Source of the DNA: Rivularia sp. PCC 7116
Lineage (GTDB): Bacteria; Cyanobacteriota; Cyanobacteriia; Cyanobacteriales; Nostocaceae
DNA: 64,000 nt
NCBI RefSeq assembly: GCF_000316665.1
Contig: NC_019678.1
Span: forward strand, 7,039,001-7,103,000
Direction of reading: 5' to 3'
Part shown: piece by piece, positions 1-64,000 of the stretch
Layout of the letters: each line of letters begins with the position of its first letter
Position numbering within the stretch: position 1 is the stretch's first letter
Notes under the pieces: model-generated
Told to the model about the DNA's origin: nothing
Seen by the model: the letters and a program-made list of their open reading frames with translations, nothing else
Databases searched by the model: none
Made by a program: the position numbers and the translations under genes

Positions 1-694
1 AGCTATTGGAAGTGCGTCATCAAGCGTAAATAAAAATGTTCAAAGCGATGCACAAAAATCTACCGAGACTGAGCCTAAAGCGAATACTGGAGGAAGCAAA
101 TCTAGGTTTGGTATAAGCTCAAAAGCGATGTTAGTAGCTCATGCTCCTAGAAGTTCGAGAACTATCAGAGCATCTCGTACCTCTAAGAAAAGAAGATCGA
201 GAGCTATCAGAGCAACTAATGCTTCTAAGAAAAGATCGAGAAAGATTAAAGTAGCTCGTGCTTCTAGAAGAAGACTGTATTGGAGATTGCCTTGGGTTGG
301 AGCAACCGCAACAGTAACTCAGCGCTGGCATTCGGATAGCTGGGGTAGATATAAAAGTGTAGATTTTGGATTACCTGCCGGAACACCTGTAGTAGCTCCT
401 ATTGCAAGTAGAGTCTTATCGTTCTGTAATGCAGGTAGAAATCATCTAGCAATTCGCCTACAAGCGGCAGATGGCAACAGGTATAGCTTAGTTCACGTTA
501 AATCGAGAAGCGTGTATGTCAATAAAAGGTATAGAAAGGGTCAAATTATAGGAGTTATAGCCCGTAATACACCCCGCAATCGTTGCGCTAGATCGACTGG
601 TCCGCATTTACATATGTCTTTCCCAAGACAGAATTTTAAATTAGGTAGATATTGGTTTTCGCGCTCTTATATCCCTAAAAGATTGAAACCTTAA
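1..694 (+). CDS. M23 family (LasA-like) peptidase, 5' partial
   Basis: The reading frame is open from base 2 to the TAA at 692-694, so the gene starts before the window; the ATG at 128 is only an internal methionine. Numbering from that Met, residues 1-50 are a very basic low-complexity stretch with repeated RTSKKRRSR / NASKKRSRK units, and residues 51-188 form the peptidase domain. Expected zinc and catalytic residues are present: H68 and D79 (H-x10-D, closer to the LasA spacing than to the usual HxxxD), H123 in LVHVK, and the HxH pair H160/H162 in GPHLHM. M23 enzymes cut peptide cross-links in peptidoglycan, so this is probably a secreted or periplasmic wall hydrolase; any signal peptide would lie outside the window. 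The basic tract could bind anionic wall polymers (inference). Confidence 0.72.
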   Translation, partial: AIGSASSSVNKNVQSDAQKSTETEPKANTGGSKSRFGISSKAMLVAHAPRSSRTIRASRTSKKRRSRAIRATNASKKRSRKIKVARASRRRLYWRLPWVGATATVTQRWHSDSWGRYKSVDFGLPAGTPVVAPIASRVLSFCNAGRNHLAIRLQAADGNRYSLVHVKSRSVYVNKRYRKGQIIGVIARNTPRNRCARSTGPHLHMSFPRQNFKLGRYWFSRSYIPKRLKP

Positions 695-721
695 GATTAA
701 TTTCAGAGGCTTAATAGATTC

Positions 722-877
722 AGGACTTACGCAAAGCAAAATTGTCATTGCAACCGAAACAGAGTGTAGGGAAGCAATCCCAAGCTTTCGAGAGACGATC
801 TACCTCGCTGTCGCATGTCCTAACGGACACGCTGCGCTAACGTAATGACGCAATCACCTTAGCGCAGCGTAAGTCCT
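722..877. repeat. MITE-like element with perfect 11-bp terminal inverted repeats
   Basis: AGGACTTACGC at 722-732 is exactly repeated in inverse at 867-877. The interior carries a stretch (tcgcatgtcctaacggacac, just before 831) that recurs next to the RTX gene near 9218. No coding capacity. It lies between the stop of the M23 gene and a terminator-like hairpin at 887-912. Confidence 0.7.
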
Positions 878-886
878 AATATTAAG

Positions 887-912
887 AGGTTTCCTATTAA
901 GGGAACCTTTTT
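887..912 (+). terminator. Probable terminator of the M23 gene
   Basis: An 8-bp stem, AGGTTTCC (887-894) with GGGAACCT (901-908) including one G:T pair, has a 6-nt loop and is followed by T's. It is probably the original terminator of the M23 gene, now separated from the stop codon by the inserted repeat. Confidence 0.55.
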
Positions 913-1070
913 GTCGATTGTTGAACAGAGCAATTTATGTTTAATGGCTTGGTATGCTTTGCAACTTTGACCAAATATTAAATAACAGTATTAGATAAAT
1001 TCATAACTTCTGTCCGGAGTTATGCAATTAATGCATGAATTTTATAACAACTAGAGGGACGCAATGTTTA

Positions 1071-1101
1071 TGTAGGATGTTCATTGTCCATCCTACATTT
1101 T
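1071..1101 (+). terminator. Orphan terminator-like hairpin
   Basis: TGTAGGATG (1071-1079) pairs perfectly with CATCCTACA (1089-1097) and is followed by TTTTCTT. No recognised gene ends just upstream, so it may close a small untranslated transcript or be a copy of a palindromic repeat. Confidence 0.4.
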
Positions 1102-1273
1102 CTTAGTTAGATGCAATAAAAATGTATGCTGTTCGATATTCGCCGCTATCCGGATAAAAAATGAAAATAATTTTCTAAGTCAAAATAATAAAAAATATTG
1201 TCTTAAATGATAAAGTCTTAAAGACAGTTTGAAAATAAGAGTATTAATTGATTGTAAATATTTTTAATTGTAA

Positions 1274-1412
1274 TACCAATTCTGTATGAGGCTGCGCTTA
1301 ATCGCCCATGTCCTTACGGACACGCTCCGCTAACAGCCTGGAAGGCTGGGGCTACTGAAACTAAGCCCGCCTACGCGGGCTAAATTAGGCGCATCTTTAT
1401 AAAGAAATGGTA
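1274..1412. repeat. MITE-like repeat, copy 1 of a second family
   Basis: The ends are imperfect inverted repeats: TACCAATTCTGTATGAGGC on the left, and TACCATTTCTTTATAAAGA read inward from the right. Internally there is a stem around 'ggggctactgaaactaagcccgc'-like sequence. A second copy in the same orientation lies at about 42115-42256. No open reading frame. Confidence 0.7.
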
Positions 1413-1671
1413 TAAGGTGTGTGATTGAAGAGTATAATACACCTGCTTTAGTAGGAATTTTAACAAATTAATTTTTGTAGCTGAATGATAAAAAAATTAG
1501 TCGGTTTTGTGTTTCCCTGTGCCATAATCTCTACTTGCTTTCCCGAAAAATAATTTAATTAAGTAAACCGAATTTCAATATTCATGTTTTAATAACAACA
1601 TTCGCGGAACCTCAGTAACGCTAAAACACTCATACAGTACACATAAAATACAAAGAATTACTCAACCTCGA

Positions 1672-3231
1672 ATGTCTAAAAAGTCTTCTCTAAGTTTACT
1701 ATTATTATTCTTCGGAGTTCAATTTGGTGTCAATCAGCAAGCAGCAACAGCACAAACAAATTCGGGAGTAGTAATACCAACAACCCCCAGAAATACACCT
1801 CGGGTTCCCAGTCGAACTATACCTACACTTCCTAGAAGAACACCTACAACTCCTAGAAGAACTCCCGCACCTTCAGGAAATAGATTTTGCGCTTCTCAAT
1901 TAAATTATGCAGTTGATTCTATAACAAATCGTACTCAATTTAACAGAACGCATTGGGGCATTATGGTGCAAAATCTGGGTTCACCACGAACTTTGTATAG
2001 CCGCAATCATAAAAAATATTTTACTCCTGCATCCGTCACTAAGTTGATGACAACGGCAGCAGCTTTACAAACTCTTAGTCCTAATTATCGTATCCGTACT
2101 TCAGTGTATGAAACTGGAAATGGCGTAGTACAAGTAGTTGGTAGAGGAGATCCTAGCTTAAAAAGCGAACAGCTTGAAGTCTTAGCAAAACAGTTGCGTC
2201 AAAAAGGTGTTCGCCGAATTAATAGATTAATAGCTAATGATGCTTACTTTAAAGGTGAAGCTGTCGAGCCAAGTTGGATGTGGGAAGATGTACAGTTTTA
2301 TTACGGCGCACCAGTTAACAGTTTAATGTTAAATGAAAATGCTGCTGTAATTAGGCTATATCCTCAAAGAGTTGGCAGACGTTTGTTATTAAAGTGGGAT
2401 AATCCTTTAGATGCATCTGGATGGAAAGTTGTTAATCAAACGATGACAGCCCGTAAAGGTACAAAGAGATACATAGAAGTTAAGCGGGATTTAAAAGGGC
2501 AAACCTTATATTTAACAGGACAACTTCCCGAAGGTTCTCGCCCCGATATCACCGCGATCGCAGTCTTTAACCCAATACAAAATTTCTTGACACATTTTCG
2601 GCAAAGCTTGAGAAAACAAGGAGTTTCCGTTAAAGGAGCGTACTGGGGAACTACTAAAACTAGCGGAAGAGAATTAGCCGCAGTCCAATCACCACCATTA
2701 TCTGAATTGATTACAGAGACAAATATTAATAGTAATAATTTGTATGCAGAAGCTTTATTAAAAGCATTAGCGACTAAAAAGCCGTTAGAGAGAAACCAAA
2801 CAACCGTTGATGCGGGTTTAGAAGTGATGAAGTCAACCTTAACACGAATCGGAGTTGAGCCTACAACCTATAAATTAGTAGATGGTTCGGGTTTATCTCG
2901 TAAAGACTTAATCAGTCCTCAAGCATTAGTGCAGACATTGCAGGGAATGGCAAAATCTCGCTATGCTTCCGTTTTCCGCGCTTCACTACCGGTTGCAGGT
3001 AAAAACGGCACACTAAAGTATCGTTTTAAGGATATAGCTCCCGAAGGTTTGGTACAAGCAAAAACCGGAACCATGACTGGTGTTGTCACCCTTGCTGGAT
3101 ATGTCAACGCACCTAATTATGGTCCCGTAGCATTCAGTATTATGGTGAATCAAACCGAACAGCCAATTAGAACTGTTAGGAATGCAATTGATGAGATTGT
3201 AGTGCATTTAAGTAAGATGCAGAGGTGTTAA
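1672..3231 (+). CDS. dacB: D-alanyl-D-alanine carboxypeptidase/endopeptidase, PBP4 (S13) family
   Basis: Residues 1-28 are a signal peptide. Residues 33-69 are a Pro/Thr/Arg-rich linker, followed by the S13 penicillin-binding domain. The three active-site motifs are all present: SxxK at S121-K124 (SVTK), SxN at S354-N356 (SNN) and KTG at K464-G466. The 519-aa length fits PBP4-type enzymes, with the characteristic extra domain between the first two motifs. The enzyme removes the terminal D-Ala from, or cleaves cross-links in, peptidoglycan in the periplasm. Its location 1 kb downstream of an M23 peptidase makes a small wall-remodelling neighbourhood, though the two are separated by repeats and probably transcribed separately. 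The proline-rich linker may hold the enzyme away from the membrane (inference). Confidence 0.93.
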   Translation: MSKKSSLSLLLLFFGVQFGVNQQAATAQTNSGVVIPTTPRNTPRVPSRTIPTLPRRTPTTPRRTPAPSGNRFCASQLNYAVDSITNRTQFNRTHWGIMVQNLGSPRTLYSRNHKKYFTPASVTKLMTTAAALQTLSPNYRIRTSVYETGNGVVQVVGRGDPSLKSEQLEVLAKQLRQKGVRRINRLIANDAYFKGEAVEPSWMWEDVQFYYGAPVNSLMLNENAAVIRLYPQRVGRRLLLKWDNPLDASGWKVVNQTMTARKGTKRYIEVKRDLKGQTLYLTGQLPEGSRPDITAIAVFNPIQNFLTHFRQSLRKQGVSVKGAYWGTTKTSGRELAAVQSPPLSELITETNINSNNLYAEALLKALATKKPLERNQTTVDAGLEVMKSTLTRIGVEPTTYKLVDGSGLSRKDLISPQALVQTLQGMAKSRYASVFRASLPVAGKNGTLKYRFKDIAPEGLVQAKTGTMTGVVTLAGYVNAPNYGPVAFSIMVNQTEQPIRTVRNAIDEIVVHLSKMQRC

Positions 3232-3287
3232 TTTTAAGAAACGTGATATGATATTGCGTCTCTACTGATGTTATCTACATAAAAATA

Positions 3288-3308
3288 AGACGTAGCACTG
3301 CTACGTCT
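3288..3308. terminator. Bidirectional hairpin between convergent genes
   Basis: AGACGTAGCA-C-TGCTACGTCT is a near-perfect 21-nt palindrome between the converging dacB and the lipoprotein gene at 3333-3902. The A-run on its left would give U's on the minus-strand transcript. Confidence 0.45.
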
Positions 3309-3332
3309 CTACATATAATTTACGTTATTCTA

Positions 3333-3902
3333 CTATTCAGCCATACAACACAATACTTTTAAAGTCGTCCGATCTAAAGACTCATCAAAAAGTATATCTT
3401 GTACTACATAAATACCATCTCGGACAACATAATTTTGACTCGATTCCGAATTATTAAGTTTTACTGTAACTTCACCCGCTTCGTTTTCCAACTTCAAATC
3501 GCTCATAGGAACTCTTATCAAAGATTCCCGAATAAAATCAGATAATTTTTCACCTTTAATAAGGATATCGCCATCGCTGAAAATTGCTCGATTTAAATCA
3601 AAGTTAACCTTTTTAATTCGATTAAAATCAAATGTTTCAGAATTATTATTCAAGGTAACTTCAATCTGTTTTGTTTGTAGATTAATGTTCACCCATCCTA
3701 TTTTAGATGCTCCTCCAATTAATCTTACATTTGCCTTTTGTGGAAAAACGACTCTAGCAGAATTTTCAGCAGTATATGATTTTATTGCAGGTAATGGAAT
3801 TACAGACTTATTGACTTCAGAAAATTTGCTCTGGTTGCATCCTGTCAGTCCGAAAATTGCAGCTAATAATGTAATTAGCAACACTTTAGATAATACCTTC
3901 AT
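3333..3902 (-). CDS. Small lipoprotein of unknown function (paralogue 1)
   Basis: 189 aa. The N-terminus is a lipoprotein signal with lipobox LTGC (Cys22), followed by NQSKFSEV; the rest is a predicted beta-rich soluble domain. I do not recognise the family. It aligns along its length with the next minus-strand gene (4107-4679): both share KVxLITLxA near the start, an IGWxN/YGWLT turn, an IKKxxF segment, a PDILV/GDILI loop and FDESL near the C-terminus. A tandem duplication is the simplest explanation. The product is likely anchored to a membrane facing the periplasm or thylakoid lumen. It ends in an unusual CCMAE tail. Confidence 0.7.
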   Translation of the reverse strand: MKVLSKVLLITLLAAIFGLTGCNQSKFSEVNKSVIPLPAIKSYTAENSARVVFPQKANVRLIGGASKIGWVNINLQTKQIEVTLNNNSETFDFNRIKKVNFDLNRAIFSDGDILIKGEKLSDFIRESLIRVPMSDLKLENEAGEVTVKLNNSESSQNYVVRDGIYVVQDILFDESLDRTTLKVLCCMAE

Positions 3903-4052
3903 GTATCTAACCTAAGTGTTATTTTATATTCATCATACTTCAATATTTTTTGATTTAAGGTATAGTGATTTGTTAAAATGAACAAACAAAGCTTTTTTTT
4001 ATTTATTAATTTAATTTTTTAAACGAAAATTATAGCGACTAAAGTAAAAAAT

Positions 4053-4087
4053 AAAAAACCTGGTTTATGTCAAAACCAGGTTTTTTA
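4053..4087. terminator. Strong terminator hairpin
   Basis: AAAACCTGGTTT pairs with AAAACCAGGTTTT around a short loop (about 4056-4086), flanked by A's on the left and T's on the right, so it could act in either direction. It lies about 20 bases past the stop of the minus-strand gene at 4107-4679. Confidence 0.75.
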
Positions 4088-4106
4088 ATATTGTAAGCTT
4101 AATTGC

Positions 4107-4679
4107 TTATATATTTAGAAATACTTTCATCTTCATCTTTTGTAAGGACTCGTCAAACTCTATAGTCTCTATCACATATTTACTATTAAGTATGAGTTGT
4201 TCGGAACTAGCAAGTATAGAGTTAGTAAGTTTCAATTTAGCTTCATCTACTCTATTTGCTTGCAATTTAAAATCTTTTGTAGGAACAGCTAGCCAAGTTT
4301 CTTGCTTTACTTCAGACAGTTCTTTTTCGTTTCTCACTAAAATATCAGGAGAAGAAAATGGTGCTTTCCCAATGACAAATTTCAACTTTTTTATATCCTT
4401 GAAATTTATCTTTTGATAATTACCGTTCCAAGTGATTTGAAGTTCTTTTTTTGGAGAATTAAATTGAGTCAGCCATCCATATTTTGGCTTTCCTTCTTTT
4501 AATTCTATAATCACCTGCGGTAGCAAAAGTATTATTGAATCATCAATCGGTACTTGTTCAATTTTTAATGATGACTTAGGCAATTCTGTATCTTTAGATA
4601 ACAAAATTTGATTGTATCCTACTATTCCAACAACCGAAGCTACTAGTGTAATTAGGAACACTTTTGGCACTAGTTTCAT
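4107..4679 (-). CDS. Envelope protein of unknown function (paralogue 2, lipobox lost)
   Basis: 190 aa, homologous along its length to the lipoprotein encoded just downstream (3333-3902). The N-terminus, MKLVPKVFLITLVASVVG, is the same type of signal, but where the sister has LTGCNQ this one reads IVGYNQ: the lipidated cysteine is tyrosine. It is therefore more likely held by an uncleaved N-terminal helix or released by ordinary signal peptidase. The function is not known. A terminator between the two genes suggests separate transcription despite the shared ancestry. Confidence 0.65.
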   Translation of the reverse strand: MKLVPKVFLITLVASVVGIVGYNQILLSKDTELPKSSLKIEQVPIDDSIILLLPQVIIELKEGKPKYGWLTQFNSPKKELQITWNGNYQKINFKDIKKLKFVIGKAPFSSPDILVRNEKELSEVKQETWLAVPTKDFKLQANRVDEAKLKLTNSILASSEQLILNSKYVIETIEFDESLQKMKMKVFLNI

Positions 4680-4810
4680 GTATCCTAATAAAGTGTTAAT
4701 TTACACTGATAATACTTGGTTGTTTTTCGATAATAAAGTATAAAAAATACTATTAACGATAATTAAGCGTCTTTTTTTACTCAAAAATACTTATAAGGTA
4801 AATCCAGAAA

Positions 4811-5178
4811 TTAATCTATAAAGAGATTCTTTTCTTCTTCTACGATATATTTGAAAGCTATATAAGAACCCATAGCAATATCATAGCCAATACAAATTAT
4901 TGGATACCATCGAGGAACAAATGTAGTTAGGCTATGATTATCAATAAGTAAATCTCAAATTGGATGAATTAGCTATCCTATCGCTAAAAGCCAGGATGAA
5001 TATTTTACTCCTACAAAAGCAATTAGACTGAATACAATTACTCCTACAACTTCAGTTAATATCCACGTGGCATTTTGACTCAAAGAAGAAAAACCTACAT
5101 AGATTAAAGCAGCAATAATTAGAGCGATAGCATAAAACTGGTGATGAATTTTTACAAAACTGGAATCTCTCTTGCTAA
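4811..5178 (-). pseudogene. Decayed gene for a small membrane protein
   Basis: Read on the minus strand from about 5178 down to the TAA at 4811-4813, one frame encodes a coherent hydrophobic protein of about 120 aa. It begins KIHHQFYAIALIIAALIYVG, contains a further helix (VVGVIVFSLIAFVGV), and ends KYIVEEEKNLFID. It is broken by two in-frame stops, TAG at 4973-4975 and TGA at 4955-4957, both at positions where the surrounding text (LAIG-x-LIHPI-x-DLL) suggests tryptophan TGG. No start codon remains between the upstream TAA and the first conserved residues. It is best read as a pseudogene. Confidence 0.65.
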
Positions 5179-5286
5179 ATTATAATGGGAACATCTTGCT
5201 CGCTTGATATGCATAGCGAGCAAGATGCTTATCCTACTAATTTTTTTCTAAAATAAAGATATTCAGCTATGCACTCATCTGACTAT

Positions 5287-5721
5287 TTATCCTTTTCTAC
5301 GGCTTAACCAACTATCCACAGAAATTAAATTGAAATTACAACCAGCGAGTAATATAAACAAGATTAAATTATAAATTAATTGCGAACCAGCTATGTCCCA
5401 TTTTTGTAGCAAACAAACCCCGAACATCAAAGTCATCATTAACAGGAAATTAGCTATCAAAGCTTTACGAGTTTGCAAACCCAAAATTAATAGCAAACCT
5501 ACAGCAAATTCTACAATAGGAATTAGATAAGCAGGTCCGGCTATTAATAATGGAGGTATCGCAATATCTTTGTAAAGTCCTACCTGAGAATCAACAAAAC
5601 CAGATATATTAGGGAGTCTAACCAAACCATGAACAAACATATTGATACCAAAAACTAGCCGCAAAAAAGTGTAAGCTAGAACAATATCTGAGTTACGCAA
5701 TTGAACTTTTGGGTTATACAT
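5287..5721 (-). CDS. DoxX family membrane protein
   Basis: The DoxX fold is visible as four hydrophobic helices, with the conserved FxxxHGLVRL segment in helix 1, PxxEFAVGLLLILGL in helix 2, and two C-terminal helices. I place the start at the ATG at 5721 (MYNPKVQ), which overlaps the stop of the upstream DoxX gene by 8 bases. Two ATGs further up (5757, 5781) are possible but would give a 44-68 base overlap, and none has a clear ribosome-binding site. DoxX proteins are small membrane subunits linked to quinol or thiosulfate redox and, in some bacteria, oxidative-stress complexes. Position after a second DoxX and a type-2 NADH dehydrogenase fits a membrane redox unit (inference). Confidence 0.8.
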   Translation of the reverse strand: MYNPKVQLRNSDIVLAYTFLRLVFGINMFVHGLVRLPNISGFVDSQVGLYKDIAIPPLLIAGPAYLIPIVEFAVGLLLILGLQTRKALIANFLLMMTLMFGVCLLQKWDIAGSQLIYNLILFILLAGCNFNLISVDSWLSRRKG

Positions 5722-6151
5722 TTGCTCTATCTGAATCTGTAACGTAGGTGTCGTCATAGTCGTTAGTAGCTGATTCTGCATCTAAGCTAACTGGCCCAGT
5801 TCCGTAGTAATATATCAGTAGCATCGAACCAACTAAACCGAAGTTTTTCAGAAAAGCATTCAATTCTTTAGGATCGGTGAAAGGATTATGAAAGACGAAT
5901 GTTGTAGGAACTAAGAAGATAATTAATAAAATTGCTCCTATACGTGCTTTGAAGCCTAACAAAATTGAAAGCCCACCCACCAAAGTACAGAAAATATTAC
6001 CAAGAAGCAATAATTGTGGTGCGGGTAAACCCCTGTTAGTCATCATTTCTACGATTCCTTGAAAACCAAGAGTGTTAGCAACCGCAGCTTTTAGAAAAAT
6101 TGCTGCGAGAAAAGCTCTACCAATTAACGGAATATATTTTTTGAAGCCCAT
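5714..6151 (-). CDS. DoxX family membrane protein
   Basis: 145 aa with four predicted membrane helices: KYIPLIGRAFLAAIFLKAAVA, the LLLLGNIFCTLVGGLSILLGF pair of segments, GAILLIIFLVPTTFVF, and LVGSMLLIYYYGTGPVSLD. The family is DoxX/SURF4-like. It is the middle gene of an apparent minus-strand operon: type-2 NADH dehydrogenase (ends 6221), this gene, then the second DoxX gene, which it overlaps. The 69-base gap before it carries a TTAGTTG tandem repeat right up to the start codon. The substrate is unknown; by position it may work with the NADH:quinone oxidoreductase. Confidence 0.82.
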   Translation of the reverse strand: MGFKKYIPLIGRAFLAAIFLKAAVANTLGFQGIVEMMTNRGLPAPQLLLLGNIFCTLVGGLSILLGFKARIGAILLIIFLVPTTFVFHNPFTDPKELNAFLKNFGLVGSMLLIYYYGTGPVSLDAESATNDYDDTYVTDSDRANV

Positions 6152-6180
6152 AATGAAGTTAGTTGTTAGTTGTTAGTTGT
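6152..6180. repeat. TTAGTTG short tandem repeat at a start codon
   Basis: Three or so copies of the heptamer TTAGTTG directly precede the ATG of the DoxX gene (minus strand) and occupy the place of a ribosome-binding site. Confidence 0.6.
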
Positions 6181-6220
6181 GAAACTTAGGAGTGAAAAGT
6201 TATGAGTTAGAAATAATTGT

Positions 6221-7498
6221 TTACTGTTCGCTGCTAACTGGTAACTTCTCGCTCTTTCCTGTAGAAATAATAATCCTAGATGCTCCTTCAGAAAAGAAAT
6301 AATATTTCAGCCAATTGAAAAGTACTCCCAAACGGTTACGAATTCCAGGTAAATATAGCAAATGAACTTCTAACCACAGAAACCAGGCAATAAATCCTTT
6401 GATTGGAAATTTTCCAATTTTACCAACTCCTGCATGTTTTGCAATTATAGCCAAACGCCCCTTGTTAAAGTAATTGAAGCTTTTGGGTGATTCTCCACGC
6501 ATTTGTAGAAGGATGTTATCTGCTGCTGTTTTTCCTTGCTGAATAGCTTCTTGTGCTACTCCATTGAATTCTTCTTGAGTATCAACATAGGAAACATCCC
6601 CTACACCATATATGTTTTTATGCCCGCAAAGTTGTAAGGTTTGCTCAACTATAACTTTCTCTTTTGCAGCGGTTTTTACTGACTGTTTCGTTTCAGGAGT
6701 TGCTGCTAATACTCCCGCAGTCCATATAACTGTATCTGTAAAAATAACGGTATTATCTTCTAAATAAACAGCTTCTGGAGTAACTTTACTAACTTTAGAA
6801 TTAAGATGTACCTTGATTCCATGATGGAGCAACCATTTTTCAGTATATTTTCCTAACTTTTGGGGATAGCTAGGAAATAATCTGTCTCCGGATTGTATAA
6901 GTATGACTCTGGCGCTATCTGGATTTAAAGTTGGGTAGTCTTTTTTTAAAGCGCTTTGAATTAATTCGTTTAAACTACCAGCTAATTCTATACCAGTTGC
7001 ACCACCACCGACTATGACAAAAGTTAGTAACCGTGTTTGCTCATCCTTATTAGTAACTTTTGTTGCCTGTTCAAAACGGCTTAAAACTTGGTTGCGGATG
7101 GCGATCGCATCTGTCAAAGTCCTCATAGGAAAACTGTTTTCCGGCGCTCCTGTCACTCCCAGGAATTGAGATTGACTGCCAGTCGCAATGACTAAATAAT
7201 TGTAATCAATTGCTACATTATCTGCACAAACAATTTGATTATCAAAATCAACTTTTCTTACATCAGCTTGCAAAAAATTTACTGTTGGTAAATTTCGTAA
7301 TAAACGACGCAAGGGATAAATAATTTGATGGGGATAAAGTACAGCAGTGGCTACTTGGTAGAGCATTGGGACAAAGGTGTGATAATTATGACGGTCAATT
7401 AGCAAAACATTGACCCCATATTTACCTAGCTTTTTAGCAACTTCTACACCAGCAAAACCAGCACCGATTATTACAACTCTTGGTTTTTGAGAGGTCAT
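6221..7498 (-). CDS. ndh: Type-2 NAD(P)H:quinone dehydrogenase (NDH-2)
   Basis: 425 aa. An N-terminal FAD-binding Rossmann motif (VVIIGAGFAGVEVAKKL, residues 8-24) is followed by the HNYHTFVPMLYQVAT segment typical of NDH-2, a second dinucleotide motif (FVIVGGGATGIELAGSL, residues 160-176) for NAD(P)H, and the GDVSYVD flavin motif near residue 300. The C-terminal hydrophobic/basic stretch (FIAWFLWLEVHLLYLPGIRNRLGVLFNWLKYYFF) is the usual membrane anchor. The enzyme oxidises NAD(P)H and reduces plastoquinone without pumping protons. In cyanobacteria such NDH-2 enzymes are thought to act largely as redox sensors. Two DoxX genes follow on the same strand, 70 bases downstream. One HIP1 site lies near 7100. 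Confidence 0.9.
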   Translation of the reverse strand: MTSQKPRVVIIGAGFAGVEVAKKLGKYGVNVLLIDRHNYHTFVPMLYQVATAVLYPHQIIYPLRRLLRNLPTVNFLQADVRKVDFDNQIVCADNVAIDYNYLVIATGSQSQFLGVTGAPENSFPMRTLTDAIAIRNQVLSRFEQATKVTNKDEQTRLLTFVIVGGGATGIELAGSLNELIQSALKKDYPTLNPDSARVILIQSGDRLFPSYPQKLGKYTEKWLLHHGIKVHLNSKVSKVTPEAVYLEDNTVIFTDTVIWTAGVLAATPETKQSVKTAAKEKVIVEQTLQLCGHKNIYGVGDVSYVDTQEEFNGVAQEAIQQGKTAADNILLQMRGESPKSFNYFNKGRLAIIAKHAGVGKIGKFPIKGFIAWFLWLEVHLLYLPGIRNRLGVLFNWLKYYFFSEGASRIIISTGKSEKLPVSSEQ

Positions 7499-8076
7499 CT
7501 CTCCTTCCTTAAGTGGTTTGCTATAGCTTACTTTTCTGACAACACAATGATACGTAATTTATCTTAGAATTAATGTCTAATTTAAAGAATATATTAACCT
7601 CCTTTGTTAGTGATTTTAAAGACAATTATAAAAATATAACTTTAGACCTAATTCTATCGGAATAATTATACAATTGCAGCGTCTTGAGGAGATTCACAAA
7701 ATTATATTTTCTACTATATAAATACTGTATTAGCTGTGATAATACTAACTGACGTTCAAAATATATACGGTTTATACATAAAAGACTGGTAATTATGTGT
7801 ATAAAGTTATTGTAAAGACTACACATTTTGTCGTAAAAATGGTCTAACTAAAGGGAAAATGGTTCTGGAATAATTCCTCTACAAATTTTATTTGCCATTC
7901 GCCGATAGCGAAATTCAAAATCATACAGTTTTTTCAGGAAAATTGATTTATATTTTGGCTGCTATTTTTTAGCTGCAATTTCTCGAATTGTGAATTTCGC
8001 AATTTAATAATCTGCGGGTGGTAGAGCTTAAAAATTAAAACATAGGAATATTCTGAGTATTCATATTTGAGGTTGA
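7499..8076. other. Non-coding divergent interval
   Basis: A 580-base AT-rich gap between the divergent NDH-2 and RTX-like genes; it must hold both promoters. I see a 10-bp inverted repeat, GCGAAATTCA at 7908-7917 and TGAATTTCGC at 7991-8000, but no gene. The short minus-strand frame at 7626-7826 has no coding character. Confidence 0.5.
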
Positions 8077-8085
8077 GTGTTAGTT

Positions 8086-9216
8086 ATGGAAGACCAAAAA
8101 CTTACCAAGATTCCTGTCACTCCTATCGATGGGCCAATTCCTGTAGAGCCTGATTTTCCTATCGGCGGACCAACTCCTGAAGCCACAATTCAAATTGAAG
8201 GAAGTCCAAAAAAAGCTCAAGCAAGAACAAGTGCTGAATCAATAATTCCAGCAGCAAATCGCATCGAGGGAACTGATAACCCAGAAATACTTTTCACAAC
8301 TCCCGGAGATGACTTGGTTTTGGCTAAAGGTGGTAACGATACTATCTTTGGCAGTCTTGGAAATGATACGTATAGCGGTGGTGATGGATTTGATAGTCTA
8401 GACTACAGTCTATTAGGGAAAAAAATTACCCTGCTTCCAAGAGGTTTTGTGGGTAATGGAGATACTCAAGGAAGTCAAATTCAAGAGATAGAAAGAATTG
8501 TCGGAGCACCAAATAAAGATAATGCGATTGATGGTTCGGGTGGTAGGAGAACAAAGACATCTTTCAACATCAATTTAGCCCAGGAAAAGTTAGTAGTAGA
8601 AAATCTTCCCGGAGGCGGTTCCTTTAAATTTGAAGTCGAAAATTTTGTAAATATTGAAGGAACAGAAAATGACGACTCGCTTACCGGTAACGATAAAAGA
8701 AACAGGATATCAGGAAACGGTGGTAATGATGTTCTGATTGGTGGATTAGAAAGCGACACCTTGTTTGGCGGTTCTGGAAATGACACTTTGACAGGTTCAG
8801 ATCCAACAGTAAGTCAGACTCCTGGAAGCGAAAGAGATGAACTAACTGGTGGTTCTGGTATAGATAAATTCATTTTAGGTAACGAAAAAGGTTCCTTCTA
8901 CGATGATTTCACCAGCAATGATTTTGCTCGAATCACCGACTTTACATTTGGAGAGACAATCCAATTGAGTACTCAAGCAACATATAATATCGAACAAAGT
9001 AGCAACGGATTTAATGTATTTTTAGTTAAAGATTCCGGTAAAGATGTAATCGCGAAAGTAACCGTCTCTTTGGGAATATCAAGTGCAAGAAGTGCAGCTT
9101 TGACAACAGATGCAGCATTAACTACAGAATCTGCTGTCAGTAGTTTATTGACTGGCATTCCTGAAGGTGATTTTACAATCAACTCCGGAGAACAGAAGGG
9201 TGTCTTTGTTGCGTAG
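8086..9216 (+). CDS. RTX-like calcium-binding repeat protein
   Basis: About 376 aa. Glycine/aspartate-rich nonapeptides of the hemolysin type occur in two blocks: around residues 80-105 (GGNDTIFGSLGNDTYSGGDG) and 195-235 (NGGNDVLIGG, GGSGNDTLTG), with a further GGSGIDKF unit. The C-terminal third looks like the usual RTX end domain. Such proteins fold on binding Ca2+ and are usually exported by type I secretion without a signal peptide, and none is seen. The N-terminus (residues 5-40) is proline-rich. The start is ambiguous: GAGG at 8069-8072 is 4 bases from a GTG at 8077 and 13 bases from the ATG at 8086; I prefer the ATG. The last codons and stop run into a repeated element, so the native C-terminus may have been replaced. 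Confidence 0.75.
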   Translation: MEDQKLTKIPVTPIDGPIPVEPDFPIGGPTPEATIQIEGSPKKAQARTSAESIIPAANRIEGTDNPEILFTTPGDDLVLAKGGNDTIFGSLGNDTYSGGDGFDSLDYSLLGKKITLLPRGFVGNGDTQGSQIQEIERIVGAPNKDNAIDGSGGRRTKTSFNINLAQEKLVVENLPGGGSFKFEVENFVNIEGTENDDSLTGNDKRNRISGNGGNDVLIGGLESDTLFGGSGNDTLTGSDPTVSQTPGSERDELTGGSGIDKFILGNEKGSFYDDFTSNDFARITDFTFGETIQLSTQATYNIEQSSNGFNVFLVKDSGKDVIAKVTVSLGISSARSAALTTDAALTTESAVSSLLTGIPEGDFTINSGEQKGVFVA

Positions 9217-9287
9217 CCGTCGCATGTCCTAACGGACACGCTGAGCTAAGGTAATGACGCAACGCCGGTTATTTTTGCGTAAGTCCT
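9212..9287. repeat. Partial MITE-like element at the end of the RTX gene
   Basis: The stretch from tcgcatgtcctaacggacac to the terminal GCGTAAGTCCT (9277-9287) matches the right half of the element at 722-877. The left inverted repeat is not seen. The TAG stop of the RTX gene (9214-9216) falls at its left edge. Confidence 0.6.
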
Positions 9288-9295
9288 GATGTTGA

Positions 9296-9327
9296 TAAAC
9301 CCGGTTTTTTTGAGAAGATCGGGTTTA
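9296..9327 (+). terminator. Probable terminator of the RTX gene
   Basis: TAAACCCG (9296-9303) pairs with CGGGTTTA (9320-9327) around a 16-nt T-rich loop. As with the M23 gene, a repeat now separates it from the stop codon. Confidence 0.45.
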
Positions 9328-9484
9328 TTAATTAGTAATAATGATTTAAAAGCACGAATACAGCATATTTCATCTTTGTGAGGTACATTTGGGCGGACAG
9401 GGATGTCCACCCCACCAGAGTTTTATAATTTATGGTTGTACCTTATTTAGCTTCAAAATGCTGTATCTTAATATTCAATAATAA

Positions 9485-10072
9485 TTACTGTTTGCTGTTC
9501 GTTGTTTCAAAGACAACACCTTCATAAAATAACTCGATAGGAATCTCGAATTCAATACTTGATAAAGTGACAATATCTCCTGCTATATAAGGATAATAAA
9601 GCCACATTATTCCTTCTCCCCTACAGTAACGCTCGACAGAAATATTTTCCGAATCAATCAAGATATATTCTTGCAAAGAAAGCATTTTTAAGTAGTAAGT
9701 AAATTTTTCTCCTCTATCTTTAGAACTCGTACCCGGAGAAAGCACTTCAGCTATTAGCTTCGGATTTTTATAAAATTTACGAGCCTTGAGGTCTTCAGGG
9801 TTGCAACTAACGATAACATCTGGATAGTAGTAAGGACTTTGAGGAGTAACCTGTACTTTCACATCTGAGACGTTAGCCTTACAGCCTTTAGAACTTAGAT
9901 GTGGGTACAAATTTCTATAAAAATTTAGAGCAATATCATTATGGGGAATTGTACCACCAGTCATTGCCAAAACTTCGCCATTAACATATTCGTAGCGAAT
10001 ATCTTGCAGGGGTTCCCATTCAAGATATTCCTCAATTGTCATTTTTTGGGGCTTCTCGGGAATAGCTATCAT
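9485..10072 (-). CDS. Uma2 family (DUF820) putative endonuclease
   Basis: 195 aa. It begins with the family signature MTIEEYLEWE and YEYVNGEVLAMTGG, followed by the PD-(D/E)xK-like core: YYPDVIVSC (Asp of the PD motif), LIAEVLSPGT (the E-x-K position shifted to EVLSP) and DRGEKFTYYLKM. Uma2 proteins are very numerous in filamentous cyanobacteria. They have a restriction-endonuclease-like fold, but for most the substrate and role are unknown. It is isolated here, with its own short flanks and no partner gene, as is usual for the family. Start by the MIAIPEKPQKMTIEEY context; the second Met (residue 11) is an alternative. Confidence 0.85.
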   Translation of the reverse strand: MIAIPEKPQKMTIEEYLEWEPLQDIRYEYVNGEVLAMTGGTIPHNDIALNFYRNLYPHLSSKGCKANVSDVKVQVTPQSPYYYPDVIVSCNPEDLKARKFYKNPKLIAEVLSPGTSSKDRGEKFTYYLKMLSLQEYILIDSENISVERYCRGEGIMWLYYPYIAGDIVTLSSIEFEIPIELFYEGVVFETTNSKQ

Positions 10073-10166
10073 TTGAAGACTTATATTAAAGAGTCAATTT
10101 GATTTGATTCTATCTATTTCTCTGCATGTTGTAACCGAATTCAATCAACTACTAACCGATAACTGC

Positions 10167-11033
10167 TCACCGTTTAAATAATCTTTTTACAGAATTCAAA
10201 CTATAACCAAAGACTTCGCCATTTCTAAATAGCTGATACCCAATGAATATCAAAAAAGCTGATAAGAGCATAGCTAAAAGATTAAACGAAGCGAATAATC
10301 TACCAGAAAATAAAAGTAATGCAGTTCCGAGTCCTATTAAACCCCATCCCCAATTACGATTGATTCGCCGTTGTAAAAGAATTGCAAGTCCACTAATCCA
10401 TAATATAATTGTTGGAAATCCAAGACCAAAACCAATTCTAGTGTTGGCAGCAAACATTAATATTCCTGACAGCATTGAGGCTAAACCAACAAATTTACTT
10501 TTACGGTCTACTACTTGTACTTTTTGCTCGTTATTGATAGCTTGAAGTTGGATAGTTGTGGGTTTGTTTGTCGCGATCGCAGTCTGCTGGCTTTGCTGTT
10601 TATATTGAAATATGAAACTGACTTTATTGTCGCTACCGAGGTCAATTTTATCACCTAGATTCAGTTGGTAACGTGTATGACTTTCTAATTTATTATCGTT
10701 TAAATAAGTGCCATTAGAACTACCCACATCCATTAAATAAAAATTGCTACCTTCTGCGATAATTTCTGCGTGAACACGCGAAACAATGTCAGCAGAAGGT
10801 AAAGTTAAAACATCAATATCTATAGGAATTTGCTCGTTTGGTTTTCCAATACGAATAATCGGATAATTTGGCGGAATGTCAAACGAAGTTGAGGTTTGAG
10901 TATGGAACAGTTCTAAACCAAGCCCTGTTGTTTGTAAAGTGCGTAAGTTTTGCATTTTCAGGGATGATATTTGTATTGATTTTACGTTTTTTTGATATGT
11001 AATATTGATTGTAGCGTTATCAGCCAGCAGCAT
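10167..11033 (-). CDS. FHA-domain membrane protein
   Basis: 288 aa. Residues about 57-140 form a forkhead-associated domain with the canonical pattern: IIRIGK, SRVHAEI and GSSNGTYLND. FHA domains bind phosphothreonine peptides, so this protein probably reads the output of a Ser/Thr kinase. The C-terminal half (about 180-275) is four closely spaced hydrophobic helices (for example VGLASMLSGILMFAANTRIG and LLAMLLSAFLIFIGYQLF), so the FHA domain sits at the membrane, presumably on the cytoplasmic side. The start is chosen because AAAGGA lies 9 bases before the ATG at 11033. One HIP1 site lies in the gene. The partner is not identified. Confidence 0.85.
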   Translation of the reverse strand: MLLADNATINITYQKNVKSIQISSLKMQNLRTLQTTGLGLELFHTQTSTSFDIPPNYPIIRIGKPNEQIPIDIDVLTLPSADIVSRVHAEIIAEGSNFYLMDVGSSNGTYLNDNKLESHTRYQLNLGDKIDLGSDNKVSFIFQYKQQSQQTAIATNKPTTIQLQAINNEQKVQVVDRKSKFVGLASMLSGILMFAANTRIGFGLGFPTIILWISGLAILLQRRINRNWGWGLIGLGTALLLFSGRLFASFNLLAMLLSAFLIFIGYQLFRNGEVFGYSLNSVKRLFKR

Positions 11034-11225
11034 TCCAAATTATCCTTTGCCAAGATTGACTCGGTTTGGAATAGGGGTAGGAGTGAGGGAGGAAAAGAGA
11101 TTTTTATAAGTAGTATTCAAGGTGATAGGAGTAATTTTCGTAGTGGAAGCACCTTGCTTTATAGTCGCAAGGGAGCAAGAGGCTCCCGCTAGTGACCAAC
11201 TTTTTATACCAAATACTTATAACTT

Positions 11226-12995
11226 CTAACTCACAACCCTTAATTCCTTATCCTCGATAATTTTTTCTCCTTCTTCCCTTGTATCTCCATTTCTATTTAT
11301 TTGTTGAGATAGGGGAATCTCGATGATGAATTCAGTGCCCTTACCAAGTTCTGAACTGCAATGAAGTTTACCTTCATGTTTCTCAACTATTATTTGATAA
11401 GTAATTGATAAGCCCAATCCGGTTCCTTTTCCTACGGGCTTGGTAGTAAAAAATGGGTCAAAGAGTTTGTTTTTGACTTCCTCGCTCATTCCCATGCCGT
11501 TATCTGCAATCCTGACTGCTACTGTTTGACGATCAATCAATTCCGTCTGAATGCAAATTTGAGGATTTTGTATATCTTTTTTATCTCTTCCTTCCTCTAA
11601 AACATCTATTGCATTATTAATAATATTCATAAATGTTTGATTTAATTGTCCGGGATAACATTCTACGTTGGGCAGTTGATTATACTCTCTGATAATTTCG
11701 ATACCGGTACGATTCGGTTTCGATTTGAGACGATTTTGTAAAATTAATAAAGTGCTTTCGATACCTTCATGAATATCAACTTCTTTCATATCGGCTTCAT
11801 CTAAGCGGGAGAAGTTACGTAAAGATACAACTATTTCCCGAATGCGGGTTGCTCCCATTTTCATTGAATTTAATACTTTAGGTAAATCTTCTTTTACAAA
11901 GTCCAAGTCCATATCGTCAAGTTTTTCTTCTATTTCATCTCCGGGAGTGGAAAATTCTTGTTGATAAAGTTCAATTAATTCTAAAATATCTTCTATATAC
12001 TGGTTTACGTGATTAATGTTGCCGTAAACGAAACTAACAGGATTATTGATTTCGTGGGCAACTCCGGCTACCATTTGACCCAAGCTCGACATTTTTTCGG
12101 TTTGAATTAGCTGTGCTTGAGTACTTTTTAGTTCATCTAGGGTTTCTTGTAACTCAGCTTGCGCTTGAGTGCGATCGCTAACTTCGTGTCTAAGATCTCG
12201 ATTGAGTTTGACTAACTCCCCGCTATGTTCAATAATTTCGCTGTACGATCCATTTAATTTTTCCGTCATGCGGTTGAATTCATCAGCTAGTTGCTCTAAT
12301 TCATCTTTTGTACGTATATTCAGCCGGTAATCAAGCTTACCCGCAGCAATTGCCGATGCTCCCTTTTGTAATTTATTCAAAGAGTTAATGACTGGAAGCA
12401 TAATCAAGAAAAATTGACTAATAAAAATCAGCACAATTGTTACTATAATCGCAGAGGTTGCGAGTTCAGTCTTGTACTTAATTTCTTTCATCTCATCTTC
12501 AACTAGAATGATTTTTGCGTGAGCGCTATCTGTGACATCACGTATAAATAACTCAATCTCATTAGCAAAAGAGTTTATTGCTCTAAAATCCTTTTGGGAA
12601 TCAGCTAAATATGAATCGGATGAGGTATTATTTTGTTTTCTAATTTCCTTACTTAAGCGTACTAAAAACGCGTGACGACGACGAATATCGTCTATTTCTT
12701 TGGCATTTGGCTCTAAAGTCTCTAGTCGAAGTAGGTTTGCTAAAAATTGATTTTGATATTTTTCTACATCTGACTTGTTGTTATTGATTAATACGTCATC
12801 TTTTAAAGCATCCACTTCATGTTTTAAATTTACTTTTAATTCTAAAGAAATTGCAATAACTCTATGGGATTTGTTGAGTTTATCACTAATTTTGCTTGTA
12901 ACTTTATTTCGCCATAAAGAAGTCCCTGTTAAGAGGATGGCGATTAATCCTGCAAAGCAAGTAGAAGAAAGGATAAATTTTTTAAAAATTTTCAT
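11226..12995 (-). CDS. Membrane sensor histidine kinase with HAMP domain
   Basis: 589 aa. Helix 1 (residues 8-28) and helix 2 (about 180-203) flank a periplasmic helical sensor region. A HAMP domain follows (206-258, including NSLNKLQKGASAIAAGKLDYR), then a coiled coil and the kinase core. The phosphoacceptor is H314 in [13 protein letters not shown] box MNIINNAIDVLE; G1 DNGMGMSEEV; F/G2 [16 protein letters not shown]. No receiver domain is attached and no response regulator is adjacent. The sensed signal is unknown. The catalytic core is closely related to the PAS kinase at 23220-25391, including the [17 protein letters not shown] block and the [12 protein letters not shown] segment. Confidence 0.9.
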   Translation of the reverse strand: MKIFKKFILSSTCFAGLIAILLTGTSLWRNKVTSKISDKLNKSHRVIAISLELKVNLKHEVDALKDDVLINNNKSDVEKYQNQFLANLLRLETLEPNAKEIDDIRRRHAFLVRLSKEIRKQNNTSSDSYLADSQKDFRAINSFANEIELFIRDVTDSAHAKIILVEDEMKEIKYKTELATSAIIVTIVLIFISQFFLIMLPVINSLNKLQKGASAIAAGKLDYRLNIRTKDELEQLADEFNRMTEKLNGSYSEIIEHSGELVKLNRDLRHEVSDRTQAQAELQETLDELKSTQAQLIQTEKMSSLGQMVAGVAHEINNPVSFVYGNINHVNQYIEDILELIELYQQEFSTPGDEIEEKLDDMDLDFVKEDLPKVLNSMKMGATRIREIVVSLRNFSRLDEADMKEVDIHEGIESTLLILQNRLKSKPNRTGIEIIREYNQLPNVECYPGQLNQTFMNIINNAIDVLEEGRDKKDIQNPQICIQTELIDRQTVAVRIADNGMGMSEEVKNKLFDPFFTTKPVGKGTGLGLSITYQIIVEKHEGKLHCSSELGKGTEFIIEIPLSQQINRNGDTREEGEKIIEDKELRVVS

Positions 12996-13353
12996 TTAAC
13001 CTTTCCCTATTTCAAGGAAACAAGCTGCCGACTTACTTGAAAGATGATTATGTTTTCGCATGGTACCAAATATAATGAAAAATCTTTATTTCGTAGAACT
13101 GTAGATGCATAACCCCCAAAGGTTATTTGTCCAGTCCATGCCTAAGTATAGTTTTCCCAAATAGGTGATAAAGATAACAATTTATTGCAAAAATCATCTA
13201 TTCAAAATTAGACGGGGAAGAAGCGGTAGAAAAGTAGAAAAGGGGATTTCTAGATTTTAGAGGGGTTTGGGAGTAAGATGTAGCGTGCCGAAAGGGATTA
13301 ACTTCCAAGTGTTAAATATGACTCATGCCCCATGTCCTATCCCCTATTCTCCT
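12996..13353. other. Non-coding interval
   Basis: About 360 bases between two minus-strand genes. It contains the upstream region of the histidine kinase and the tail of the NurA-like gene. No gene, convincing hairpin or repeat was recognised. Confidence 0.4.
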
Positions 13354-14694
13354 CTAAGCAATACTTCCTCTCTTCCTTGCTTCTTTGTAAGAAGTTCCGA
13401 CATTCTTCAAACCAGCTTTAATCATTTGTCTTTCTAGCAAACTGAAGAAGCGAGATCTATCGCCACCTCTTACAACTGCTTGGTTGTGGGATTCTGCTAA
13501 CGCTACTGGATAACCATATCCTTTATGAACTTGTGCGAGCATAAGCCCCAAGGATTCTTCAAACATTTCGGTATCTTCCACTACCCATTGTGGAAATTCT
13601 ACCCGCGCGATTTCGGTACCCACATGAACGTAACAAAAGTAAATTTGCTGCGAATCATATAAATCTAAAATGCGCGAATTACTCTTCCATAAAGGACTCC
13701 GCTGTCCCGGTTTGAGTTGAGTTGACCATAAAGTACTATCCCGCAATCCTTCAAACAACTTGCAAGGAATCTTCTCCATTTGATTCGGGCAAAAACTCAT
13801 ACAGTCCGGTGCTTTATGAGGACAAGCCGACAATCGGAAAAAATTCATTGCCTCAATACTCCGAGAAGCACTTAAATAACCCATCATAGGAATACCCGCT
13901 TCCCGCAAATCTTTCCAAGACTCCAAAATCGGCGGTAAGATATATTCCCTCGCATCATAAGGTAGTTGTTCTAAAAACCAGTAAATTAGCGAACCATCTA
14001 CCATTGCCAATGTAGGTATTTTTTCTAAAGTCGCGGTAGAAGGGGAAGAGTGGGTAGAGGGGGTAGAATTTTCTTTAACTTTGTCTCCTTGTTTATTTTT
14101 ATCTTCCCATCCCTTTCTCCCCTTCGGGTTCGGTAGTTCGCTCAACGGAGGGAACCTCCGCACGCGACTACTCTCACCGTCTCCCTTCCCGGTGGCAGCA
14201 ATTGCTAACTCAGACAACACCACAGCTTCACTAGCGGTGCGTCGGTAACTCATCCATTCTTCGGTTCTAATTCCCCACTGACGAGACATATATAAATCTT
14301 CAGGTCGATAGAATATTTCCGGCAAACTATCTAGAATCGGGTGTTTATTTTGTCCATAATGCAAAACGACCCTACCGATATTCAGAAGATAACAATAAGC
14401 AATTTCGTGATGGTTGGGAGCAATTTGGGAACCGTCAGTAGCAATGACAGTATGAATTTTGGGAGGAACCATAATATCAATACAGGTGTGCAACGGTTCC
14501 ATTGGAGTTGCATTCGCAAACAATATGCGATCGCGCCATTTTTGTTGGATTTTAACTAACTCGTCTTGGTTGTCAAAAGCATATTCAAGATGTTTCATCC
14601 CCAACTGCAACCGTTGACGATTTGCTTCAGCTTCTTGAGTCAGATGTTGACTCAAACCACGCATTTGTCCCGCAAGTTTACTTAAATCGAGCAT
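13354..14694 (-). CDS. NurA-domain nuclease-like protein
   Basis: 446 aa. NurA domain motifs are ATDGSQI (about residue 82, first acidic metal ligand), VDGSLIYW (second acidic block) and the C-terminal ESHNQAVVRGGDR. NurA in archaea is a 5'-3' nuclease that works with HerA in end resection; bacterial and cyanobacterial NurA-domain proteins are less studied. No herA-type ATPase is adjacent. Between the first and second motifs lies a long Ser/Lys/Gly-rich insert (about residues 170-225) whose DNA looks like intergenic repeat sequence. Four cysteines cluster in CPHKAPDCMSFCPN plus IPC and could bind metal. Tandem heptamers (AGTGAGC type) lie directly upstream of the ATG. Confidence 0.82.
   Translation of the reverse strand: MLDLSKLAGQMRGLSQHLTQEAEANRQRLQLGMKHLEYAFDNQDELVKIQQKWRDRILFANATPMEPLHTCIDIMVPPKIHTVIATDGSQIAPNHHEIAYCYLLNIGRVVLHYGQNKHPILDSLPEIFYRPEDLYMSRQWGIRTEEWMSYRRTASEAVVLSELAIAATGKGDGESSRVRRFPPLSELPNPKGRKGWEDKNKQGDKVKENSTPSTHSSPSTATLEKIPTLAMVDGSLIYWFLEQLPYDAREYILPPILESWKDLREAGIPMMGYLSASRSIEAMNFFRLSACPHKAPDCMSFCPNQMEKIPCKLFEGLRDSTLWSTQLKPGQRSPLWKSNSRILDLYDSQQIYFCYVHVGTEIARVEFPQWVVEDTEMFEESLGLMLAQVHKGYGYPVALAESHNQAVVRGGDRSRFFSLLERQMIKAGLKNVGTSYKEARKRGSIA
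14121..14190. repeat. Repeat-like segment translated inside the NurA-like gene
   Basis: This stretch holds a GGAGGGAACCTCC hairpin followed by cgcacgcgactactctcacc, resembling a common dispersed cyanobacterial intergenic repeat (from memory; not searched). It is read in frame and encodes part of a low-complexity insert. Confidence 0.4.
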
Positions 14695-14699
14695 AATCA

Positions 14700-14775
14700 G
14701 TTATCAGTGAGCAGTGAGCAGTGAGCAGTGAACAGTTATCAGTTATCAGTAACCAGTGAAAATTTAACAGCGAGC
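14700..14775. repeat. Short tandem repeats (AGTGAGC/AGTTATC type)
   Basis: Runs of the heptamers AGTGAGC, AGTTATC and related units lie immediately upstream of the NurA-like start codon. Confidence 0.8.
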
Positions 14776-14865
14776 AGTGAACAATTTCTTTCTGAAGACC
14801 GATGTGTTATGAAAATTATTATAGTGTTCGCGACTGCAAGAACAATTATTAACTATCAGAAAACA

Positions 14866-14930
14866 ATTACCAATTACCAATTACCAATTAGCAACTAATA
14901 ACTGCTCACTGCTCGCTGTTCACTGTTCAA
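14866..14930. repeat. Short tandem repeats (TTACCAA and CTGCTCA/CTGTTCA)
   Basis: Three TTACCAA heptamers are followed by CTGCTCA/CTGTTCA-type units, directly after the end of the HAD hydrolase gene. Confidence 0.8.
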
Positions 14931-14934
14931 TGAC

Positions 14935-15723
14935 TCAACTTTGCCATTCACCAAAGTCTTGGGTAAATTGAGCCAGTGATATTAAATTTATTCGCGTATC
15001 TTGTTGAGCATTTTCTCTTTCTTTGGCAGTATTATAACCCCAGTCGCAAAGGAACAATTCTACCTCTTGTAAATCTTCTTGCACTTTTACTTTTTGTAAC
15101 GTTTTTATCCGGTCTTCTAAAAACCATAGATTAACCGATGAATAGTTAGAATCTTGTTTTAATTCTCGCAATATTTCATATTTAGGACGCTTTTCTTCTT
15201 TACCGAAAATTGCTTCTCGCGGTAAATCAAAACCTGCTTTTTGCAACAATTCTTTGACAAAACGTCCTTCTTTTGTTGTCACTATATATAATGCAGTTTG
15301 AGTATTATATATATTTTGAATTCTTTCTACTACTCCGGGATAAAATTTATGCATACTTAGCCAACCATCTAAATCATTGGCTATCCATTCATCGCGCTGC
15401 GTATCTAAACTAAAAGCAATTTCCTGGGCTGAAAAGTCATTTTGACGAAGAATTTTTTGAGATATATCATGCCATGCTTGCAAAATATTATCTTCCTCAA
15501 AACCTTCTAATAATGCTTTTACTAACACTGGCATTTCCCAACCAGTTTCTATTACAGGACGAAGGCGATAAAATTTATTAGCTATTTCTTCTGTTTGATT
15601 TTGGTTCGCACAAGGCCAAAATTTGCAGTGAGTACGCCAAGCTACTTGAAAGTATTCTATCAAGCCGTTACAGATTACACCATCAAAGTCCAAAGCTAGA
15701 ATTGTCGGGCTAATTGCGGTCAT
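14935..15723 (-). CDS. HAD family hydrolase
   Basis: 262 aa. Motif I is LDFDGVICNG (residues 11-20; the first Asp is the nucleophile, the second the acid/base). Motif II is YIVTTKEGRF, and the motif III/IV region ends in WFLEDRIKTLQ with the acidic Mg2+ ligands. The helical insert between motif I and motif II is a C1-type cap, as in phosphoglycolate-phosphatase-like HADs. The substrate cannot be told from sequence. The gene starts 138 bases from the divergent DUF4058 remnant, and its 3' end abuts short tandem repeats. Confidence 0.85.
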   Translation of the reverse strand: MTAISPTILALDFDGVICNGLIEYFQVAWRTHCKFWPCANQNQTEEIANKFYRLRPVIETGWEMPVLVKALLEGFEEDNILQAWHDISQKILRQNDFSAQEIAFSLDTQRDEWIANDLDGWLSMHKFYPGVVERIQNIYNTQTALYIVTTKEGRFVKELLQKAGFDLPREAIFGKEEKRPKYEILRELKQDSNYSSVNLWFLEDRIKTLQKVKVQEDLQEVELFLCDWGYNTAKERENAQQDTRINLISLAQFTQDFGEWQS

Positions 15724-15860
15724 TTTATGAGTTTGCGAAACTGCTTTTGTAAGCTTATCGAATTTGCGATAAATTTGTGCTTTTTTTTGTTGAAATTGTG
15801 CTACCTACGTGCCTAAGTTAGAATTAACATAAATTCGTCCGAGAGTTTAAGGCGGGAGTT

Positions 15861-16280
15861 ATGAATAATCCTTTTCCAGGAATGAACCCATATTTGGAAC
15901 AGCCAGAATTATGGCATCAAGTTCATAACCGCTTAATTGTAGCAATTGCAGATGAAATTACTCCACAAGTAGCTCCTCAATATCATGTTGCTATCGTAGA
16001 ACGAGTTTATAGCAGTATTTCAGACAATTTGCTTGTCGGAATTGCAGATGTAGCAGTTTCCCGACGTAATGATTCAAGCGAGAGAATTGCTGTGATGACG
16101 CAGGAATTAATTCAACCTAAAAAAGTATCGGTACCCATACCAGAAGAAACCGTAGAAAGATATTTAGAAGTTCGTTCGACTCAATCTGGAGAAGTAATTT
16201 CAGTAATTGAAATACTTTCACCCAAAAATAAACGTTCTAAACAAGGTAGAGAAGCTTACGAAAATAAGCTAATATTTTAA
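15861..16280 (+). pseudogene. Truncated DUF4058 family gene
   Basis: 139 aa that match the N-terminal half of the cyanobacterial DUF4058 family: NPFPGMNPYLEQPELWHQVHNRL, then DVAVSRR, ERYLEVRS, VIEILSPKNKRSKQGREAYENK. Family members normally continue for about another 100 residues after the YENK segment. Here the frame ends at once (LIF-stop), and the sequence passes into palindromic repeats (16297-16343). I read it as a 3'-truncated remnant, although the retained half is uninterrupted. The function of the intact family is unknown. Confidence 0.7.
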
Positions 16281-16296
16281 ATTAGTTTTTCGTCTG

Positions 16297-16343
16297 GTTC
16301 CCAGGTTCAACCTGGGAACTAGGTTTTGGAGGCTCTGCCTCCA
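16297..16343. repeat. Two palindromic repeats between convergent genes
   Basis: GTTCCCAGGTT-c-AACCTGGGAAC (16297-16319) is a perfect 11-bp stem. TGGAGGCTCTGCCTCCA (16327-16343) is a second perfect palindrome; its GGCTCTGCC core recurs at 22047-22148. They may serve as a bidirectional terminator. Confidence 0.65.
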
Positions 16344-16355
16344 CTGATGAAAACA

Positions 16356-18164
16356 CTACAACTCTTCAGTAATCTTCACTTCTTTAGAAAGATATTTAAA
16401 CCAAGTAAAATATAAGGCAATTGAAAGCATTATAAACACTGCCAAAAGAGTACCAAAAACATCCCAGCGCTTCATCATAAAGGTAATTCCCAGCATAAAT
16501 AAAGTCAATTGCCAGGGAATTGCAATCAATGTAGAAACAATATCGCGGCGATTTTCGTTTTTAATTTTCTGCTGGATATTAGCAGGAAGATTTTTCCGCA
16601 CTATTCCCCAAAAGCCGAATGGTCTGGTAACTTTATAGAAGTTATCTATTACCTGTAAATCTGTTGGTTGGGTTGTAAATGTGCCGATGATGCAGCCAAT
16701 GAATGAGGAAATACTAGGGATGAGAAACAAAGCATATTCTTGTAACTGTGAATCTATATTCTTGATGATGAATGCTTTAGTAACTATGGCTGCTAACATC
16801 CCTGCTGCCGTACCAGCAGCAAATCCATAACCGTTAAAGCGCCACCAATACCATCTTAATACCAAAGGAATTGCTAATCCTGCTCCCAATCCCAAGGTTA
16901 GCCATCCCCAAATTTCGTTAATATTTTTAATTTGGTAACTAAATAGCATTCCTACAACTACAATCACTACCGATGCTAAACGACTTTGGGTAAGTAGTTG
17001 CTGGCTGGATGCTTCGGGTTTTAGATATGCTTGATAAATATCTTTTACCCAGTAAGCGGCGCTGGAATTAATGATAGAGTCAAAAGTAGACATTGCTGCT
17101 GCAATAAAACAAGCTATTAATATTCCTTTAATTCCTACTGGCACGTATTCTCCAATTACCGTAGGTAAAATCAATTCTGGATCTGATATAACCTCTTGGG
17201 TTGCTCCGTAATGAATGCCCAGCATCGCAAAAGCGGTAACAAGTGGCCATCTGAATGAAAGTAAGAGAATCCAGAACAAAGAAAGTAAACCCGCTTCCCT
17301 ATCGCTTTTAGCAGCAAAATAACGTTGAACCATATAGCCACCACCCCCACCGATACCAGCCATACATTCTTTGATTAAATAAAAGAAAATTACTCCACCG
17401 AATAAATTAAATGCGGAATAGTCTCCAGGTAAATCCAAAGTTAAAGATGGTGAAATACTGCTCCAGTCAGCAAAATTCCACTGTTTGAACTCAAAACCAT
17501 CACCAGCAGGAATCGAAACTGAGAATGTATCGGGAATAGTTGCAGTTTGCAGCGCTAAGACACAAACGTAAATTATCGCCACAAAAATCAAAACACCTTG
17601 AAAAACATCAGTCCAAACAACACCGTAAAAACCGCTGGCAGCAGTGTACACCAAAGCTAGAGTCACTAAAGCAAGTGAAGCTAGTTCATCGTTAATTCCG
17701 AGAAATTGACCTAAAAATTTACCGCCAGCAACAGTAAAAAAGCTCATGGCTCCCACTGCAAACATTAAATTTGCGATCGCGCTAATAATCCGAGCCGTAT
17801 TTCCTTCCCTTCCTTCACCGAAACGAAACCGCATCCATTCAGCTAACGTCATTACCTGAGCGCGACGATTCCATTTACCCATAAAAATCATCAAAATTGC
17901 CATGATTAACACCACACCACCGCGAATTTCGATAAAAAATCCTTTGGCTCCCACTGCGTAAATCAAAGCACTGATAATCATCGTACCCGCCAAATCGGTA
18001 TTCGATGCCATCCCCGAAGCACCCAAAACCCACCAAGGCATATTACGGTTTCCCAAAAAATAGGAATCAATACCCGCGCGAGCTTTTCTTTCCAGATAAA
18101 TCCCAAAGATTACTATAGAAATTAAGTAAACAGCAATTATTAGATAATCAACTAGCTGTAGCAT
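16356..18164 (-). CDS. Sodium:solute symporter family protein
   Basis: 602 aa with about 14 hydrophobic helices. The N-terminus, LVDYLIIAVYLISIVIFGIY, followed by GNRNMPWWVLGASGMASNTDLAGT, is characteristic of the SSS (sodium/glucose-type) family, including the unwound Ser/Thr/Gly-rich part of helix 1 where sodium and substrate bind. Members import sugars, amino acids, nucleosides or vitamins with Na+. The specificity cannot be assigned. The C-terminal extension (about residues 510-600, with two further helices) is longer than in the smallest members. It is transcribed alone on the minus strand, ending at the palindromic repeats shared with the DUF4058 remnant. One HIP1 site lies near 17773. 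Confidence 0.88.
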   Translation of the reverse strand: MLQLVDYLIIAVYLISIVIFGIYLERKARAGIDSYFLGNRNMPWWVLGASGMASNTDLAGTMIISALIYAVGAKGFFIEIRGGVVLIMAILMIFMGKWNRRAQVMTLAEWMRFRFGEGREGNTARIISAIANLMFAVGAMSFFTVAGGKFLGQFLGINDELASLALVTLALVYTAASGFYGVVWTDVFQGVLIFVAIIYVCVLALQTATIPDTFSVSIPAGDGFEFKQWNFADWSSISPSLTLDLPGDYSAFNLFGGVIFFYLIKECMAGIGGGGGYMVQRYFAAKSDREAGLLSLFWILLLSFRWPLVTAFAMLGIHYGATQEVISDPELILPTVIGEYVPVGIKGILIACFIAAAMSTFDSIINSSAAYWVKDIYQAYLKPEASSQQLLTQSRLASVVIVVVGMLFSYQIKNINEIWGWLTLGLGAGLAIPLVLRWYWWRFNGYGFAAGTAAGMLAAIVTKAFIIKNIDSQLQEYALFLIPSISSFIGCIIGTFTTQPTDLQVIDNFYKVTRPFGFWGIVRKNLPANIQQKIKNENRRDIVSTLIAIPWQLTLFMLGITFMMKRWDVFGTLLAVFIMLSIALYFTWFKYLSKEVKITEEL

Positions 18165-18533
18165 GTATTTTTTAGTAGTAAGTAATAACAGGGAAGATAC
18201 AGCAAACCCCTGTTCGCATCAAGTCTCTTATTTAACGGTTTGGGTTTCCGTGGATTTTGTTAAGTAATGTATTGCTCTTAGTTGTGTTTGGGCGCTATTT
18301 ATGTTTATCAAAGCAGTCATCATAACTAAGACTAATTTGTGAAAATTATATTTATATAGCTTTAATACAGAGGAACTTATGTCTAATTAAAAATGTCAAA
18401 ACTAGTGATATTACTTACTTTAAATTTGTAAAAGCCCTATAATTACTTATCAATTTATCGTGGCTTAAGCAACAAAACTGTGATGTATTGCGAGCTGTTA
18501 GTCAACCATTTGTAACAGATAGAATTTACCATT
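18165..18533. other. Divergent intergenic region
   Basis: 370 AT-rich bases between the symporter (minus) and the pentapeptide/TPR gene (plus). Promoters for both should be here. No gene or clear repeat. Confidence 0.4.
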
Positions 18534-20222
18534 ATGCAAATAATCTTCAATTCTAAATTTATTTCTCAAAAGTTTTTTCAAAGCCTTGTAATTTCCTTAA
18601 TGTTGTTCGTACCAGTATTGACAACTAATCCTGCAAGCGCAGCAAAACCAGAACACGTTAAAAAGTTATTAGATACAAAAAAATGCAATCGATGCGATTT
18701 AAGTAGTGCTGACTTTAATCGTAAAAACCTCAGAAAAGTAGATTTAGGTTCTTCGGATTTAAGTTATGCCAATTTGAGTTATGCACAATTAAATCGTGCC
18801 GAATTATATCGCGCTAATTTACGCAGCACTAATTTGAGTCATGCCGATTTAAGTTACGCCGATTTGAGTCAAGCAGATTTAAGTAATGCCAATTTGAGTA
18901 ATGCCGATTTAAGTTATGCCGATTTAAGCGATACTAAGTTAACTGGTATCAACTTATCTAATACCAAACTCAGGGGAACAAGACTCGATGATGTTAATCT
19001 CTATGGTGTCAATTTAAGTGGTGCGGATTTATCTGGTGTTAACTTAAGGTACGTAAACCTTAATGGTGCCATTTTAAATCGAGTTAATCTTAAATATGCG
19101 AATTTAAAAAATTTCGATTTTAAAGGTACATCGCTACAAAATGCCGATTTATCTGGCGCAAATCTGAGAAATGCCAACTTCAGAAATGCCAAACTTCAAA
19201 ATGCTAATTTAAGTAATACTAACCTCGATGGTGCGAATCTTCGATATGCAGAATTGATTGGAGTTAGACTTAATGGCGCAAGTTTGCGAAATGCCGATTT
19301 AAGAGGCGCTAATTTAGATATAAAATACATCCCTGATGACAATTTTATTGCTGATGCTTCTGACTTTATGAACTGGGGACACAATCGTTATCACCGAGAC
19401 GATTATCAAAGCGCGGTTACTTATTATAGTAGAGCAATAGAACTTGATTCTAGATCCGCAGCAGCTTACACTTATAGAGGTTTAGCTAAAAGTAAATTAC
19501 AAAATTATCAAGGTGCCCTTGATGATTACGAGCGAGCAATAGAAATTAATCCTAGTTACGCCGAAGCATATAATAATCGGGCTTATCTCTACATTCAGCA
19601 AGAAAAATATCAACTTGCACTTCAGGATTTTGATCGAGCAATTAGTATTAATCCACAATATGCTTCAGCTTACAATGGTAAAGCTAGTATTTATGTTGAG
19701 CAAAAAGACTATTCAAAAGCAGTACAGAATGCAACAGAAGCGATTAGATTTAATTCCAGATATGCCCGAGCATATAACAATAGAGGTTTAGGGCAATACG
19801 GCTTAAAAAATTATCAGGCTGCGGCTAAAGATTTTCGTAACGCGATTAAATTCTCTCGTCGTTGGGCGACAGCATATTATAATTCGGGACGTGCCCGTTA
19901 TGCGATTGGTTTATATAAAGATGCAACCAAACATTTTGATAAAGCTATCAAAATCAATCGAGAACATGTTGACGCTTACTACTATAGAAGTTTAGCTCGC
20001 TTCGATCGCAAGAAATATGAAGATGCAATTAAAGATAGCAATCGAGTAATTGCACGTAACCCCAGTTATGCAGCAGCTTATGAAATAAAAGGTAAATCTT
20101 TGCTGGCATTAAATAAACCTGTTGAAGCCAAACAAGCTTTTGACAAAGCCGTTAAAATTTATGCTCAAAAGCAGGATAAAGAAAGTTTGCAACGCCTGCA
20201 AAAAATGATTGCTGGTATTTAA
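18534..20222 (+). CDS. Secreted pentapeptide-repeat and TPR protein
   Basis: 562 aa. Residues 1-36 are a signal peptide ending ASA/AKP. Residues about 55-265 are a long run of A(D/N)LxX pentapeptides (SYADLSQADLSNANLSNADL and similar), which would form a right-handed quadrilateral beta-helix. Residues about 275-555 hold some eight TPR units (AVTYYSRAIELDSRSAAAYTYRG and so on), an alpha-solenoid for protein binding. A short CNRCDL motif (Cys52, Cys55) precedes the repeats. Both halves are protein-interaction scaffolds with no catalytic motif, acting outside the cytoplasm. Fusions of this kind are frequent in cyanobacteria, but their partners are mostly unknown. The repeats are strongly periodic at the DNA level too, which may favour recombination. 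Confidence 0.9.
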   Translation: MQIIFNSKFISQKFFQSLVISLMLFVPVLTTNPASAAKPEHVKKLLDTKKCNRCDLSSADFNRKNLRKVDLGSSDLSYANLSYAQLNRAELYRANLRSTNLSHADLSYADLSQADLSNANLSNADLSYADLSDTKLTGINLSNTKLRGTRLDDVNLYGVNLSGADLSGVNLRYVNLNGAILNRVNLKYANLKNFDFKGTSLQNADLSGANLRNANFRNAKLQNANLSNTNLDGANLRYAELIGVRLNGASLRNADLRGANLDIKYIPDDNFIADASDFMNWGHNRYHRDDYQSAVTYYSRAIELDSRSAAAYTYRGLAKSKLQNYQGALDDYERAIEINPSYAEAYNNRAYLYIQQEKYQLALQDFDRAISINPQYASAYNGKASIYVEQKDYSKAVQNATEAIRFNSRYARAYNNRGLGQYGLKNYQAAAKDFRNAIKFSRRWATAYYNSGRARYAIGLYKDATKHFDKAIKINREHVDAYYYRSLARFDRKKYEDAIKDSNRVIARNPSYAAAYEIKGKSLLALNKPVEAKQAFDKAVKIYAQKQDKESLQRLQKMIAGI

Positions 20223-20713
20223 ATAAAACGCCAAAATGCCTTCACCCTCCAAGGGTGGGGCTATCACAACAAAGCCCACCTACGTAGGCTAGTTTATGAA
20301 AAATGCTTTATGTAAAATATGAGTTAAAAACGCTTCTTAATTGAAATAGGGCTTCCTCGCAAACTAGATTTGTTTTAGCCAATAACATTTTCCTTAGAAC
20401 ACGATATTTTTCGCAAACTTGAAATAAAAAAGTATTTACCACAGAAGTTACATCCAAAATACCGAACATTACATAAAAAATCTTAATATTAAAAATAAAT
20501 TATCTTGCGATTCAATTGGGGCACCTCGCAGCAGAGGAGATTCTTATATTAGAATGATAATGCGAACACTAGTACTAGTAAAGAAGCCTTGCGTGAGTGA
20601 GGGGAAGAGTGGGAAGATTTTTTTTACTAACTCGCAACTTGCTACCTAATACTCCTAACTATTCACTGGTAACTAGTAACTGTTAACTGCTCACTGATAA
20701 CTGTTCACTGAAA
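20223..20713. other. Non-coding interval with repeat remnants
   Basis: Contains a degenerate fragment (about 20245-20300) resembling the core of the repeats at 1274 and 42115 (ggggctatcacaacaaagcc), AT-rich filler, and a block of CTGTTAA/CTGCTCA/CTGATAA heptamer-like repeats (about 20640-20713) running straight into the methyltransferase start codon. No gene. Confidence 0.55.
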
Positions 20714-22003
20714 ATGCGTCCTATTGCTGTAGATTTGTTTGCGGGTGCGGGGGGGATGACTCTTGGTTTTGAACAAGCTGGTTTTGATGTGCTTGCTGCT
20801 GTAGAATTAGACCCAATTCACTGTGCTGTTCATGAATTTAATTTTCCTTTTTGGTCTACTTTATGTGCAAGGGTAGAGAAGATTTCGGGTAAGAAAATTA
20901 GAAGACTTTCTACAATTAGAAATAAAGAAATCGATGTTGTATTTGGTGGTTCTCCCTGTCAGGGATTTTCGATGATGGGAAAACGGGCTTTAGATGACCC
21001 CAGAAATTCTTTGGTATTTCACTTTTTACGGTTAATTTTAGAGCTACAGCCTAAATATTTCGTATTTGAAAATGTACCGGGTTTAACTGTAGGGGAGCAT
21101 CGCATATTTCTATCAACAGTAATTGCAGAATTTGAGAAAAACGGTTATCGAGTAGAAGCGAATTATCAAGTCCTGAATGCTGCTAATTATGGGGTTCCTC
21201 AAGACAGAGCTAGATTATTTATCTTCGGATGTCGTCAAGGTTTAAATTTACCAAAATATCCCCAGCCACTTACTGCACCCAAAATATCTAAAAAATCAAA
21301 ATATATTGTAAATAATCCCGATTTACCTGCAACTCCTACAGTATGGGATGCGATTTGCGATCTACCGGAAGTGGAAAATTATTCAGAATTGATTGAAAGA
21401 GATTGGGTAATTGCTAAATATGGTGAACCAAGCAATTACAGCAGTCAATTACGGGGTATTTCATCAATCGAAAAGAATTATTCTTACGAACGTTTATTTG
21501 ATAATTTTTTTCTTACTTGCAGTACTCGTACCAAACATAATTTGCAGTCTATCAGCAGATTTAAACAAACCGAACCCGGTAAAACTGAACCAGTTAGCCA
21601 CTTTCATAAACTAGCAGCAAACGGTATCAGCAAAACTCTCAGAGCGGGAACACCTAGAAATCGCGGTGCTTTCACTTCTCCCCGCCCGATTCATCCGGTA
21701 ACTCCTAGATGTATTACCGTCAGAGAAGCAGCGAGATTACATTCCTACCCCGATTGGTTTCGCTTTCACCTGACAAAATGGCATGGATTCCGGCAAATAG
21801 GAAACTCAGTTCCTCCTTTGTTAGCTAAGGCGATCGCTACAGAAATTATTCGAGCTTTAGAAATCACTCCAGTTAAACCAGAACAAATACAGCCATTAGG
21901 TGATGATAGTTTATTAGAGTTAAATATGTCTCAAGCCGCTAAAAAATTTGGAGTTGATGAAAATATTATCGAGCGGAGGATAAGGAAGAAAAAACAAGAT
22001 TAG
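20714..22003 (+). CDS. C5-cytosine DNA methyltransferase (solitary)
   Basis: 429 aa. The ordered motifs of m5C methyltransferases are all present: motif I DLFAGAGGMTLGFEQAGF (SAM binding), motif IV GGSPCQGFS with catalytic Cys82, motif VI FVFENVPG (E119-N120-V121), motif VIII region QDRARLF, and motifs IX/X REAARLHSYPDWF and RQIGNSVPPLLAKAIATEI. The target-recognition region lies at about residues 200-320. A C-terminal tail (MSQAAKKFGVDENIIERRI) looks like a small helix-turn-helix. No recognised restriction nuclease is adjacent. Cyanobacteria commonly carry an orphan enzyme that methylates CGATCG, the core of HIP1; this is a candidate by context only. The start codon has no ribosome-binding site and follows tandem heptamers. 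Confidence 0.92.
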   Translation: MRPIAVDLFAGAGGMTLGFEQAGFDVLAAVELDPIHCAVHEFNFPFWSTLCARVEKISGKKIRRLSTIRNKEIDVVFGGSPCQGFSMMGKRALDDPRNSLVFHFLRLILELQPKYFVFENVPGLTVGEHRIFLSTVIAEFEKNGYRVEANYQVLNAANYGVPQDRARLFIFGCRQGLNLPKYPQPLTAPKISKKSKYIVNNPDLPATPTVWDAICDLPEVENYSELIERDWVIAKYGEPSNYSSQLRGISSIEKNYSYERLFDNFFLTCSTRTKHNLQSISRFKQTEPGKTEPVSHFHKLAANGISKTLRAGTPRNRGAFTSPRPIHPVTPRCITVREAARLHSYPDWFRFHLTKWHGFRQIGNSVPPLLAKAIATEIIRALEITPVKPEQIQPLGDDSLLELNMSQAAKKFGVDENIIERRIRKKKQD

Positions 22004-22046
22004 GTAATTGGTAATGGGTAGTGGGTAATATTCTTGTTTCTTCTCG

Positions 22047-22148
22047 TTACAAGGCAGAGCCTTGTAATGCCTTTGATGAAGGCTCTGCCTTCAGTTTTAC
22101 AAAAAAAGGCAGAGCCTTTTACCATTGCGTCACTAGGCAGAGCCTAGT
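22047..22148. repeat. Cluster of four palindromes with a GGCAGAGCC core
   Basis: TTACAAGGCAGAGCCTTGTAA minus its last base begins at 22047 (whole palindrome 22047-22067). GAAGGCTCTGCCTTC is at 22078-22092, AAAAGGCAGAGCCTTTT at 22104-22120 and ACTAGGCAGAGCCTAGT at 22132-22148. The core is constant and each pair of arms is different yet complementary. The cluster lies between convergent genes. Confidence 0.85.
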
Positions 22149-22160
22149 AACGAGTGTTAA

Positions 22161-22685
22161 CTATTCCTTTCCTTCATTAAACAATCGCGACAATTGACTC
22201 AAGATTCTAGCCCTAGCATCTGTAGAAGTGTTTTTCAATCCGTATAACTTAAGTTTACTTTGAACAACTTCGACAATATTATCTTCTAAAAGATGCTCTA
22301 ATAAATCATCAACGATATCTTCGTTATTTTCTTTATTTGTCAGATCGAAAACATCTGTTAAATAATAAATTTGTTCTATTCCTTTTGATTCAAAGTACTG
22401 TACTAATCGCCATGCATCGAAGGCTTGCGGATAATCTACAAAGCCAGCATGGATATCAACTACGGTATAAGATTTTTCCGATTGAAAATAAACGCCTACT
22501 CCGTGTTTGTCAAAAGTCCATTTTTCTTCTTGCAGTGACAGTAAACCTTGACGAGGACAATTTGCAGAGAAAGATTTAATTACATTGGGATATATCTGGC
22601 GAAATGTACAATTAAGATTGTTTTGCAGTTTTACGAACTCTGAAATGATTTGAACTGCCGGACTCGTTTTGATTGACGACTTCAT
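22161..22685 (-). CDS. Hypothetical protein, possibly DUF6896-like
   Basis: 174 aa, soluble, no signal or membrane segment. Recognisable stretches are FDKHGVGVYFQ, YTVVDIHAGF and AFDAWRLVQYFESKGI. These recall a small family of unknown function (DUF6896, from memory and not certain). The C-terminal 60 residues are acidic and helical (NNEDIVDDLLEHLLEDNIVE). It converges on the solitary methyltransferase. I looked for a PD-(D/E)xK or HNH motif that would make it a restriction enzyme and did not find one. The sequence is well formed, with a normal codon pattern, so I take it as a real gene. Confidence 0.65.
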   Translation of the reverse strand: MKSSIKTSPAVQIISEFVKLQNNLNCTFRQIYPNVIKSFSANCPRQGLLSLQEEKWTFDKHGVGVYFQSEKSYTVVDIHAGFVDYPQAFDAWRLVQYFESKGIEQIYYLTDVFDLTNKENNEDIVDDLLEHLLEDNIVEVVQSKLKLYGLKNTSTDARARILSQLSRLFNEGKE

Positions 22686-23219
22686 TTTCCGTACTCCTAG
22701 CCTTTATTTTGCCGATAAATAGCCCAATGGAGCTATTTTCAATAATAATTTTCTCGCTTTTGGGCTGTATCTTTAAGAATAATCAAATAATGCTGAGTTA
22801 TACAACCTAACGTAGTTTTTGATAAAAATCAAATAACTTATATTACCGTTTTGCGATTTCAAACCTTTCTTATAAATTTATACTCACCATATGCTTTTGC
22901 TAAAATAGATAAAAATGATTCTAAGTAATTTTACTAGACGAAGTAAATTGTAAAAACTTTTTATATTATGGTTAACTCATAAATAATTTGTCAATTTTTT
23001 TGTGAATTTTATATACATTTTTGTATTTTCTCAGAACAATTTCGTAATTGCGAAAACATAGTTAATTAAAAGATGTGAAATATATCCTTGATAATACTGA
23101 ATTAATGATTTATATGTTCGGAGAAAGCATAAAATCTTCACTTCTAACGCTTAACTATTTATTTTATAAATGGGAACTATGGATATAGTGTTAAATTCTT
23201 TAGTTTTCTAGTTCCCATA
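22686..23219. other. Divergent intergenic region
   Basis: 530 very AT-rich bases between the DUF6896-like gene (minus) and the PAS kinase (plus). No gene, hairpin or repeat recognised; the promoters should be here. Confidence 0.4.
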
Positions 23220-25391
23220 ATGTTAGCAGAGCATCTACTTACCATTCCCAAAACTGAATACGAATCGATGACTAAGAAAATTAAGCAATTGGAATCTTCT
23301 GTAAATACATTAGAAACAAGATTGCACGGTTTAGCCGATAACGTACCGGGGATGATTTATCAATTTTGTCTTAATCCCGATGGTACCATGCACGCACCTT
23401 ATGTATCTTCAGGTTGTCAACTAATTTATGAAGTAGAGCCGCATTGTATTCAACAAGATTCACAAATAATTACCTCGATGGTGCATCCAGATGATATAGC
23501 TTTGTTGGAGCAAACCATTTTAGAATCGGCTCAAACTTTACAAAAATGGGAATTAGAATGGCGCATCAGAAGCCCTTCAGGTTTAGAAAAATGGCTACAA
23601 GGATTTTCACAACCCGAATTACAACCAGATAACTCTGTAGTTTGGTACGGTTGCATTATTGATATTACCCAACGCAAGCAAGCTGAAATCGACATAGCAC
23701 AAATAAACGAAAATTTACAAGCAAATGTACGAAAAAAGACTTTAGAATTACAGCTTTCTCAAGAAAGATTACAGCGTTTAGCCGATAAGGTACCGGGAAT
23801 GCTTTATGAATATCGATTTGATGCTGAGGGGAATGGTTCATTTTCCTATGTCTCTTCCGGAAGTCATTTGATTTATGAGCTACAACCAGAACAAATCCTA
23901 CAAGATGTAGAACTTGTCAATCAGCAAATTTATCCTGAAGATAGTCTCAAATTACAAGAAGCTGTTTTCAAGTCTGCTCAAACTCTTGAAAAATGGGAAT
24001 CTTCTTGGCGCATTACTACACCTTCGGGTAAACAAAAGTGGTTGCAGGGTATTTCCCAACCAACATTACAAGAAGATGGTTCGATACTTTGGTACGGTTG
24101 CTTTGTTGATATTACCAAACGCCAGCAAATAGAAACAGAATTGCGGCAAAAAGAAGCTCAATATCGCAAAATATTTGAAACAATTAATGATGGTTTTAGT
24201 ATTTATGATTTAGAAACAGAGAAAATAGTAACGGCAAACTTGGCAGCTAGCGAAATGCACGGTTATGCTCAAGCAGAATTTTTAGAATTACATCCTACAG
24301 CTTATATTCATTCTTCCTGCCATCATTTATTTGCAAATTTAATTGAAAGTATATCTTCCGGTACACCTTTTCATTCGCAATCAATTGATGTATGTAAAGA
24401 TGGTTCTACAATAAATGTTGATCTTAAAGGAATTCGCTTTATTTACAACGGTAAAGCTTGTGCTTTAATAACAACAAGAGATATCACGGCGCAAAAACGG
24501 GTAGAAGAAAAAATACAGCAACAAGCTAAAACTCTTCAATTAGCTTTACACAAAATCAAAAGCACCCAAGCCAAACTTGTACAATCGGAGAAAATGTCAT
24601 CCTTAGGGCAAATGGTAGCTGGAGTTGCTCACGAAATTAACAATCCAGTTAATTTTATTCATGGAAACCTCAAACCTGCTTGCGAATACGTGCAAGATTT
24701 ATTGCGGTTGCTTAGACTTTACCAACAACATTACCCCCAACCCGACTCAGAAATTCAAACAGAAATCGAAACAATCGAACTCGATTTTCTTCAAGAAGAT
24801 TTAATTAAAATACTTAAATCTATGCAGGAAGGTACCACTCGTATCCGAGAAATTGTTTTATCGCTGCGAAATTTTTCCCGATTGGATGAAGCTGATTTTA
24901 AGAAAGCAAATATTCATGAAGGTATTGATTCCACCTTGATGATTTTAAATAACCGTCTCAAAATTAAACCAGGTAGCCCCGAAATTCAAATAATTAAAGA
25001 ATACGATACTTCATTACCTGCAATCGATTGTTATGCTGGACAACTTAACCAAGTATTTATGAATATTTTGGTCAACGCCATCGATGCATTAGAAGATAAA
25101 ATGAAAAAGAATAAAGATAATCTTAATTATCAAATTACTATTAGTACTAAATTTGTTCAGTCAAAATTTGTTAGAATCACAATCGCTGATAATGGTTGTG
25201 GAATACCTACGGCTATCCAAACTAAACTATTTGACCCGTTTTTCACTACCAAAGAAGTCGGTAAAGGTACTGGGCTAGGATTATCTATTAGCTACCAAAT
25301 CGTAGTTGAAAAGCACCGTGGAAAACTTTATTGTTATTCTAAGCCAGCAAAAGGAACCGAGTTTGTGATTGAGATACCAGTTTTGCAGTGA
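23220..25391 (+). CDS. PAS-domain sensor histidine kinase
   Basis: 723 aa, no membrane helices, so cytosolic. Two consecutive PAS/PAC modules (about 33-155 and 185-305) are clear duplicates of each other: [16 protein letters not shown] versus [18 protein letters not shown], each ending WYGCxxDIT. A third, different PAS (about 312-435, [19 protein letters not shown]) leads through a coiled coil to the kinase core. The phosphoacceptor is H471 in [13 protein letters not shown] box [13 protein letters not shown]1 [26 protein letters not shown]. The ligand and response regulator are unknown. The kinase core strongly resembles that of the membrane kinase at 11226-12995. The first PAS pair contains no obvious heme or flavin residue that I could assign. 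Confidence 0.92.
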
Positions 25392-25488
25392 ACAGTGAAC
25401 AGTTACCAATTACCAATTACCAATGCCCAATGCCCCATGCCCCATGCCCCATGCCCCATGCCCCATGCCCAATTCCCAATTATGAATT
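25389..25488. repeat. Short tandem repeats (ACAGTGA, TTACCAA, ATGCCCC, ATTATGA)
   Basis: Consecutive blocks of heptamers: two or so AGTGAAC, three TTACCAA, about six ATGCCCC/ATGCCCA, then ATTATGA twice. The second ATTATGA supplies the ATG of the following GTPase gene. Confidence 0.9.
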
Positions 25489-26817
25489 ATGAATCAGCAA
25501 GAAACTCATTTAAATCGCGCTCGTGCTAGTCTCAGACAGGCAATGTCATGGTATGGCAATTTGCGTAAATCGGGGTTTGATTCGGAGTTAGCGGGTTTGG
25601 TTAAGCCGGAAATACAGCTTTTAACCTCTAATCTAAATAAGCTCGATTACAACGTGATTCGCATTGCTGCTTTTGGGTTAGTAAGTCGCGGCAAATCTGC
25701 GGTTTTGAATGCGCTGATGGGACAAAAGATTCTGGAGACGGGGCCACTTAATGGTGTTACTCAATACCCGCGCTCTATTCGCTGGAATCCCGGTGGGAAG
25801 GTAGAAGTTGAATTAATTGATACTCCAGGTTTAGATGAAATTGCTGGGGAAGCAAGGGGACAAATGGCTCGGGAAGTTACCCGTCAAGCTGATTTAATTT
25901 TATTTGTTGTTTCTGGTGATATTACTCGTACAGAATATGAAGCACTGCTAGATTTAAGGAAAGCTCAAAAACCGTTAATTTTAGTATTTAACAAAACCGA
26001 TTTATATCCCGATACTGATAAAAAAGCAATTTACGCTAATTTACAACAATTAGCTGCGGGAAGTTCCATGAAGCCCTTGAAACCCGATGAAATAGTTATG
26101 GTAGCTGCTGAGCCTGCACCAATGGAGGTTAGAGTTGAATATGCGGATGGTACCGAGGATTATGAATGGGAAACTTTACCACCGCAAATAGAGCAACTTC
26201 AACAAACTATTTTGACAATTCTCAATCGTGAAGGGCGTTCCCTTTTATCGTTAAACGCTTTGGTACAAGCAAGAGATGCGGAAGAATCCATTGCATATAA
26301 AACAATAGAATTGCGAGAAAAAGAAGCAGAAGATTTAATTTGGCAATATGCAAAATATAAAGCATTGGCTGTGGGTTTAAATCCTATCGCAATATTTGAT
26401 GTATGCGGAGGGATTGTGGCGGATTTAGCATTAATTCGCTCTTTGTCTCGACTTTATGGTTTACCAATGACTGGTTATAAAGCTGGAAAACTGTTAAAAA
26501 CTATTTTATTTAGTTCCGGTGGTTTGTTGTTAGGGGAATTAGGCAGCAGCTTTCTTCTGGGTTTTGGAAAGAGCGCGATCGCAGTTACTAGTAGTGAAAA
26601 TCCCATGAATATCACCGCGTTTGCAGGAACCGCCGTCACGCAAGCGGGTATTGCCGGATACGGTGCTTATTCCGTAGGTAAAGCTGCTCAAGCCTATTTA
26701 GAAAAAGGCTGCTCCTGGGGTGAATTAGGGGTTAGTAATGTAATCGAAGAAATATTGCGGGAAGTTGAACCCGATACTATTTTGTATCGTTTGCAGCAAG
26801 AGTTGGGGAATTGGTAA
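25489..26817 (+). CDS. Era/dynamin-like GTPase with C-terminal membrane-associating region
   Basis: 442 aa. G1 (P-loop) is GLVSRGKSAVLN (about residues 64-75), switch II is DTPGLDEIAGEA, and G4 is NKTD (about 168-171); the G5-like AAEPAP follows. After the GTPase domain comes a helical region with GLNPIAIFDVCGGIVADLALIRSLSRLYGLPMT, typical of the DUF697 family that associates with membranes. Such proteins are widespread in cyanobacteria and chloroplasts, with mostly unknown roles in membrane or division processes. The start codon lies within a heptamer repeat and has no ribosome-binding site. One HIP1 site lies near 26577. Confidence 0.88.
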   Translation: MNQQETHLNRARASLRQAMSWYGNLRKSGFDSELAGLVKPEIQLLTSNLNKLDYNVIRIAAFGLVSRGKSAVLNALMGQKILETGPLNGVTQYPRSIRWNPGGKVEVELIDTPGLDEIAGEARGQMAREVTRQADLILFVVSGDITRTEYEALLDLRKAQKPLILVFNKTDLYPDTDKKAIYANLQQLAAGSSMKPLKPDEIVMVAAEPAPMEVRVEYADGTEDYEWETLPPQIEQLQQTILTILNREGRSLLSLNALVQARDAEESIAYKTIELREKEAEDLIWQYAKYKALAVGLNPIAIFDVCGGIVADLALIRSLSRLYGLPMTGYKAGKLLKTILFSSGGLLLGELGSSFLLGFGKSAIAVTSSENPMNITAFAGTAVTQAGIAGYGAYSVGKAAQAYLEKGCSWGELGVSNVIEEILREVEPDTILYRLQQELGNW

Positions 26818-26836
26818 TTGGTAATTGGTAGTTAAA

Positions 26837-27841
26837 TCAATCCATAACTAATGCGAATTTTCCATTAGCAGAACCTTTTTCTATTTTTCCTAAAGCTTTT
26901 GCTGCTTGTTCTAAATTTACAGCGTTTGGTTTTTCTGGTTTAATTGCACCTTCAGAATACCAAGTCATTAATTCAGTTAAAGCTTGTTTGACTGTGGCAG
27001 TATCTTTTAATGTATAAGCTGCAAAATCTACACCAATAACCGAACAATTACGTGATAGCAAATCAAGAATATTTACCGTAGGTATCTTACCGCTAGCAGC
27101 ACCAACCGCTAAAATCCTTCCTTCAAAATTAATACAGTTAAGGGAAGCATCAAAAGCGTCTCCACCAACCGTATCGAGAATCACGTCTGCTCCTTTACCA
27201 TCAGTAAGTTCTAAAACCCTTTGTGCAATGTCTTCGCTTTTGTAATCAATTGCATAATCCGCACCGCGTGAAGTTACTTTTTGACATTTTTCAGCACCTC
27301 CAGCAGTTGCTATTACCTTTGCTCCCAAACGCTTACCAACTTCTACCCCAGCAGAGCCTACGCTACCCGTACCCCCATTAATTAATAAAGTTTCACCACT
27401 TTTTAACCTTCCGCAATGCTGGAGAGAAATATAAGCCGTACCGTAAGCAACACAGGCTTTTGCAGCACAAGCAAAATCGAGATTATCCGGCATTTTCACA
27501 ATGTTAGCAGCAGGAGCAACTAATTCTTCTGCCATTGCTCCAAAACGAACGCCATCCGGAGTAGAGTAAGGTAAAGCGACAAGTACTTTATCTCCTACTT
27601 GAAACTCGCTTACTTTCCTACCCAATTCGATTATTTCACCCGCTGCTTCAAAGCCGGGAATTAAAGGTAAAACCGGAGTAATTTGGAAGTTTCCAGTAAT
27701 AGCTATAACATCGGCAGGATTTAAACCAGCAGCACGTACTTTTACTTTGACTTGTGTTTCATTTGGTTGAGGATTTGGGATTTCTTCTAATTTGATTACA
27801 GTTTCGGGAGAACCAAATTCGTGTACTTGAATTGCTTTCAT
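26837..27841 (-). CDS. Zinc-type alcohol dehydrogenase family, NADPH:quinone oxidoreductase-like
   Basis: 334 aa. The N-terminal GroES-like domain begins MKAIQVHEFGSPE and has the PGFEAAGEIIELG signature. The NAD(P)-binding domain has LLINGGTGSVGSAGVEVGKRLGAKVIATAGG (about residues 143-173). The cysteine ligands of the structural and catalytic zincs are missing, which places it with the zinc-independent quinone oxidoreductase (QOR) subfamily. It probably reduces quinones or enones with NADPH. It is the last gene of a minus-strand cluster: alpha-beta-barrel protein, NTF2-like fragment, SDR, this gene. The gap to the SDR is 132 bases. Confidence 0.88.
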   Translation of the reverse strand: MKAIQVHEFGSPETVIKLEEIPNPQPNETQVKVKVRAAGLNPADVIAITGNFQITPVLPLIPGFEAAGEIIELGRKVSEFQVGDKVLVALPYSTPDGVRFGAMAEELVAPAANIVKMPDNLDFACAAKACVAYGTAYISLQHCGRLKSGETLLINGGTGSVGSAGVEVGKRLGAKVIATAGGAEKCQKVTSRGADYAIDYKSEDIAQRVLELTDGKGADVILDTVGGDAFDASLNCINFEGRILAVGAASGKIPTVNILDLLSRNCSVIGVDFAAYTLKDTATVKQALTELMTWYSEGAIKPEKPNAVNLEQAAKALGKIEKGSANGKFALVMD

Positions 27842-27973
27842 GCTAATTAATTACTCCTATTTTGGTAGAGAATTACTGATTTTAAAAAACCTCAGAGAGC
27901 GCGGAGAGCGCAGAGCAAAGAGACAAAGAGAGATAATTGATATTACATAATGATAAGTAATAATTACCGCGTG

Positions 27974-28726
27974 CTATTGAACCGTAAAACCACCATCAAT
28001 TATTAGATTTTGTCCGGTAATATAGGAAGCACCATCGGAACATAACCACACAACAGCATTGGCTATTTCTTCTGCTTTACCGGCTCGTTTCATTGGAATA
28101 GTATCAATCATTTGTTGAAGAACTTCTTCCGATACATTTGAAAGAATATCGGTATCAATTAATCCAGGGCTGATAGCATTTATGCGAATTCCCTGCTCTG
28201 CAAATTCTACAGATGCCGACTTAGTTAACCCGAAAACTCCAGCCTTGGCAGCGTTGTAACTAGAAAGTCCGGGAACGCCAACTACAGCACCACCCATTGA
28301 TGCCGTGTTAACTATTGCACCTCCTCCAGTTTGCAGCATTGCCGGAATCTGATATTTGAGACATAACCATACAGCTTTGAGATTTACGTCGGTTTCAGCA
28401 TCCCATTCGGATTCGGAGCGTTCGAGTAGCGGTATTGATTTACCAAAACCTGCATTATTGCAAGCGTAATCAAGGCGATTGTATGTCTCTAAAGTTTTGT
28501 TTACTAAGTTTTCAATTTCGGCAGTCACAGTTACATCTGTTTTGACGAATATACCTTGACTACCAGCAGCCTCAATTTGACGAACTGTTTCCTCACCTTC
28601 AGCTTCTCGTCTAGCGGCTACAACCACCTTCGCACCAGCTTTTGCAAAGGCGATCGCGCAGGCTCTACCAATTCCGGAACTACCTCCGGTTACAATTGCA
28701 ACTTTTCCGTTCATATTTTGTGACAT
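27974..28726 (-). CDS. Short-chain dehydrogenase/reductase (SDR)
   Basis: 250 aa, classical SDR. The cofactor motif is TGGSSGIGRACA (residues 13-24), then NNAGFG (about 90), the catalytic Ser in NTASMGG, and YNAAK (Tyr/Lys, about 157-161). The C-terminus, YITGQNLIIDGGFTVQ, is standard for the family. The basic residues after the first strand (AARREAEG) favour NADP(H). The substrate is unknown. The start lies 14 bases after the remnant of another SDR gene's 3' end, so the ancestral operon probably carried two SDR genes in tandem. One HIP1 site lies near 28650. Confidence 0.9.
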   Translation of the reverse strand: MSQNMNGKVAIVTGGSSGIGRACAIAFAKAGAKVVVAARREAEGEETVRQIEAAGSQGIFVKTDVTVTAEIENLVNKTLETYNRLDYACNNAGFGKSIPLLERSESEWDAETDVNLKAVWLCLKYQIPAMLQTGGGAIVNTASMGGAVVGVPGLSSYNAAKAGVFGLTKSASVEFAEQGIRINAISPGLIDTDILSNVSEEVLQQMIDTIPMKRAGKAEEIANAVVWLCSDGASYITGQNLIIDGGFTVQ

Positions 28727-28739
28727 ATTATTTAAATGC

Positions 28740-28830
28740 TTATAATTCTTGGTCGGATGGACGTACTACAATCTCGTTAACGGCTACTTCTGGCGGTTGC
28801 TCAATTGCATAACGTACTGCTGTGGTTTTT
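28740..28830 (-). pseudogene. 3' remnant of a second SDR gene
   Basis: In the frame ending at the TAA 28740-28742, 27 codons encode TAVRYAIEQPPEVAVNEIVV followed by RPSDQEL, the typical C-terminus of an SDR subfamily (YdfG-like). There is no N-terminal part. The frame differs from that of the NTF2-like gene, which runs into it, so the remnant is not expressed as an SDR. Confidence 0.75.
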
Positions 28831-29035
28831 TCTTACCAGTCGTACCGTTAAAATATTCAGCTATATTCGACTTACCTTCAACCCGCTCAACCGCACCTGG
28901 AGGGTGAAAAGGAAACTCTAATACTCCATCATCAGCCCAAAAATACATCAGCTTATCCATATCTCCTGTAGCCAAAGTTGCCATAAAATCTTTAGCTGCT
29001 TGAAGGTTTTGTTGATGGGTTGCAGTTAATTCCAT
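28784..29035 (-). CDS. NTF2/SnoaL-like protein, C-terminally truncated chimera
   Basis: 83 aa. Residues 1-66 match the first half of a SnoaL/NTF2-like fold (AAKDFMATLATGDMDKLMYFWADDGVLEFPF, then VEGKSNIAEYFN). Members are normally 120-140 aa. The last 17 residues (KKKPQQYVMQLSNRQK) are read out of frame from the 3' end of a lost SDR gene. A deletion has thus joined the two genes, and the half-barrel is unlikely to be functional. It lies between the alpha-beta-barrel gene and the intact SDR on the same strand. Confidence 0.7.
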   Translation of the reverse strand: MELTATHQQNLQAAKDFMATLATGDMDKLMYFWADDGVLEFPFHPPGAVERVEGKSNIAEYFNGTTGKKKPQQYVMQLSNRQK

Positions 29036-29068
29036 ATTTATTTTTCCCTATTGCCAATATTTCAGTAC

Positions 29069-29362
29069 TTACGACTTAGCAAACAATGATTCCAAACCCG
29101 TGTATGGTTTCAACGGTAAAACTTCTATTTTTAATACCCCCGCTTTCACCATTGGAAATTCTTCTACTATTTTCTGCATCGCTGACAAACTTTCGGCTTC
29201 ACACATCAACACCGCACCACTCATATCTGCTATGTAGTGAATCGAACGCACCACCTCAGCAGAATATTCTTCCCATACTTTTTGTGCTTCTGGTTGTACG
29301 TGAGACATAACTTGCTCTGCTGCTACACCTTCGGGAACTCTTCCAATGAATAAAAACTGCAT
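29069..29362 (-). CDS. Small alpha-beta-barrel protein (YCII / muconolactone-isomerase-like)
   Basis: 97 aa: MQFLFIGRVPEGVAAEQVMS, a central helix EAQKVWEEYSAEVV, then SGAVLMCEAESLSAMQKIVEEFPMVKAGVLKIEVLPLKPY. This is the pattern of dimeric ferredoxin-like barrels. Members bind or isomerise small molecules in degradative or biosynthetic operons. It is the first gene of the minus-strand cluster with the NTF2-like, SDR and quinone-reductase-like genes, divergent from PAP/fibrillin. No catalytic residue can be assigned with confidence. Confidence 0.72.
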   Translation of the reverse strand: MQFLFIGRVPEGVAAEQVMSHVQPEAQKVWEEYSAEVVRSIHYIADMSGAVLMCEAESLSAMQKIVEEFPMVKAGVLKIEVLPLKPYTGLESLFAKS

Positions 29363-29510
29363 AATGCTCCCCTGAATTTATCAACATTTACTAAATTCAG
29401 CTTAAACAAATTTATCTGTAAAAATCTTGCACAATATTGCTTTAAATTGCACGTTATTGCTTTAATTAAAATAATTGTTTTAAAATTAAATAAAAATAAG
29501 GAAAAAGATT

Positions 29511-30119
29511 TTGAATCAGACATCAACACTAAAAGAAAAGTTACAATCTCTCTTAGATAAAATTACCTCTAAGGATGATTCCCCTGTAACCAATTTAACT
29601 TTAGATCAAAGCCTAGTTGAAGAAATTGAGCAGTTAACAACAGAAGTGGAAGAAGTTAATCCCAATTCTCAACCGTTACTCAATGCAATTAATTTATTAA
29701 ATGGAAAATGGTTATTACAATACTCAACAGCAAGAGAAATTCGTTCTTTATCTTCCCTACCGTTAGGCTTAAAAATTGGTAAAGTTTATCAAGAAATTGA
29801 CGTTGCTACCAAATCGTTTTCTAATCTAGCTTTTGTTAAACATCCTTTAGGATTAGTATCCGGAAGCGTAAAAGTAACGGCAACTTTTGAACCAGCAGAA
29901 GATGAAACCAATAAACGCATCAACGTACAATTTGACAAAAGATATCTTGCAATTGATAACATTATCGGTATTCAAACCCCCAAACTCAATCCATTTAAAG
30001 TTGTTCAAGCTAATAATCCTCAAAGTAGAATTCCTACGCTTGACGTTACCTACTTAGATGAAACTTTGAGAATTGGTAGAGGAGGAGATGGAAGTTTATT
30101 TATTTTGAAACGTGCTTAA
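29511..30119 (+). CDS. PAP/fibrillin family protein
   Basis: 202 aa. The plastid-lipid-associated protein domain is recognised by LLNGKWLLQYSTAREIRSL near residues 65-83, the lipocalin-like strands that follow, and the C-terminal RIPTLDVTYLDETLRIGRGG with DGSLFIL. In cyanobacteria and plastids these proteins associate with thylakoids and plastoglobule-like lipid bodies and protect photosystem II under stress. A TTG start at 29511 is used; AAGGA at 29498-29502 sits 8 bases upstream, which supports it. The N-terminal 60 residues are helical and charged. The divergent partner is the alpha-beta-barrel gene, with a 148-base shared promoter region. Confidence 0.9.
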   Translation: MNQTSTLKEKLQSLLDKITSKDDSPVTNLTLDQSLVEEIEQLTTEVEEVNPNSQPLLNAINLLNGKWLLQYSTAREIRSLSSLPLGLKIGKVYQEIDVATKSFSNLAFVKHPLGLVSGSVKVTATFEPAEDETNKRINVQFDKRYLAIDNIIGIQTPKLNPFKVVQANNPQSRIPTLDVTYLDETLRIGRGGDGSLFILKRA

Positions 30120-30143
30120 TTACTTAATGCTTTAAATATTTAA

Positions 30144-31028
30144 TTATTTGCTTTGTTTGACAAATACTTTCGGAGTAACTCCCACTAAGCGCTTGAAATG
30201 TCGGTTAAGGTGACTCTGATGAGAAAAACCGACAATATGGGCAACTTGAACAATTGTTAAATCACCTTGTAATAGCAATTGTTTAGCACGCTCTACACGA
30301 GTACGAATAATATATTGATGAGGTGGCAAAGTAGTAGACTTTTTGAATTGACGAGTAAAATGATATGGGCTAATTTGTGCTAGTTTTGCCAATTCGTTTA
30401 AGCTTATTTCTTGATGTAAATTTTCATTGATATAATCAACTATTGTTCTAAGTTTGTGTTTCGCTAACCCACCTTGAAATTGTTTCAAAGGTTTTTGTTG
30501 GCTAGAATAGTTTTTGATTAAATGTACAGATAAAAAATTTACCAATGATTCTAGATATAACAAGTCAAAATTATCCGTTTGCAATTCCGAGCGCAAAGTC
30601 AAACCCAACTGTCGAATTAATGCATCTTCTGCCGTCCAGTTTTCAATAATTTCTAAATTACTACCACGGTATTCATCAGCTGCATTAGTAATAATTTTTG
30701 TATCTAAATAAATTGCAAGTAGCTCCGATTCTTTTTCCCAAAAAATCTCTCTGTCTAAATAAGGTGGAATAATTGATACCTGTTCTTGAATGATAGATAA
30801 AGTTTTTTGTTTACCAGTTGCAGTTTCAGAACGTACTTTAATTAAAGAATCACCTATAGGTACAGCAATTTTTATTTGTGGTGTACTGTGTTCCGAAAAA
30901 TATCTTTGAGGTATATAAGAATTAGTAATTTTTACGCCATCAATTTGTAGCGTTTTATTCCATATCTGTTGTGAGATATTGGCTTCTTTGTCTAAAATTG
31001 TCACAGCAGCAAGTTTCGATACCAGCAA
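30144..31028 (-). CDS. AraC family transcriptional regulator
   Basis: 294 aa. The C-terminal 100 residues contain the two helix-turn-helix motifs of AraC/XylS: ISLNELAKLAQISPYHFTRQFK and LTIVQVAHIVGFSHQSHLNRHFKRLVGVTP. The N-terminal domain (residues 1-185) is a cupin-like sensor region with no assigned ligand. It converges on PAP/fibrillin and is close to the oxidoreductase cluster at 26.8-29.4 kb, which it might control (inference from proximity only). The start may lie slightly downstream of the first Met; no clear ribosome-binding site was seen. Confidence 0.85.
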   Translation of the reverse strand: MLVSKLAAVTILDKEANISQQIWNKTLQIDGVKITNSYIPQRYFSEHSTPQIKIAVPIGDSLIKVRSETATGKQKTLSIIQEQVSIIPPYLDREIFWEKESELLAIYLDTKIITNAADEYRGSNLEIIENWTAEDALIRQLGLTLRSELQTDNFDLLYLESLVNFLSVHLIKNYSSQQKPLKQFQGGLAKHKLRTIVDYINENLHQEISLNELAKLAQISPYHFTRQFKKSTTLPPHQYIIRTRVERAKQLLLQGDLTIVQVAHIVGFSHQSHLNRHFKRLVGVTPKVFVKQSK

Positions 31029-31198
31029 TATTAAAATTAGAATAACTTTTTATTGCCGTTATGGATATAGGATTCCTATTTGAATTTTCTGTTCCCTATT
31101 CCCTGTCCCCTAGCCCCTAAGAGTTATTCAGAAATAAAAACGGATTCCTATAGTAGATAAATATTGTTTATTCTTATGCTAACTAAACACTTTGAAAA

Positions 31199-31207
31199 AA
31201 GGAGGTG
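31199..31207 (+). promoter_or_regulatory. Perfect Shine-Dalgarno of sufU that supports a TTG start
   Basis: AAGGAGGTG lies 10 bases before the TTG at 31218, whereas the first ATG (31263, residue 16) has no such sequence. It is the strongest ribosome-binding site noticed in the window. Confidence 0.6.
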
Positions 31208-31217
31208 GGGAGAATAA

Positions 31218-31715
31218 TTGATAAATCCTAATTCTTTAGCTATTACTCGCAACTCTATAAATATGAATACCAATCAACGACAGCACTACCAACAAATAAT
31301 TTTATCTCACGCGAGAAAACCGCAACACAAAGGTAAAACTAATCCCATACATCGCCAAAATCAAGGTGAAAATCCTTACTGCGGGGATAAAGTTGAATTG
31401 ACGTTAATGCTGAATGAAACAGAAACAAAAATAGAAGATATTAAATTTGAAGGTGCGGGGTGTGCTTTATGTTTAGCTTCTGCTGATTTAATGGCAGGTG
31501 CTGTTAAAGGTAAAGATGTATCAGCAGCGCTATTAATGGTAGAAGATTTTCGTAAAATGGTGATGGGAGAAAGTACCTTAAAACCACCTTTAGAAAAACT
31601 CAATATTATGCAAAGCGTTTCTCAATTCCCGATGCGGGTTAAATGCGTTACATTGGCTTGGCATACTTTGAAAGGTGCTTTGATTGCGGAAAAGTCTGAT
31701 GAAAAACAACTTTAA
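31218..31715 (+). CDS. sufU: Iron-sulfur cluster scaffold, SufU/IscU family
   Basis: 165 aa from a TTG start supported by AAGGAGGTG; starting at the ATG at 31263 would give about 150 aa, the usual family length. Ligand residues are present: C55 and D57 (NPYCGDKV), C82 (GAGCALCLASADLM) and C143 (RVKCVTLAWHTL). The 18-20 residue insertion between the second and third ligands (KGKDVSAALLMVEDFRKMV) is typical of SufU as opposed to IscU. SufU proteins act as a zinc-dependent sulfur acceptor or scaffold for the cysteine desulfurase SufS. No other suf gene is adjacent. A truncated copy of its 3' half lies at 34780-34998, beyond the O-acetylation genes. Confidence 0.88.
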   Translation: MINPNSLAITRNSINMNTNQRQHYQQIILSHARKPQHKGKTNPIHRQNQGENPYCGDKVELTLMLNETETKIEDIKFEGAGCALCLASADLMAGAVKGKDVSAALLMVEDFRKMVMGESTLKPPLEKLNIMQSVSQFPMRVKCVTLAWHTLKGALIAEKSDEKQL

Positions 31716-32052
31716 CAAGAAAATTATATTTACTTAGATAATATAAATAGCTACGAAAGATACTTTCAGTATTGATACTGATTTAAATGTAAAAATATGC
31801 AATATACAATCTGAAGTAAGTTAATATTCTTTTTAATAAATTTCAGGATAATCAATTTAGATTTTCTGAAAGTATTTATTTCAATATAGAAATCTACTTT
31901 GATTCTTAATAAAAGTAGATATTAAAAAGTTGTGTCATCAAGCCTGTATAACTTCAGGTAAATACACAACAAACTATATTTTGTTGAGTTAATCATATTT
32001 AAATCTACCAAATTCTGTAATTTTCAAACTTTATCTATAATATAAGCAGAAT
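31716..32052. other. Non-coding interval
   Basis: 340 very AT-rich bases before the MBOAT gene. No gene or strong hairpin; presumably carries its promoter. Confidence 0.4.
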
Positions 32053-33633
32053 ATGCTGTTTAACTCTTTAGAATTCATATTTTTATTTCTGCCAATTGCT
32101 CTCCTAATATTTTTTCAAATTGGAAAATTTGGAAGCTATCGATTTGCAATAGTCTTTCTTGTAGCTGCGTCTTTAGCCTTCTACGGTTGGTGGAACCCGC
32201 CTTATTTACTGTTACTAGTTTTTTCTCTAATATTTAACTTCTTTATAGGTTCGGCTTTAAGTGATAAAATCAAAATAAATTTTAGTAATAAATTACTGCT
32301 AACTTTAGGAATTATTGTCAACCTTGGTTTAATTGGTTATTTCAAGTACGCTAACTTCTTTGTATCTAGCATTAATAGTTTTACTGGTACTAATTTCAAT
32401 ATTGAAACTATTATCCTTCCTCTGGCAATATCATTCTTTACCTTTCAGCAAATTGCTTATCTGGTAGATGCTTATAAAGGAGAAACCAAAGAATATAATT
32501 TTCTAGACTATTGCCTTTTCGTCACCTTTTTCCCACAATTAATTGCTGGTCCAATTGTACACCATAAAGAGGTGATGCCTCAATTTGCGGATAAATCAAC
32601 CTATCGGTTTAACCCTGAAAATATGGCGGTGGGAATTACTATTTTTAGCTTAGGATTATTCAAAAAGGTTGTATTTGCAGACAATATAGCAGTTTACGCT
32701 ACTCCAATATTTAAAGCTGCATCAGAAGGTGTAGCACCGACTTTATTTGAAGCTTGGATTGCTGCTTTAGCCTATACATTACAACTTTATTTTGATTTTT
32801 CAGGCTATTCAGATATGGCGATTGGTATATCTAGGATGTTTGGAATCAAGTTACCAATTAACTTTAACTCTCCTTATAAAGCTATTAGTATTAGCGACTT
32901 TTGGCGCAGATGGCATATTACTCTGTCGAACTTTTTACGAGACTATCTTTATATTACTCTTGGTGGTAGCCGTCAAGGTGAAATTCGTCGCAATGCTAAC
33001 TTATTAATTACCATGCTCTTGGGTGGGTTGTGGCATGGTGCTGGCTGGACTTTTGTTTTCTGGGGTGGGTTGCACGGAACTTATTTGATTATTAATCATC
33101 AATATCGTTCGTTACGGAAGCGTTTAGGACATGATTTAAAGAATACTAATTGGTTTGATAGAGGTTGTGGTTGGTTATTAACCTTTGTTGCGGTTGTCGT
33201 TGGTTGGGTATTTTTCCGTGCTGAAAGTATAGATACTGCTTTGGTTATTTTGAAGGGAATGATTGGTTTGAATGGGGTGTCTGTAGCTGAATCTTTATCA
33301 GGTAAATTGGGATTTTTACAAAATTGGAATATTCAAGCTAATGGATGGCTGCCAATTATTGGAGGCAAATTAACAGATATTGTTTTATTCATAAATTTCT
33401 TATTAATAATTACTTGGTTTACACCAAACACTCAACAGTGGATGATTAAATTTAATACGACTCTTGAACAGGATGCAATGAACAAAGATGAAAAGCATCA
33501 GAATAGTGTTTTGGAAAAATTAGCTTGGCAACCAAATATAAGCTTTTCCATCATATTTGGTACTATTTTTTTCATAGCTATAAAATTAATTTTAGAGGCT
33601 CCTAAAAGTGAATTCTTATATTTTAACTTCTAA
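32053..33633 (+). CDS. MBOAT O-acyltransferase (AlgI-like)
   Basis: 526 aa, about 11-12 membrane helices. AlgI/DltB-type MBOAT signatures are present: QQIAYLVDAYKGE, FFPQLIAGPIVHHKEVMPQF, YFDFSGYSDMAIGISRMFGI, ISDFWRRWHITLSNFLRDYLYI, and the catalytic histidine H328 in LLGGLWHGAGWTFVFWGGLHG. Such enzymes move acetyl groups across the membrane to acetylate exported polysaccharides. The next gene, an AlgJ/SGNH-like protein, overlaps its 3' end by 26 bases and is the expected extracytoplasmic transfer partner. No alginate genes are present, so the target is probably another exopolysaccharide or wall glycan. Confidence 0.92.
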   Translation: MLFNSLEFIFLFLPIALLIFFQIGKFGSYRFAIVFLVAASLAFYGWWNPPYLLLLVFSLIFNFFIGSALSDKIKINFSNKLLLTLGIIVNLGLIGYFKYANFFVSSINSFTGTNFNIETIILPLAISFFTFQQIAYLVDAYKGETKEYNFLDYCLFVTFFPQLIAGPIVHHKEVMPQFADKSTYRFNPENMAVGITIFSLGLFKKVVFADNIAVYATPIFKAASEGVAPTLFEAWIAALAYTLQLYFDFSGYSDMAIGISRMFGIKLPINFNSPYKAISISDFWRRWHITLSNFLRDYLYITLGGSRQGEIRRNANLLITMLLGGLWHGAGWTFVFWGGLHGTYLIINHQYRSLRKRLGHDLKNTNWFDRGCGWLLTFVAVVVGWVFFRAESIDTALVILKGMIGLNGVSVAESLSGKLGFLQNWNIQANGWLPIIGGKLTDIVLFINFLLIITWFTPNTQQWMIKFNTTLEQDAMNKDEKHQNSVLEKLAWQPNISFSIIFGTIFFIAIKLILEAPKSEFLYFNF

Positions 33634-34645
33634 ACAAACTTGGTTATCTAAGAAATATATACTAATATTCGTATCTGTTTTTATGATTTGTAATTTACTT
33701 TTTACGTTATTAGTATTTTTTCAAAATGGTATTACTACAGATAAACAAACAGATATTCGTCACTGGGTATATAGTACAAAAACAGAACTGGTTAAATCTA
33801 TTAGTCAAGAAAAATTATTAGTAATTTCCGGTTCTAATTCCGCATTTGGTATTAGCTGCGATATGATTGCGAACAATATTAAAGTTCCTTGCATTAATGG
33901 AGGAACTACAGCAACATTAGGCATAGACTATATACTATACAATGCTCGGTCTTGGGCAAAAAAAGGAGACGTAGTACTTTTACCCTTAGAGTACGTACAT
34001 TATAGCCATAGCGGAATACCCAATCAAGAGTTAATTAGGTATACATTTGCTTATGACTTTAATTATTTTAAGCAAGCTAATTTGATGAAAAAGATTAGGA
34101 TGCTATACGGCTTACCTTTTGGGTATCTAATTGATAACTATATTTTTAAATTTAAAGGCAAAGAATATCAAAATAGTCAGAAAGTAGAGAAAGATATTAT
34201 TTATAAAGTCTATGGTCAACTAAATCAATATGGAGATGTTACCGATAATACTAAAGCTAATATGACTCCAAAAATGCTCAAGAAAGTTGAAGCATTAGAA
34301 CCTTTGAAATTTAAAAATCAAGAATTTGGAAATCCTGGAACCGAAAGCATAATTAGGTTTATAAAATGGTGTAAATCAAAGAATGTAAAAGTCATTGCTA
34401 CCTGGCCAAACACAATCTGGTTTGAAACCTACAATAGAAAAGAAGAACAAGAGTATTTACAAAAAATAGACAAACTTTACGATCAGCTTCAGGTTCCTGT
34501 AATTGGTAAACCTAGAGATTTTATGTACGATAAATCCTTGTTTTACGACTCAGCCTATCACTTAAATGCTAGAGGTGTGCTTCAGCGAACTCAACAGTTG
34601 ATAGATATATTGGAGCCTTATTTGAAAGAGATTAAAAGTTCGTAA
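33608..34645 (+). CDS. AlgJ/DUF1574-like SGNH protein, partner of the MBOAT
   Basis: 345 aa. One N-terminal membrane anchor (about residues 17-38) is followed by an extracytoplasmic domain. An SGNH-hydrolase-like block I is VISGSNSAFGIS (about 73-84), and the C-terminal catalytic block is YDSAYHLNARGVLQRTQQLI, supplying Asp and His. The arrangement is that of AlgJ/AlgX-like and PatB-like acetyl transferases that work with MBOAT proteins. The gene overlaps the MBOAT frame by 26 bases (translational coupling). A 19-bp perfect inverted repeat follows the stop. Confidence 0.82.
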   Translation: MNSYILTSKQTWLSKKYILIFVSVFMICNLLFTLLVFFQNGITTDKQTDIRHWVYSTKTELVKSISQEKLLVISGSNSAFGISCDMIANNIKVPCINGGTTATLGIDYILYNARSWAKKGDVVLLPLEYVHYSHSGIPNQELIRYTFAYDFNYFKQANLMKKIRMLYGLPFGYLIDNYIFKFKGKEYQNSQKVEKDIIYKVYGQLNQYGDVTDNTKANMTPKMLKKVEALEPLKFKNQEFGNPGTESIIRFIKWCKSKNVKVIATWPNTIWFETYNRKEEQEYLQKIDKLYDQLQVPVIGKPRDFMYDKSLFYDSAYHLNARGVLQRTQQLIDILEPYLKEIKSS

Positions 34646-34666
34646 AACTAATTTTATCTTGATTTT

Positions 34667-34712
34667 GCTTGCTTCGTTGTAAAAAATTAGTAATTTTTAC
34701 AACGAAGCAAGC
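34667..34712. repeat. Perfect 19-bp inverted repeat (hairpin)
   Basis: GCTTGCTTCGTTGTAAAAA (34667-34685) pairs without mismatch with TTTTTACAACGAAGCAAGC (34694-34712), loop of 8. It lies 21 bases past the stop of the AlgJ-like gene. There is no T-run after it, so it is either an unusual terminator or a repeat end. Confidence 0.75.
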
Positions 34713-34779
34713 CGTGGTCCAGAAGCGGAAAAAGCTGCGGAAATTCTTTAGTAAATGTATTTGGGAAGTAGTCACTGTC

Positions 34780-34998
34780 GATTTAATGGCTGGTGCTGTG
34801 AAAGGTAAATATGCATCGGAAGCGCTATTAATGGTAGAGAATTTCCGTGAAATGGTGATAGGAGAAACTACCTTAAAACCACCTTTAGAAAAACTCAATA
34901 TTATGCAAAGCGTGGCTCAATTCCCGATGCGGGTTAAATGCGTTACTTTGGCTTGGCATACTTTAAATAGTGCTTTGGTTGTGGACAAAGAAATGTAA
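34780..34998 (+). pseudogene. Truncated 3' copy of sufU
   Basis: From GATTTAATGGC at 34780 to the TAA at 34998 the DNA is close to identical (well above 80% by eye) to the 3' part of sufU from 31485. It encodes VDLMAGAVKGKYASEALLMV and continues through the LEKLNIMQSV and RVKCVTLAWHTL segments. The first three ligands (two Cys, Asp) are missing, so it cannot bind zinc or a cluster as SufU does. A frame open from 34669 would fuse 37 unrelated residues to it; I take this as chance. Confidence 0.8.
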
Positions 34999-35092
34999 AT
35001 ATTACAAATTAAGTATTTTTCCGCTGCTATTTAAATAATTAAGGTAGGACTCTGTTAGAAACACGGAATAAATATTTGCGAAAGCCATAACT

Positions 35093-35197
35093 TATACCCA
35101 TAAAATAAACTTTTATTAATTTTCGGGATTATCACTGCTTTTTTTATACCCATAAAATCAATTTTTGTAAATTTTCAGTATTATCACTGTATTTTTG
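35093..35197. repeat. Imperfect tandem duplication, 52-bp unit
   Basis: tatacccataaaat starts at 35093 and again at 35145; both units continue with a similar attttc-ggattatcactg segment. It lies in the leader of the di-heme cytochrome gene. Confidence 0.7.
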
Positions 35198-35234
35198 CTA
35201 AAAAAGAAGCAAAATCTCTTAAAGGTTTCTTGAT

Positions 35235-37361
35235 ATGGCATCATACAAAGTTAACCTGAAAAAAAACGTATTTAGAGGATTATATGCAAAGAAAGCCAGG
35301 ATATTTTTGTTAATTACTGTTTTTATCATGGCTTTTGCTGGTATTTTGCTATCAAATTGTTTGATGGGAACCCAGCCAGCTTTCGCTACGTTTCCTAAAA
35401 ATCGCTTTAGACTTCTACAGCCCGCTCCCACTCTACCAGTAGGTTATTATGACTATTTTGGACAACTACTTAGCCCTAGAAGAGCAGCCAGACTAGTTAG
35501 AAAAGAAGGATTAGATGCTCGAGATCCCATTTCCTACCAAAAAGTAGGTGCTGTGGAAATTACTCAAGAATTAATCGACAAAGGAGAAGATATATTCCTC
35601 AATCGCAAGATTGGTGATGACTTTGGTTTGCAATCGGTATTTGGTTTTGCCCAAGGTTTTTCTACCATCGTGCCAGAAATCAGAACGGCAATTGGGCAGT
35701 TGGGTGGTAAACCAACTAACAACTTACAAATTACTCTTGAAAAAGATATAACATTAGGCAGTCGGACTTTCCCCTCTGGAACTGCTGTAAATACGGGTTT
35801 AAAAGTGGAAAGGGGAGGAAGTCTTCCCCTGGGATTTATTCCTGACAGTCAAACCGGGGCAATAGGTATTACCTGTGCGGCGTGTCATGCCATCCTCTCA
35901 GATGAAGGTGAACGATTGCTGGGAGTTCCCAATGGTCAACTTAACATTCCTTTGTTAATTGCATTGTCACCAAATACAGCTGCGGGGTTTGCACGGTTGA
36001 ACTTTGACCCCTTAGATCCACAATATCAAGGTAATGGTAAGACTATTATCGATAGCAAGGGTCAATCAGTAGAACTACCTGACCCTGTTCTTTTGGAAAC
36101 AGCCTTTGATGATGCTGTATTAGATGTACCTTCTGGTCATTTTGAGAGTTCGCCAGATGGAATCAATAACACCACTCAAATTCCTAGTTTGTTCACCTTT
36201 AAAAATAATCCTTACTTAGCTGATGGACAGTTTGCTGTGGGCCCATTTGCTGGACTCAGTGCAGTTAACAATGCTGTTCACTCTTCAGAAATTAATCTGT
36301 TGGCAGCTGCCCAATTGAGTGAAGAAACCCTCGGAATCGATCCAGAAGTTTATATTGGTACATTTCTGCAAAATGCTTTAGATCCAAGGTTACGTTTGCC
36401 GGATGGAGTAAAACCCTCGGAGTGGTTGCGACAGAAACAGCAAGAGTTGGGAGTTTTATTCGCAGAATTAGAAGACCAAATTCCTGCTCCTGGTGCAGGT
36501 GATTATCCCAATCTGCGTCCTAGTTTGGTTACGTACAATGGTTTAATTTTCTCCCCCAATAGTGAAAACCCTAATGACATTGCTAGTGGCAAATTCTTCT
36601 TTGCTAACAATGCCATGTCTGCTTTCCAAAATAGCTTAGTACCACCTGCCAACCGCACAAAGGAAAATTGGCAAGCCTTGAGAAGGGGTTCGGTGCAGCG
36701 GGGAGCAAGAGTATTTAGGAAAGCAAATTGTGCAACTTGCCATATCCCACCTTTCTTTACAGACAACCAAATTCATCCCATTAATGAAATTGGTACTAAC
36801 TCAGCCCGCGCTAAGTCTCGGTTGGAACTCAATGACTTGTTAGTAGAACCCAAGTTATACAGTTTTGATACTCCCGTTCCCATACCTGCCGGTGCAGAAG
36901 TGCTGGACGTTCCAACAGAAGGTGTCTCGGATACTCCCACAACTTTGCCCAAGGGTATATTACCGGATGGTGGTTATAAAACTACTTCCTTACGCGGTCT
37001 TTATTTGAGCGCACCCTATTTACATGATGGTGGTGTTGCAGTACGGCAAGGAAGTCTAGAAGTTACGCGTAATGGCAGATTTAGAGTTGTCGATCCTAGT
37101 GGTTTAGGGCTAACTGGCACTCTCAGTCAAGGTTTACCTGCTGATGCTGCTAGCAGCTTGCGTGCTTTATTAGACCGGGAACTCCGCGAACAAGTTATAC
37201 AAGCCAACAAAGCTAATCCCGCTTTAGATCCAGAACGGAGTAACCTGGATGGTACAGGTCATGAATTCTATGTAGATAGAGAGGCTGGGTTTAACTACAG
37301 GCAGCAAAAAGACCTGATTAATTTCTTGCTTGCACTCGATGATAACCCTGGCAGATTCTAA
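35235..37361 (+). CDS. Di-heme c-type cytochrome (peroxidase/MauG/RoxA-like superfamily)
   Basis: 708 aa. An N-terminal export signal (hydrophobic residues about 24-45, cleavage likely after AFA) is followed by a periplasmic or lumenal protein with two heme-c sites: CAACH at C214-H218 and CATCH at C499-H503. The 285-residue spacing and total length are larger than in ordinary CcpA peroxidases and nearer to the long di-heme oxygenase or peroxidase members such as RoxA (rubber oxygenase), but I cannot place it in a subgroup. The segments GGYKTTSLRGLYLSAPYLHDGGV near the C-terminus are typical of the di-heme peroxidase family. Transcribed alone; a 52-bp tandem duplication lies just upstream. Confidence 0.85.
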   Translation: MASYKVNLKKNVFRGLYAKKARIFLLITVFIMAFAGILLSNCLMGTQPAFATFPKNRFRLLQPAPTLPVGYYDYFGQLLSPRRAARLVRKEGLDARDPISYQKVGAVEITQELIDKGEDIFLNRKIGDDFGLQSVFGFAQGFSTIVPEIRTAIGQLGGKPTNNLQITLEKDITLGSRTFPSGTAVNTGLKVERGGSLPLGFIPDSQTGAIGITCAACHAILSDEGERLLGVPNGQLNIPLLIALSPNTAAGFARLNFDPLDPQYQGNGKTIIDSKGQSVELPDPVLLETAFDDAVLDVPSGHFESSPDGINNTTQIPSLFTFKNNPYLADGQFAVGPFAGLSAVNNAVHSSEINLLAAAQLSEETLGIDPEVYIGTFLQNALDPRLRLPDGVKPSEWLRQKQQELGVLFAELEDQIPAPGAGDYPNLRPSLVTYNGLIFSPNSENPNDIASGKFFFANNAMSAFQNSLVPPANRTKENWQALRRGSVQRGARVFRKANCATCHIPPFFTDNQIHPINEIGTNSARAKSRLELNDLLVEPKLYSFDTPVPIPAGAEVLDVPTEGVSDTPTTLPKGILPDGGYKTTSLRGLYLSAPYLHDGGVAVRQGSLEVTRNGRFRVVDPSGLGLTGTLSQGLPADAASSLRALLDRELREQVIQANKANPALDPERSNLDGTGHEFYVDREAGFNYRQQKDLINFLLALDDNPGRF

Positions 37362-37364
37362 ATA

Positions 37365-37388
37365 AAACCCCATAAATCTACGGGGTTT
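37365..37388 (+). terminator. Hairpin after the cytochrome gene
   Basis: AAACCCC (37365-37371) pairs with GGGGTTT (37382-37388), 10-nt loop, directly after the stop codon. The T-run is short. Confidence 0.5.
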
Positions 37389-37755
37389 GAGTCGCAACCG
37401 CGTAGGCTTTACACAAACATTCATATGCGGCTTAAAGGAATTCCCTTAAATGAGCAAAAACATCCATAACGGTTGCTTGATATAACCAGGACTTACGCAA
37501 TTGTCATAATAACTGGCTGGTGCGTGACACTGAAAATATTGTTACTACGTTCGCAGTTGCTCAAAGTGTCACAGCACCCTACAAGAAGAATGTGCCGGTT
37601 GCGTAAGTCCTAATAACAAGGGTATTCCTTTTTTTATTTTTCTAATCTTCGACTTTAACGCAAAGGAACGCAAAGGTATACGCAAAGGGACACAGAGTTT
37701 TTCTCATATGTTAAACAATTCTCATTACAACAGAAAAAGTATTGCAAAACATGAT
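37389..37755. other. Non-coding convergent interval with MITE
   Basis: Between the convergent cytochrome and flavoprotein genes. It holds the MITE-like element at 37488-37611; the rest has no gene. Confidence 0.5.
37488..37611 (-). repeat. MITE-like element, about 125-bp family, reverse copy
   Basis: AGGACTTACGCAA at 37488 is matched by its inverse, TTGCGTAAGTCCT, ending at 37611. Inside, ggtgcgtgacactgaaaat and caaagtgtcacagcacccta are the reverse complement of the interior of the copies at 52136 and 57509. Confidence 0.85.
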
Positions 37756-39300
37756 TTAAGAAAACTTATTCAAAAATCCTAAAAGCTTCCTTGTCCCATC
37801 AGTCAACTTAGTCCGCTTATAAGCATCAGCAGCTTTTTTAATTCCTTCTGCTTGTGTTGGATAAGGATGAATTACACCGCTTAATTTATTCATGCCAATT
37901 CCATTGACAATTGCCGTAGTTACCTCAGAAATACTTTCACCAGCGTGAGAAGACACTATAGTTGCACCAAGAATTTGATCGGTACCTTGTTTCAAGTGAA
38001 CTTTAACAAAGCCTTCGGTTTCACCGTCGGTAATTGCTCTATCTACATCTTCATAATCTATCTTAATAGTATTAACTTCCAAACCCTTCTCACGCGCTTC
38101 GTTTTCGTACATACCTACGTGAGCAATTTCTGGATCGGTAAATGTTACCCAAGGTATAACTAAATCGCTGAGTTTTTTACGTCCCAAACCGAAGGGAGCG
38201 AATAAAGCATTTTGAATTACAATTCTTGCTGTTGCATCTGCCATGTGAGTAAATTTCTGGCTTAAGCAAATATCTCCCACTGCAAAAATCTTAGGATTTG
38301 TTGTTACCAAGTTATCGTTAACTGTTACCCCTTTACTGTCATATTCAACGCCAACAGTTTCTAAATTTAAGCCTTCTACATTTGGGGTTCTTCCCGCACC
38401 GACTAAAATTTCATCTACAACAATAGAACCTTTTGTGCCATTGCTGGTGTAGTAAATTTTTTTACCTTCCGAAGTGCTTTCAACTCGTTCTATTTGAGAA
38501 CTTAAAATTAAGCCGACTTTTTCTTTTTGAAATACCTTTTGGACAATTTCCGCAGCGTCGCTATCCTCTTTATTTAAAATATGAGAACCGCGATGCAGAA
38601 TTGTTACTTCACTACCAAAACGGTTGAAAGATTGAGCTAATTCACAACCGATGGGACCACCACCAATTATTGCCAAACGTCGCGGTAATTGAGTTAGGCT
38701 AAATACAGTTTCATTGGTAAGATATCCGGCTTCTTTCATACCGGGAATATCCAGTTGTGTTGCTCTCGCTCCCGTAGCGATTACAGCTTTTTTAAACTTA
38801 AGTTTTTTACCAGCAACTTCAATCGTATCCCCACTAATAAAACTTGCCGTACCCAAAAATACATCCATACCAATATTGCTAAAGCGCTCAACCGAATCAA
38901 TGGGGCTGATATCCGCTCTGATTCGCCGCATCCGTTCCATAACTGCGGGAAAATCGACTTCTACCTCTTGAGGAACAACAACTCCGTACTCCTTCGCATT
39001 CCACATTTCACCGACAACGCGAGCAGAGCGAATCAAACTTTTTGAAGGAACGCAACCAACATTAGTACAATCCCCACCCATCAAATGCTTTTCAATCAAA
39101 GCTACTTTCAAACCTACATTCAAACCAGCCGCACCCGCAGAAGTTACTAAACCTCCTGCACCTGCACCAATTACAACCAAATCGTAACAGTCAACAGGTT
39201 CGGGATTTTTCCAATCATTAGGATGTAAGTTCGCAATCAATCTTTGATTGTGTTCATCCATCGGAGGAATAACTACTCTTTCAAACGCTGAATTAGACAT
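37756..39300 (-). CDS. Mercuric-reductase-like pyridine nucleotide-disulfide oxidoreductase
   Basis: 514 aa from the ATG at 39300 (MSNSAFERVVIP). A longer frame from 39348 only adds residues translated from TTACCAA tandem repeats and is rejected. The FAD motif is LVVIGAGAGGLVTSAGAAGL. The redox-active disulfide is GGDCTNVGCVPSKSL (C-x4-C), NAD(P) motif LAIIGGGPIGCELAQSF, second FAD motif NPKIFAVGDICL, and the C-terminal dimerisation domain ends with the catalytic His in GVIHPYPTQAEGI. The heavy-metal-binding N-terminal domain and C-terminal vicinal cysteines of true MerA are absent, so mercury is not implied. Two TVP38-type genes and a glycosyltransferase follow upstream on the same strand. 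Confidence 0.9.
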   Translation of the reverse strand: MSNSAFERVVIPPMDEHNQRLIANLHPNDWKNPEPVDCYDLVVIGAGAGGLVTSAGAAGLNVGLKVALIEKHLMGGDCTNVGCVPSKSLIRSARVVGEMWNAKEYGVVVPQEVEVDFPAVMERMRRIRADISPIDSVERFSNIGMDVFLGTASFISGDTIEVAGKKLKFKKAVIATGARATQLDIPGMKEAGYLTNETVFSLTQLPRRLAIIGGGPIGCELAQSFNRFGSEVTILHRGSHILNKEDSDAAEIVQKVFQKEKVGLILSSQIERVESTSEGKKIYYTSNGTKGSIVVDEILVGAGRTPNVEGLNLETVGVEYDSKGVTVNDNLVTTNPKIFAVGDICLSQKFTHMADATARIVIQNALFAPFGLGRKKLSDLVIPWVTFTDPEIAHVGMYENEAREKGLEVNTIKIDYEDVDRAITDGETEGFVKVHLKQGTDQILGATIVSSHAGESISEVTTAIVNGIGMNKLSGVIHPYPTQAEGIKKAADAYKRTKLTDGTRKLLGFLNKFS

Positions 39301-39302
39301 GA

Positions 39303-39376
39303 TTAATGGTAATTGGTAATTGGTAATTGGTAATCGGGCATTGGGCATTGGTAACTACTCACTGTTCACTGTTCAC
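39303..39376. repeat. Short tandem repeats (TTGGTAA, CATTGGG, CTGTTCA)
   Basis: Four TTGGTAA-type heptamers, two GGCATTG units and CACTGTT units fill the gap between the flavoprotein start and the TVP38 stop. Confidence 0.85.
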
Positions 39377-40106
39377 CGATACTTGTTGATTCATTCAAAG
39401 CTTTTCTAGCTACTTTAGTAACGTAAAGGGTAACTGCAACTGTAGCGATAAAACCGATGATACGAATTGCCCAAACGACAGTCGGATTGCTCGGTTGATC
39501 TCCAGTTCCAATTGTGGCGATGTTACCAGCTAAAGAACCCAAATAAACATACATGATAGTTCCGGGAAGAATACCGATAGTTCCTAAAATATAGTCTTTC
39601 AAAGAAACTCCAGTAACGCCATAAGCGTAGTTTAATAAGTTAAAAGGAAATACTGGAGAAAGTCTAGTTAATAACACAATTTTTAAACCTTCTCTGCCCA
39701 CAGCATCATCAACTGCGGCAAATTTTTCATTTCCAGCGATTTTCTTAGAAACCCAACCCCTAGCAATATATCGTCCAACCAAAAATGCTGCGATCGCGCC
39801 AATTGTTGCACCAATAAAAACGTACACCGAACCTAGAAATACACCAAAAACTACCCCCGCACCCAAAGTTAAAATCGAGCCTGGTAAAAAAGCAACGGTA
39901 GCAACGATGTAAAGTAACATGAAGGCGATTCCACCAACCGTGCCTTGCTCGTTAATCCATTCCAAAGCATTTTTCAGCCATAATTGAGGATTAAAACCTT
40001 GTGCATTACTAGCAGTTTCCTGAGCCAAAGCTGGATTAGTATTTAATAGGATTACAATACCAAAGGTAGCTACAGCAAACAAACTCAATCGAGAAAACTT
40101 ATTCAT
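39366..40106 (-). CDS. TVP38/TMEM64 (DedA-like) membrane protein 1
   Basis: 246 aa. An N-terminal signal-like helix (residues 8-28, ALA) is followed by about five helices. The family core is FLPGSILTLGAGVVFGVFLGSVYVFIGATIGA and the second re-entrant segment is LTRLSPVFPFNLLNYAYGVTGVSLKDYILGTIGILPGTIMYVYLGSLAG. TVP38/DedA proteins are lipid scramblases or transporters; in cyanobacteria this type is often found with a mercuric-reductase-like flavoprotein, as here. The neighbour at 40281-40985 is a close paralogue. TTAGTTG/TTAGTTA tandem repeats abut the start. Confidence 0.88.
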   Translation of the reverse strand: MNKFSRLSLFAVATFGIVILLNTNPALAQETASNAQGFNPQLWLKNALEWINEQGTVGGIAFMLLYIVATVAFLPGSILTLGAGVVFGVFLGSVYVFIGATIGAIAAFLVGRYIARGWVSKKIAGNEKFAAVDDAVGREGLKIVLLTRLSPVFPFNLLNYAYGVTGVSLKDYILGTIGILPGTIMYVYLGSLAGNIATIGTGDQPSNPTVVWAIRIIGFIATVAVTLYVTKVARKALNESTSIGEQ

Positions 40107-40109
40107 AAT

Positions 40110-40160
40110 TTTAGTTATTAGTGTTTAGTTATTAGTTGTTAGTTGTTAGTTGTTAGTTTT
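40110..40160. repeat. Short tandem repeats (TTAGTTG/TTAGTTA)
   Basis: Five or six TTAGTTA/TTAGTTG heptamers directly upstream of the TVP38 start codon. Confidence 0.8.
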
Positions 40161-40280
40161 TATTTCTTAAAATAGTTCGTAATGATAATTTATAAAAACT
40201 GATGTAGCTAAAGCATCTTGCTTCCTAATTATTCAAATTGTTAATGCCCAATGCCCAATGCCCAATCTCCAATTTGCTGA

Positions 40281-40985
40281 TTAATTCATACTTTCTTTTA
40301 AAGCTTTTTTAGCAACTTTAGCAACGTAAATAGTTACAAAAATCGTAGCTATAAATCCAAATCCTTGTAAAAGTAACTGAATATATTGTGCTTCCTGACT
40401 TTTTGGAATTGATGGATTATTTATGGCGATATGACCTATGATTGAACCCATGTAAACATACATTACAGTTCCAGGAATCATACCAATAGAGCCGAGAATA
40501 TAATCTTTTAGAGATACTTGGGTAACTCCGAAAGCATAATTTAATAAATTAAACGGAAAGATTGGAGATAAGCGAGTTAAAAAAACGATTTTAAATCCAT
40601 TCTTCGCCACTGCTTTATCTATGGCTTTAAATTTTGGCTTATTACCTATTTGCTTACATACCCAATCCCGCGATATGTAACGTCCCACCAAAAAAGCAAA
40701 TGTTGCACCTATAGTTGCTGCAATTAATACATATATTGAACCCCAAAGTAAACCAAACAAACAACCTCCTTTTAAAGTTAACAAGGAACCCGGAATAAAT
40801 AGCAATGTTGCAATGTTATAGATGACTATAAATGCAACCGGTGCTAACCAACCGAGACTATCAACCCACAATAGAGATTGATGAAAATGTCCTTGTAAAT
40901 TAAAATGATTACCAACAATGATTAGGAATGCAATTAAGCAACCTATCGATACCGGTTTAAGAAAGCGTTTATACTGGTTTTTCAT
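40281..40985 (-). CDS. TVP38/TMEM64 (DedA-like) membrane protein 2
   Basis: 234 aa, close paralogue of the protein encoded at 39366-40106: LLFIPGSLLTLKGGCLFGLLWGSIYVLIAATIGATFAFLVGRYI and LTRLSPIFPFNLLNYAFGVTQVSLKDYILGSIGMIPGTVMYVYMGS are nearly the same in both. The N-terminus lacks the cleavable signal of its sister. A tandem duplication is likely. Both could form a heteromeric scramblase or transporter (inference). The gap to the sister gene holds ATGCCCA heptamers near 40240-40266. Confidence 0.88.
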   Translation of the reverse strand: MKNQYKRFLKPVSIGCLIAFLIIVGNHFNLQGHFHQSLLWVDSLGWLAPVAFIVIYNIATLLFIPGSLLTLKGGCLFGLLWGSIYVLIAATIGATFAFLVGRYISRDWVCKQIGNKPKFKAIDKAVAKNGFKIVFLTRLSPIFPFNLLNYAFGVTQVSLKDYILGSIGMIPGTVMYVYMGSIIGHIAINNPSIPKSQEAQYIQLLLQGFGFIATIFVTIYVAKVAKKALKESMN

Positions 40986-41102
40986 GGGAATCCTAAAACG
41001 TCAAAGGTTAGAGGTTAAAGGTCAAAGGTGAAATTTTATTACTTTTAACTGCTAATTCCTAACTCCTAACTTCTAACTTAAGCTACTAACCTGAGAATCA
41101 GC

Positions 41103-41867
41103 TTAATGCTTTATTAGTTTTTCTCCACGATACCAGCGGCGAATTCTTGCAGGTGAAACTCCCAGAAAATAAGCAATGATTACAATTTGATTTATCAAAG
41201 TTGTTTGCAATATCCCTTTTTTCAACCAGCGACGGGGTGAAGTAATTACTGATACTGGAATTAAAGTAATATTACCTGTTTTTTGAAGTTGGCGTATCAG
41301 TTCAAAATCCTCCATAATAGGCAATTCAGGAAAACCGCCAATGTAATTAAATTTATCTTTTGTGATAAAAATTGCTTGGTCGCCGTAAGGCATTTTAAAT
41401 AATCTAGAACGCCATTTTACTCCCCATTCGACTAATCGTAAACCTATATTTGCTGCATTAATTCTTAAAGCAAAGGCACCCGCTACGGTTGATGGTTGTT
41501 GCATTGCAGTACGAATCATGCCGTCGAAATTAGCTGGTAAAAGAGTATCGGCATGAAGAAACAATAAGATATCACCCTTTGCATTCTTTGCGCCTGCATT
41601 CATTTGACTAGCGCGATTTTTATAACCCGAAATAACTTTCACGCCTAGAGACTCAGCAATATCAACTGTATTATCATCAGAGCCACCATCAACGACAATA
41701 ACTTCTACATTAGTACTTGTTTGGGTACTAACTAAGGTAGCTTTGAGATTTTTCGATTCGTTTAGAGTAGGAATAATAACCGAAATTTTTGCCGTAGCTA
41801 TGGTTTGACTCCCATTTACAGAAAGCAAACATTTTTTTTCTTGCAGAGCGGTTTGTTTGTAAATCAT
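41103..41867 (-). CDS. Family 2 glycosyltransferase, TIGR04283-like
   Basis: 254 aa. The GT-A fold is recognised by ISVIIPTLNESKNLKATL (residues 29-46), VEVIVVDGGSDDNTVDIAES, and the DXD-like FLHADTLLPANF. The later GAFALRINA and MEDFELIRQLQKTG segments are typical of the TIGR04283 group, often annotated as arsenosugar-biosynthesis glycosyltransferase. The partner radical-SAM enzyme ArsS and methyltransferase ArsM are not in the window, so that role is only suggested. It is upstream of the two TVP38 genes on the same strand, gap 117 bases. Confidence 0.85.
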   Translation of the reverse strand: MIYKQTALQEKKCLLSVNGSQTIATAKISVIIPTLNESKNLKATLVSTQTSTNVEVIVVDGGSDDNTVDIAESLGVKVISGYKNRASQMNAGAKNAKGDILLFLHADTLLPANFDGMIRTAMQQPSTVAGAFALRINAANIGLRLVEWGVKWRSRLFKMPYGDQAIFITKDKFNYIGGFPELPIMEDFELIRQLQKTGNITLIPVSVITSPRRWLKKGILQTTLINQIVIIAYFLGVSPARIRRWYRGEKLIKH

Positions 41868-42472
41868 TTAAGTAATATACATGAAAGAATAATGATTAAG
41901 ATGCCAATATAAGGCTCCAAAGAAATAACGTCAAAATTTACTTGATTCGTTTGATTCACCATGCTGTAGTTATTCCCCAAACAAAGTTAAAGAATATTAC
42001 AAAGATTGGTATCGTGTTTCCTAATTCAATACCGAAAATTCCTTTATCAGTTTTCAAAGGCAATACCAAAAAAGTTGAATTATTGTTGGCAATAGACTTA
42101 GTAAAATACCTTAGTTCCAATTCTGTATGAGGCTGCGCTAAATCACCCATGTCCTTACGGACACGCTCCGCTAACAATCTGGCTATGGTGGGGCTACTGA
42201 AACAAAGCCCACCTGCGTGGGCTTTCATAGGGACGCATCTTTATAAAGAAATGGTGTTAGTTCCAAAAATATTTTTTCTTTGCTTCGCAGACAATTTTTT
42301 TCTAGTTTTCATTATGTGTAATCAGATGCACAATCAATCTATCATTAATTATGAATTGCAATCCTGAAAATGAGATGAGTCTGTTATTAGAATTTGATGA
42401 ATTAACGAAAGCTATGATAATAAGTTTTCTACAATACTTTTTATATTTTTTTAATATATTCTACTATATATA
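41868..42472. other. Non-coding interval with MITE
   Basis: 600 bases between two minus-strand genes. Contains the repeat at about 42115-42256. Short frames on both strands around 41942-42367 run through the repeat and have no coding character. Confidence 0.5.
42115..42256. repeat. MITE-like repeat, copy 2 of the 1274 family
   Basis: CCAATTCTGTATGAGGCTGC at the left and CGCATCTTTATAAAGAAATG at the right, as in copy 1. The 10-mer TTAGTTCCAA occurs on both sides (42111-42120 and 42257-42266), which looks like a target-site duplication. The interior holds 'gggctactgaaacaaagccc'. Confidence 0.8.
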
Positions 42473-43129
42473 TTAATTATTTAAAAACTGACTAAATGAA
42501 TTAGCAAAAATAGCTGCTTGAGTTCTATCTCTGAGGTTTAACCTAGTTAAAATGCTGGTAACGTGATTTTTAACGGTTCTTTCCGAGATAAATAATTGTT
42601 GAGCGATTTCTTTATTACTCGCACCGCTAGAAATTAAATGTAAAACTTCTTTTTCTCTGGGGGTAAGTTCTTCTAACTCTTGAGGTGGATTAGTCTTTTT
42701 TTTGGTTACTATTTCGGGTGTAGAAGTGATAATTTTCTCGAATAAACCAGGTCCTAAATGGGTATGTCCTGCATGTACTAAACGAATTGCATTTGCTAAT
42801 GGTTCTAATGGTGTATCTTTGAGTAAATAACCTTTTGCGCCGAATTGCATTCCTTGAGAAATATATTCGTCATCATCAAAAGTCGTTAAAATTAATATTT
42901 TAACTTGCGAAAATTGTTGAATAATTGCTTTTGTTGCTGCAATACCATCCATTATTGGCATTCTTACATCCATTAATACCATATCTGGATGCAAAGCTTC
43001 GACTTGAGATATTGCTTGCTTACCGTTTTCTGCTTCTCCAACTACTTCAAAATCGGGTTGAGATTCCAGCAAGCTTTTGATACCTTGACGAATAATTTCT
43101 TGGTCATCTACTAATAACAGACGCACCAT
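42473..43129 (-). CDS. NarL/LiaR-type response regulator
   Basis: 218 aa from the ATG at 43127-43129. The upstream gene's TAA shares its last base with this ATG (TAATG), so translation is coupled; the longer frame reaching 43171 is less likely. Receiver domain: D8/D9 acidic pocket (LLLVDDQE), phosphoacceptor D54 in VLMDVRMP, K in YLLKDTPL. The LuxR-type helix-turn-helix is TPREKEVLHLISSGASNKEIAQQL with RTVKNHVTSIL. It is the output partner of the kinase encoded just upstream, and probably controls the divergent operon at 44663-48886. Confidence 0.93.
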   Translation of the reverse strand: MVRLLLVDDQEIIRQGIKSLLESQPDFEVVGEAENGKQAISQVEALHPDMVLMDVRMPIMDGIAATKAIIQQFSQVKILILTTFDDDEYISQGMQFGAKGYLLKDTPLEPLANAIRLVHAGHTHLGPGLFEKIITSTPEIVTKKKTNPPQELEELTPREKEVLHLISSGASNKEIAQQLFISERTVKNHVTSILTRLNLRDRTQAAIFANSFSQFLNN

Positions 43130-44403
43130 TAATCTAATCCTGAGAATGGAAGAAACATCATTATACTGCAACCTTCTCCAGGTTTGCTGTTCAGATAAAA
43201 TTTACCTGCTAACGCATGAGCGCGATCGCGCATACTTTGAAGTCCAAAACCTGTGGTATTTTGCTTCGGGTTGAAGCCAACACCATTATCCTGAATGCTC
43301 AGATACAAAGAATTATCAATTGTTTTAATTTCAATATTGACTAAATCCGCATCACTATGTTTAGAAATATTAGTTAATGCTTCTTGAATAATTCGGTAAA
43401 TAGTCAAGTTTATTTCTGGAGATAAAATTGGATTAACTGGTAAATAAAATTTTGGCTTAATTTGAAATTTTAATTTAAACTCTTCAAATAAATCTTCAAT
43501 AGCAAATTCTAAGCTTTTACCTTTTAATGGATCGGAGCGCAAAGCCGATACAGAAAACCGAACTTCTTTTAAAGCATTTGCACCCATATTTTTACCTTGC
43601 AATAGAAAACTCTTTGCTTTCTCAATGTTAGAGTCAATAAATAGTAAAGCGTTTTCAAGTTGAATACTTTGCGCTGTTAGGGAATGTCCTATAGAATCAT
43701 GAATTTCTCTTGCAATTCGGCTTCGTTCTTGTAGAGTAGCTTGATTTTCAATTCTCAGAGCATATTGCCTGAGTTGTTCGTGGGCTAAAACTAATTTTTG
43801 TTTGCTCTGACGCTCGGAGATGACTGTATTTACTAATAGCATTACGAATAATAGTATAAACGTAAATAATACTCCTGCGGTAATTTTTAAATTAAAAACA
43901 ATGTTTGTTAATTCTTCAGGATTTTCAATCCTTAGTTTATTTGGTAACTTAAAAGGAGCATTGGTATTTAATGTAAAAATGAAAAATGCCCAGGATAGAG
44001 CTGCGATAAGGATTCTTCCTTTAATATCAAAAACTAAACAACTACGAATAACTAAAATAAGTAATAAATGTGGCGTAAATCCTATTCCTTTACCAAGCCC
44101 ATAATTAGCTAAAAACATTAAAAATAGACCAAATAGAGTATAGATTATTTTATATAGTGTTTTAGTTTGAGGTAATTTTAAACCCATTATTCCAAACATT
44201 ATAAGGGCAAAAAATACTAAGGGTGAATTAAGGCTTTCTCGAATAAATCCGGGTTTAGATAAACCACCTAGCCTAAATTCCATTAATAGGCATATTGATA
44301 ACAATATCCATTCCAAATAAGCAAACAATGGGAATGGATGATTCTGTAAAATCTTAAGATTCTTTAACTGATGAAAACTAGGAAAATTTATTAATTTTAT
44401 CAT
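43129..44403 (-). CDS. NarL/LiaS-type sensor histidine kinase (HisKA_3)
   Basis: 424 aa. The N-terminal 195 residues contain about six hydrophobic helices with very short loops, so the signal is probably sensed within the membrane. A coiled coil leads to the HisKA_3 dimerisation domain with H235-D236 in REIHDSIGHSL, then HATPase motifs N box IIQEALTNISKHS, G1 DNGVGF and G2 GFGLQSMRDRA. It forms a translationally coupled pair with the LuxR-type regulator and lies divergent from an efflux and Spy-like operon. By analogy with LiaRS or similar membrane-damage systems, it may detect envelope stress (inference). Confidence 0.92.
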   Translation of the reverse strand: MIKLINFPSFHQLKNLKILQNHPFPLFAYLEWILLSICLLMEFRLGGLSKPGFIRESLNSPLVFFALIMFGIMGLKLPQTKTLYKIIYTLFGLFLMFLANYGLGKGIGFTPHLLLILVIRSCLVFDIKGRILIAALSWAFFIFTLNTNAPFKLPNKLRIENPEELTNIVFNLKITAGVLFTFILLFVMLLVNTVISERQSKQKLVLAHEQLRQYALRIENQATLQERSRIAREIHDSIGHSLTAQSIQLENALLFIDSNIEKAKSFLLQGKNMGANALKEVRFSVSALRSDPLKGKSLEFAIEDLFEEFKLKFQIKPKFYLPVNPILSPEINLTIYRIIQEALTNISKHSDADLVNIEIKTIDNSLYLSIQDNGVGFNPKQNTTGFGLQSMRDRAHALAGKFYLNSKPGEGCSIMMFLPFSGLD

Positions 44404-44504
44404 CGCTATTTTTTATCCAATAGAAATTAAATTAATTGCTTTAGATATTTTCTATATTATCTTTTTTAAGATATTATTTATCTTCCTCAATTCCCAGGAA
44501 CTGA

Positions 44505-44567
44505 GGTACTATTTATTGCAAAATAACATAGGACTAAAGTACCAAATTAAATTAGAGCGGTAGTACC
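44505..44567. promoter_or_regulatory. Candidate response-regulator sites (GGTACT/AGTACC)
   Basis: The hexamer occurs three times in the 259-base divergent region: GGTACT 44505-44510 and AGTACC 44538-44543 and 44562-44567. The first is inverted relative to the other two. The location between the two-component genes and the efflux operon fits an operator. Confidence 0.35.
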
Positions 44568-44662
44568 ATGTGCTTTTCATACATAACTCATAGGATTGAA
44601 ATGTGGAATTCAAGCCAGTCTTTCACATAAAAGAATAGCAATCAATCATATTAGGGGAATCA

Positions 44663-45109
44663 ATGAAAGCACAATTAATCTCTGCATTAATTGCAACTAC
44701 AATTATTGGTGCTACAGCAAGCATCTCTAACGCTCAAATTCCATCTGCGCCACGAGTCAATATACAAATGGAAAATGGTGTTCCAAGTATACCTGGTATC
44801 GAATTTAGTGACGAACAAAAAGAAAAACTCAAAGAAGTTAATCAAGAAGCTCGCAGTCGTATGAGTGAAATTCTCACATCAGAGCAGCAAGATGATTTAC
44901 GAGCTGCTGTAGATGCGGGAACAAATCCTCAAGAAGCTATAAAAACTTTAAACCTATCAAATAAGCAAAAGAACAATCTCGAAAAAGTCCAAAAATGGCA
45001 ACGTAAGCAGGTATTAGGCATTTTAGACAACGAACAAAAACGGAAAATTATGCAAATGCGTCAAAGACAGGGAAGACAGGTAGGAAGCTATCGCTTAAAT
45101 ATCCGATAA
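44663..45109 (+). CDS. Spy/CpxP-like small periplasmic protein
   Basis: 148 aa. Residues 1-24 are a signal peptide (ending SNA/QIP). The mature part is almost all helix and highly charged, with two LTxxQ-like elements: FSDEQKEKLKEVNQEARSRM plus ILTSEQQDDL, then LNLSNKQKNNLEKVQKWQ plus ILDNEQKRKIMQM. This is the pattern of the Spy/CpxP family of periplasmic chaperones and stress sensors. It is the first gene of the plus-strand group with the HlyD-like adaptor, MacB-like permease and ATPase, and divergent from the two-component pair. It may buffer the kinase or bind the transported compound (inference). Confidence 0.75.
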   Translation: MKAQLISALIATTIIGATASISNAQIPSAPRVNIQMENGVPSIPGIEFSDEQKEKLKEVNQEARSRMSEILTSEQQDDLRAAVDAGTNPQEAIKTLNLSNKQKNNLEKVQKWQRKQVLGILDNEQKRKIMQMRQRQGRQVGSYRLNIR

Positions 45110-45297
45110 ATATCTAATCTTAAGCTAGCTAGTTTTCTTTGTTGAAGACTTAGAGTTCATGCAGCCTTTAAGTATAATTACTTGCGTTTTCCTGACATCG
45201 CTCCGCTTCTGAATCATTACAGAGTTGGAAACAATAAATAATATTATTGTTTTTCCTCTCTGTATTTTATCGTATCAGTTCTCAATATTAAATAAGC

Positions 45298-46827
45298 TTG
45301 CCAGAAAGCCGGAAAATTATTAATTATTTAATCATAGAAATCAACGTGTCAAATTTGTCTATCTCTGCTCCTAATGTTATAAAAAAACTTAAAAATAGTT
45401 TATTTATCAAGCTAATAATATATTTCTTGTTGATTGGTACGGGTTTAACTACATTTCGTTTTTTTGTATTGATACCAGCAAGAGAAGCTAGAACTCAATT
45501 ACCAACTCAAAGCCCGGAAAGACAAGATTTAAAAATTACAATCACAGCTAACGGTAAAATTGAGCCAGAACGTTCGATTAATATTAGCCCGAAAAATGCC
45601 GGTGTCATTAAAAGTTTATTAGTTGAAGAAGGTGATACTGCCAAAAAAGGACAAATTATCGCCTATATGGATGATTCTAATTTACAGGGACAACTGACTC
45701 AAGCCAAAGCGGGAGTTGCATCTGCACAAGCGAGTTTAGAAAAATTAAAAGCGGGAAATCGTCCTCAAGAAATAGCTCAAGTAAAAGCACAATTAGAAGA
45801 AGCACAAGCGAATTTAAGTAAATTAATTGCTGGAAATCGTCCTCAAGAAATCGCTCAAGCAGAAGCAAGATTGAATCGAGCGCAAGTAACGTTAAATCAA
45901 ACAGAAGCTGAATTAAACCGTTATCAGCAATTATTTAATTCTGGTGCAATTTCTCGACAAAATTTAAGTACCTATCAAACTAATAGAGAAACTGCTTTGA
46001 CTCAAGTTAAAGAAGCAGAACAGGCTTTAAATCTACTTAAAATCGGCTCTCGTCAGGAAGATATTCAACAAGCAAGAGCAAAGGTTAAACAATTACAAGA
46101 ATCATACAATTTGATTCAAGCTGGTACAAGAACAGAAGATGTTAATCAAGCACTTGCACAGGTAAATTCAGCTAGAGGTTCTTTGCAAACAATTCTGGCT
46201 CAAATTGACGATACAGTAATTCGCGCTCCTTTTGATGGTGTAATAACAAAAATATATTCCAAACCTGGTTCTTTTGTGACTCCAAATACTGCCGGAGGTG
46301 TGAGTTCTTCGAGTTTAAACTCTTCAATATTATCTTTAACTGCGAACAATCAATTAGTAGCCAATATCGCAGAATCTAATTTAGCAAAAATTAGTATCGA
46401 ACAAAAGGTTAATATCAAAACTGATGCTTATCTAAGTGAAGTATTTATTGGTAAAGTATCACAAATCGCAGCACAAGCAACCGTAGAGCAAAACGTAACA
46501 AGTTTTGAAGTCACAGCAGAGATTATTTCCTCAAAAAAGAAACTTTTACGTTCGGGTATGAATGTCGAAACTGAATTTGAAATCGGAGAAAAACAGAATG
46601 CTTTAGTTGTTCCAACAGTTGCAGTTGTACGCAAAGCGGAGGGAACTGGTGTATATATCTTGAATGATGATAATAAACCTGTATTTAAATCTATTCAAAC
46701 AGGTGTTGTAGTCAAAAATCAAACAGAAGTTAAATCAGGTTTAACGGGAAAGGAAAAAGTTGTATTATCCGCTCCAGATAAAAGTAAATCTCAGCCAAGA
46801 GGCTTATTGCCATCGAGGAATAATTAA
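45298..46827 (+). CDS. HlyD/MacA-type efflux adaptor (membrane fusion protein)
   Basis: Up to 509 aa. One membrane anchor (about residues 38-57) is followed by the split lipoyl domain (ITANGKIEPERSINISPKNAGVIKSLLVEEGDTAKKGQIIAYMDD), a long coiled-coil hairpin (about 125-300) with duplicated AGNRPQEIAQVKAQLEEAQAN units, the second lipoyl half (TVIRAPFDGVITKIYSKPGSF), and beta-barrel/MP domains. It would connect the inner-membrane ABC permease to an outer-membrane channel. The start is uncertain: the TTG at 45298 has no ribosome-binding site, and a GTG at 45346 (17 codons in) is an alternative. The AGNRPQEIAQ repeats are nearly identical at the DNA level too. Confidence 0.88.
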   Translation: MPESRKIINYLIIEINVSNLSISAPNVIKKLKNSLFIKLIIYFLLIGTGLTTFRFFVLIPAREARTQLPTQSPERQDLKITITANGKIEPERSINISPKNAGVIKSLLVEEGDTAKKGQIIAYMDDSNLQGQLTQAKAGVASAQASLEKLKAGNRPQEIAQVKAQLEEAQANLSKLIAGNRPQEIAQAEARLNRAQVTLNQTEAELNRYQQLFNSGAISRQNLSTYQTNRETALTQVKEAEQALNLLKIGSRQEDIQQARAKVKQLQESYNLIQAGTRTEDVNQALAQVNSARGSLQTILAQIDDTVIRAPFDGVITKIYSKPGSFVTPNTAGGVSSSSLNSSILSLTANNQLVANIAESNLAKISIEQKVNIKTDAYLSEVFIGKVSQIAAQATVEQNVTSFEVTAEIISSKKKLLRSGMNVETEFEIGEKQNALVVPTVAVVRKAEGTGVYILNDDNKPVFKSIQTGVVVKNQTEVKSGLTGKEKVVLSAPDKSKSQPRGLLPSRNN

Positions 46828-46935
46828 TAAGTAGACATAATTGAATTTAAGAACATATCGAAACCTCACCCTCAATCCCTCTCCTTATTCAAGAGAGGGA
46901 AGCACGATATATATTTCTTTTGATTAAAATAAATC

Positions 46936-48201
46936 ATGCCATCGATAAACCATAAAAATAAATATTCTATTTCCACCATTGAAATATTATCAATTGCTTT
47001 AGAATCCTTATGGAGCAATAAACTACGTACCGGATTAACCATGCTGGGAATGATAATTGGAATTGCTTCCGTAATTGGTATTACTTCAGTCGGACAAGGA
47101 GTCCAAAAATCTACAGAAGAACAAATCAAATCATTGGGTTCCGATGTTCTACAGGTATTAGCGGGGGAAGCAAAGGGTGGAAATATCAGCCAAGGACAAG
47201 GTTCTAGTAGTACTTTGACTTGGGAAGATGCCAAATCTATTGCGAATCAAGTCACAGCAGCAGATGCTGTTTCCGCATATTTACAAAGTCGAGTACAAGT
47301 TGTTTACGAAGATGAAAATGCTTCCACTACCGTCTACGGAAGCGATTTAGATTTTCCAGAAACAAGAAATACTTTTCCCGAGACTGGTAGATATTTTAAT
47401 CAAGCAGAGTTAGATGAAAGTCAACAGGTTGTTGTTCTCGCTCCCACTGTAAAAAACAAATTATTTCCCGAATATATCAATCCCGTTGGTGAAAAAATTC
47501 GCATCCAAGGAGAAATTTATCAAGTGGTTGGAGTCATGGAGAAAAAAGGTTCTCAAGGTCCTATGGATAGAGATGATGCTGTGTATATTCCTTTAACTAC
47601 TATGTCCGCAAGAATTGTGGGAAATAACTCATTATTTGGGATTTCTATTAACGGTATTTATGTCAAATATGCTAGTGAAGAACAATCATCAGCAGCCGAA
47701 TTTCAGATTACAAATTTGTTGCGATCGCGACATAATATCCAGTCTCCAGAAGATGACGATTTTCGCGTTACCAACCAAGCTGATATTCTCGAAACTCTGG
47801 CAACTGTAACTGGTTTGTTGACAACTATGATAGGAGCGATTGCAGGTATTTCTTTGGTAGTTGGTGGAATTGGAATTGCGAATATTATGTTAGTTTCTGT
47901 AGTCGAAAGAACCAGAGAAATCGGCATTCGTAAAGCATTAGGAGCAACTGATTCAGCAATACTCAATCAATTTTTAGTCGAAGCAGTTGTTATTTCTACC
48001 GTTGGTGGTGTAATTGGAATTGTAACTGGAACCGCAATCGCTTTTATCATTTCGACATTAGCTCAATTCCCTTTTATAATTTCTCCCACTTCAGTCATTA
48101 TTGCTTTCACTTTATCGACAGGAGTCGGTTTACTTGCTGGTGTAATTCCAGCCAGAAACGCATCTAAATTAGACCCGATTACTGCCTTGAGAAGCGATTA
48201 A
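46936..48201 (+). CDS. MacB-like ABC transporter permease
   Basis: 421 aa. The N-terminal segment ALESLWSNKLRTGLTMLGMIIGIASVIGITSVGQGV is the classic MacB/FtsX first helix. A large periplasmic domain (about residues 65-285) follows, then three helices at the C-terminus: TGLLTTMIGAIAGISLVVGGIGIANIMLVSVVERTREIGIRKALGAT, then VVISTVGGVIGIVTGTAIAFII and SVIIAFTLSTGVGLLAGVIPARNASKLDPITALR. MacB-type permeases use ATP hydrolysis in the cytoplasm to drive mechanotransmission in the periplasm. The ATPase is encoded separately, 20 bases downstream, and the adaptor 108 bases upstream. Confidence 0.93.
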   Translation: MPSINHKNKYSISTIEILSIALESLWSNKLRTGLTMLGMIIGIASVIGITSVGQGVQKSTEEQIKSLGSDVLQVLAGEAKGGNISQGQGSSSTLTWEDAKSIANQVTAADAVSAYLQSRVQVVYEDENASTTVYGSDLDFPETRNTFPETGRYFNQAELDESQQVVVLAPTVKNKLFPEYINPVGEKIRIQGEIYQVVGVMEKKGSQGPMDRDDAVYIPLTTMSARIVGNNSLFGISINGIYVKYASEEQSSAAEFQITNLLRSRHNIQSPEDDDFRVTNQADILETLATVTGLLTTMIGAIAGISLVVGGIGIANIMLVSVVERTREIGIRKALGATDSAILNQFLVEAVVISTVGGVIGIVTGTAIAFIISTLAQFPFIISPTSVIIAFTLSTGVGLLAGVIPARNASKLDPITALRSD

Positions 48202-48220
48202 ATATAAAATATAAAATTTC

Positions 48221-48886
48221 ATGATGATTTTAATGGAATCAATTACCAAACATTACTTATTAGGAGAAGTCAAGGTTCCTATTCTCAAAGGTATTAACCT
48301 GACAATTGTAAAAGGTGAATATTTGGCAATAATGGGCGCTTCCGGTTCTGGTAAATCTACTCTTATGAATATTATGGGTTGTTTAGACCGCGCGAGCAGC
48401 GGTAGTTACACTCTAGAAGGTCGAAAATTAACTAGTTTTAATAATGATGAATTAGCCTACACCCGCAATCAAAGAATTGGCTTTGTATTTCAACAATTCA
48501 ATTTATTGCCTCGTGCAACTGCTTTAGAAAATGTCATGTTACCGATGGTTTATGCAAGTACTTCCAAACCAGAACGTCTTCAACGAGCGGAAGCTGCTTT
48601 AATTAAAGTTGGATTAGCAGATAGAATTAATAACCGTCCCAATCAATTATCAGGGGGACAACAGCAAAGAGTTGCAATTGCTCGCGCTTTAGTTAATAAT
48701 CCCGCTATTATTTTGGCAGACGAACCTACTGGTGCATTAGATACCCAAACTTCCCATGAAGTTATGGATTTGTTCGCAGAATTAAATGCACAAGGAATCA
48801 CAATCATAATTGTCACCCACGAACATGATATTGCAGAAATTACCCAGCGTATTATTCGCGTTCAAGATGGTTTAATTATTAGTTAA
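48221..48886 (+). CDS. MacB-like ABC transporter ATP-binding protein
   Basis: 221 aa (the Met at residue 4 is an equally possible start). Walker A is MGASGSGKSTLMN, Q-loop VFQQFNLLPRATALENVMLP, signature LSGGQQQRVAIARAL, Walker B IILADEPTGALD, H-loop IIVTHEHD. It is the LolD/MacB-type subfamily and pairs with the permease encoded just upstream to form a two-gene MacB equivalent. The operon ends here; a MarR gene converges on it with a 5-base gap. Confidence 0.93.
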   Translation: MMILMESITKHYLLGEVKVPILKGINLTIVKGEYLAIMGASGSGKSTLMNIMGCLDRASSGSYTLEGRKLTSFNNDELAYTRNQRIGFVFQQFNLLPRATALENVMLPMVYASTSKPERLQRAEAALIKVGLADRINNRPNQLSGGQQQRVAIARALVNNPAIILADEPTGALDTQTSHEVMDLFAELNAQGITIIIVTHEHDIAEITQRIIRVQDGLIIS

Positions 48887-48891
48887 TTGCA

Positions 48892-49404
48892 TTAACTTTT
48901 ACCCCATGCTTCTAATCTTTCCTGACAAGTTGCTAGGGGACAATTGTCCATATCACAAAAACGACATATATACTCTTCTAAAACTTCAGTATTACTATAT
49001 TGTCCTGCCATTTTAGATAAAGTACTTAGCAACTGTTCCTGCTCTTGTGTTGTTAAAGGCTTGAGTAAATTTGATACCGCTGCAATCTTAGCCTGCTGAA
49101 TTTCTTCAACCATCGCTTTTCCGTCATATGTAAGTCGTAGATGAACAAAACGACGGTCATTTCCTTGATGACGCTCCACTAAATTTTGATTTACCAGACG
49201 CTCTACTAACCTAGCTGCCCCAGATTGAGAAAGCTGTAAATATTGTGCGAGTAAGTCTACTGTAATCGTAGGATAGCGCTCAACAATCACCAGTGCAGCC
49301 GGGAAAGAAGCAGTATTGCCCGTAGCTTCCTTTGCAGCATTTTGAATACTGTCAGAAATTGCGATCGCAGCTGCTCCGATCAAATTTATCAGTTGTAAAT
49401 CCAT
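48892..49404 (-). CDS. MarR family regulator with C-terminal cysteine cluster
   Basis: 170 aa. The winged helix is visible as YPTITVDLLAQYLQLSQSGAARLVERLVNQNLVERHQGNDRRFVHLRLTYDGKAM (residues about 47-100). The C-terminus carries four closely spaced cysteines, C147, C150, C155 and C160 (CRFCDMDNCPLATC). This could be a zinc site or a redox switch. It is divergent from the CrtI-like desaturase, with about 75 bases between the starts, and convergent with the efflux operon; it may regulate the desaturase gene (inference). One HIP1 site lies near 49360. Confidence 0.88.
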   Translation of the reverse strand: MDLQLINLIGAAAIAISDSIQNAAKEATGNTASFPAALVIVERYPTITVDLLAQYLQLSQSGAARLVERLVNQNLVERHQGNDRRFVHLRLTYDGKAMVEEIQQAKIAAVSNLLKPLTTQEQEQLLSTLSKMAGQYSNTEVLEEYICRFCDMDNCPLATCQERLEAWGKS

Positions 49405-49480
49405 TACTCAATTATTATATGATTGACTCATGCATTTATTTTAGATATAGCATTTACTAGTGGGTAAGGGGCGAGAAATT

Positions 49481-50974
49481 ATGGCTAAAAACATTATTGT
49501 AGTAGGTGCGGGACCGGGTGGATTAGCTACAGCATTACGCTTGAAAGGTCAGGGTTATAACGTAGAAATATTTGAGTCTAGCAATCGCGTTGGTGGGAGA
49601 ATGCGCGGTTTCCAAGATGGTGACTATGCTTTCGATACTGGTCCAACTATCTTACAATTACCAAATCTTTACGACGATTTATTTGCTAGTGCCGGACTTA
49701 AGCGAGAAGATTATATAACTTTTACTCGTTTAGAGCCTTACACCAAACTACGCTTTTGGGACGATTCTACATTAGAACTCACCACCGATTTTGAGAAATT
49801 AAAGCAACAATTGCAAACTTTTCGTGACGATTTACCCGCAGCTTTTGACCGTTGGTATGCTCGGGAAGCAAAGAAATATGAAGCTGGTTACGAACCCTAC
49901 CTCAGCCAGCCCGCTCGTCCTATTTTGGGGTATATGCGACTCGACGAGCTGGGTACGGGTTTAAGATTTCGACCTTGGGAAACTCTTTATCAACACTTTT
50001 GGAATGCTTTTCAAGATGAGCGATTGGTGTATTCTCTTTCCTATCCAGCCAAATATTTAGGAATGCACCCAACCTTAAGCGCGAGCGTATTTAGCTTAAT
50101 TCCCTATATTGAAATGGCATTCGGTGTCTGGCATCCCCAAGGAGGATTTCGCGCTTTAGCTCAAGCGATCGCTCAAGGATTCCAAGATTTAGGGGGAAAA
50201 ATTCACCTGAACGCTCCAGTAAAACAGGCATGGTTAGAGAATCGTCAAGTGCAAGGAGTAGAACTGGAAAATGGAGAACGAATAAAAGCAGATACTGTTG
50301 TAGTAAACGCTGACTTTGCTCGTGCGGTACAAACTTTGATTCCTCAAACAGCACAAGGGAAATACACCGACAATTTCTTTGCTAAAAAACAGTTTTCTTG
50401 CTCCACCTTTATGCTTTACTTGGGAATAAATCGACGCTACGATGATTTACCCCATCACCAACTATATTTATCCGAACACATTCGCAAGCGAGAAAAACCT
50501 TTTGTCGATGACTCAGCCTTAGATGAAATCGATCCACCATTTTACGTTTGTAATCCAACTCCGGTAGATTCAAGCAACGCACCGGCAGGACATTCTACCC
50601 TATATGTTTTAGTACCAATTCCTCACACAGGATATGGTGTTGATTGGCACAAAAAAGCTAAAAGTTATCGAGATTTAATTATTAGTCGTCTGCCGTTATT
50701 GGGATTTGATGAAGTAGAAAAACACATTGTGAGCGAGACTTGCTACACTGCCGATAATTGGCTAAATGATTATTCAGTATATTTAGGTGCCGTTTTTAAT
50801 CTTAGTCATAACTGGTTGCAGCTAGGGCCATTTCGTCCCCCAATTCGTTCGGAATATATAGACAAACTTTACTGGGTTGGTGGAGCAGTGCATCCTGGTA
50901 GTGGATTGATGACGATTTTGGAATCGGCTAAGAATACAGCTAGGTTTGTTGAAGAGGATTTGCTTAAGAAATAG
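49481..50974 (+). CDS. CrtI-type phytoene-desaturase family flavoprotein
   Basis: 497 aa from the ATG at 49481, which has AAGGGGCGAG upstream; an in-frame GTG at 49460 is less likely. The N-terminal FAD motif is IIVVGAGPGGLATALRLKGQGYNVEIFESSNRVGGR with FDTGPTILQLP, and the C-terminal FAD motif is LYWVGGAVHPGSGLMTILESAKNTARFV; both are typical of the CrtI/CrtN/CrtO group. Cyanobacteria normally desaturate phytoene with the plant-type CrtP, so a CrtI-type enzyme is more likely to act on another carotenoid, or may have been acquired by transfer (inference). No other carotenoid gene is nearby. The substrate is not assigned. Confidence 0.85.
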   Translation: MAKNIIVVGAGPGGLATALRLKGQGYNVEIFESSNRVGGRMRGFQDGDYAFDTGPTILQLPNLYDDLFASAGLKREDYITFTRLEPYTKLRFWDDSTLELTTDFEKLKQQLQTFRDDLPAAFDRWYAREAKKYEAGYEPYLSQPARPILGYMRLDELGTGLRFRPWETLYQHFWNAFQDERLVYSLSYPAKYLGMHPTLSASVFSLIPYIEMAFGVWHPQGGFRALAQAIAQGFQDLGGKIHLNAPVKQAWLENRQVQGVELENGERIKADTVVVNADFARAVQTLIPQTAQGKYTDNFFAKKQFSCSTFMLYLGINRRYDDLPHHQLYLSEHIRKREKPFVDDSALDEIDPPFYVCNPTPVDSSNAPAGHSTLYVLVPIPHTGYGVDWHKKAKSYRDLIISRLPLLGFDEVEKHIVSETCYTADNWLNDYSVYLGAVFNLSHNWLQLGPFRPPIRSEYIDKLYWVGGAVHPGSGLMTILESAKNTARFVEEDLLKK

Positions 50975-51032
50975 CTGTTGATTTCAAATACCCGATCAAA
51001 AATTATTGGATAACCGATAACGAAATAAAAAA

Positions 51033-51052
51033 CGCTATCGCAAACGATAGCG
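51033..51052 (+). terminator. Hairpin after the desaturase gene
   Basis: CGCTATCG (51033-51040) pairs with CGATAGCG (51045-51052), loop CAAA. No T-run follows, so termination is uncertain. Confidence 0.4.
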
Positions 51053-51212
51053 GGAACACACTAGTAAATTGGTTTTACTTTCACTACTATAATTCCTCTC
51101 TAATAGGAATGTAGTAGATTGATTATACTGATTTTTTATGTTTTATAGATACATAAAATATGCGTAATAATACTTATCTCCCTAAAAATTTCCATATAAT
51201 CCCCCATCTCTT

Positions 51213-52109
51213 CTATAAACCTTTAGCCTGACGAAACTCACTAACAACTTCCTTAATTTTGCGTAATTCACCTTCAACTTGATAGTTGAGTTCTTGCATT
51301 TGATCGGCAGTAAGAATTCCAGCTAATTGAGATAAAGGCTTTTCCAACTGCGGATATTTTTTCAAAGTTTCCTTACGGACAATCGGTGCAGCTTCATAAG
51401 GCGGAAAATATTTCTTATCATCTTTTAATATCACCAAACCCAAACGAGCAATTTGTCCGTCAGTAGAGTTATTAACAACTACATCCACTAATTCTTGAGT
51501 TAATGCTCGATATATCAAACCCAAATCCATACTTTTAGGTCTTCTTTGAAACTGCAAGTTATAAGCTTTAATTAATCCCGGTAAACCATCTTCTCTTTCA
51601 GCAAACTCATAACCGATGCCAATATCCCAATCAGATGCATATTTCGCAGCCTCTGAAATAGTTTCAATATTGTATTTTTTCGCATCTTCACCGCGAACTA
51701 TCACCGCATAAGTATTTTCAAAACCCAAAGGTTGAGCAACTTCTAAATTAAACTGTTTCTCGTAAGCTTGTTTGACCAAATTGTAAACTTTTCTGGGGTC
51801 ATCAATCACACTTTCTTTCAAAACCGCCGTTAAAGCCGTTCCGGTATACTCGATATAAGAATCGATATTTCCAGCAACAAGAGCTTCATGACAGAGTTTA
51901 GTACCTTGCAAGGTTCTACGGTCAACTTTTAAATCGCTGGTTGCTTCAATTTGCTGCGCTAACAGTTCTGCTAAAATATCCTGCTCGGTAAAACCTTTAG
52001 ATGCAACAATAATATCACTACCGTTGCTACCAACAGAAGTAACATTACAGCTAGCAATTCCTAAACTCAAACACAAACAAATTACAAATAGCGTCAAAAA
52101 TTTTTTCAT
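51213..52109 (-). CDS. Osmoprotectant-type ABC substrate-binding lipoprotein
   Basis: 298 aa. A lipoprotein signal with lipobox GIASC (Cys21) precedes an OpuAC-like domain: IIVASKGFTEQDILAELLAQ (about 33-52), GNIDSYIEYTGTALTAVL, and VDVVVNNSTDGQIARLGLVIL. The family binds glycine betaine, choline, proline betaine or related quaternary amines. The aromatic cage residues cannot be confirmed by eye. It is the last gene of a minus-strand set with the permease and ATPase. A MITE-like element and tandem repeats lie between it and the permease gene. Confidence 0.9.
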   Translation of the reverse strand: MKKFLTLFVICLCLSLGIASCNVTSVGSNGSDIIVASKGFTEQDILAELLAQQIEATSDLKVDRRTLQGTKLCHEALVAGNIDSYIEYTGTALTAVLKESVIDDPRKVYNLVKQAYEKQFNLEVAQPLGFENTYAVIVRGEDAKKYNIETISEAAKYASDWDIGIGYEFAEREDGLPGLIKAYNLQFQRRPKSMDLGLIYRALTQELVDVVVNNSTDGQIARLGLVILKDDKKYFPPYEAAPIVRKETLKKYPQLEKPLSQLAGILTADQMQELNYQVEGELRKIKEVVSEFRQAKGL

Positions 52110-52135
52110 AATAATTAGTGGTTAGTAGTTAGTAT

Positions 52136-52261
52136 AGGACTTACCGCAACTGGCATATTTTTCTTATAGGGTGCTGTGACATTTTGACTGATTATCAACG
52201 TAGTAATAAGGTTTGTAGTGTCAGGCACCACCCAAGCTTTGTGACAACTGCGGCCATTCCT
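52136..52261 (+). repeat. MITE-like element inside the ABC importer operon
   Basis: AGGACTTACCGCAACTGGCA at 52136 and CAACTGCGGCCATTCCT ending at 52261 form imperfect terminal inverted repeats. The interior (gggtgctgtgacattttga through cgtagtaataaggt to agtgtcaggcacca) matches the copies at 54165 and 57509. It is inserted in a TTAGTAG/TTAGTGG tandem repeat. Confidence 0.85.
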
Positions 52262-52395
52262 GTAGTAGTTAGTGGTTAGTAGTTACTTCTTTCCTCTGAA
52301 AAGATTGACGATTTGAGGAAGCAGAAAAGTAAGGAGTAGGAGTAAAAGTAATTATCTACTCCCTCTTTCCCCCTCTCCTTTTTCTGCTTTCCTCA

Positions 52396-53031
52396 CTAAC
52401 TCTTTCCCTTTGTTAAAGCACGTTCGAGCGCTCCAATTCCTAAATCTGCAATCAGTGCCATAAATGCGGCGGGAACAGCACCAGCTAAAATCAATTGATT
52501 GTTTACTAAAGCAATTCCACGAAAAATAAAGACTCCCAATCCACCAGCACCAATCGCTGCTGCAATAGTTGCAATTCCGATACCAATTACTATTGCAACT
52601 CGTACACCAGCCAAAATAACTCCTAACGCTAAAGGAATTTCTACTTGAAACAATAATTCCCTATCCGTCATCCCCATCCCACGCCCAGCTTCGCGAATAG
52701 CTGGATTTACATTCATGATACCGGTGTATGTATTTCTAATTATTGGTAAGAAAGCATATAAAATCAGCGAGAAAATTGCCGGTACCGGACCAATTCCGCC
52801 AATAATCGGAACTGGAATCAGTAAACCCAACAAAGCCAAACTAGGAATTGTTTGCAGAATATTCGCAATACCTAAAATCGGCTGACGAAGAGTTTTATTG
52901 CGAGTAATTAAAACCCCTAACGGAATACCTATCACCGTCGCAATTCCAATAGCAATAATTACTAACACCAAATGTTCGATGCTGCGCTCAATAATTTCCG
53001 AACCGTATTTAATTAGAAAGAAATCACTCAT
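52396..53031 (-). CDS. Osmoprotectant-type ABC permease
   Basis: 211 aa, six hydrophobic helices. The binding-protein-dependent permease signature is in REAGRGMGMTDRELLFQVEIPLALGVILAGVRVAIVIGIGIATIAAAIGAGGLG, as in OpuCB/ProW-type proteins. It pairs with the ATPase gene upstream (gap 115 bases containing AACCTTT heptamers) and the substrate-binding lipoprotein downstream. A GGAATAG heptamer run lies just before the start codon. Confidence 0.92.
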   Translation of the reverse strand: MSDFFLIKYGSEIIERSIEHLVLVIIAIGIATVIGIPLGVLITRNKTLRQPILGIANILQTIPSLALLGLLIPVPIIGGIGPVPAIFSLILYAFLPIIRNTYTGIMNVNPAIREAGRGMGMTDRELLFQVEIPLALGVILAGVRVAIVIGIGIATIAAAIGAGGLGVFIFRGIALVNNQLILAGAVPAAFMALIADLGIGALERALTKGKS

Positions 53032-53097
53032 ACTGATAAATAATATAGGGAATAGGGAATAGGGAATTGCTTAAATACATAACAAATACCTAACTCC

Positions 53098-53146
53098 TAA
53101 AATTTAACCTTTGAACTTTGACCTTTAACCTTTAACCTTTAACCTT
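53098..53146. repeat. Short tandem repeats (AACCTTT)
   Basis: About five AACCTTT heptamers lie immediately past the stop of the ATPase gene, within the operon. Confidence 0.8.
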
Positions 53147-53893
53147 TCAAACGGTTTCCAAACATTTAAGAAAAGCAACTGCTTCTGGATGCGAAGTAGT
53201 TTTGAATTCTTCAGTTGTTCCTAAGAATACCAACTCTCCCCCGTACATTAAACCAATTCTTGTCGCTAAAACAAAGGCTTCTTGAATATCGTGTGTGACG
53301 AATACAACAGTTTTACCTAATTCCTGCTGCAATCGCTTAAATTCTTGCTGAAGTTCTAATCTTGTAATTGGATCTAATGCACCAAAAGGTTCGTCCATCA
53401 ATAATACCGGAGGATCGGCGGCTAATGCTCTCGCTACACCTACACGCTGTCTTTGTCCACCGGAAAGCTCGTGAGGATATCTCGAAGCAAATTGTCCCGG
53501 TTCTAAACCGACTAATTTCAGCAATTCAAACACTCGTGATTTTATTTGTTTGGAGTTCCAACCTTCCAGTGAAGGCACCAAACCCACATTCCGTTCGATT
53601 GTAAAATGAGGAAATAATCCTGTTTCTTGAATTACATAACCAATTTTACGTCTCAGCTTGATTTCATCCCATTCTGTTGTTGACTTATCATCAAATACTA
53701 CCTGTCCTTCTGTAGGACGATACAGACGATTAATCAGCTTCATTGTAGTACTCTTACCGCTTCCGCTACGTCCTAAGAGTATAAGTGCTTCTCCTTTACG
53801 AATTTGAAAATTAAGGTTTGATACTAATTTTTGTTGACTGATACTGAGGGTAACATTACGGAACTCTACAGCGTATTCATTTTTCTGTGACAT
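53147..53893 (-). CDS. Osmoprotectant-type ABC ATP-binding protein
   Basis: 248 aa. Walker A LLGRSGSGKSTTMKLIN, Q-loop VIQETGLFPHFTIERNVG, signature LSGGQRQRVGVARAL, Walker B VLLMDEPFGALDP and H-loop VFVTHDIQEAF. The group is ProV/OpuCA-like, but the C-terminal CBS domains found in OpuCA are absent, so osmotic gating through CBS is not expected. It is the first gene of the minus-strand importer set. Confidence 0.92.
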   Translation of the reverse strand: MSQKNEYAVEFRNVTLSISQQKLVSNLNFQIRKGEALILLGRSGSGKSTTMKLINRLYRPTEGQVVFDDKSTTEWDEIKLRRKIGYVIQETGLFPHFTIERNVGLVPSLEGWNSKQIKSRVFELLKLVGLEPGQFASRYPHELSGGQRQRVGVARALAADPPVLLMDEPFGALDPITRLELQQEFKRLQQELGKTVVFVTHDIQEAFVLATRIGLMYGGELVFLGTTEEFKTTSHPEAVAFLKCLETV

Positions 53894-54950
53894 GGATAAT
53901 TTGACTCTTTCGGCTTATTTTAGCTGAACGTATGCTTAATGTACTTCATTAAGTTCAAAAAGTTCAAAGATATTAGTCTAATACAGCGAAATTAACTTAC
54001 TTAGAAAATTCTTATCAATAAAAAAAATCGGTAAAAGTCACAGAAACACAAAATGAACAGTAAGAATGAATGCTCTTAGCAACTTACTTATTTAAATATC
54101 TTTAAGAAGCTTTACTTTTTGCATTAATAAGTCATAAAAATCATTGAAAACAATTAAACATAATAGGACTTACGCAAACGGCATATTTTTATTTCAAGGG
54201 AGGTAAAAGGCAGCGTGTATTTTTTCCTATTATTGTCTTTGTGTAACATTTTGTTAAACTATTGACGCAATCATAATGTTTATAGTGTCACGCACCAACC
54301 CAGTGTTGCAACACTTGCAACTATTTATGAATAATTAATATTTTATTTAAATTTAAATCCCTATTTTATGTATTGAAAAGCGTTTTTGCAAATTGTTTTT
54401 TATGTGCAAAAACTTTTGCTCTGACTGTAAAGTAATGCCAAAATGGCAAGACATAATCATTCAAAAGATGCTGGAATCTAATGTAATACCGTATGACAAG
54501 CTGTCATTCTATTAGATAGTTTTGTGTGTATATAATTCTACATTTTTACATTTTTAAAGAAAAGTAAAGTTATGGTTATTGCTTTGATTAATTGCATTAT
54601 TTATTGCTTTTATAGTCTCAAAAAATAGGCAGTAAATTAGTCAGTAAATAAGTATAATTACTTATGTAAATGCACGAATACTAAGCATAACAAAGCTTAG
54701 ACCTGATTGACAAAGCCGCTACTAACTTAATTCTTATCGCTTAAATTAACTGTATGAGTGTTGGATTAAACATAAATATTCTATCAACAAAATCAAGTAA
54801 GCTTTCATACAAAACTCTACTTATTATGCTGGTAATTGGTTATTTTTAATAATTGATTATCTACTGCGTTTAAGAGATACTGCGATTATTTGTAATAGCA
54901 GATAATCAAGGGTTGTTGAATAAACGTTTATAGCGAGGAATCTCACTAAA
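53894..54950. other. Long AT-rich divergent interval
   Basis: 1,060 bases between the importer ATPase (minus) and the copper-oxidase gene (plus). Contains a degraded MITE-like element (54165 to about 54330) and a 9-bp inverted repeat, GTTTTTGCA (54382-54390) and TGCAAAAAC (54415-54423). I found no gene in any frame. The size leaves room for a small RNA, but nothing in the sequence identifies one. Confidence 0.5.
54165..54330 (+). repeat. Degraded MITE-like element of the 125-bp family
   Basis: The left end, AGGACTTACGCAAACGGCAT, and the later tatagtgtcacgcaccaac match the family. The middle has extra sequence and the right inverted repeat is lost. Confidence 0.7.
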
Positions 54951-56360
54951 ATGCCTTGGGAAGTATCATCTACCTGTCCAATTAATCCCGTTCATGCAGC
55001 TTTGCTACGCACGGGAAAAGTTTTATTTTTTACTGGCTCTGGCAATAATCCAAACGATATTCCGAATGCTGACAAAGGTTCGGCTTTGTTTGATGTCCAG
55101 AATGGAACATTTACCCGACCGGAAATTCCTCGGAATAGCAATGGAACGCCTATAGATATATTTTGCGCGGGACAAGCATTTCGACCTGCGGGGAATCTTT
55201 TGGTTGCGGGTGGAACTTTACGCTATGACCCATTTTTTGGTGAAGTAGCGAGTTTTTTCTTTAGTCCTACGAGCGAGAAATGGTCAAAAAGACAGTCGAT
55301 GAATGGAGGTCGCTGGTATCCGACTTTAGTTAGTTTGGGTAACGGACAAACTCTTGCACTATCTGGATTGAATGAAACAGGAAATTTAAACAGATTTCCA
55401 GAGCTTTATTCTTACAGTAAGGGTTGGAGAATTTTTACGTCGGAGACAAGTCCTTTTGAACAGTATGCCCACGTTTACCTGTTAGATAACGGAAAATTAT
55501 TTTATTCAGGGGCACAGTTAGGGGGCAACAGGGGAGTTTCACCGCGAATTATAACTTTACCGAAAAATTTCTCCGACACAATTGGAGAACAGCCTGTAGG
55601 TGGATTACAAGATTCCGGTAAAGGCAATCAAGCAGCCAGCGTATTGTTACCTCCAGCACAAGACCAAAGGGTAATGATTGCCGGTGGTGGTGGTGGTGGT
55701 ACAACTGCCAGAGTTAATATTGTCGATTTAAAATCAAGTAATCCCAGCTATCAGCCAGCAGCTTCTTTGAATAATGCTCGGATGCATCACAACGCTGTAA
55801 TATTACCCAATCGAACTGTATTTGTTTGTAACGGTAGTGGCGGTAATGAAGATATAGGAAAATCAGACTTACCCGCAGAAATTTACGACCAGGCTACAGA
55901 TACTTGGACGGAAGTAGAAGACCCGAGCATCAACGGTCGTGTATACCATTCAGTAGCATTATTGTTACCTGATGGTAGAGTTCTGACAGCTGGAGGAAAT
56001 CCCTTCCGTGGCTCTGTTGAATTCCGTATAGAAATATATTCTCCAGACTATATCGCAGCAAATAGACCAGTAATTAATCAAGCTCCTAGTAAAGCATCAT
56101 GGGGATCGTCATTTACTATCGAGACACCCCAAGCTGGTGATATTAAATGGGTGAACTTAGTCAGACCTATGGCTACTACTCACGGCTTGGAAAACGAACA
56201 GCGATTAGTGGATGTACCAATAAATTCCAGTACGGGTAATTCTTTAACAGTCGATTTGACTAGCAACCGTAACCTTGCTCCTCCCGGATGGTATATGCTC
56301 ACAATTGTTGATAACAACAACGTACCTTCGGTAGCTAAATGGGTAAAGGTTAAGAAATAG
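54951..56360 (+). CDS. Galactose-oxidase-like copper-radical oxidase (Kelch propeller plus DUF1929)
   Basis: 469 aa. Kelch-like blades (repeated VLxxGG/VAGG turns) fill residues 1-345, and a DUF1929 immunoglobulin-like C-terminal domain lies at about 360-467. Every residue of the galactose/glyoxal oxidase site can be matched: C72 (IFCAGQAF) and Y123 (GRWYPTLV) for the Cys-Tyr cofactor, Y322-H323 (RVYHSVALLLPDGRV) and H401 (ATTHGLENEQR). These enzymes oxidise a primary alcohol or aldehyde with O2, making H2O2. There is no signal peptide, and an in-frame TAA a few codons upstream excludes a longer N-terminus. The following gene encodes a Tat-exported protein, so co-export is possible (inference). 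Confidence 0.85.
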   Translation: MPWEVSSTCPINPVHAALLRTGKVLFFTGSGNNPNDIPNADKGSALFDVQNGTFTRPEIPRNSNGTPIDIFCAGQAFRPAGNLLVAGGTLRYDPFFGEVASFFFSPTSEKWSKRQSMNGGRWYPTLVSLGNGQTLALSGLNETGNLNRFPELYSYSKGWRIFTSETSPFEQYAHVYLLDNGKLFYSGAQLGGNRGVSPRIITLPKNFSDTIGEQPVGGLQDSGKGNQAASVLLPPAQDQRVMIAGGGGGGTTARVNIVDLKSSNPSYQPAASLNNARMHHNAVILPNRTVFVCNGSGGNEDIGKSDLPAEIYDQATDTWTEVEDPSINGRVYHSVALLLPDGRVLTAGGNPFRGSVEFRIEIYSPDYIAANRPVINQAPSKASWGSSFTIETPQAGDIKWVNLVRPMATTHGLENEQRLVDVPINSSTGNSLTVDLTSNRNLAPPGWYMLTIVDNNNVPSVAKWVKVKK

Positions 56361-56464
56361 AAGACATTGGGAAGAGAGGAAGAGAGGGAGTGAGGGAGAA
56401 AAAAAGGAGCATAAATAATTATTCTCAATTACCAATTCCCAACATTAATCAACAGGAGTTAAAT

Positions 56465-57502
56465 ATGGAATTGATTTCGCGAAGACGTTTTGGTCAAATT
56501 GCGATCGCGTCTGGTGCAACAGTAGCTATCGGTAGTTTACTGGGCAAAACTTTTGCTCAAAGTCCAGGGGTTGTAATTTTAGGTATAACTTCCGGTACTG
56601 TTAGTAGCGATAGCGCAAACGGTATAGATACAGATGATGTGGCTGAATCGGAAGCGGCAGAGGATTCTGTTATAGAAAACGATAACAATCCTAAAAAGCC
56701 GGTGGTTGTTAAGTCTTTTAATGTCTCTAATGGGCAAACGAAGACTGTAACAACAACTCAACCGATTTTAGAAAGAGGTGAATTTGTCAGTGGTTTTGCA
56801 GTTTCTGAAGCTGGTACTCTAATAGTTGCCACTGCTAACATTGCAGCAGAAAAAAGTGCTTCCAATCGCTTAATAACTGTCAAAGGTAATTCTGTAGAAA
56901 CCAAAGAAGTATCTGGAGTGGCTAAGGATGAATCGCTGGATTTAATCAAATTGCCAGATGGTTCAATCGCTGGGATTGTTAAAAACGAAAATGGAACCGG
57001 AAGCAGAAAAATTGTTGATGTCGAAGCTGAAAGTGGAGCCGTAAGAAAGAGAACTGCACCTACAAAAATACCTAGCAGAGGAAGATTGGAATCGAGCAAC
57101 ACTATATCTGCCCAGGAACCACAAGCAAATCGCTCGGTAGCTGAAGCCGAAGAATTAGAAGCAGAAAAGATTCCTACTTTAGAACTTCCTACAGAACTAC
57201 CTTCAGATAAAGAGTATAAAAATGTAGTTGTATGTAACGATGGTAATAGTTATGCATTTCTAACGGACTTTCAAGGTGACACGAGTTTAGTAAATATCAC
57301 CACAGGAAAGACAATTCCAGTAACTTTTGAAGGTAAAGTTTGGAATAATGGTTTTAGCGGTTTTATTTGTGCTAAAAACAATCAATTGTACGCTTTAGGT
57401 GGTAGGAGATATGAAACCCCTAAATTCCTGCATCTTTTGGATAAAGAAACAGGAAACCTTAAAAGATTGGCACCTTTTGATGTCGCTACTATTACTCTCT
57501 AA
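56465..57502 (+). CDS. Tat-exported protein of unknown function
   Basis: 345 aa from the ATG at 56465, chosen because AGGAG lies just before it and because the first residues then read MELISRRRFGQIAIASGATV, a good twin-arginine signal (SRRRFG) with a hydrophobic core ending AQS. A longer frame begins at 56390 without a ribosome-binding site. The mature part is beta-rich, acidic in the middle (EAEELEAEKIPTLELP) and carries repeated strand-turn units suggestive of a propeller (GFAVSEAGTLIVATAN, LDLIKLPDGSIAGIVKN, KNVVVCNDGNSYAFLTD, GFICAKNNQLYALGGR). No catalytic motif recognised. It lies about 100 bases after the copper-oxidase-like gene and is probably cotranscribed. Confidence 0.75.
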   Translation: MELISRRRFGQIAIASGATVAIGSLLGKTFAQSPGVVILGITSGTVSSDSANGIDTDDVAESEAAEDSVIENDNNPKKPVVVKSFNVSNGQTKTVTTTQPILERGEFVSGFAVSEAGTLIVATANIAAEKSASNRLITVKGNSVETKEVSGVAKDESLDLIKLPDGSIAGIVKNENGTGSRKIVDVEAESGAVRKRTAPTKIPSRGRLESSNTISAQEPQANRSVAEAEELEAEKIPTLELPTELPSDKEYKNVVVCNDGNSYAFLTDFQGDTSLVNITTGKTIPVTFEGKVWNNGFSGFICAKNNQLYALGGRRYETPKFLHLLDKETGNLKRLAPFDVATITL

Positions 57503-57508
57503 AAATAT

Positions 57509-57634
57509 AGGAATGGCCGCAACTGGCATATTTTCTTTGTAGGGTGCTGTGACACTTTGATTAACTTTGAACGTAGTAACAATGTTTTCAGTGTCACGCA
57601 CCACCAGAGTTTTGTGACACGCAGCCTTAGTCCT
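57509..57634 (+). repeat. MITE-like element of the 125-bp family
   Basis: AGGAATGGCCGCAACTGGCA at 57509 and GCAGCCTTAGTCCT ending at 57634. The interior (gggtgctgtgacactttgat through cgtagtaacaatgttttca to gtgtcacgcaccac) is nearly identical to the copy at 52136. It begins 6 bases after the stop of the Tat-protein gene. Confidence 0.85.
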
Positions 57635-57652
57635 GAAATAGTTGAAGCGCCC

Positions 57653-57680
57653 AAATCCCTAGCTTCTAGCTAGGGGATTT
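57653..57680 (-). terminator. Hairpin overlapping the DUF928 stop codon
   Basis: AAATCCCTAGC (57653-57663) pairs with GCTAGGGGATTT (57669-57680) with one bulged base; the stop codon of the DUF928 gene lies in the loop. Confidence 0.4.
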
Positions 57681-58568
57681 GTTCTCAGCTGGAGAATCCT
57701 GGCAGCAATTGCTCAATGGTACTTGAGAAATTTGCTCCAAACCAATTAGCTCTAGCATTTGATTCCACTCTATATTCTTACGGGTAAGATATTTCATTTG
57801 GGCAAAAGTCACCATTGCATCGTACCAAATACCATGTTTGGCATAAAATAATCCTCGTTGACGTGGCGATAATCTTTTTAACTGCTGTTCAAAACCAGAA
57901 GCAATTGCTTCTCTTTTTACCCATGCTCTAGCAAATTCTTTGCGAGATTTTTCATTATAGCTACAATCAATATCCATAAATAAATAATATTGATACCATT
58001 CACCAACTTTTAAAGTTGCCAAATCAGCCTCGATAGGAATGCCAATTACTCCTGGTGTATTAGTGAACTGTATTTTTTTCTCGTAAATTGTTTTGTTTTG
58101 CCGACTGCGTAAAGAAAATTTAGCATTACTTATAGAACTTAATTTATAAGGAACGTAAAACCAAAATATCGGATTGGCTTTTGTTGTCAAACCCCAACGC
58201 AATACTCTTCCATCTGTTTGTTTCGTTACAGGTACTAAAGCGCTCAGTGGCGTTTTTTCTGCGACATAACAACCATTACGACTTCCTGCCGGTGTTGTTC
58301 CTTGTGGTGTTCCTTGCCTTTGGGGTTGTCTAAAATATAAAAAACTCTTACGCGGTTTACTGTTACCGAATGTTTGTTGATGCCGACGAGGTACATTAAG
58401 ATTACGCGTGCTTTCAGGTTTTTTTCGATTTACTTGAGATGCATTATTTTGTTGCCTATTTGTCGATGAGTCAATTTTTTCAGCCTTCACCGGTAACGAA
58501 CTTATTACAAGTATTAAGTTGATAGTAAATGAAAGCTTAAATAGTTGGTAATATTGTGATTTCAGCAT
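57666..58568 (-). CDS. DUF928 domain protein
   Basis: 300 aa. A signal peptide (about 1-28, VKA/EKI) and a basic, Gln/Arg/Pro-rich linker (30-95) precede the DUF928 domain: GRNGCYVAEKTPLSALVPV-like start, then NPIFWFYVPYKLSS, GVIGIPIEADLATLKVGEWYQYYLFMDIDC, the helical end RLSPRQRGLFYAKHGIWYDAMVTFAQM, and LLGLEQ-like ELIGLEQI. DUF928 is a cyanobacterial family of unknown function, commonly encoded beside CHASE2/CHAT proteins, as here. A pair of cysteines ends the protein (NCCQD). The CHAT-CHASE2 gene is 255 bases upstream on the same strand. Confidence 0.88.
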   Translation of the reverse strand: MLKSQYYQLFKLSFTINLILVISSLPVKAEKIDSSTNRQQNNASQVNRKKPESTRNLNVPRRHQQTFGNSKPRKSFLYFRQPQRQGTPQGTTPAGSRNGCYVAEKTPLSALVPVTKQTDGRVLRWGLTTKANPIFWFYVPYKLSSISNAKFSLRSRQNKTIYEKKIQFTNTPGVIGIPIEADLATLKVGEWYQYYLFMDIDCSYNEKSRKEFARAWVKREAIASGFEQQLKRLSPRQRGLFYAKHGIWYDAMVTFAQMKYLTRKNIEWNQMLELIGLEQISQVPLSNCCQDSPAENKSPS

Positions 58569-58823
58569 TTTATATGTCTGTTTAAAGTAATTAAATATAT
58601 GAATCTTATGGATTAATTTTGGGATTGAGTTTAGAGGATATTAGTAATACCTAATTTGTATAAAATGAACTATAAACTAAACTTTGATTTTAGCTAACTA
58701 TATCTAACTTTTTATGAATTTTTATTAAATTTACTTTAGACTATCAACTAATCGTTATTAATAGATATTCTATGAATATTTTGTCTCTAGGGGTATCAGC
58801 CATAAGTTGGAATTTTATCAAAG

Positions 58824-61121
58824 TTATAGCTGTGGTTTATACTTATAAATAATAACTAAAAATCCTGTAGTTGATAGCAAAGCTAACTTGGATGGAATAA
58901 TTGGCAACCAAACACCATTAATAAATACAAAAAATCCAACTCCGTACATAACGAAAATAGTTATAAAAGTTGCACCTACTAATAAACGCAACGAATGAAT
59001 TTGCAAAACTAAAATCCCTCCGCAACAAGCCCAAAACCCAATCCATAATATTTCTAACCATAATGATATTGGTGATAGCAAAGGACGTTTATCTAATACT
59101 GCATTCAGTATTTGGCTGACCGCTTGAGCGTGTACTATTGCTCCGGGAGTATATTGCTCGGATATTGGTAATTTATCGCTGTAGGGAGTACGAAAATGGT
59201 CGCTAGAAGTTGAAGTCATTACACCAATAATAATGATTTTGTCTTTAATTTGTTCTGGTGTAACTTTACCTCCTAAAACATCTTTGAGAGAAACAATGTT
59301 AGTAATTTGATTGGGGGAACGATAAGAACGATAATTAAGTAAGATTTGATTTCCCCAAGTATCTGCTTTTTGATAACCACCACTGTGCTGACTCAAACGT
59401 GAAAAAACAACGTCACCTAAATGCCAATTACCCTGTCTAAATTCGGGCTGAATTTTTTCGTCTTTTAAATAATGTAATGCTAATTGGAAACCAAAAGACC
59501 AAGTAGTAGGACAATTTGAACCAACCGGTACATCCATTGATAGAATATAGCGGCGCAAAACACCATCATCATCAAGGAGGACGTTACTAAAACCCAGGCG
59601 CTCTTCTGGTATTTCTGGTGGAGGTGCGATTCCGGTATAATCTCCACTTGGTTCTCCTACATGGCATATTGCGAAGAAGCGATCGCTATTTAATAATTTA
59701 CTTTTTAATTTTTTTTGTGCGGAATTTACCGGAAAATCGCGAAAAATATCCAAGCCAATTACTCTAGGTTGATGAGGTTCAAGCTTTAGTAGCAATTTAT
59801 GTAATGCACTATCTGCCAAGGAGCCTTTTCTATCTTTTTGTTCCGGTAGCTGAAAATCTGTTTCCCTTATTCCTACAACTAACAACCTTTCTGAAGGACC
59901 TTCATCGGGACGCGATCGCATCAAAAAATCATAAGCTTGCAATTCCCATTTTTGCAAAAACCCCAGTTCTCGAATTCCCAAAATAAAACTTGTAATTAAC
60001 ATACTGGCTAAAACCATTGTTTTCAAGCTGTTTCTAGGAGAACCAACCGATTGCTTCCACTGCATCGGTTTGATTGTCGGATGTTCGCATATTATGGGCA
60101 ACCAGCTAGCACCGGGATATTCTGCTTCTAACCCTTGCAATTTTTCTCTAGCTGTGCGGACAGCAATATATATAGATTCTCCAGTAGAAAAAGTTGTTAG
60201 AAAATACTTTAAGAATTGTTGAGCAACAAAATCAGGAACGGCTTCCTTCATTACGATAATTTGCCCAATATGTAAATCCTGTAGTTCTGCAACTAGCCCC
60301 AATCCATCGCAAGAATTAAAAATTGCTAATTGCAAACCGTTGCGAGCGGCATTTCTCAAAGCATATCTGAGTTCGGCAATAGTTAAACTATCTTCTTGAT
60401 TAATGTATATCCTACCTGTATTTTCTTCGGTTTGAGTGTGACCTGCAAAAAATAAAATATTCCAATTCTGGTTCCATAATTGCTCGTTAATATCTTGTCT
60501 TCGAGGCTGTACTAAAAAAGTTGTATCTGCATTTTTCAAATTTTCCAATAGCTGTCTATCTTGTCCTACATCAATTCCATCGCTATTACCCAAAATCGCT
60601 AAAATTTTGACTTTCCTCCCAGAGATAGATGTCTGCGGTATATCTATCCGATCTGAATTATAAGCACTTAAGGTAATTTCAGCTTTGGGATAATCGCGAT
60701 CGACTAAATCCCATAAATGCCAGGGAAGTTTTTTAAGCTGTAAATTATTAGTATTAATTAGTACTCGTATTTCATCAGAGGGCATCAAATATTTCAGCCA
60801 TTTCTCACGAATTGGTCGAAATGACTCACTTAAAAGCCATTGATTGAGATAATTACGCAACTCACAAGCTTTTTTCTGACAATTTTTTCGGTTTTCGGAT
60901 AAGGAACCGTAAACAATTTTATTAACTTTGATACGGTTTAATTCACCGTTACTTCCATAAAGGGAATACCATTCATCAATTGCATTTACCATCTGCGGAA
61001 TTGCAGGTAGACTACAGGCAACTTGTGTAGTTAAATGCGCCCCTTCAGACCCAATTTCCAATGTTGCCCGCACTCCTGAGAGCAAGTCACCATCAAGCTT
61101 AAGTACTACTAACTTTCTCAT
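58824..61121 (-). CDS. CHAT-CHASE2 membrane protein (caspase-like peptidase fused to sensor)
   Basis: 765 aa. The first 360 residues form a CHAT (caspase-like) domain. The likely catalytic dyad is H228 (ILFFAGHTQ) and C271 (LAIFNSCDGLG), followed by the usual AVRTAREKLQGL segment. Helix 1 (about 365-385) leads into a CHASE2 extracytoplasmic sensor domain (about 390-685; FLQKWELQAYDFLMRSRPDEG start, VIGLDIFRDFP, DGVLRRYIL, LNYRSYRSP), then three helices (about 692-760) end the protein. The layout therefore places a peptidase in the cytoplasm under control of an external signal. No kinase or cyclase domain is attached, as there often is with CHASE2. The DUF928 gene is downstream. Substrates and stimulus are unknown. 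Confidence 0.9.
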   Translation of the reverse strand: MRKLVVLKLDGDLLSGVRATLEIGSEGAHLTTQVACSLPAIPQMVNAIDEWYSLYGSNGELNRIKVNKIVYGSLSENRKNCQKKACELRNYLNQWLLSESFRPIREKWLKYLMPSDEIRVLINTNNLQLKKLPWHLWDLVDRDYPKAEITLSAYNSDRIDIPQTSISGRKVKILAILGNSDGIDVGQDRQLLENLKNADTTFLVQPRRQDINEQLWNQNWNILFFAGHTQTEENTGRIYINQEDSLTIAELRYALRNAARNGLQLAIFNSCDGLGLVAELQDLHIGQIIVMKEAVPDFVAQQFLKYFLTTFSTGESIYIAVRTAREKLQGLEAEYPGASWLPIICEHPTIKPMQWKQSVGSPRNSLKTMVLASMLITSFILGIRELGFLQKWELQAYDFLMRSRPDEGPSERLLVVGIRETDFQLPEQKDRKGSLADSALHKLLLKLEPHQPRVIGLDIFRDFPVNSAQKKLKSKLLNSDRFFAICHVGEPSGDYTGIAPPPEIPEERLGFSNVLLDDDGVLRRYILSMDVPVGSNCPTTWSFGFQLALHYLKDEKIQPEFRQGNWHLGDVVFSRLSQHSGGYQKADTWGNQILLNYRSYRSPNQITNIVSLKDVLGGKVTPEQIKDKIIIIGVMTSTSSDHFRTPYSDKLPISEQYTPGAIVHAQAVSQILNAVLDKRPLLSPISLWLEILWIGFWACCGGILVLQIHSLRLLVGATFITIFVMYGVGFFVFINGVWLPIIPSKLALLSTTGFLVIIYKYKPQL

Positions 61122-61325
61122 AACTCATTCAATTTTGGATTTCGCATATGATATAAGCATTTTTTCCATAATTGAAATGTTTTTACTTGAAAACATTGAT
61201 AATTTAATCCAAAATCTAAAATCCCACACAATTGCTTTAAATTGGCAAATTCCAATTTTTTTTCGGTCATAAGCTGCTATGCATTTAATTTATATGTTCA
61301 TTTGGCATTGATTAATAGCTACAGT

Positions 61326-61350
61326 TGTTGTGCATTAAAAATGCACAACA
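61326..61350 (-). terminator. Hairpin after the FHA-ferredoxin-reductase gene
   Basis: TGTTGTGCAT (61326-61335) and ATGCACAACA (61341-61350) pair perfectly around TAAAA, 16 bases past the stop codon on the minus strand; no U-run follows. Confidence 0.45.
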
Positions 61351-61366
61351 GCTTACCTTGTAATCT

Positions 61367-62797
61367 TTACCCTTCAATTACCACATTCTCAGCAACTTTA
61401 GCCACACAGGTAAGGACATAATCATCATCGCATCCAAAGTCCTTATCATAAGTAACCTTTCCAGAGACTTTGCGTAGTTTACATTGTCCGCAAACACCCA
61501 TTTGACAGCCATAAGGAAGGCTAATTGCTTCTCTTTGAGCGGCTTCTAAAATAGTTTCATTACTCGAACAAATTACCTCCTGTTCGGATTTTTTAAAAAC
61601 TACAACTGCTTGGGAAGTAGGTATTAAAGCTGTTTTTACACCCGTGGATAAACCAAAACTCTCTTGATAGTAATTATGCATGGGGAACTGAATTTTTCCT
61701 AAAATAGTTTCAACACTCTCAAGAAAACTTTCAGAGCCGCAAACATAAGCAATACGTTCTACTAAATCGGGAGCCATTTCTAATAGCATTGTCTCATTTA
61801 ATCTGCCTTTGTAACCAGTCCAATTTAAATCAAATTCTTTGCCAGTTAGATTAATCGCTAATTGAAAATTAGAATATTTCGCAGCCATCAACTCCAACTC
61901 TTCTCGAAAAATAATATCTTCTTGAGTGCGAGCGCTATAGATAAAAATCACTGAAATATTTGCATTGGTATCGCAAATCCAACGAGACATCGACATCAAA
62001 GGTGTAATTCCGCTACCAGCACTAATAAATACAAGTTTCTTATGGGAATTTTCAAAATAGTTAAAATCACCCATAGGGGGACTTATTTTGAGTTTATCTC
62101 CAACTTTAAAGTAATCGTGTAAGCAATTAGAAACTAATCCTGGAGATAAGTATGGTTGATTTTGCGGCGCAGAAACGCGCTTAACTGTTATTTCTAAATT
62201 GTAGGGTCGTGAAGGGCTAGAAGAGATAGAGTAAGCACGTTTAACTTGTTTGCCTCCAATTTCTAAATCCAACATTACAAACTGTCCGGGTTTGTAATTA
62301 AAGGATGCATCGTTAAATAAGATAGGCGGCTCGGCGACTAAACGGAAGGTTTTAACGTCATCAGTTTCTTCAATTATGTCACAACACCGTACTGTAAATT
62401 CTGTTTGTTGTTTCTGCTGATTTATGTTTGGAAAAATTAATGTGTTGGCATCAGATAAAGGCTCGCCTTCGGAATGTAAAATTGATTCTTCAAATTCAAA
62501 CAAAACAATAAAATCGCCAATCCGAATAATGTCACCCAATTTCAGTAAAACACTTTCGTTAACGGTTGCCTCTAGATTATTAATCTTGGAACCATCCGTA
62601 CTTGCAAGGTCAATATAATAATATTTTTTGTCTTGGTACAAGATGATGGCATGTATCCGACTTACTTCAGGACTATTAAGAACAAAATCGCAGTTTGGGT
62701 GTCTTCCAATTAGACATTTCGATGGATTTTCTTCTGTAATTTCAATCAACTGTTCTTGAAAATAACCAGTAATATAATTGAATGCTTTAATCTTCAT
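61367..62797 (-). CDS. FHA / ferredoxin-NAD(P) reductase / 2Fe-2S ferredoxin fusion
   Basis: 476 aa, three domains. Residues about 25-105 are an FHA domain: LIGRHPNCDFVL, SRIHAII, STDGSKINN. Residues about 132-360 are an FNR-like oxidoreductase: FAD-binding RAYSISSSPSRPY, NAD(P)-binding VFISAGSGITPLMSMSRW, and AYVCGSESFLESV. Residues about 395-476 are a plant-type 2Fe-2S ferredoxin with C431, C436, C439 (GCQMGVCGQCKLR) and C464 (VLTCVA). Electrons could pass from NAD(P)H through FAD to the cluster or the reverse, gated by binding of a phosphothreonine protein through FHA. No membrane segment. The neighbour on the same strand (130 bases upstream) is a membrane protein with a further cysteine cluster. 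Confidence 0.92.
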   Translation of the reverse strand: MKIKAFNYITGYFQEQLIEITEENPSKCLIGRHPNCDFVLNSPEVSRIHAIILYQDKKYYYIDLASTDGSKINNLEATVNESVLLKLGDIIRIGDFIVLFEFEESILHSEGEPLSDANTLIFPNINQQKQQTEFTVRCCDIIEETDDVKTFRLVAEPPILFNDASFNYKPGQFVMLDLEIGGKQVKRAYSISSSPSRPYNLEITVKRVSAPQNQPYLSPGLVSNCLHDYFKVGDKLKISPPMGDFNYFENSHKKLVFISAGSGITPLMSMSRWICDTNANISVIFIYSARTQEDIIFREELELMAAKYSNFQLAINLTGKEFDLNWTGYKGRLNETMLLEMAPDLVERIAYVCGSESFLESVETILGKIQFPMHNYYQESFGLSTGVKTALIPTSQAVVVFKKSEQEVICSSNETILEAAQREAISLPYGCQMGVCGQCKLRKVSGKVTYDKDFGCDDDYVLTCVAKVAENVVIEG

Positions 62798-62927
62798 AAT
62801 CTTTAACCATAATATTTTTTACATCAATAGTTTATCGATGTTGATTTTGTGAATATTCATAAAATAGGAATTACAATTATTTGGATAAATATTAATTTAT
62901 CTTGATTTAATCTAACTACAAACTATA

Positions 62928-64000
62928 CTAATATCGCTTACGTCTGATGACTGTTGGTTCGTCTGCTTCTGAAGATTTGTCGCTGTTTTCAGAAGATAAT
63001 TTATTAGTGTGAGACGATTTTATTTTATATTGAGTTTTATATAATAACTCAGGATTTTCTTCGGCAATTTGCGATAATATTGAATAATGAGCTTCTTGAT
63101 TTAAATCTAAATGGAATCGTATTTCGCTTAAATACTGAAAGCTATTTTCCGAAGTAAAATTATTCTTAACTAAACCATCTTCAAGTATATGCTTATAAAT
63201 TTGCCATCGTTCTGTATCTCTAAATTTTGGGAGCGCAGATGCAAGTAAAAATAACTCATCAGATGTCAAATCATTTAACGAACGTTGATTAATTAATGAA
63301 GATACATCCACTGGAAACTTCTCGATTTGGCGACGAAAACTATGGGCTAAACTATCTTTATTGTACTTTTCTTGACTGTGATTCCAAGCGCTAACTAACC
63401 AAAAAGCACTGACAAACACTACAACAGCATTGAACAATAATTGTCCAATCATAGGTAATCGAATTATTTCTGGACGACCTCCATATATAAAAAAGCAGTT
63501 AAAAGCTAAAAAAGTACACAGCGAAAAAAACCGGTGTAAAACCTGTTGATAACTTATTTGGGGCTGCTTCTTTTTAAAATAAGTAGTAAAAAGTTTTTCT
63601 AGTTTTCGGCAAATCCAATAAGTGATAGTGACACCTACCAGAAAAGTTAAAGGAACCGCAACAATCTTTGGTATATTAATTGCCTGCTCAAAAAGATAAA
63701 ATCCGGGTTTCCAAAGAGTTGCTAACTGATTTTCCTCATGAGTCCAAGCACCAGAAAAGTAATAGTCGAAATTTCCAGCATATAAACGGTAATAGACGAA
63801 ATAGCTAATCACTAATCCTAGATAGCCGTATTGAACCAATTTCCTTCCTGGTGTTCGCAAGTCTTCCCAATAAGCTTTTTCTGCATCGATGTCAAAACAA
63901 GCAGATTTACAACCAATACAAGCACTTATCTCTTGTCCAGTTTTTTGATCTACAGTTCTACACATAGATTGCGTGATACTACCGGGGACTGCGGATGAAG
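62928..64000 (-). CDS. Membrane protein with CxxCxxxC cluster, 5' partial
   Basis: The frame runs from the TAA-side end at 62928 to beyond base 64000. The ATG at 63965 is internal to an open frame (SSAVPGSITQS precedes it), so the gene probably starts outside. From that Met: cysteines 2, 16, 19 and 23 (CRTVDQKTG, then SACIGCKSACFDID) suggest an iron-sulfur site. About four membrane helices follow (44-62, 95-120, 145-162, 172-195), then a cytoplasmic helical tail (200-345) ending SEADEPTVIRRKRY. The TVIRR tail is threonine-containing and could be a phosphorylation target for the adjacent FHA domain (inference). I do not recognise the family with certainty. Confidence 0.7.
   Translation of the reverse strand, partial: SSAVPGSITQSMCRTVDQKTGQEISACIGCKSACFDIDAEKAYWEDLRTPGRKLVQYGYLGLVISYFVYYRLYAGNFDYYFSGAWTHEENQLATLWKPGFYLFEQAINIPKIVAVPLTFLVGVTITYWICRKLEKLFTTYFKKKQPQISYQQVLHRFFSLCTFLAFNCFFIYGGRPEIIRLPMIGQLLFNAVVVFVSAFWLVSAWNHSQEKYNKDSLAHSFRRQIEKFPVDVSSLINQRSLNDLTSDELFLLASALPKFRDTERWQIYKHILEDGLVKNNFTSENSFQYLSEIRFHLDLNQEAHYSILSQIAEENPELLYKTQYKIKSSHTNKLSSENSDKSSEADEPTVIRRKRY

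Follow-up and report, generated by a model that had tools for sequence, protein, structure and literature searches.

A putative FHA-gated electron-transfer pair, a reductase–ferredoxin fusion and a membrane iron–sulfur protein, in Rivularia sp. PCC 7116 and other cyanobacteria

Introduction

FHA–phosphothreonine docking controls enzymes in other bacteria, and OdhI and GarA are FHA phosphothreonine switches of actinobacteria. In eukaryotic NADPH oxidases, an electron path from NAD(P)H is assembled at the membrane under the control of phosphorylation. In the open PMC literature, outside of which subscription papers lie, we found no account of FHA docking that gates electron flow into a membrane protein, and no system like the present one by name, as judged by titles and abstract starts. 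Here we describe two neighboring genes in a 64,000-nucleotide stretch of the Rivularia sp. PCC 7116 genome (NC_019678.1, positions 7,039,001 to 7,103,000; hereafter the window): RED, a fusion of an FHA domain, an FAD/NAD(P)H reductase, and a plant-type 2Fe-2S ferredoxin, and MEM, a Fer4_5 membrane iron–sulfur protein.

Comparison with described systems

RED resembles OdhI and GarA in that its FHA domain keeps the phosphothreonine residues and has a short threonine motif nearby, but it scores 28.3 bits against the OdhI model, where the cut-off is 200 bits, and in the short class of MEM described below the motif lies on the partner membrane protein. With the HCR/GbcB/PaaE-type reductases RED shares the order FAD, NAD(P)H, Fer2 (GbcB, E 2.4e-91), though these lack its N-terminal FHA domain and all named models fall below their cut-offs. 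Membership in GbcB (NF058606) was rejected at 306.4 bits against a cut-off of 500 bits. The comparison of the pair with eukaryotic NADPH oxidases is one of how they work only; no sequence relation was found, and no haem-bearing transmembrane core was recognized in MEM.

MEM is closest to NapH, NosR, PceC (RdhC), and CcoG, and like them it matches Fer4_5 above the cut-off, is multi-spanning, and has a CX3CP motif together with additional cysteines on what is predicted to be the cytoplasmic side. The membrane module of NapH and NosR has two CX3CP motifs, according to the part of PMC5928378 used here, whereas MEM has one (C177/C181) and a WX3CP in first position (at C97). Only one C-x13-C-x2-C-x3-C group follows in MEM, which adds four transmembrane helices and either a threonine tail or FHA and cyclic-nucleotide-binding domains. 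The match to CcoG is weak (18.8 bits versus a cut-off of 316.7 for TIGR02745, scored on the 89% identical homologue L110), and assignment to CcoG/RdxA/FixG was rejected on this score.

Domain architecture and conservation of the pair

The RED gene (61367–62797, minus strand) is an open reading frame of 476 amino acids. Its FHA domain (residues 29–94, 62516–62713), FAD_binding_6 (residues 146–247, 62057–62362), NAD_binding_1 (residues 257–363, 61709–62029), and Fer2 2Fe-2S domain (residues 403–468, 61394–61591), all on the minus strand, exceeded the curated Pfam cut-offs, bearing out an earlier note, made from the sequence alone, that had described an FHA domain fused to a complete NAD(P)H–FAD–2Fe-2S chain. 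The FHA match scored 60.7 bits against a cut-off of 20.7 (1.8e-16 for the whole protein). Gly31, Arg32, Ser46, His49, Ser66, and Gly69 were kept in 64 of 64 REDs and Asn73 in 61, and position 68 is Asp in the window RED, where the FHA consensus usually has Asn. By sequence the FHA domain has intact predicted phosphothreonine-binding residues, including the Arg and Ser on which the earlier note had made its proposal depend. The Fer2 domain has the CX4CX2C...C pattern, with Cys431, Cys436, Cys439, and Cys464 present in 95–96% of the 64 REDs; in one congener RED is without the ferredoxin part and MEM is located elsewhere in the genome.

The RED–MEM two-gene unit is carried by many cyanobacteria. 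By hand count, 38 of 145 family genomes had both genes, one had RED only, nine had MEM only, and 97 had neither (RED presence being a match under 1e-50), a co-occurrence with a Fisher value of 4e-25 across genomes that are not independent. Outside the window, 54 of the 80 MEM loci kept from 447 MEM relatives had RED no more than 2 kb away, so the pairing, whose absence from related genomes would have spoken against the original proposal, is conserved. No MEM was found in the retrieved stretch of 23 of 60 RED loci, and in 21 of the 23 genomes where a linked MEM had not been found an unlinked one was encoded elsewhere. Across 25 loci with RED and no adjacent MEM we detected no clear alternative conserved partner. 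One protein family stands near RED in six of these 25 loci.

The membrane protein and its possible acceptors

MEM lies on the same strand as RED, separated from it by 130 bp, and occupies 62928–64000 (minus strand), where its reading frame is open from 62928 to 63998 and runs off the window edge. The whole gene in the source genome (L009:3929-5602:-) encodes 557 amino acids, and its end would fall at window coordinate 64601. By profile match MEM is a Fer4_5 membrane protein similar to NapH, NosR, and CcoG, with a score of 26.4 bits where 22 is required, and the scores of other MEMs fall on either side of that cut-off. The CxxCxxxC cluster and the tail end first described for this gene were both found as stated: the cluster is CIGCKSAC (C228, C231, and C235), which with C214 spans 63897–63962 on the minus strand, and the protein ends in ADEPTVIRRKRY. 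The upstream part, recovered from outside the window, contains C97 and a CX3CP motif (C177/C181), and all seven cysteines (C97, C177, C181, C214, C228, C231, and C235) are present without exception in the 51 aligned homologues; a broken MEM outside this alignment, L153, has Ser in place of C177.

In a structure model of L110, with transmembrane limits set by hand from its helices, MEM probably spans the membrane eight times, and the seven invariant cysteines and the tail are predicted to lie on the cytoplasmic side. His90 and His356, both invariant, and His11 (92%) are placed on this side as well, and in the alignment and model topology we recognized no His residues spaced across a helix as a membrane-spanning haem-ligand pair. 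The cytoplasmic cysteines offer no evident electron path across the membrane, a point against the switch proposed below. No solved structural relative appeared with phmmer up to E 1, a profile search of the PDB gave chance coiled-coil matches only, and Foldseek reached a best E of 1.6 with TM-scores of about 0.1.

Tentatively, the pair could be a kinase-gated NAD(P)H:plastoquinone oxidoreductase through which electrons would enter the photosynthetic or respiratory chain under control: the conserved cysteines are predicted to face the cytoplasm, as would suit electrons arriving from a ferredoxin there, and MEM is Fer4_5/NapH-like, the membrane part of NapH being proposed to handle quinol in the part of PMC5928378 used here. 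On the other hand, no structural relative of MEM was found in the PDB, and a quinone acceptor leaves unexplained the linkage to haloperoxidase and superoxide dismutase (SOD) genes described below.

A threonine motif in the MEM tail

The cytoplasmic tail of MEM (residues 521–557, 62931–63041, minus strand) contains T550 in PTVIRRKRY. In the L110 model residues 524–557 have pLDDT under 50, a low confidence that is not special to the tail because residues 207–217 and 223–237 of the cysteine loop are also under 50. Among short MEMs with RED, leaving out those under 450 amino acids and identical tails, T-x-[ILVM]-[RK] occurred in 29 of 35 tails (4.6 in shuffles) and in 48 copies against 4.87 ± 2.19 in shuffles (maximum 13 among 2000), counts that are not true probabilities because the motif was defined after the first set had been seen and the sequences are related. 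With the same exclusions, the motif recurred in 10 of 12 held-out tails from short MEMs under 85% identity (9 of 11 if L216 is set aside, a long MEM that resembles a fragment and may match by coincidence), with 12 copies against 3.03 ± 1.67, a number reached by none of 5000 shuffles. It was found in 99 of 1588 other open reading frame ends versus 29 of 40 MEMs, and two or more copies occurred in three such ends versus 16 MEMs. The conservation expected of the tail threonine thus stands as a recurring motif, but the exact motif is absent from 6 of 35 and 2 of 12 short tails, among them those of L113 and L123, which lie close to the clade of the window.

The MEM tails are rich in Lys and Arg, and they might instead be basic tails that bind the membrane or a partner, with no phosphosite and with the FHA domain binding something else. 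The six of 35 short tails without the motif are in keeping with this, but across the 35 tails the Thr version has 48 copies and the Ser, Ala, and Gln versions have six, one, and five, so that threonine is specific; we consider a basic tail of this kind improbable.

We suggest that MEM and RED each supply half of a single regulated electron-transfer unit and are joined by a phospho-gated docking switch, which the sequences support well and to which we give a probability of about 0.62. RED would pass electrons from NAD(P)H to FAD and on to its own 2Fe-2S ferredoxin. A Ser/Thr kinase, elsewhere often an adjacent receptor kinase, would phosphorylate one or more threonines in the disordered MEM tail (T550 here), and the FHA domain of RED would bind the phosphothreonine, bringing the ferredoxin to the cysteine or Fe–S site that MEM presents to the cytoplasm and turning on electron flow into the membrane. 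The domains, the pairing of the genes, the conservation of FHA residues and motifs, and the linked kinases are observed; phosphorylation, docking, electron transfer, the on-direction, and the acceptor (plastoquinone or O2) are the parts that we infer. From the pair follows a prediction of the docking code, T-x-[ILVM]-[RK], and of specific residues for mutation.

Docking might also work in the opposite sense, sequestering RED so that phosphorylation switches flow off, by a logic like that of OdhI and GarA. The sequence evidence for docking carries no sign, and T-x-[ILVM]-[DE] motifs in the RED linkers of long-type loci could also bind in cis; the tail nevertheless appears to sit on the cysteine-bearing face of the likely acceptor, which would favor delivery and leaves an off-switch quite unlikely.

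The long MEM class bears its own FHA domain and a cyclic-nucleotide-binding domain, FHA being present in 18 of 66 MEMs. Long tails showed no enrichment of T-x-[ILVM]-[RK] (28 versus 23 expected), whereas T-x-[ILVM]-[DE] was found in the RED linkers of 10 of 17 REDs of this class versus 4 of 40 REDs paired with short MEMs, after the loss of 3 of 66 pairs in which BLAST did not locate the FHA or the FNR part of RED. In long MEMs the docking code may be partly reversed, with the FHA domain of MEM recognizing the threonine motif of the linker.

Kinases and gene neighborhoods

The 113 pair loci were reduced to 66 non-redundant pairs at 85% RED identity, and 23 of these had a Ser/Thr kinase within three genes, against 3.46 expected from a genome density taken from 14 hand-picked genomes with an E-value limit different from that of the loci count. 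Kinases near the pair and farther out in the same loci did not differ significantly (23/342 versus 12/282 gene slots, p 0.12), and genome density was therefore used as the basis. T-x-[ILVM]-[RK] was not enriched in the linked kinases (14 versus 21 expected). The window locus itself has no Ser/Thr kinase, vanadium haloperoxidase, or Cu/Zn-SOD within three genes of the pair. The kinase co-occurrence that the earlier note had proposed to look for is thus seen elsewhere but not within three genes at the window locus, and its phospho-switch is partly supported, by the pair, the FHA residues, the tail motif, and the kinases linked in other genomes.

Vanadium haloperoxidases require H2O2, and their genes were within three genes in 12 of the 66 pairs (about 0.05 expected by a rough hand tally of density), in 12 of 342 near slots versus 2 of 282 more distant ones (p 0.016). 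Depending on the lineage, they lie upstream or downstream. They are of two sequence types, each confirmed by PDB relatives, on which their naming rests because no curated NCBIfam haloperoxidase model matched in nine proteins. A Cu/Zn-SOD with a lipobox, recognized by eye, was the first or second gene behind RED in 5 of 66 pairs. These neighbors suggest that the same switch might use O2 as acceptor, making the pair a source of superoxide or H2O2 outside the cytoplasm similar to an NAD(P)H oxidase; the SOD would yield H2O2 and the haloperoxidase would convert it to hypohalous acid. The Moorena haloperoxidases begin with a signal-like stretch (by eye) and that of L121 has RTX-like repeats, but several others have no signal peptide by eye. 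Furthermore, neither gene was within three genes in 49 of 66 pairs, the SOD linkage stems from one Nostoc-type arrangement, and the window genome has one partial match to one haloperoxidase type and none to the other. That no membrane-spanning haem-ligand pair was recognized in MEM and that its cysteines are predicted to be cytoplasmic also speak against O2, and SOD and haloperoxidase could equally defend against oxidants made elsewhere; this acceptor seems rather unlikely.

Were O2 the acceptor, the pair might be a receptor-kinase-controlled oxidant generator, a prokaryotic counterpart of the oxidative burst, which we regard as doubtful. An outside signal would act through a CHASE2 or periplasmic-binding receptor kinase on the MEM tail, the FHA reductase would be recruited, electrons would be exported to O2, and secreted SOD and haloperoxidase would convert the product into hypohalite. 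The release of extracellular superoxide by cyanobacteria is described in the part of PMC6247811 used here, and in that of PMC10128935, a genome survey of marine phytoplankton, annotation detected no dedicated superoxide-producing enzyme; the RED–MEM pair is a concrete candidate for a controlled superoxide or H2O2 source.

Adjacent to the pair, the window also encodes a CHAT–CHASE2 protein (58824–61121, minus strand, Pfam). Nostoc-type loci have a CHASE2 gene in the equivalent position, but with a Ser/Thr kinase where that of the window has CHAT. A DUF1822 gene lies divergent from MEM, and a neighboring gene of 232 amino acids, without a Pfam match, is at a guess a sigma factor. In its CHAT–CHASE2 and DUF1822 genes the neighborhood resembles the EACC2-caspase/DUF1822/ECF sigma systems (Kaur et al. 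2021, PMC8195603); ferredoxin, haloperoxidase, and superoxide are not mentioned in the part of that paper used here. In some genomes the RED–MEM unit sits beside CHAT (caspase-like) modules. The PADLOC anti-phage defence models matched none of RED, MEM (as L110), and CHAT–CHASE2. PADLOC kinase models did match the linked CHASE2-kinase of another locus, L083, a result to be expected for any kinase domain.

The RED–MEM pair and its distribution

Sequence comparisons confirm a conserved pair formed by RED, an FHA–FAD/NAD(P)H reductase–ferredoxin protein, and MEM, the membrane iron–sulfur protein encoded beside it, with a putative threonine docking code and linked kinases, and partly support its reading as a phospho-switch. 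An earlier note had proposed that phosphorylation of the threonine in the MEM tail (ending DEPTVIRRKRY) could recruit the RED FHA domain and switch electron flow on; the conserved pair, the docking code and the linked kinases partly support this reading and make it sharper, while the switch and its sign stay putative. RED (61367-62797, minus strand) is an ORF of 476 aa whose FHA, FAD_binding_6, NAD_binding_1 and Fer2 domains all exceed Pfam cut-offs, confirming the proposed fusion. MEM, the next gene upstream, is truncated by the window edge; the complete gene, read from the window's 8.73-Mb genome (L009:3929-5602:-), encodes 557 aa with a Fer4_5 match of 26.4 bits (cut-off 22), and its sequence bears out the CxxCxxxC cluster and tail as first described.

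Both genes were present in 38 of 145 family genomes, RED only in 1, MEM only in 9 and neither in 97, with MEM in 47 genomes overall and RED called in 39 at matches below 1e-50, weaker matches in the match list being other reductases; the co-occurrence (Fisher 4e-25) is descriptive, the genomes being related. Scanning bacteria and archaea yielded 447 MEM relatives, of which 80 were kept: 79 are cyanobacterial by record title, and the remaining one (L175) comes from a bin labelled Gracilibacteria. The pair is conserved in related genomes: 54 of these 80 loci have RED downstream of MEM at a distance of no more than 2 kb; no RED was found in the stretch for the other 26, some of which are accounted for by a contig end. 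MEM was detected in 50 of 386 genomes of the phylum and RED in 67 of 388 genomes of the order. Sixty RED stretches included 37 with MEM in the same stretch and 23 without. We checked 23 genomes in which no MEM was linked to RED (20 with a RED stretch examined and three without), and 21 encode it elsewhere, with none found in G686 (76% complete) or G018. In G018 (12.3 Mb), the FHA–FAD/NAD reductase continues into an MFS transporter where other REDs have the ferredoxin (L089:9661-12384:+, 907 aa, no ferredoxin match). The RED of a congener, G083 (loci L075 and L076), has 396 aa and no ferredoxin match and still precedes a CHAT-CHASE2-like gene, with MEM elsewhere on the chromosome.

Two classes of MEM were distinguished: short proteins (~550-640 aa, no extra domain) and long proteins (~1100 aa, with FHA and cNMP-binding domains). 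Others, of ~930-960 aa, have the cNMP-binding domain but no FHA, and no RED was seen next to them. Six relatives of ~930-1020 aa (L097, L098, L099, L100, L101 and L105) have no RED in the stretch; the two of these that were scanned, L097 and L105, have a cyclic-nucleotide-binding domain and no FHA.

A putative threonine docking code

The phosphothreonine-site residues Arg32 and Ser46 are kept in all 64 RED FHA domains, as are Gly31, His49, Ser66 and Gly69, with Asn73 in 61. The tail motif T-x-[ILVM]-[RK] occurs in 29 of 35 short MEMs beside RED, whose tails hold 48 motifs where shuffling gives 4.87 ± 2.19, and its Ser form occurs six times in short tails. This motif was chosen after viewing the first tails and was then tested on held-out loci of <85% identity, where 10 of 12 MEMs carried it (12 motifs against 3.03 ± 1.67, reached by 0 of 5000 shuffles); a thirteenth, with RED >2.5 kb off, lacked the exact motif. 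In a non-redundant set, the last 46 residues contain the motif in 29 of 40 short MEMs and 99 of 1588 other ORFs, and at least two copies in 16 and 3, respectively. Of 15 short MEMs whose stretch lacks RED, 3 have it: a contig ends at two of these loci, and the other one (L115, Calothrix parasitica) seems, from its matching positions, to be from G083, where the ferredoxin-less RED is encoded elsewhere.

Long MEM tails are not enriched in the motif (28 against 23 expected). MEM itself carries an FHA domain in 18 of 66 non-redundant pairs, and RED has the motif T-x-[ILVM]-[DE] in its FHA–FNR linker in 10 of 17 scorable pairs of this kind versus 4 of 40 short-class pairs; long-class linkers hold 11 motifs against 2.29 shuffled, reached by 0 of 2000 shuffles. 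The reader may therefore lie on either partner and the predicted site on the other. A second conserved linker stretch, roughly YMP[LV]A, occurs in many long-type REDs (e.g. L083:7099-8853:-) and was not seen among the listed short-type linkers.

Ser/Thr kinase genes lie within three genes of 23 of the 66 pairs, against 3.46 expected at the density of 14 genomes (734 kinases, 103.5 Mb); enrichment near versus far within the same loci was not significant (23/342 versus 12/282 slots, p 0.12). By Pfam, 13 linked kinases comprise seven kinase–periplasmic-binding receptors (L125, L129, L155, L197, L199, L211 and L229), two CHASE2-kinases (L083 and L164), two kinase-WD40 proteins, one kinase-FGE and one kinase alone; L155 and L199 are not among the 66 pairs, the second gene of the pair missing from their stretch.

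Predicted membrane topology and candidate electron acceptors

Seven cysteines (C97, C177, C181, C214, C228, C231 and C235) and two histidines (H90 and H356) of MEM are invariant in 51 aligned homologues. A structure model of the L110 protein, 89% identical to MEM, had a mean pLDDT of 79.9 and pTM of 0.77, falling below pLDDT 50 at 207-217, 223-237 (the Cys loop) and 524-557 (the tail). With helix limits from this model, Lys+Arg alternates across loops 1 to 7 (2.5, 7.3, 1.0, 8.4, 1.0, 3.9, 1.7), and MEM is therefore predicted to have eight transmembrane helices with both termini and all seven invariant cysteines cytoplasmic. Residues 53 and 60, in the first outside loop and past the window edge, are both cysteine in 43 of the 51 homologues, neither in 7 and single in 1. 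Sequence, profile and structure searches found no structural relative of MEM; by the features described for NapH, NosR and PceC in PMC5928378, it is a relative of these proteins with one intact CX3CP only.

We considered O2 as the electron acceptor because oxidant enzymes are linked to the pairs: 12 of the 66 pairs have a vanadium haloperoxidase gene, identified by PDB relatives of four proteins and profiles from their clusters, no more than three genes away (near 12/342 versus far 2/282 slots, p 0.016), and 5 pairs, all of Nostoc-type arrangement, have Cu/Zn-SOD at such a distance. Against this, the MEM cysteines are on the inner side with no outward route seen, and quinone is therefore at least as likely an acceptor as O2. 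Kinase, haloperoxidase and SOD are all absent within three genes in 32 of 66 pairs, and of the two haloperoxidase types, one has a single partial match in the window genome and the other none. Two genes directly adjoining MEM–RED pairs, L073:12205-13806:- and L079:12165-14039:+, encode a vanadium bromoperoxidase of red-algal type and a vanadium haloperoxidase of NapH type.

Neighbourhood of the pair

Two genes diverge from MEM: one encodes DUF1822, the other a 232-aa protein with no Pfam match, which we guess to be sigma-like. Behind RED comes a CHAT-CHASE2 gene, in the position that the CHASE2-kinase takes in Nostoc-type loci. PMC8195603 describes EACC2-caspase genes whose C-terminal portions vary, together with DUF1822 and an ECF sigma factor; the redox pair may have been placed within a system of this type. 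Around the pair (window 57666-61121, L009:6752-16090) are CHAT-CHASE2, DUF928, DUF1822, a TPS-domain secreted protein and a TPR-CHAT protein, a set that partly recurs in related loci.
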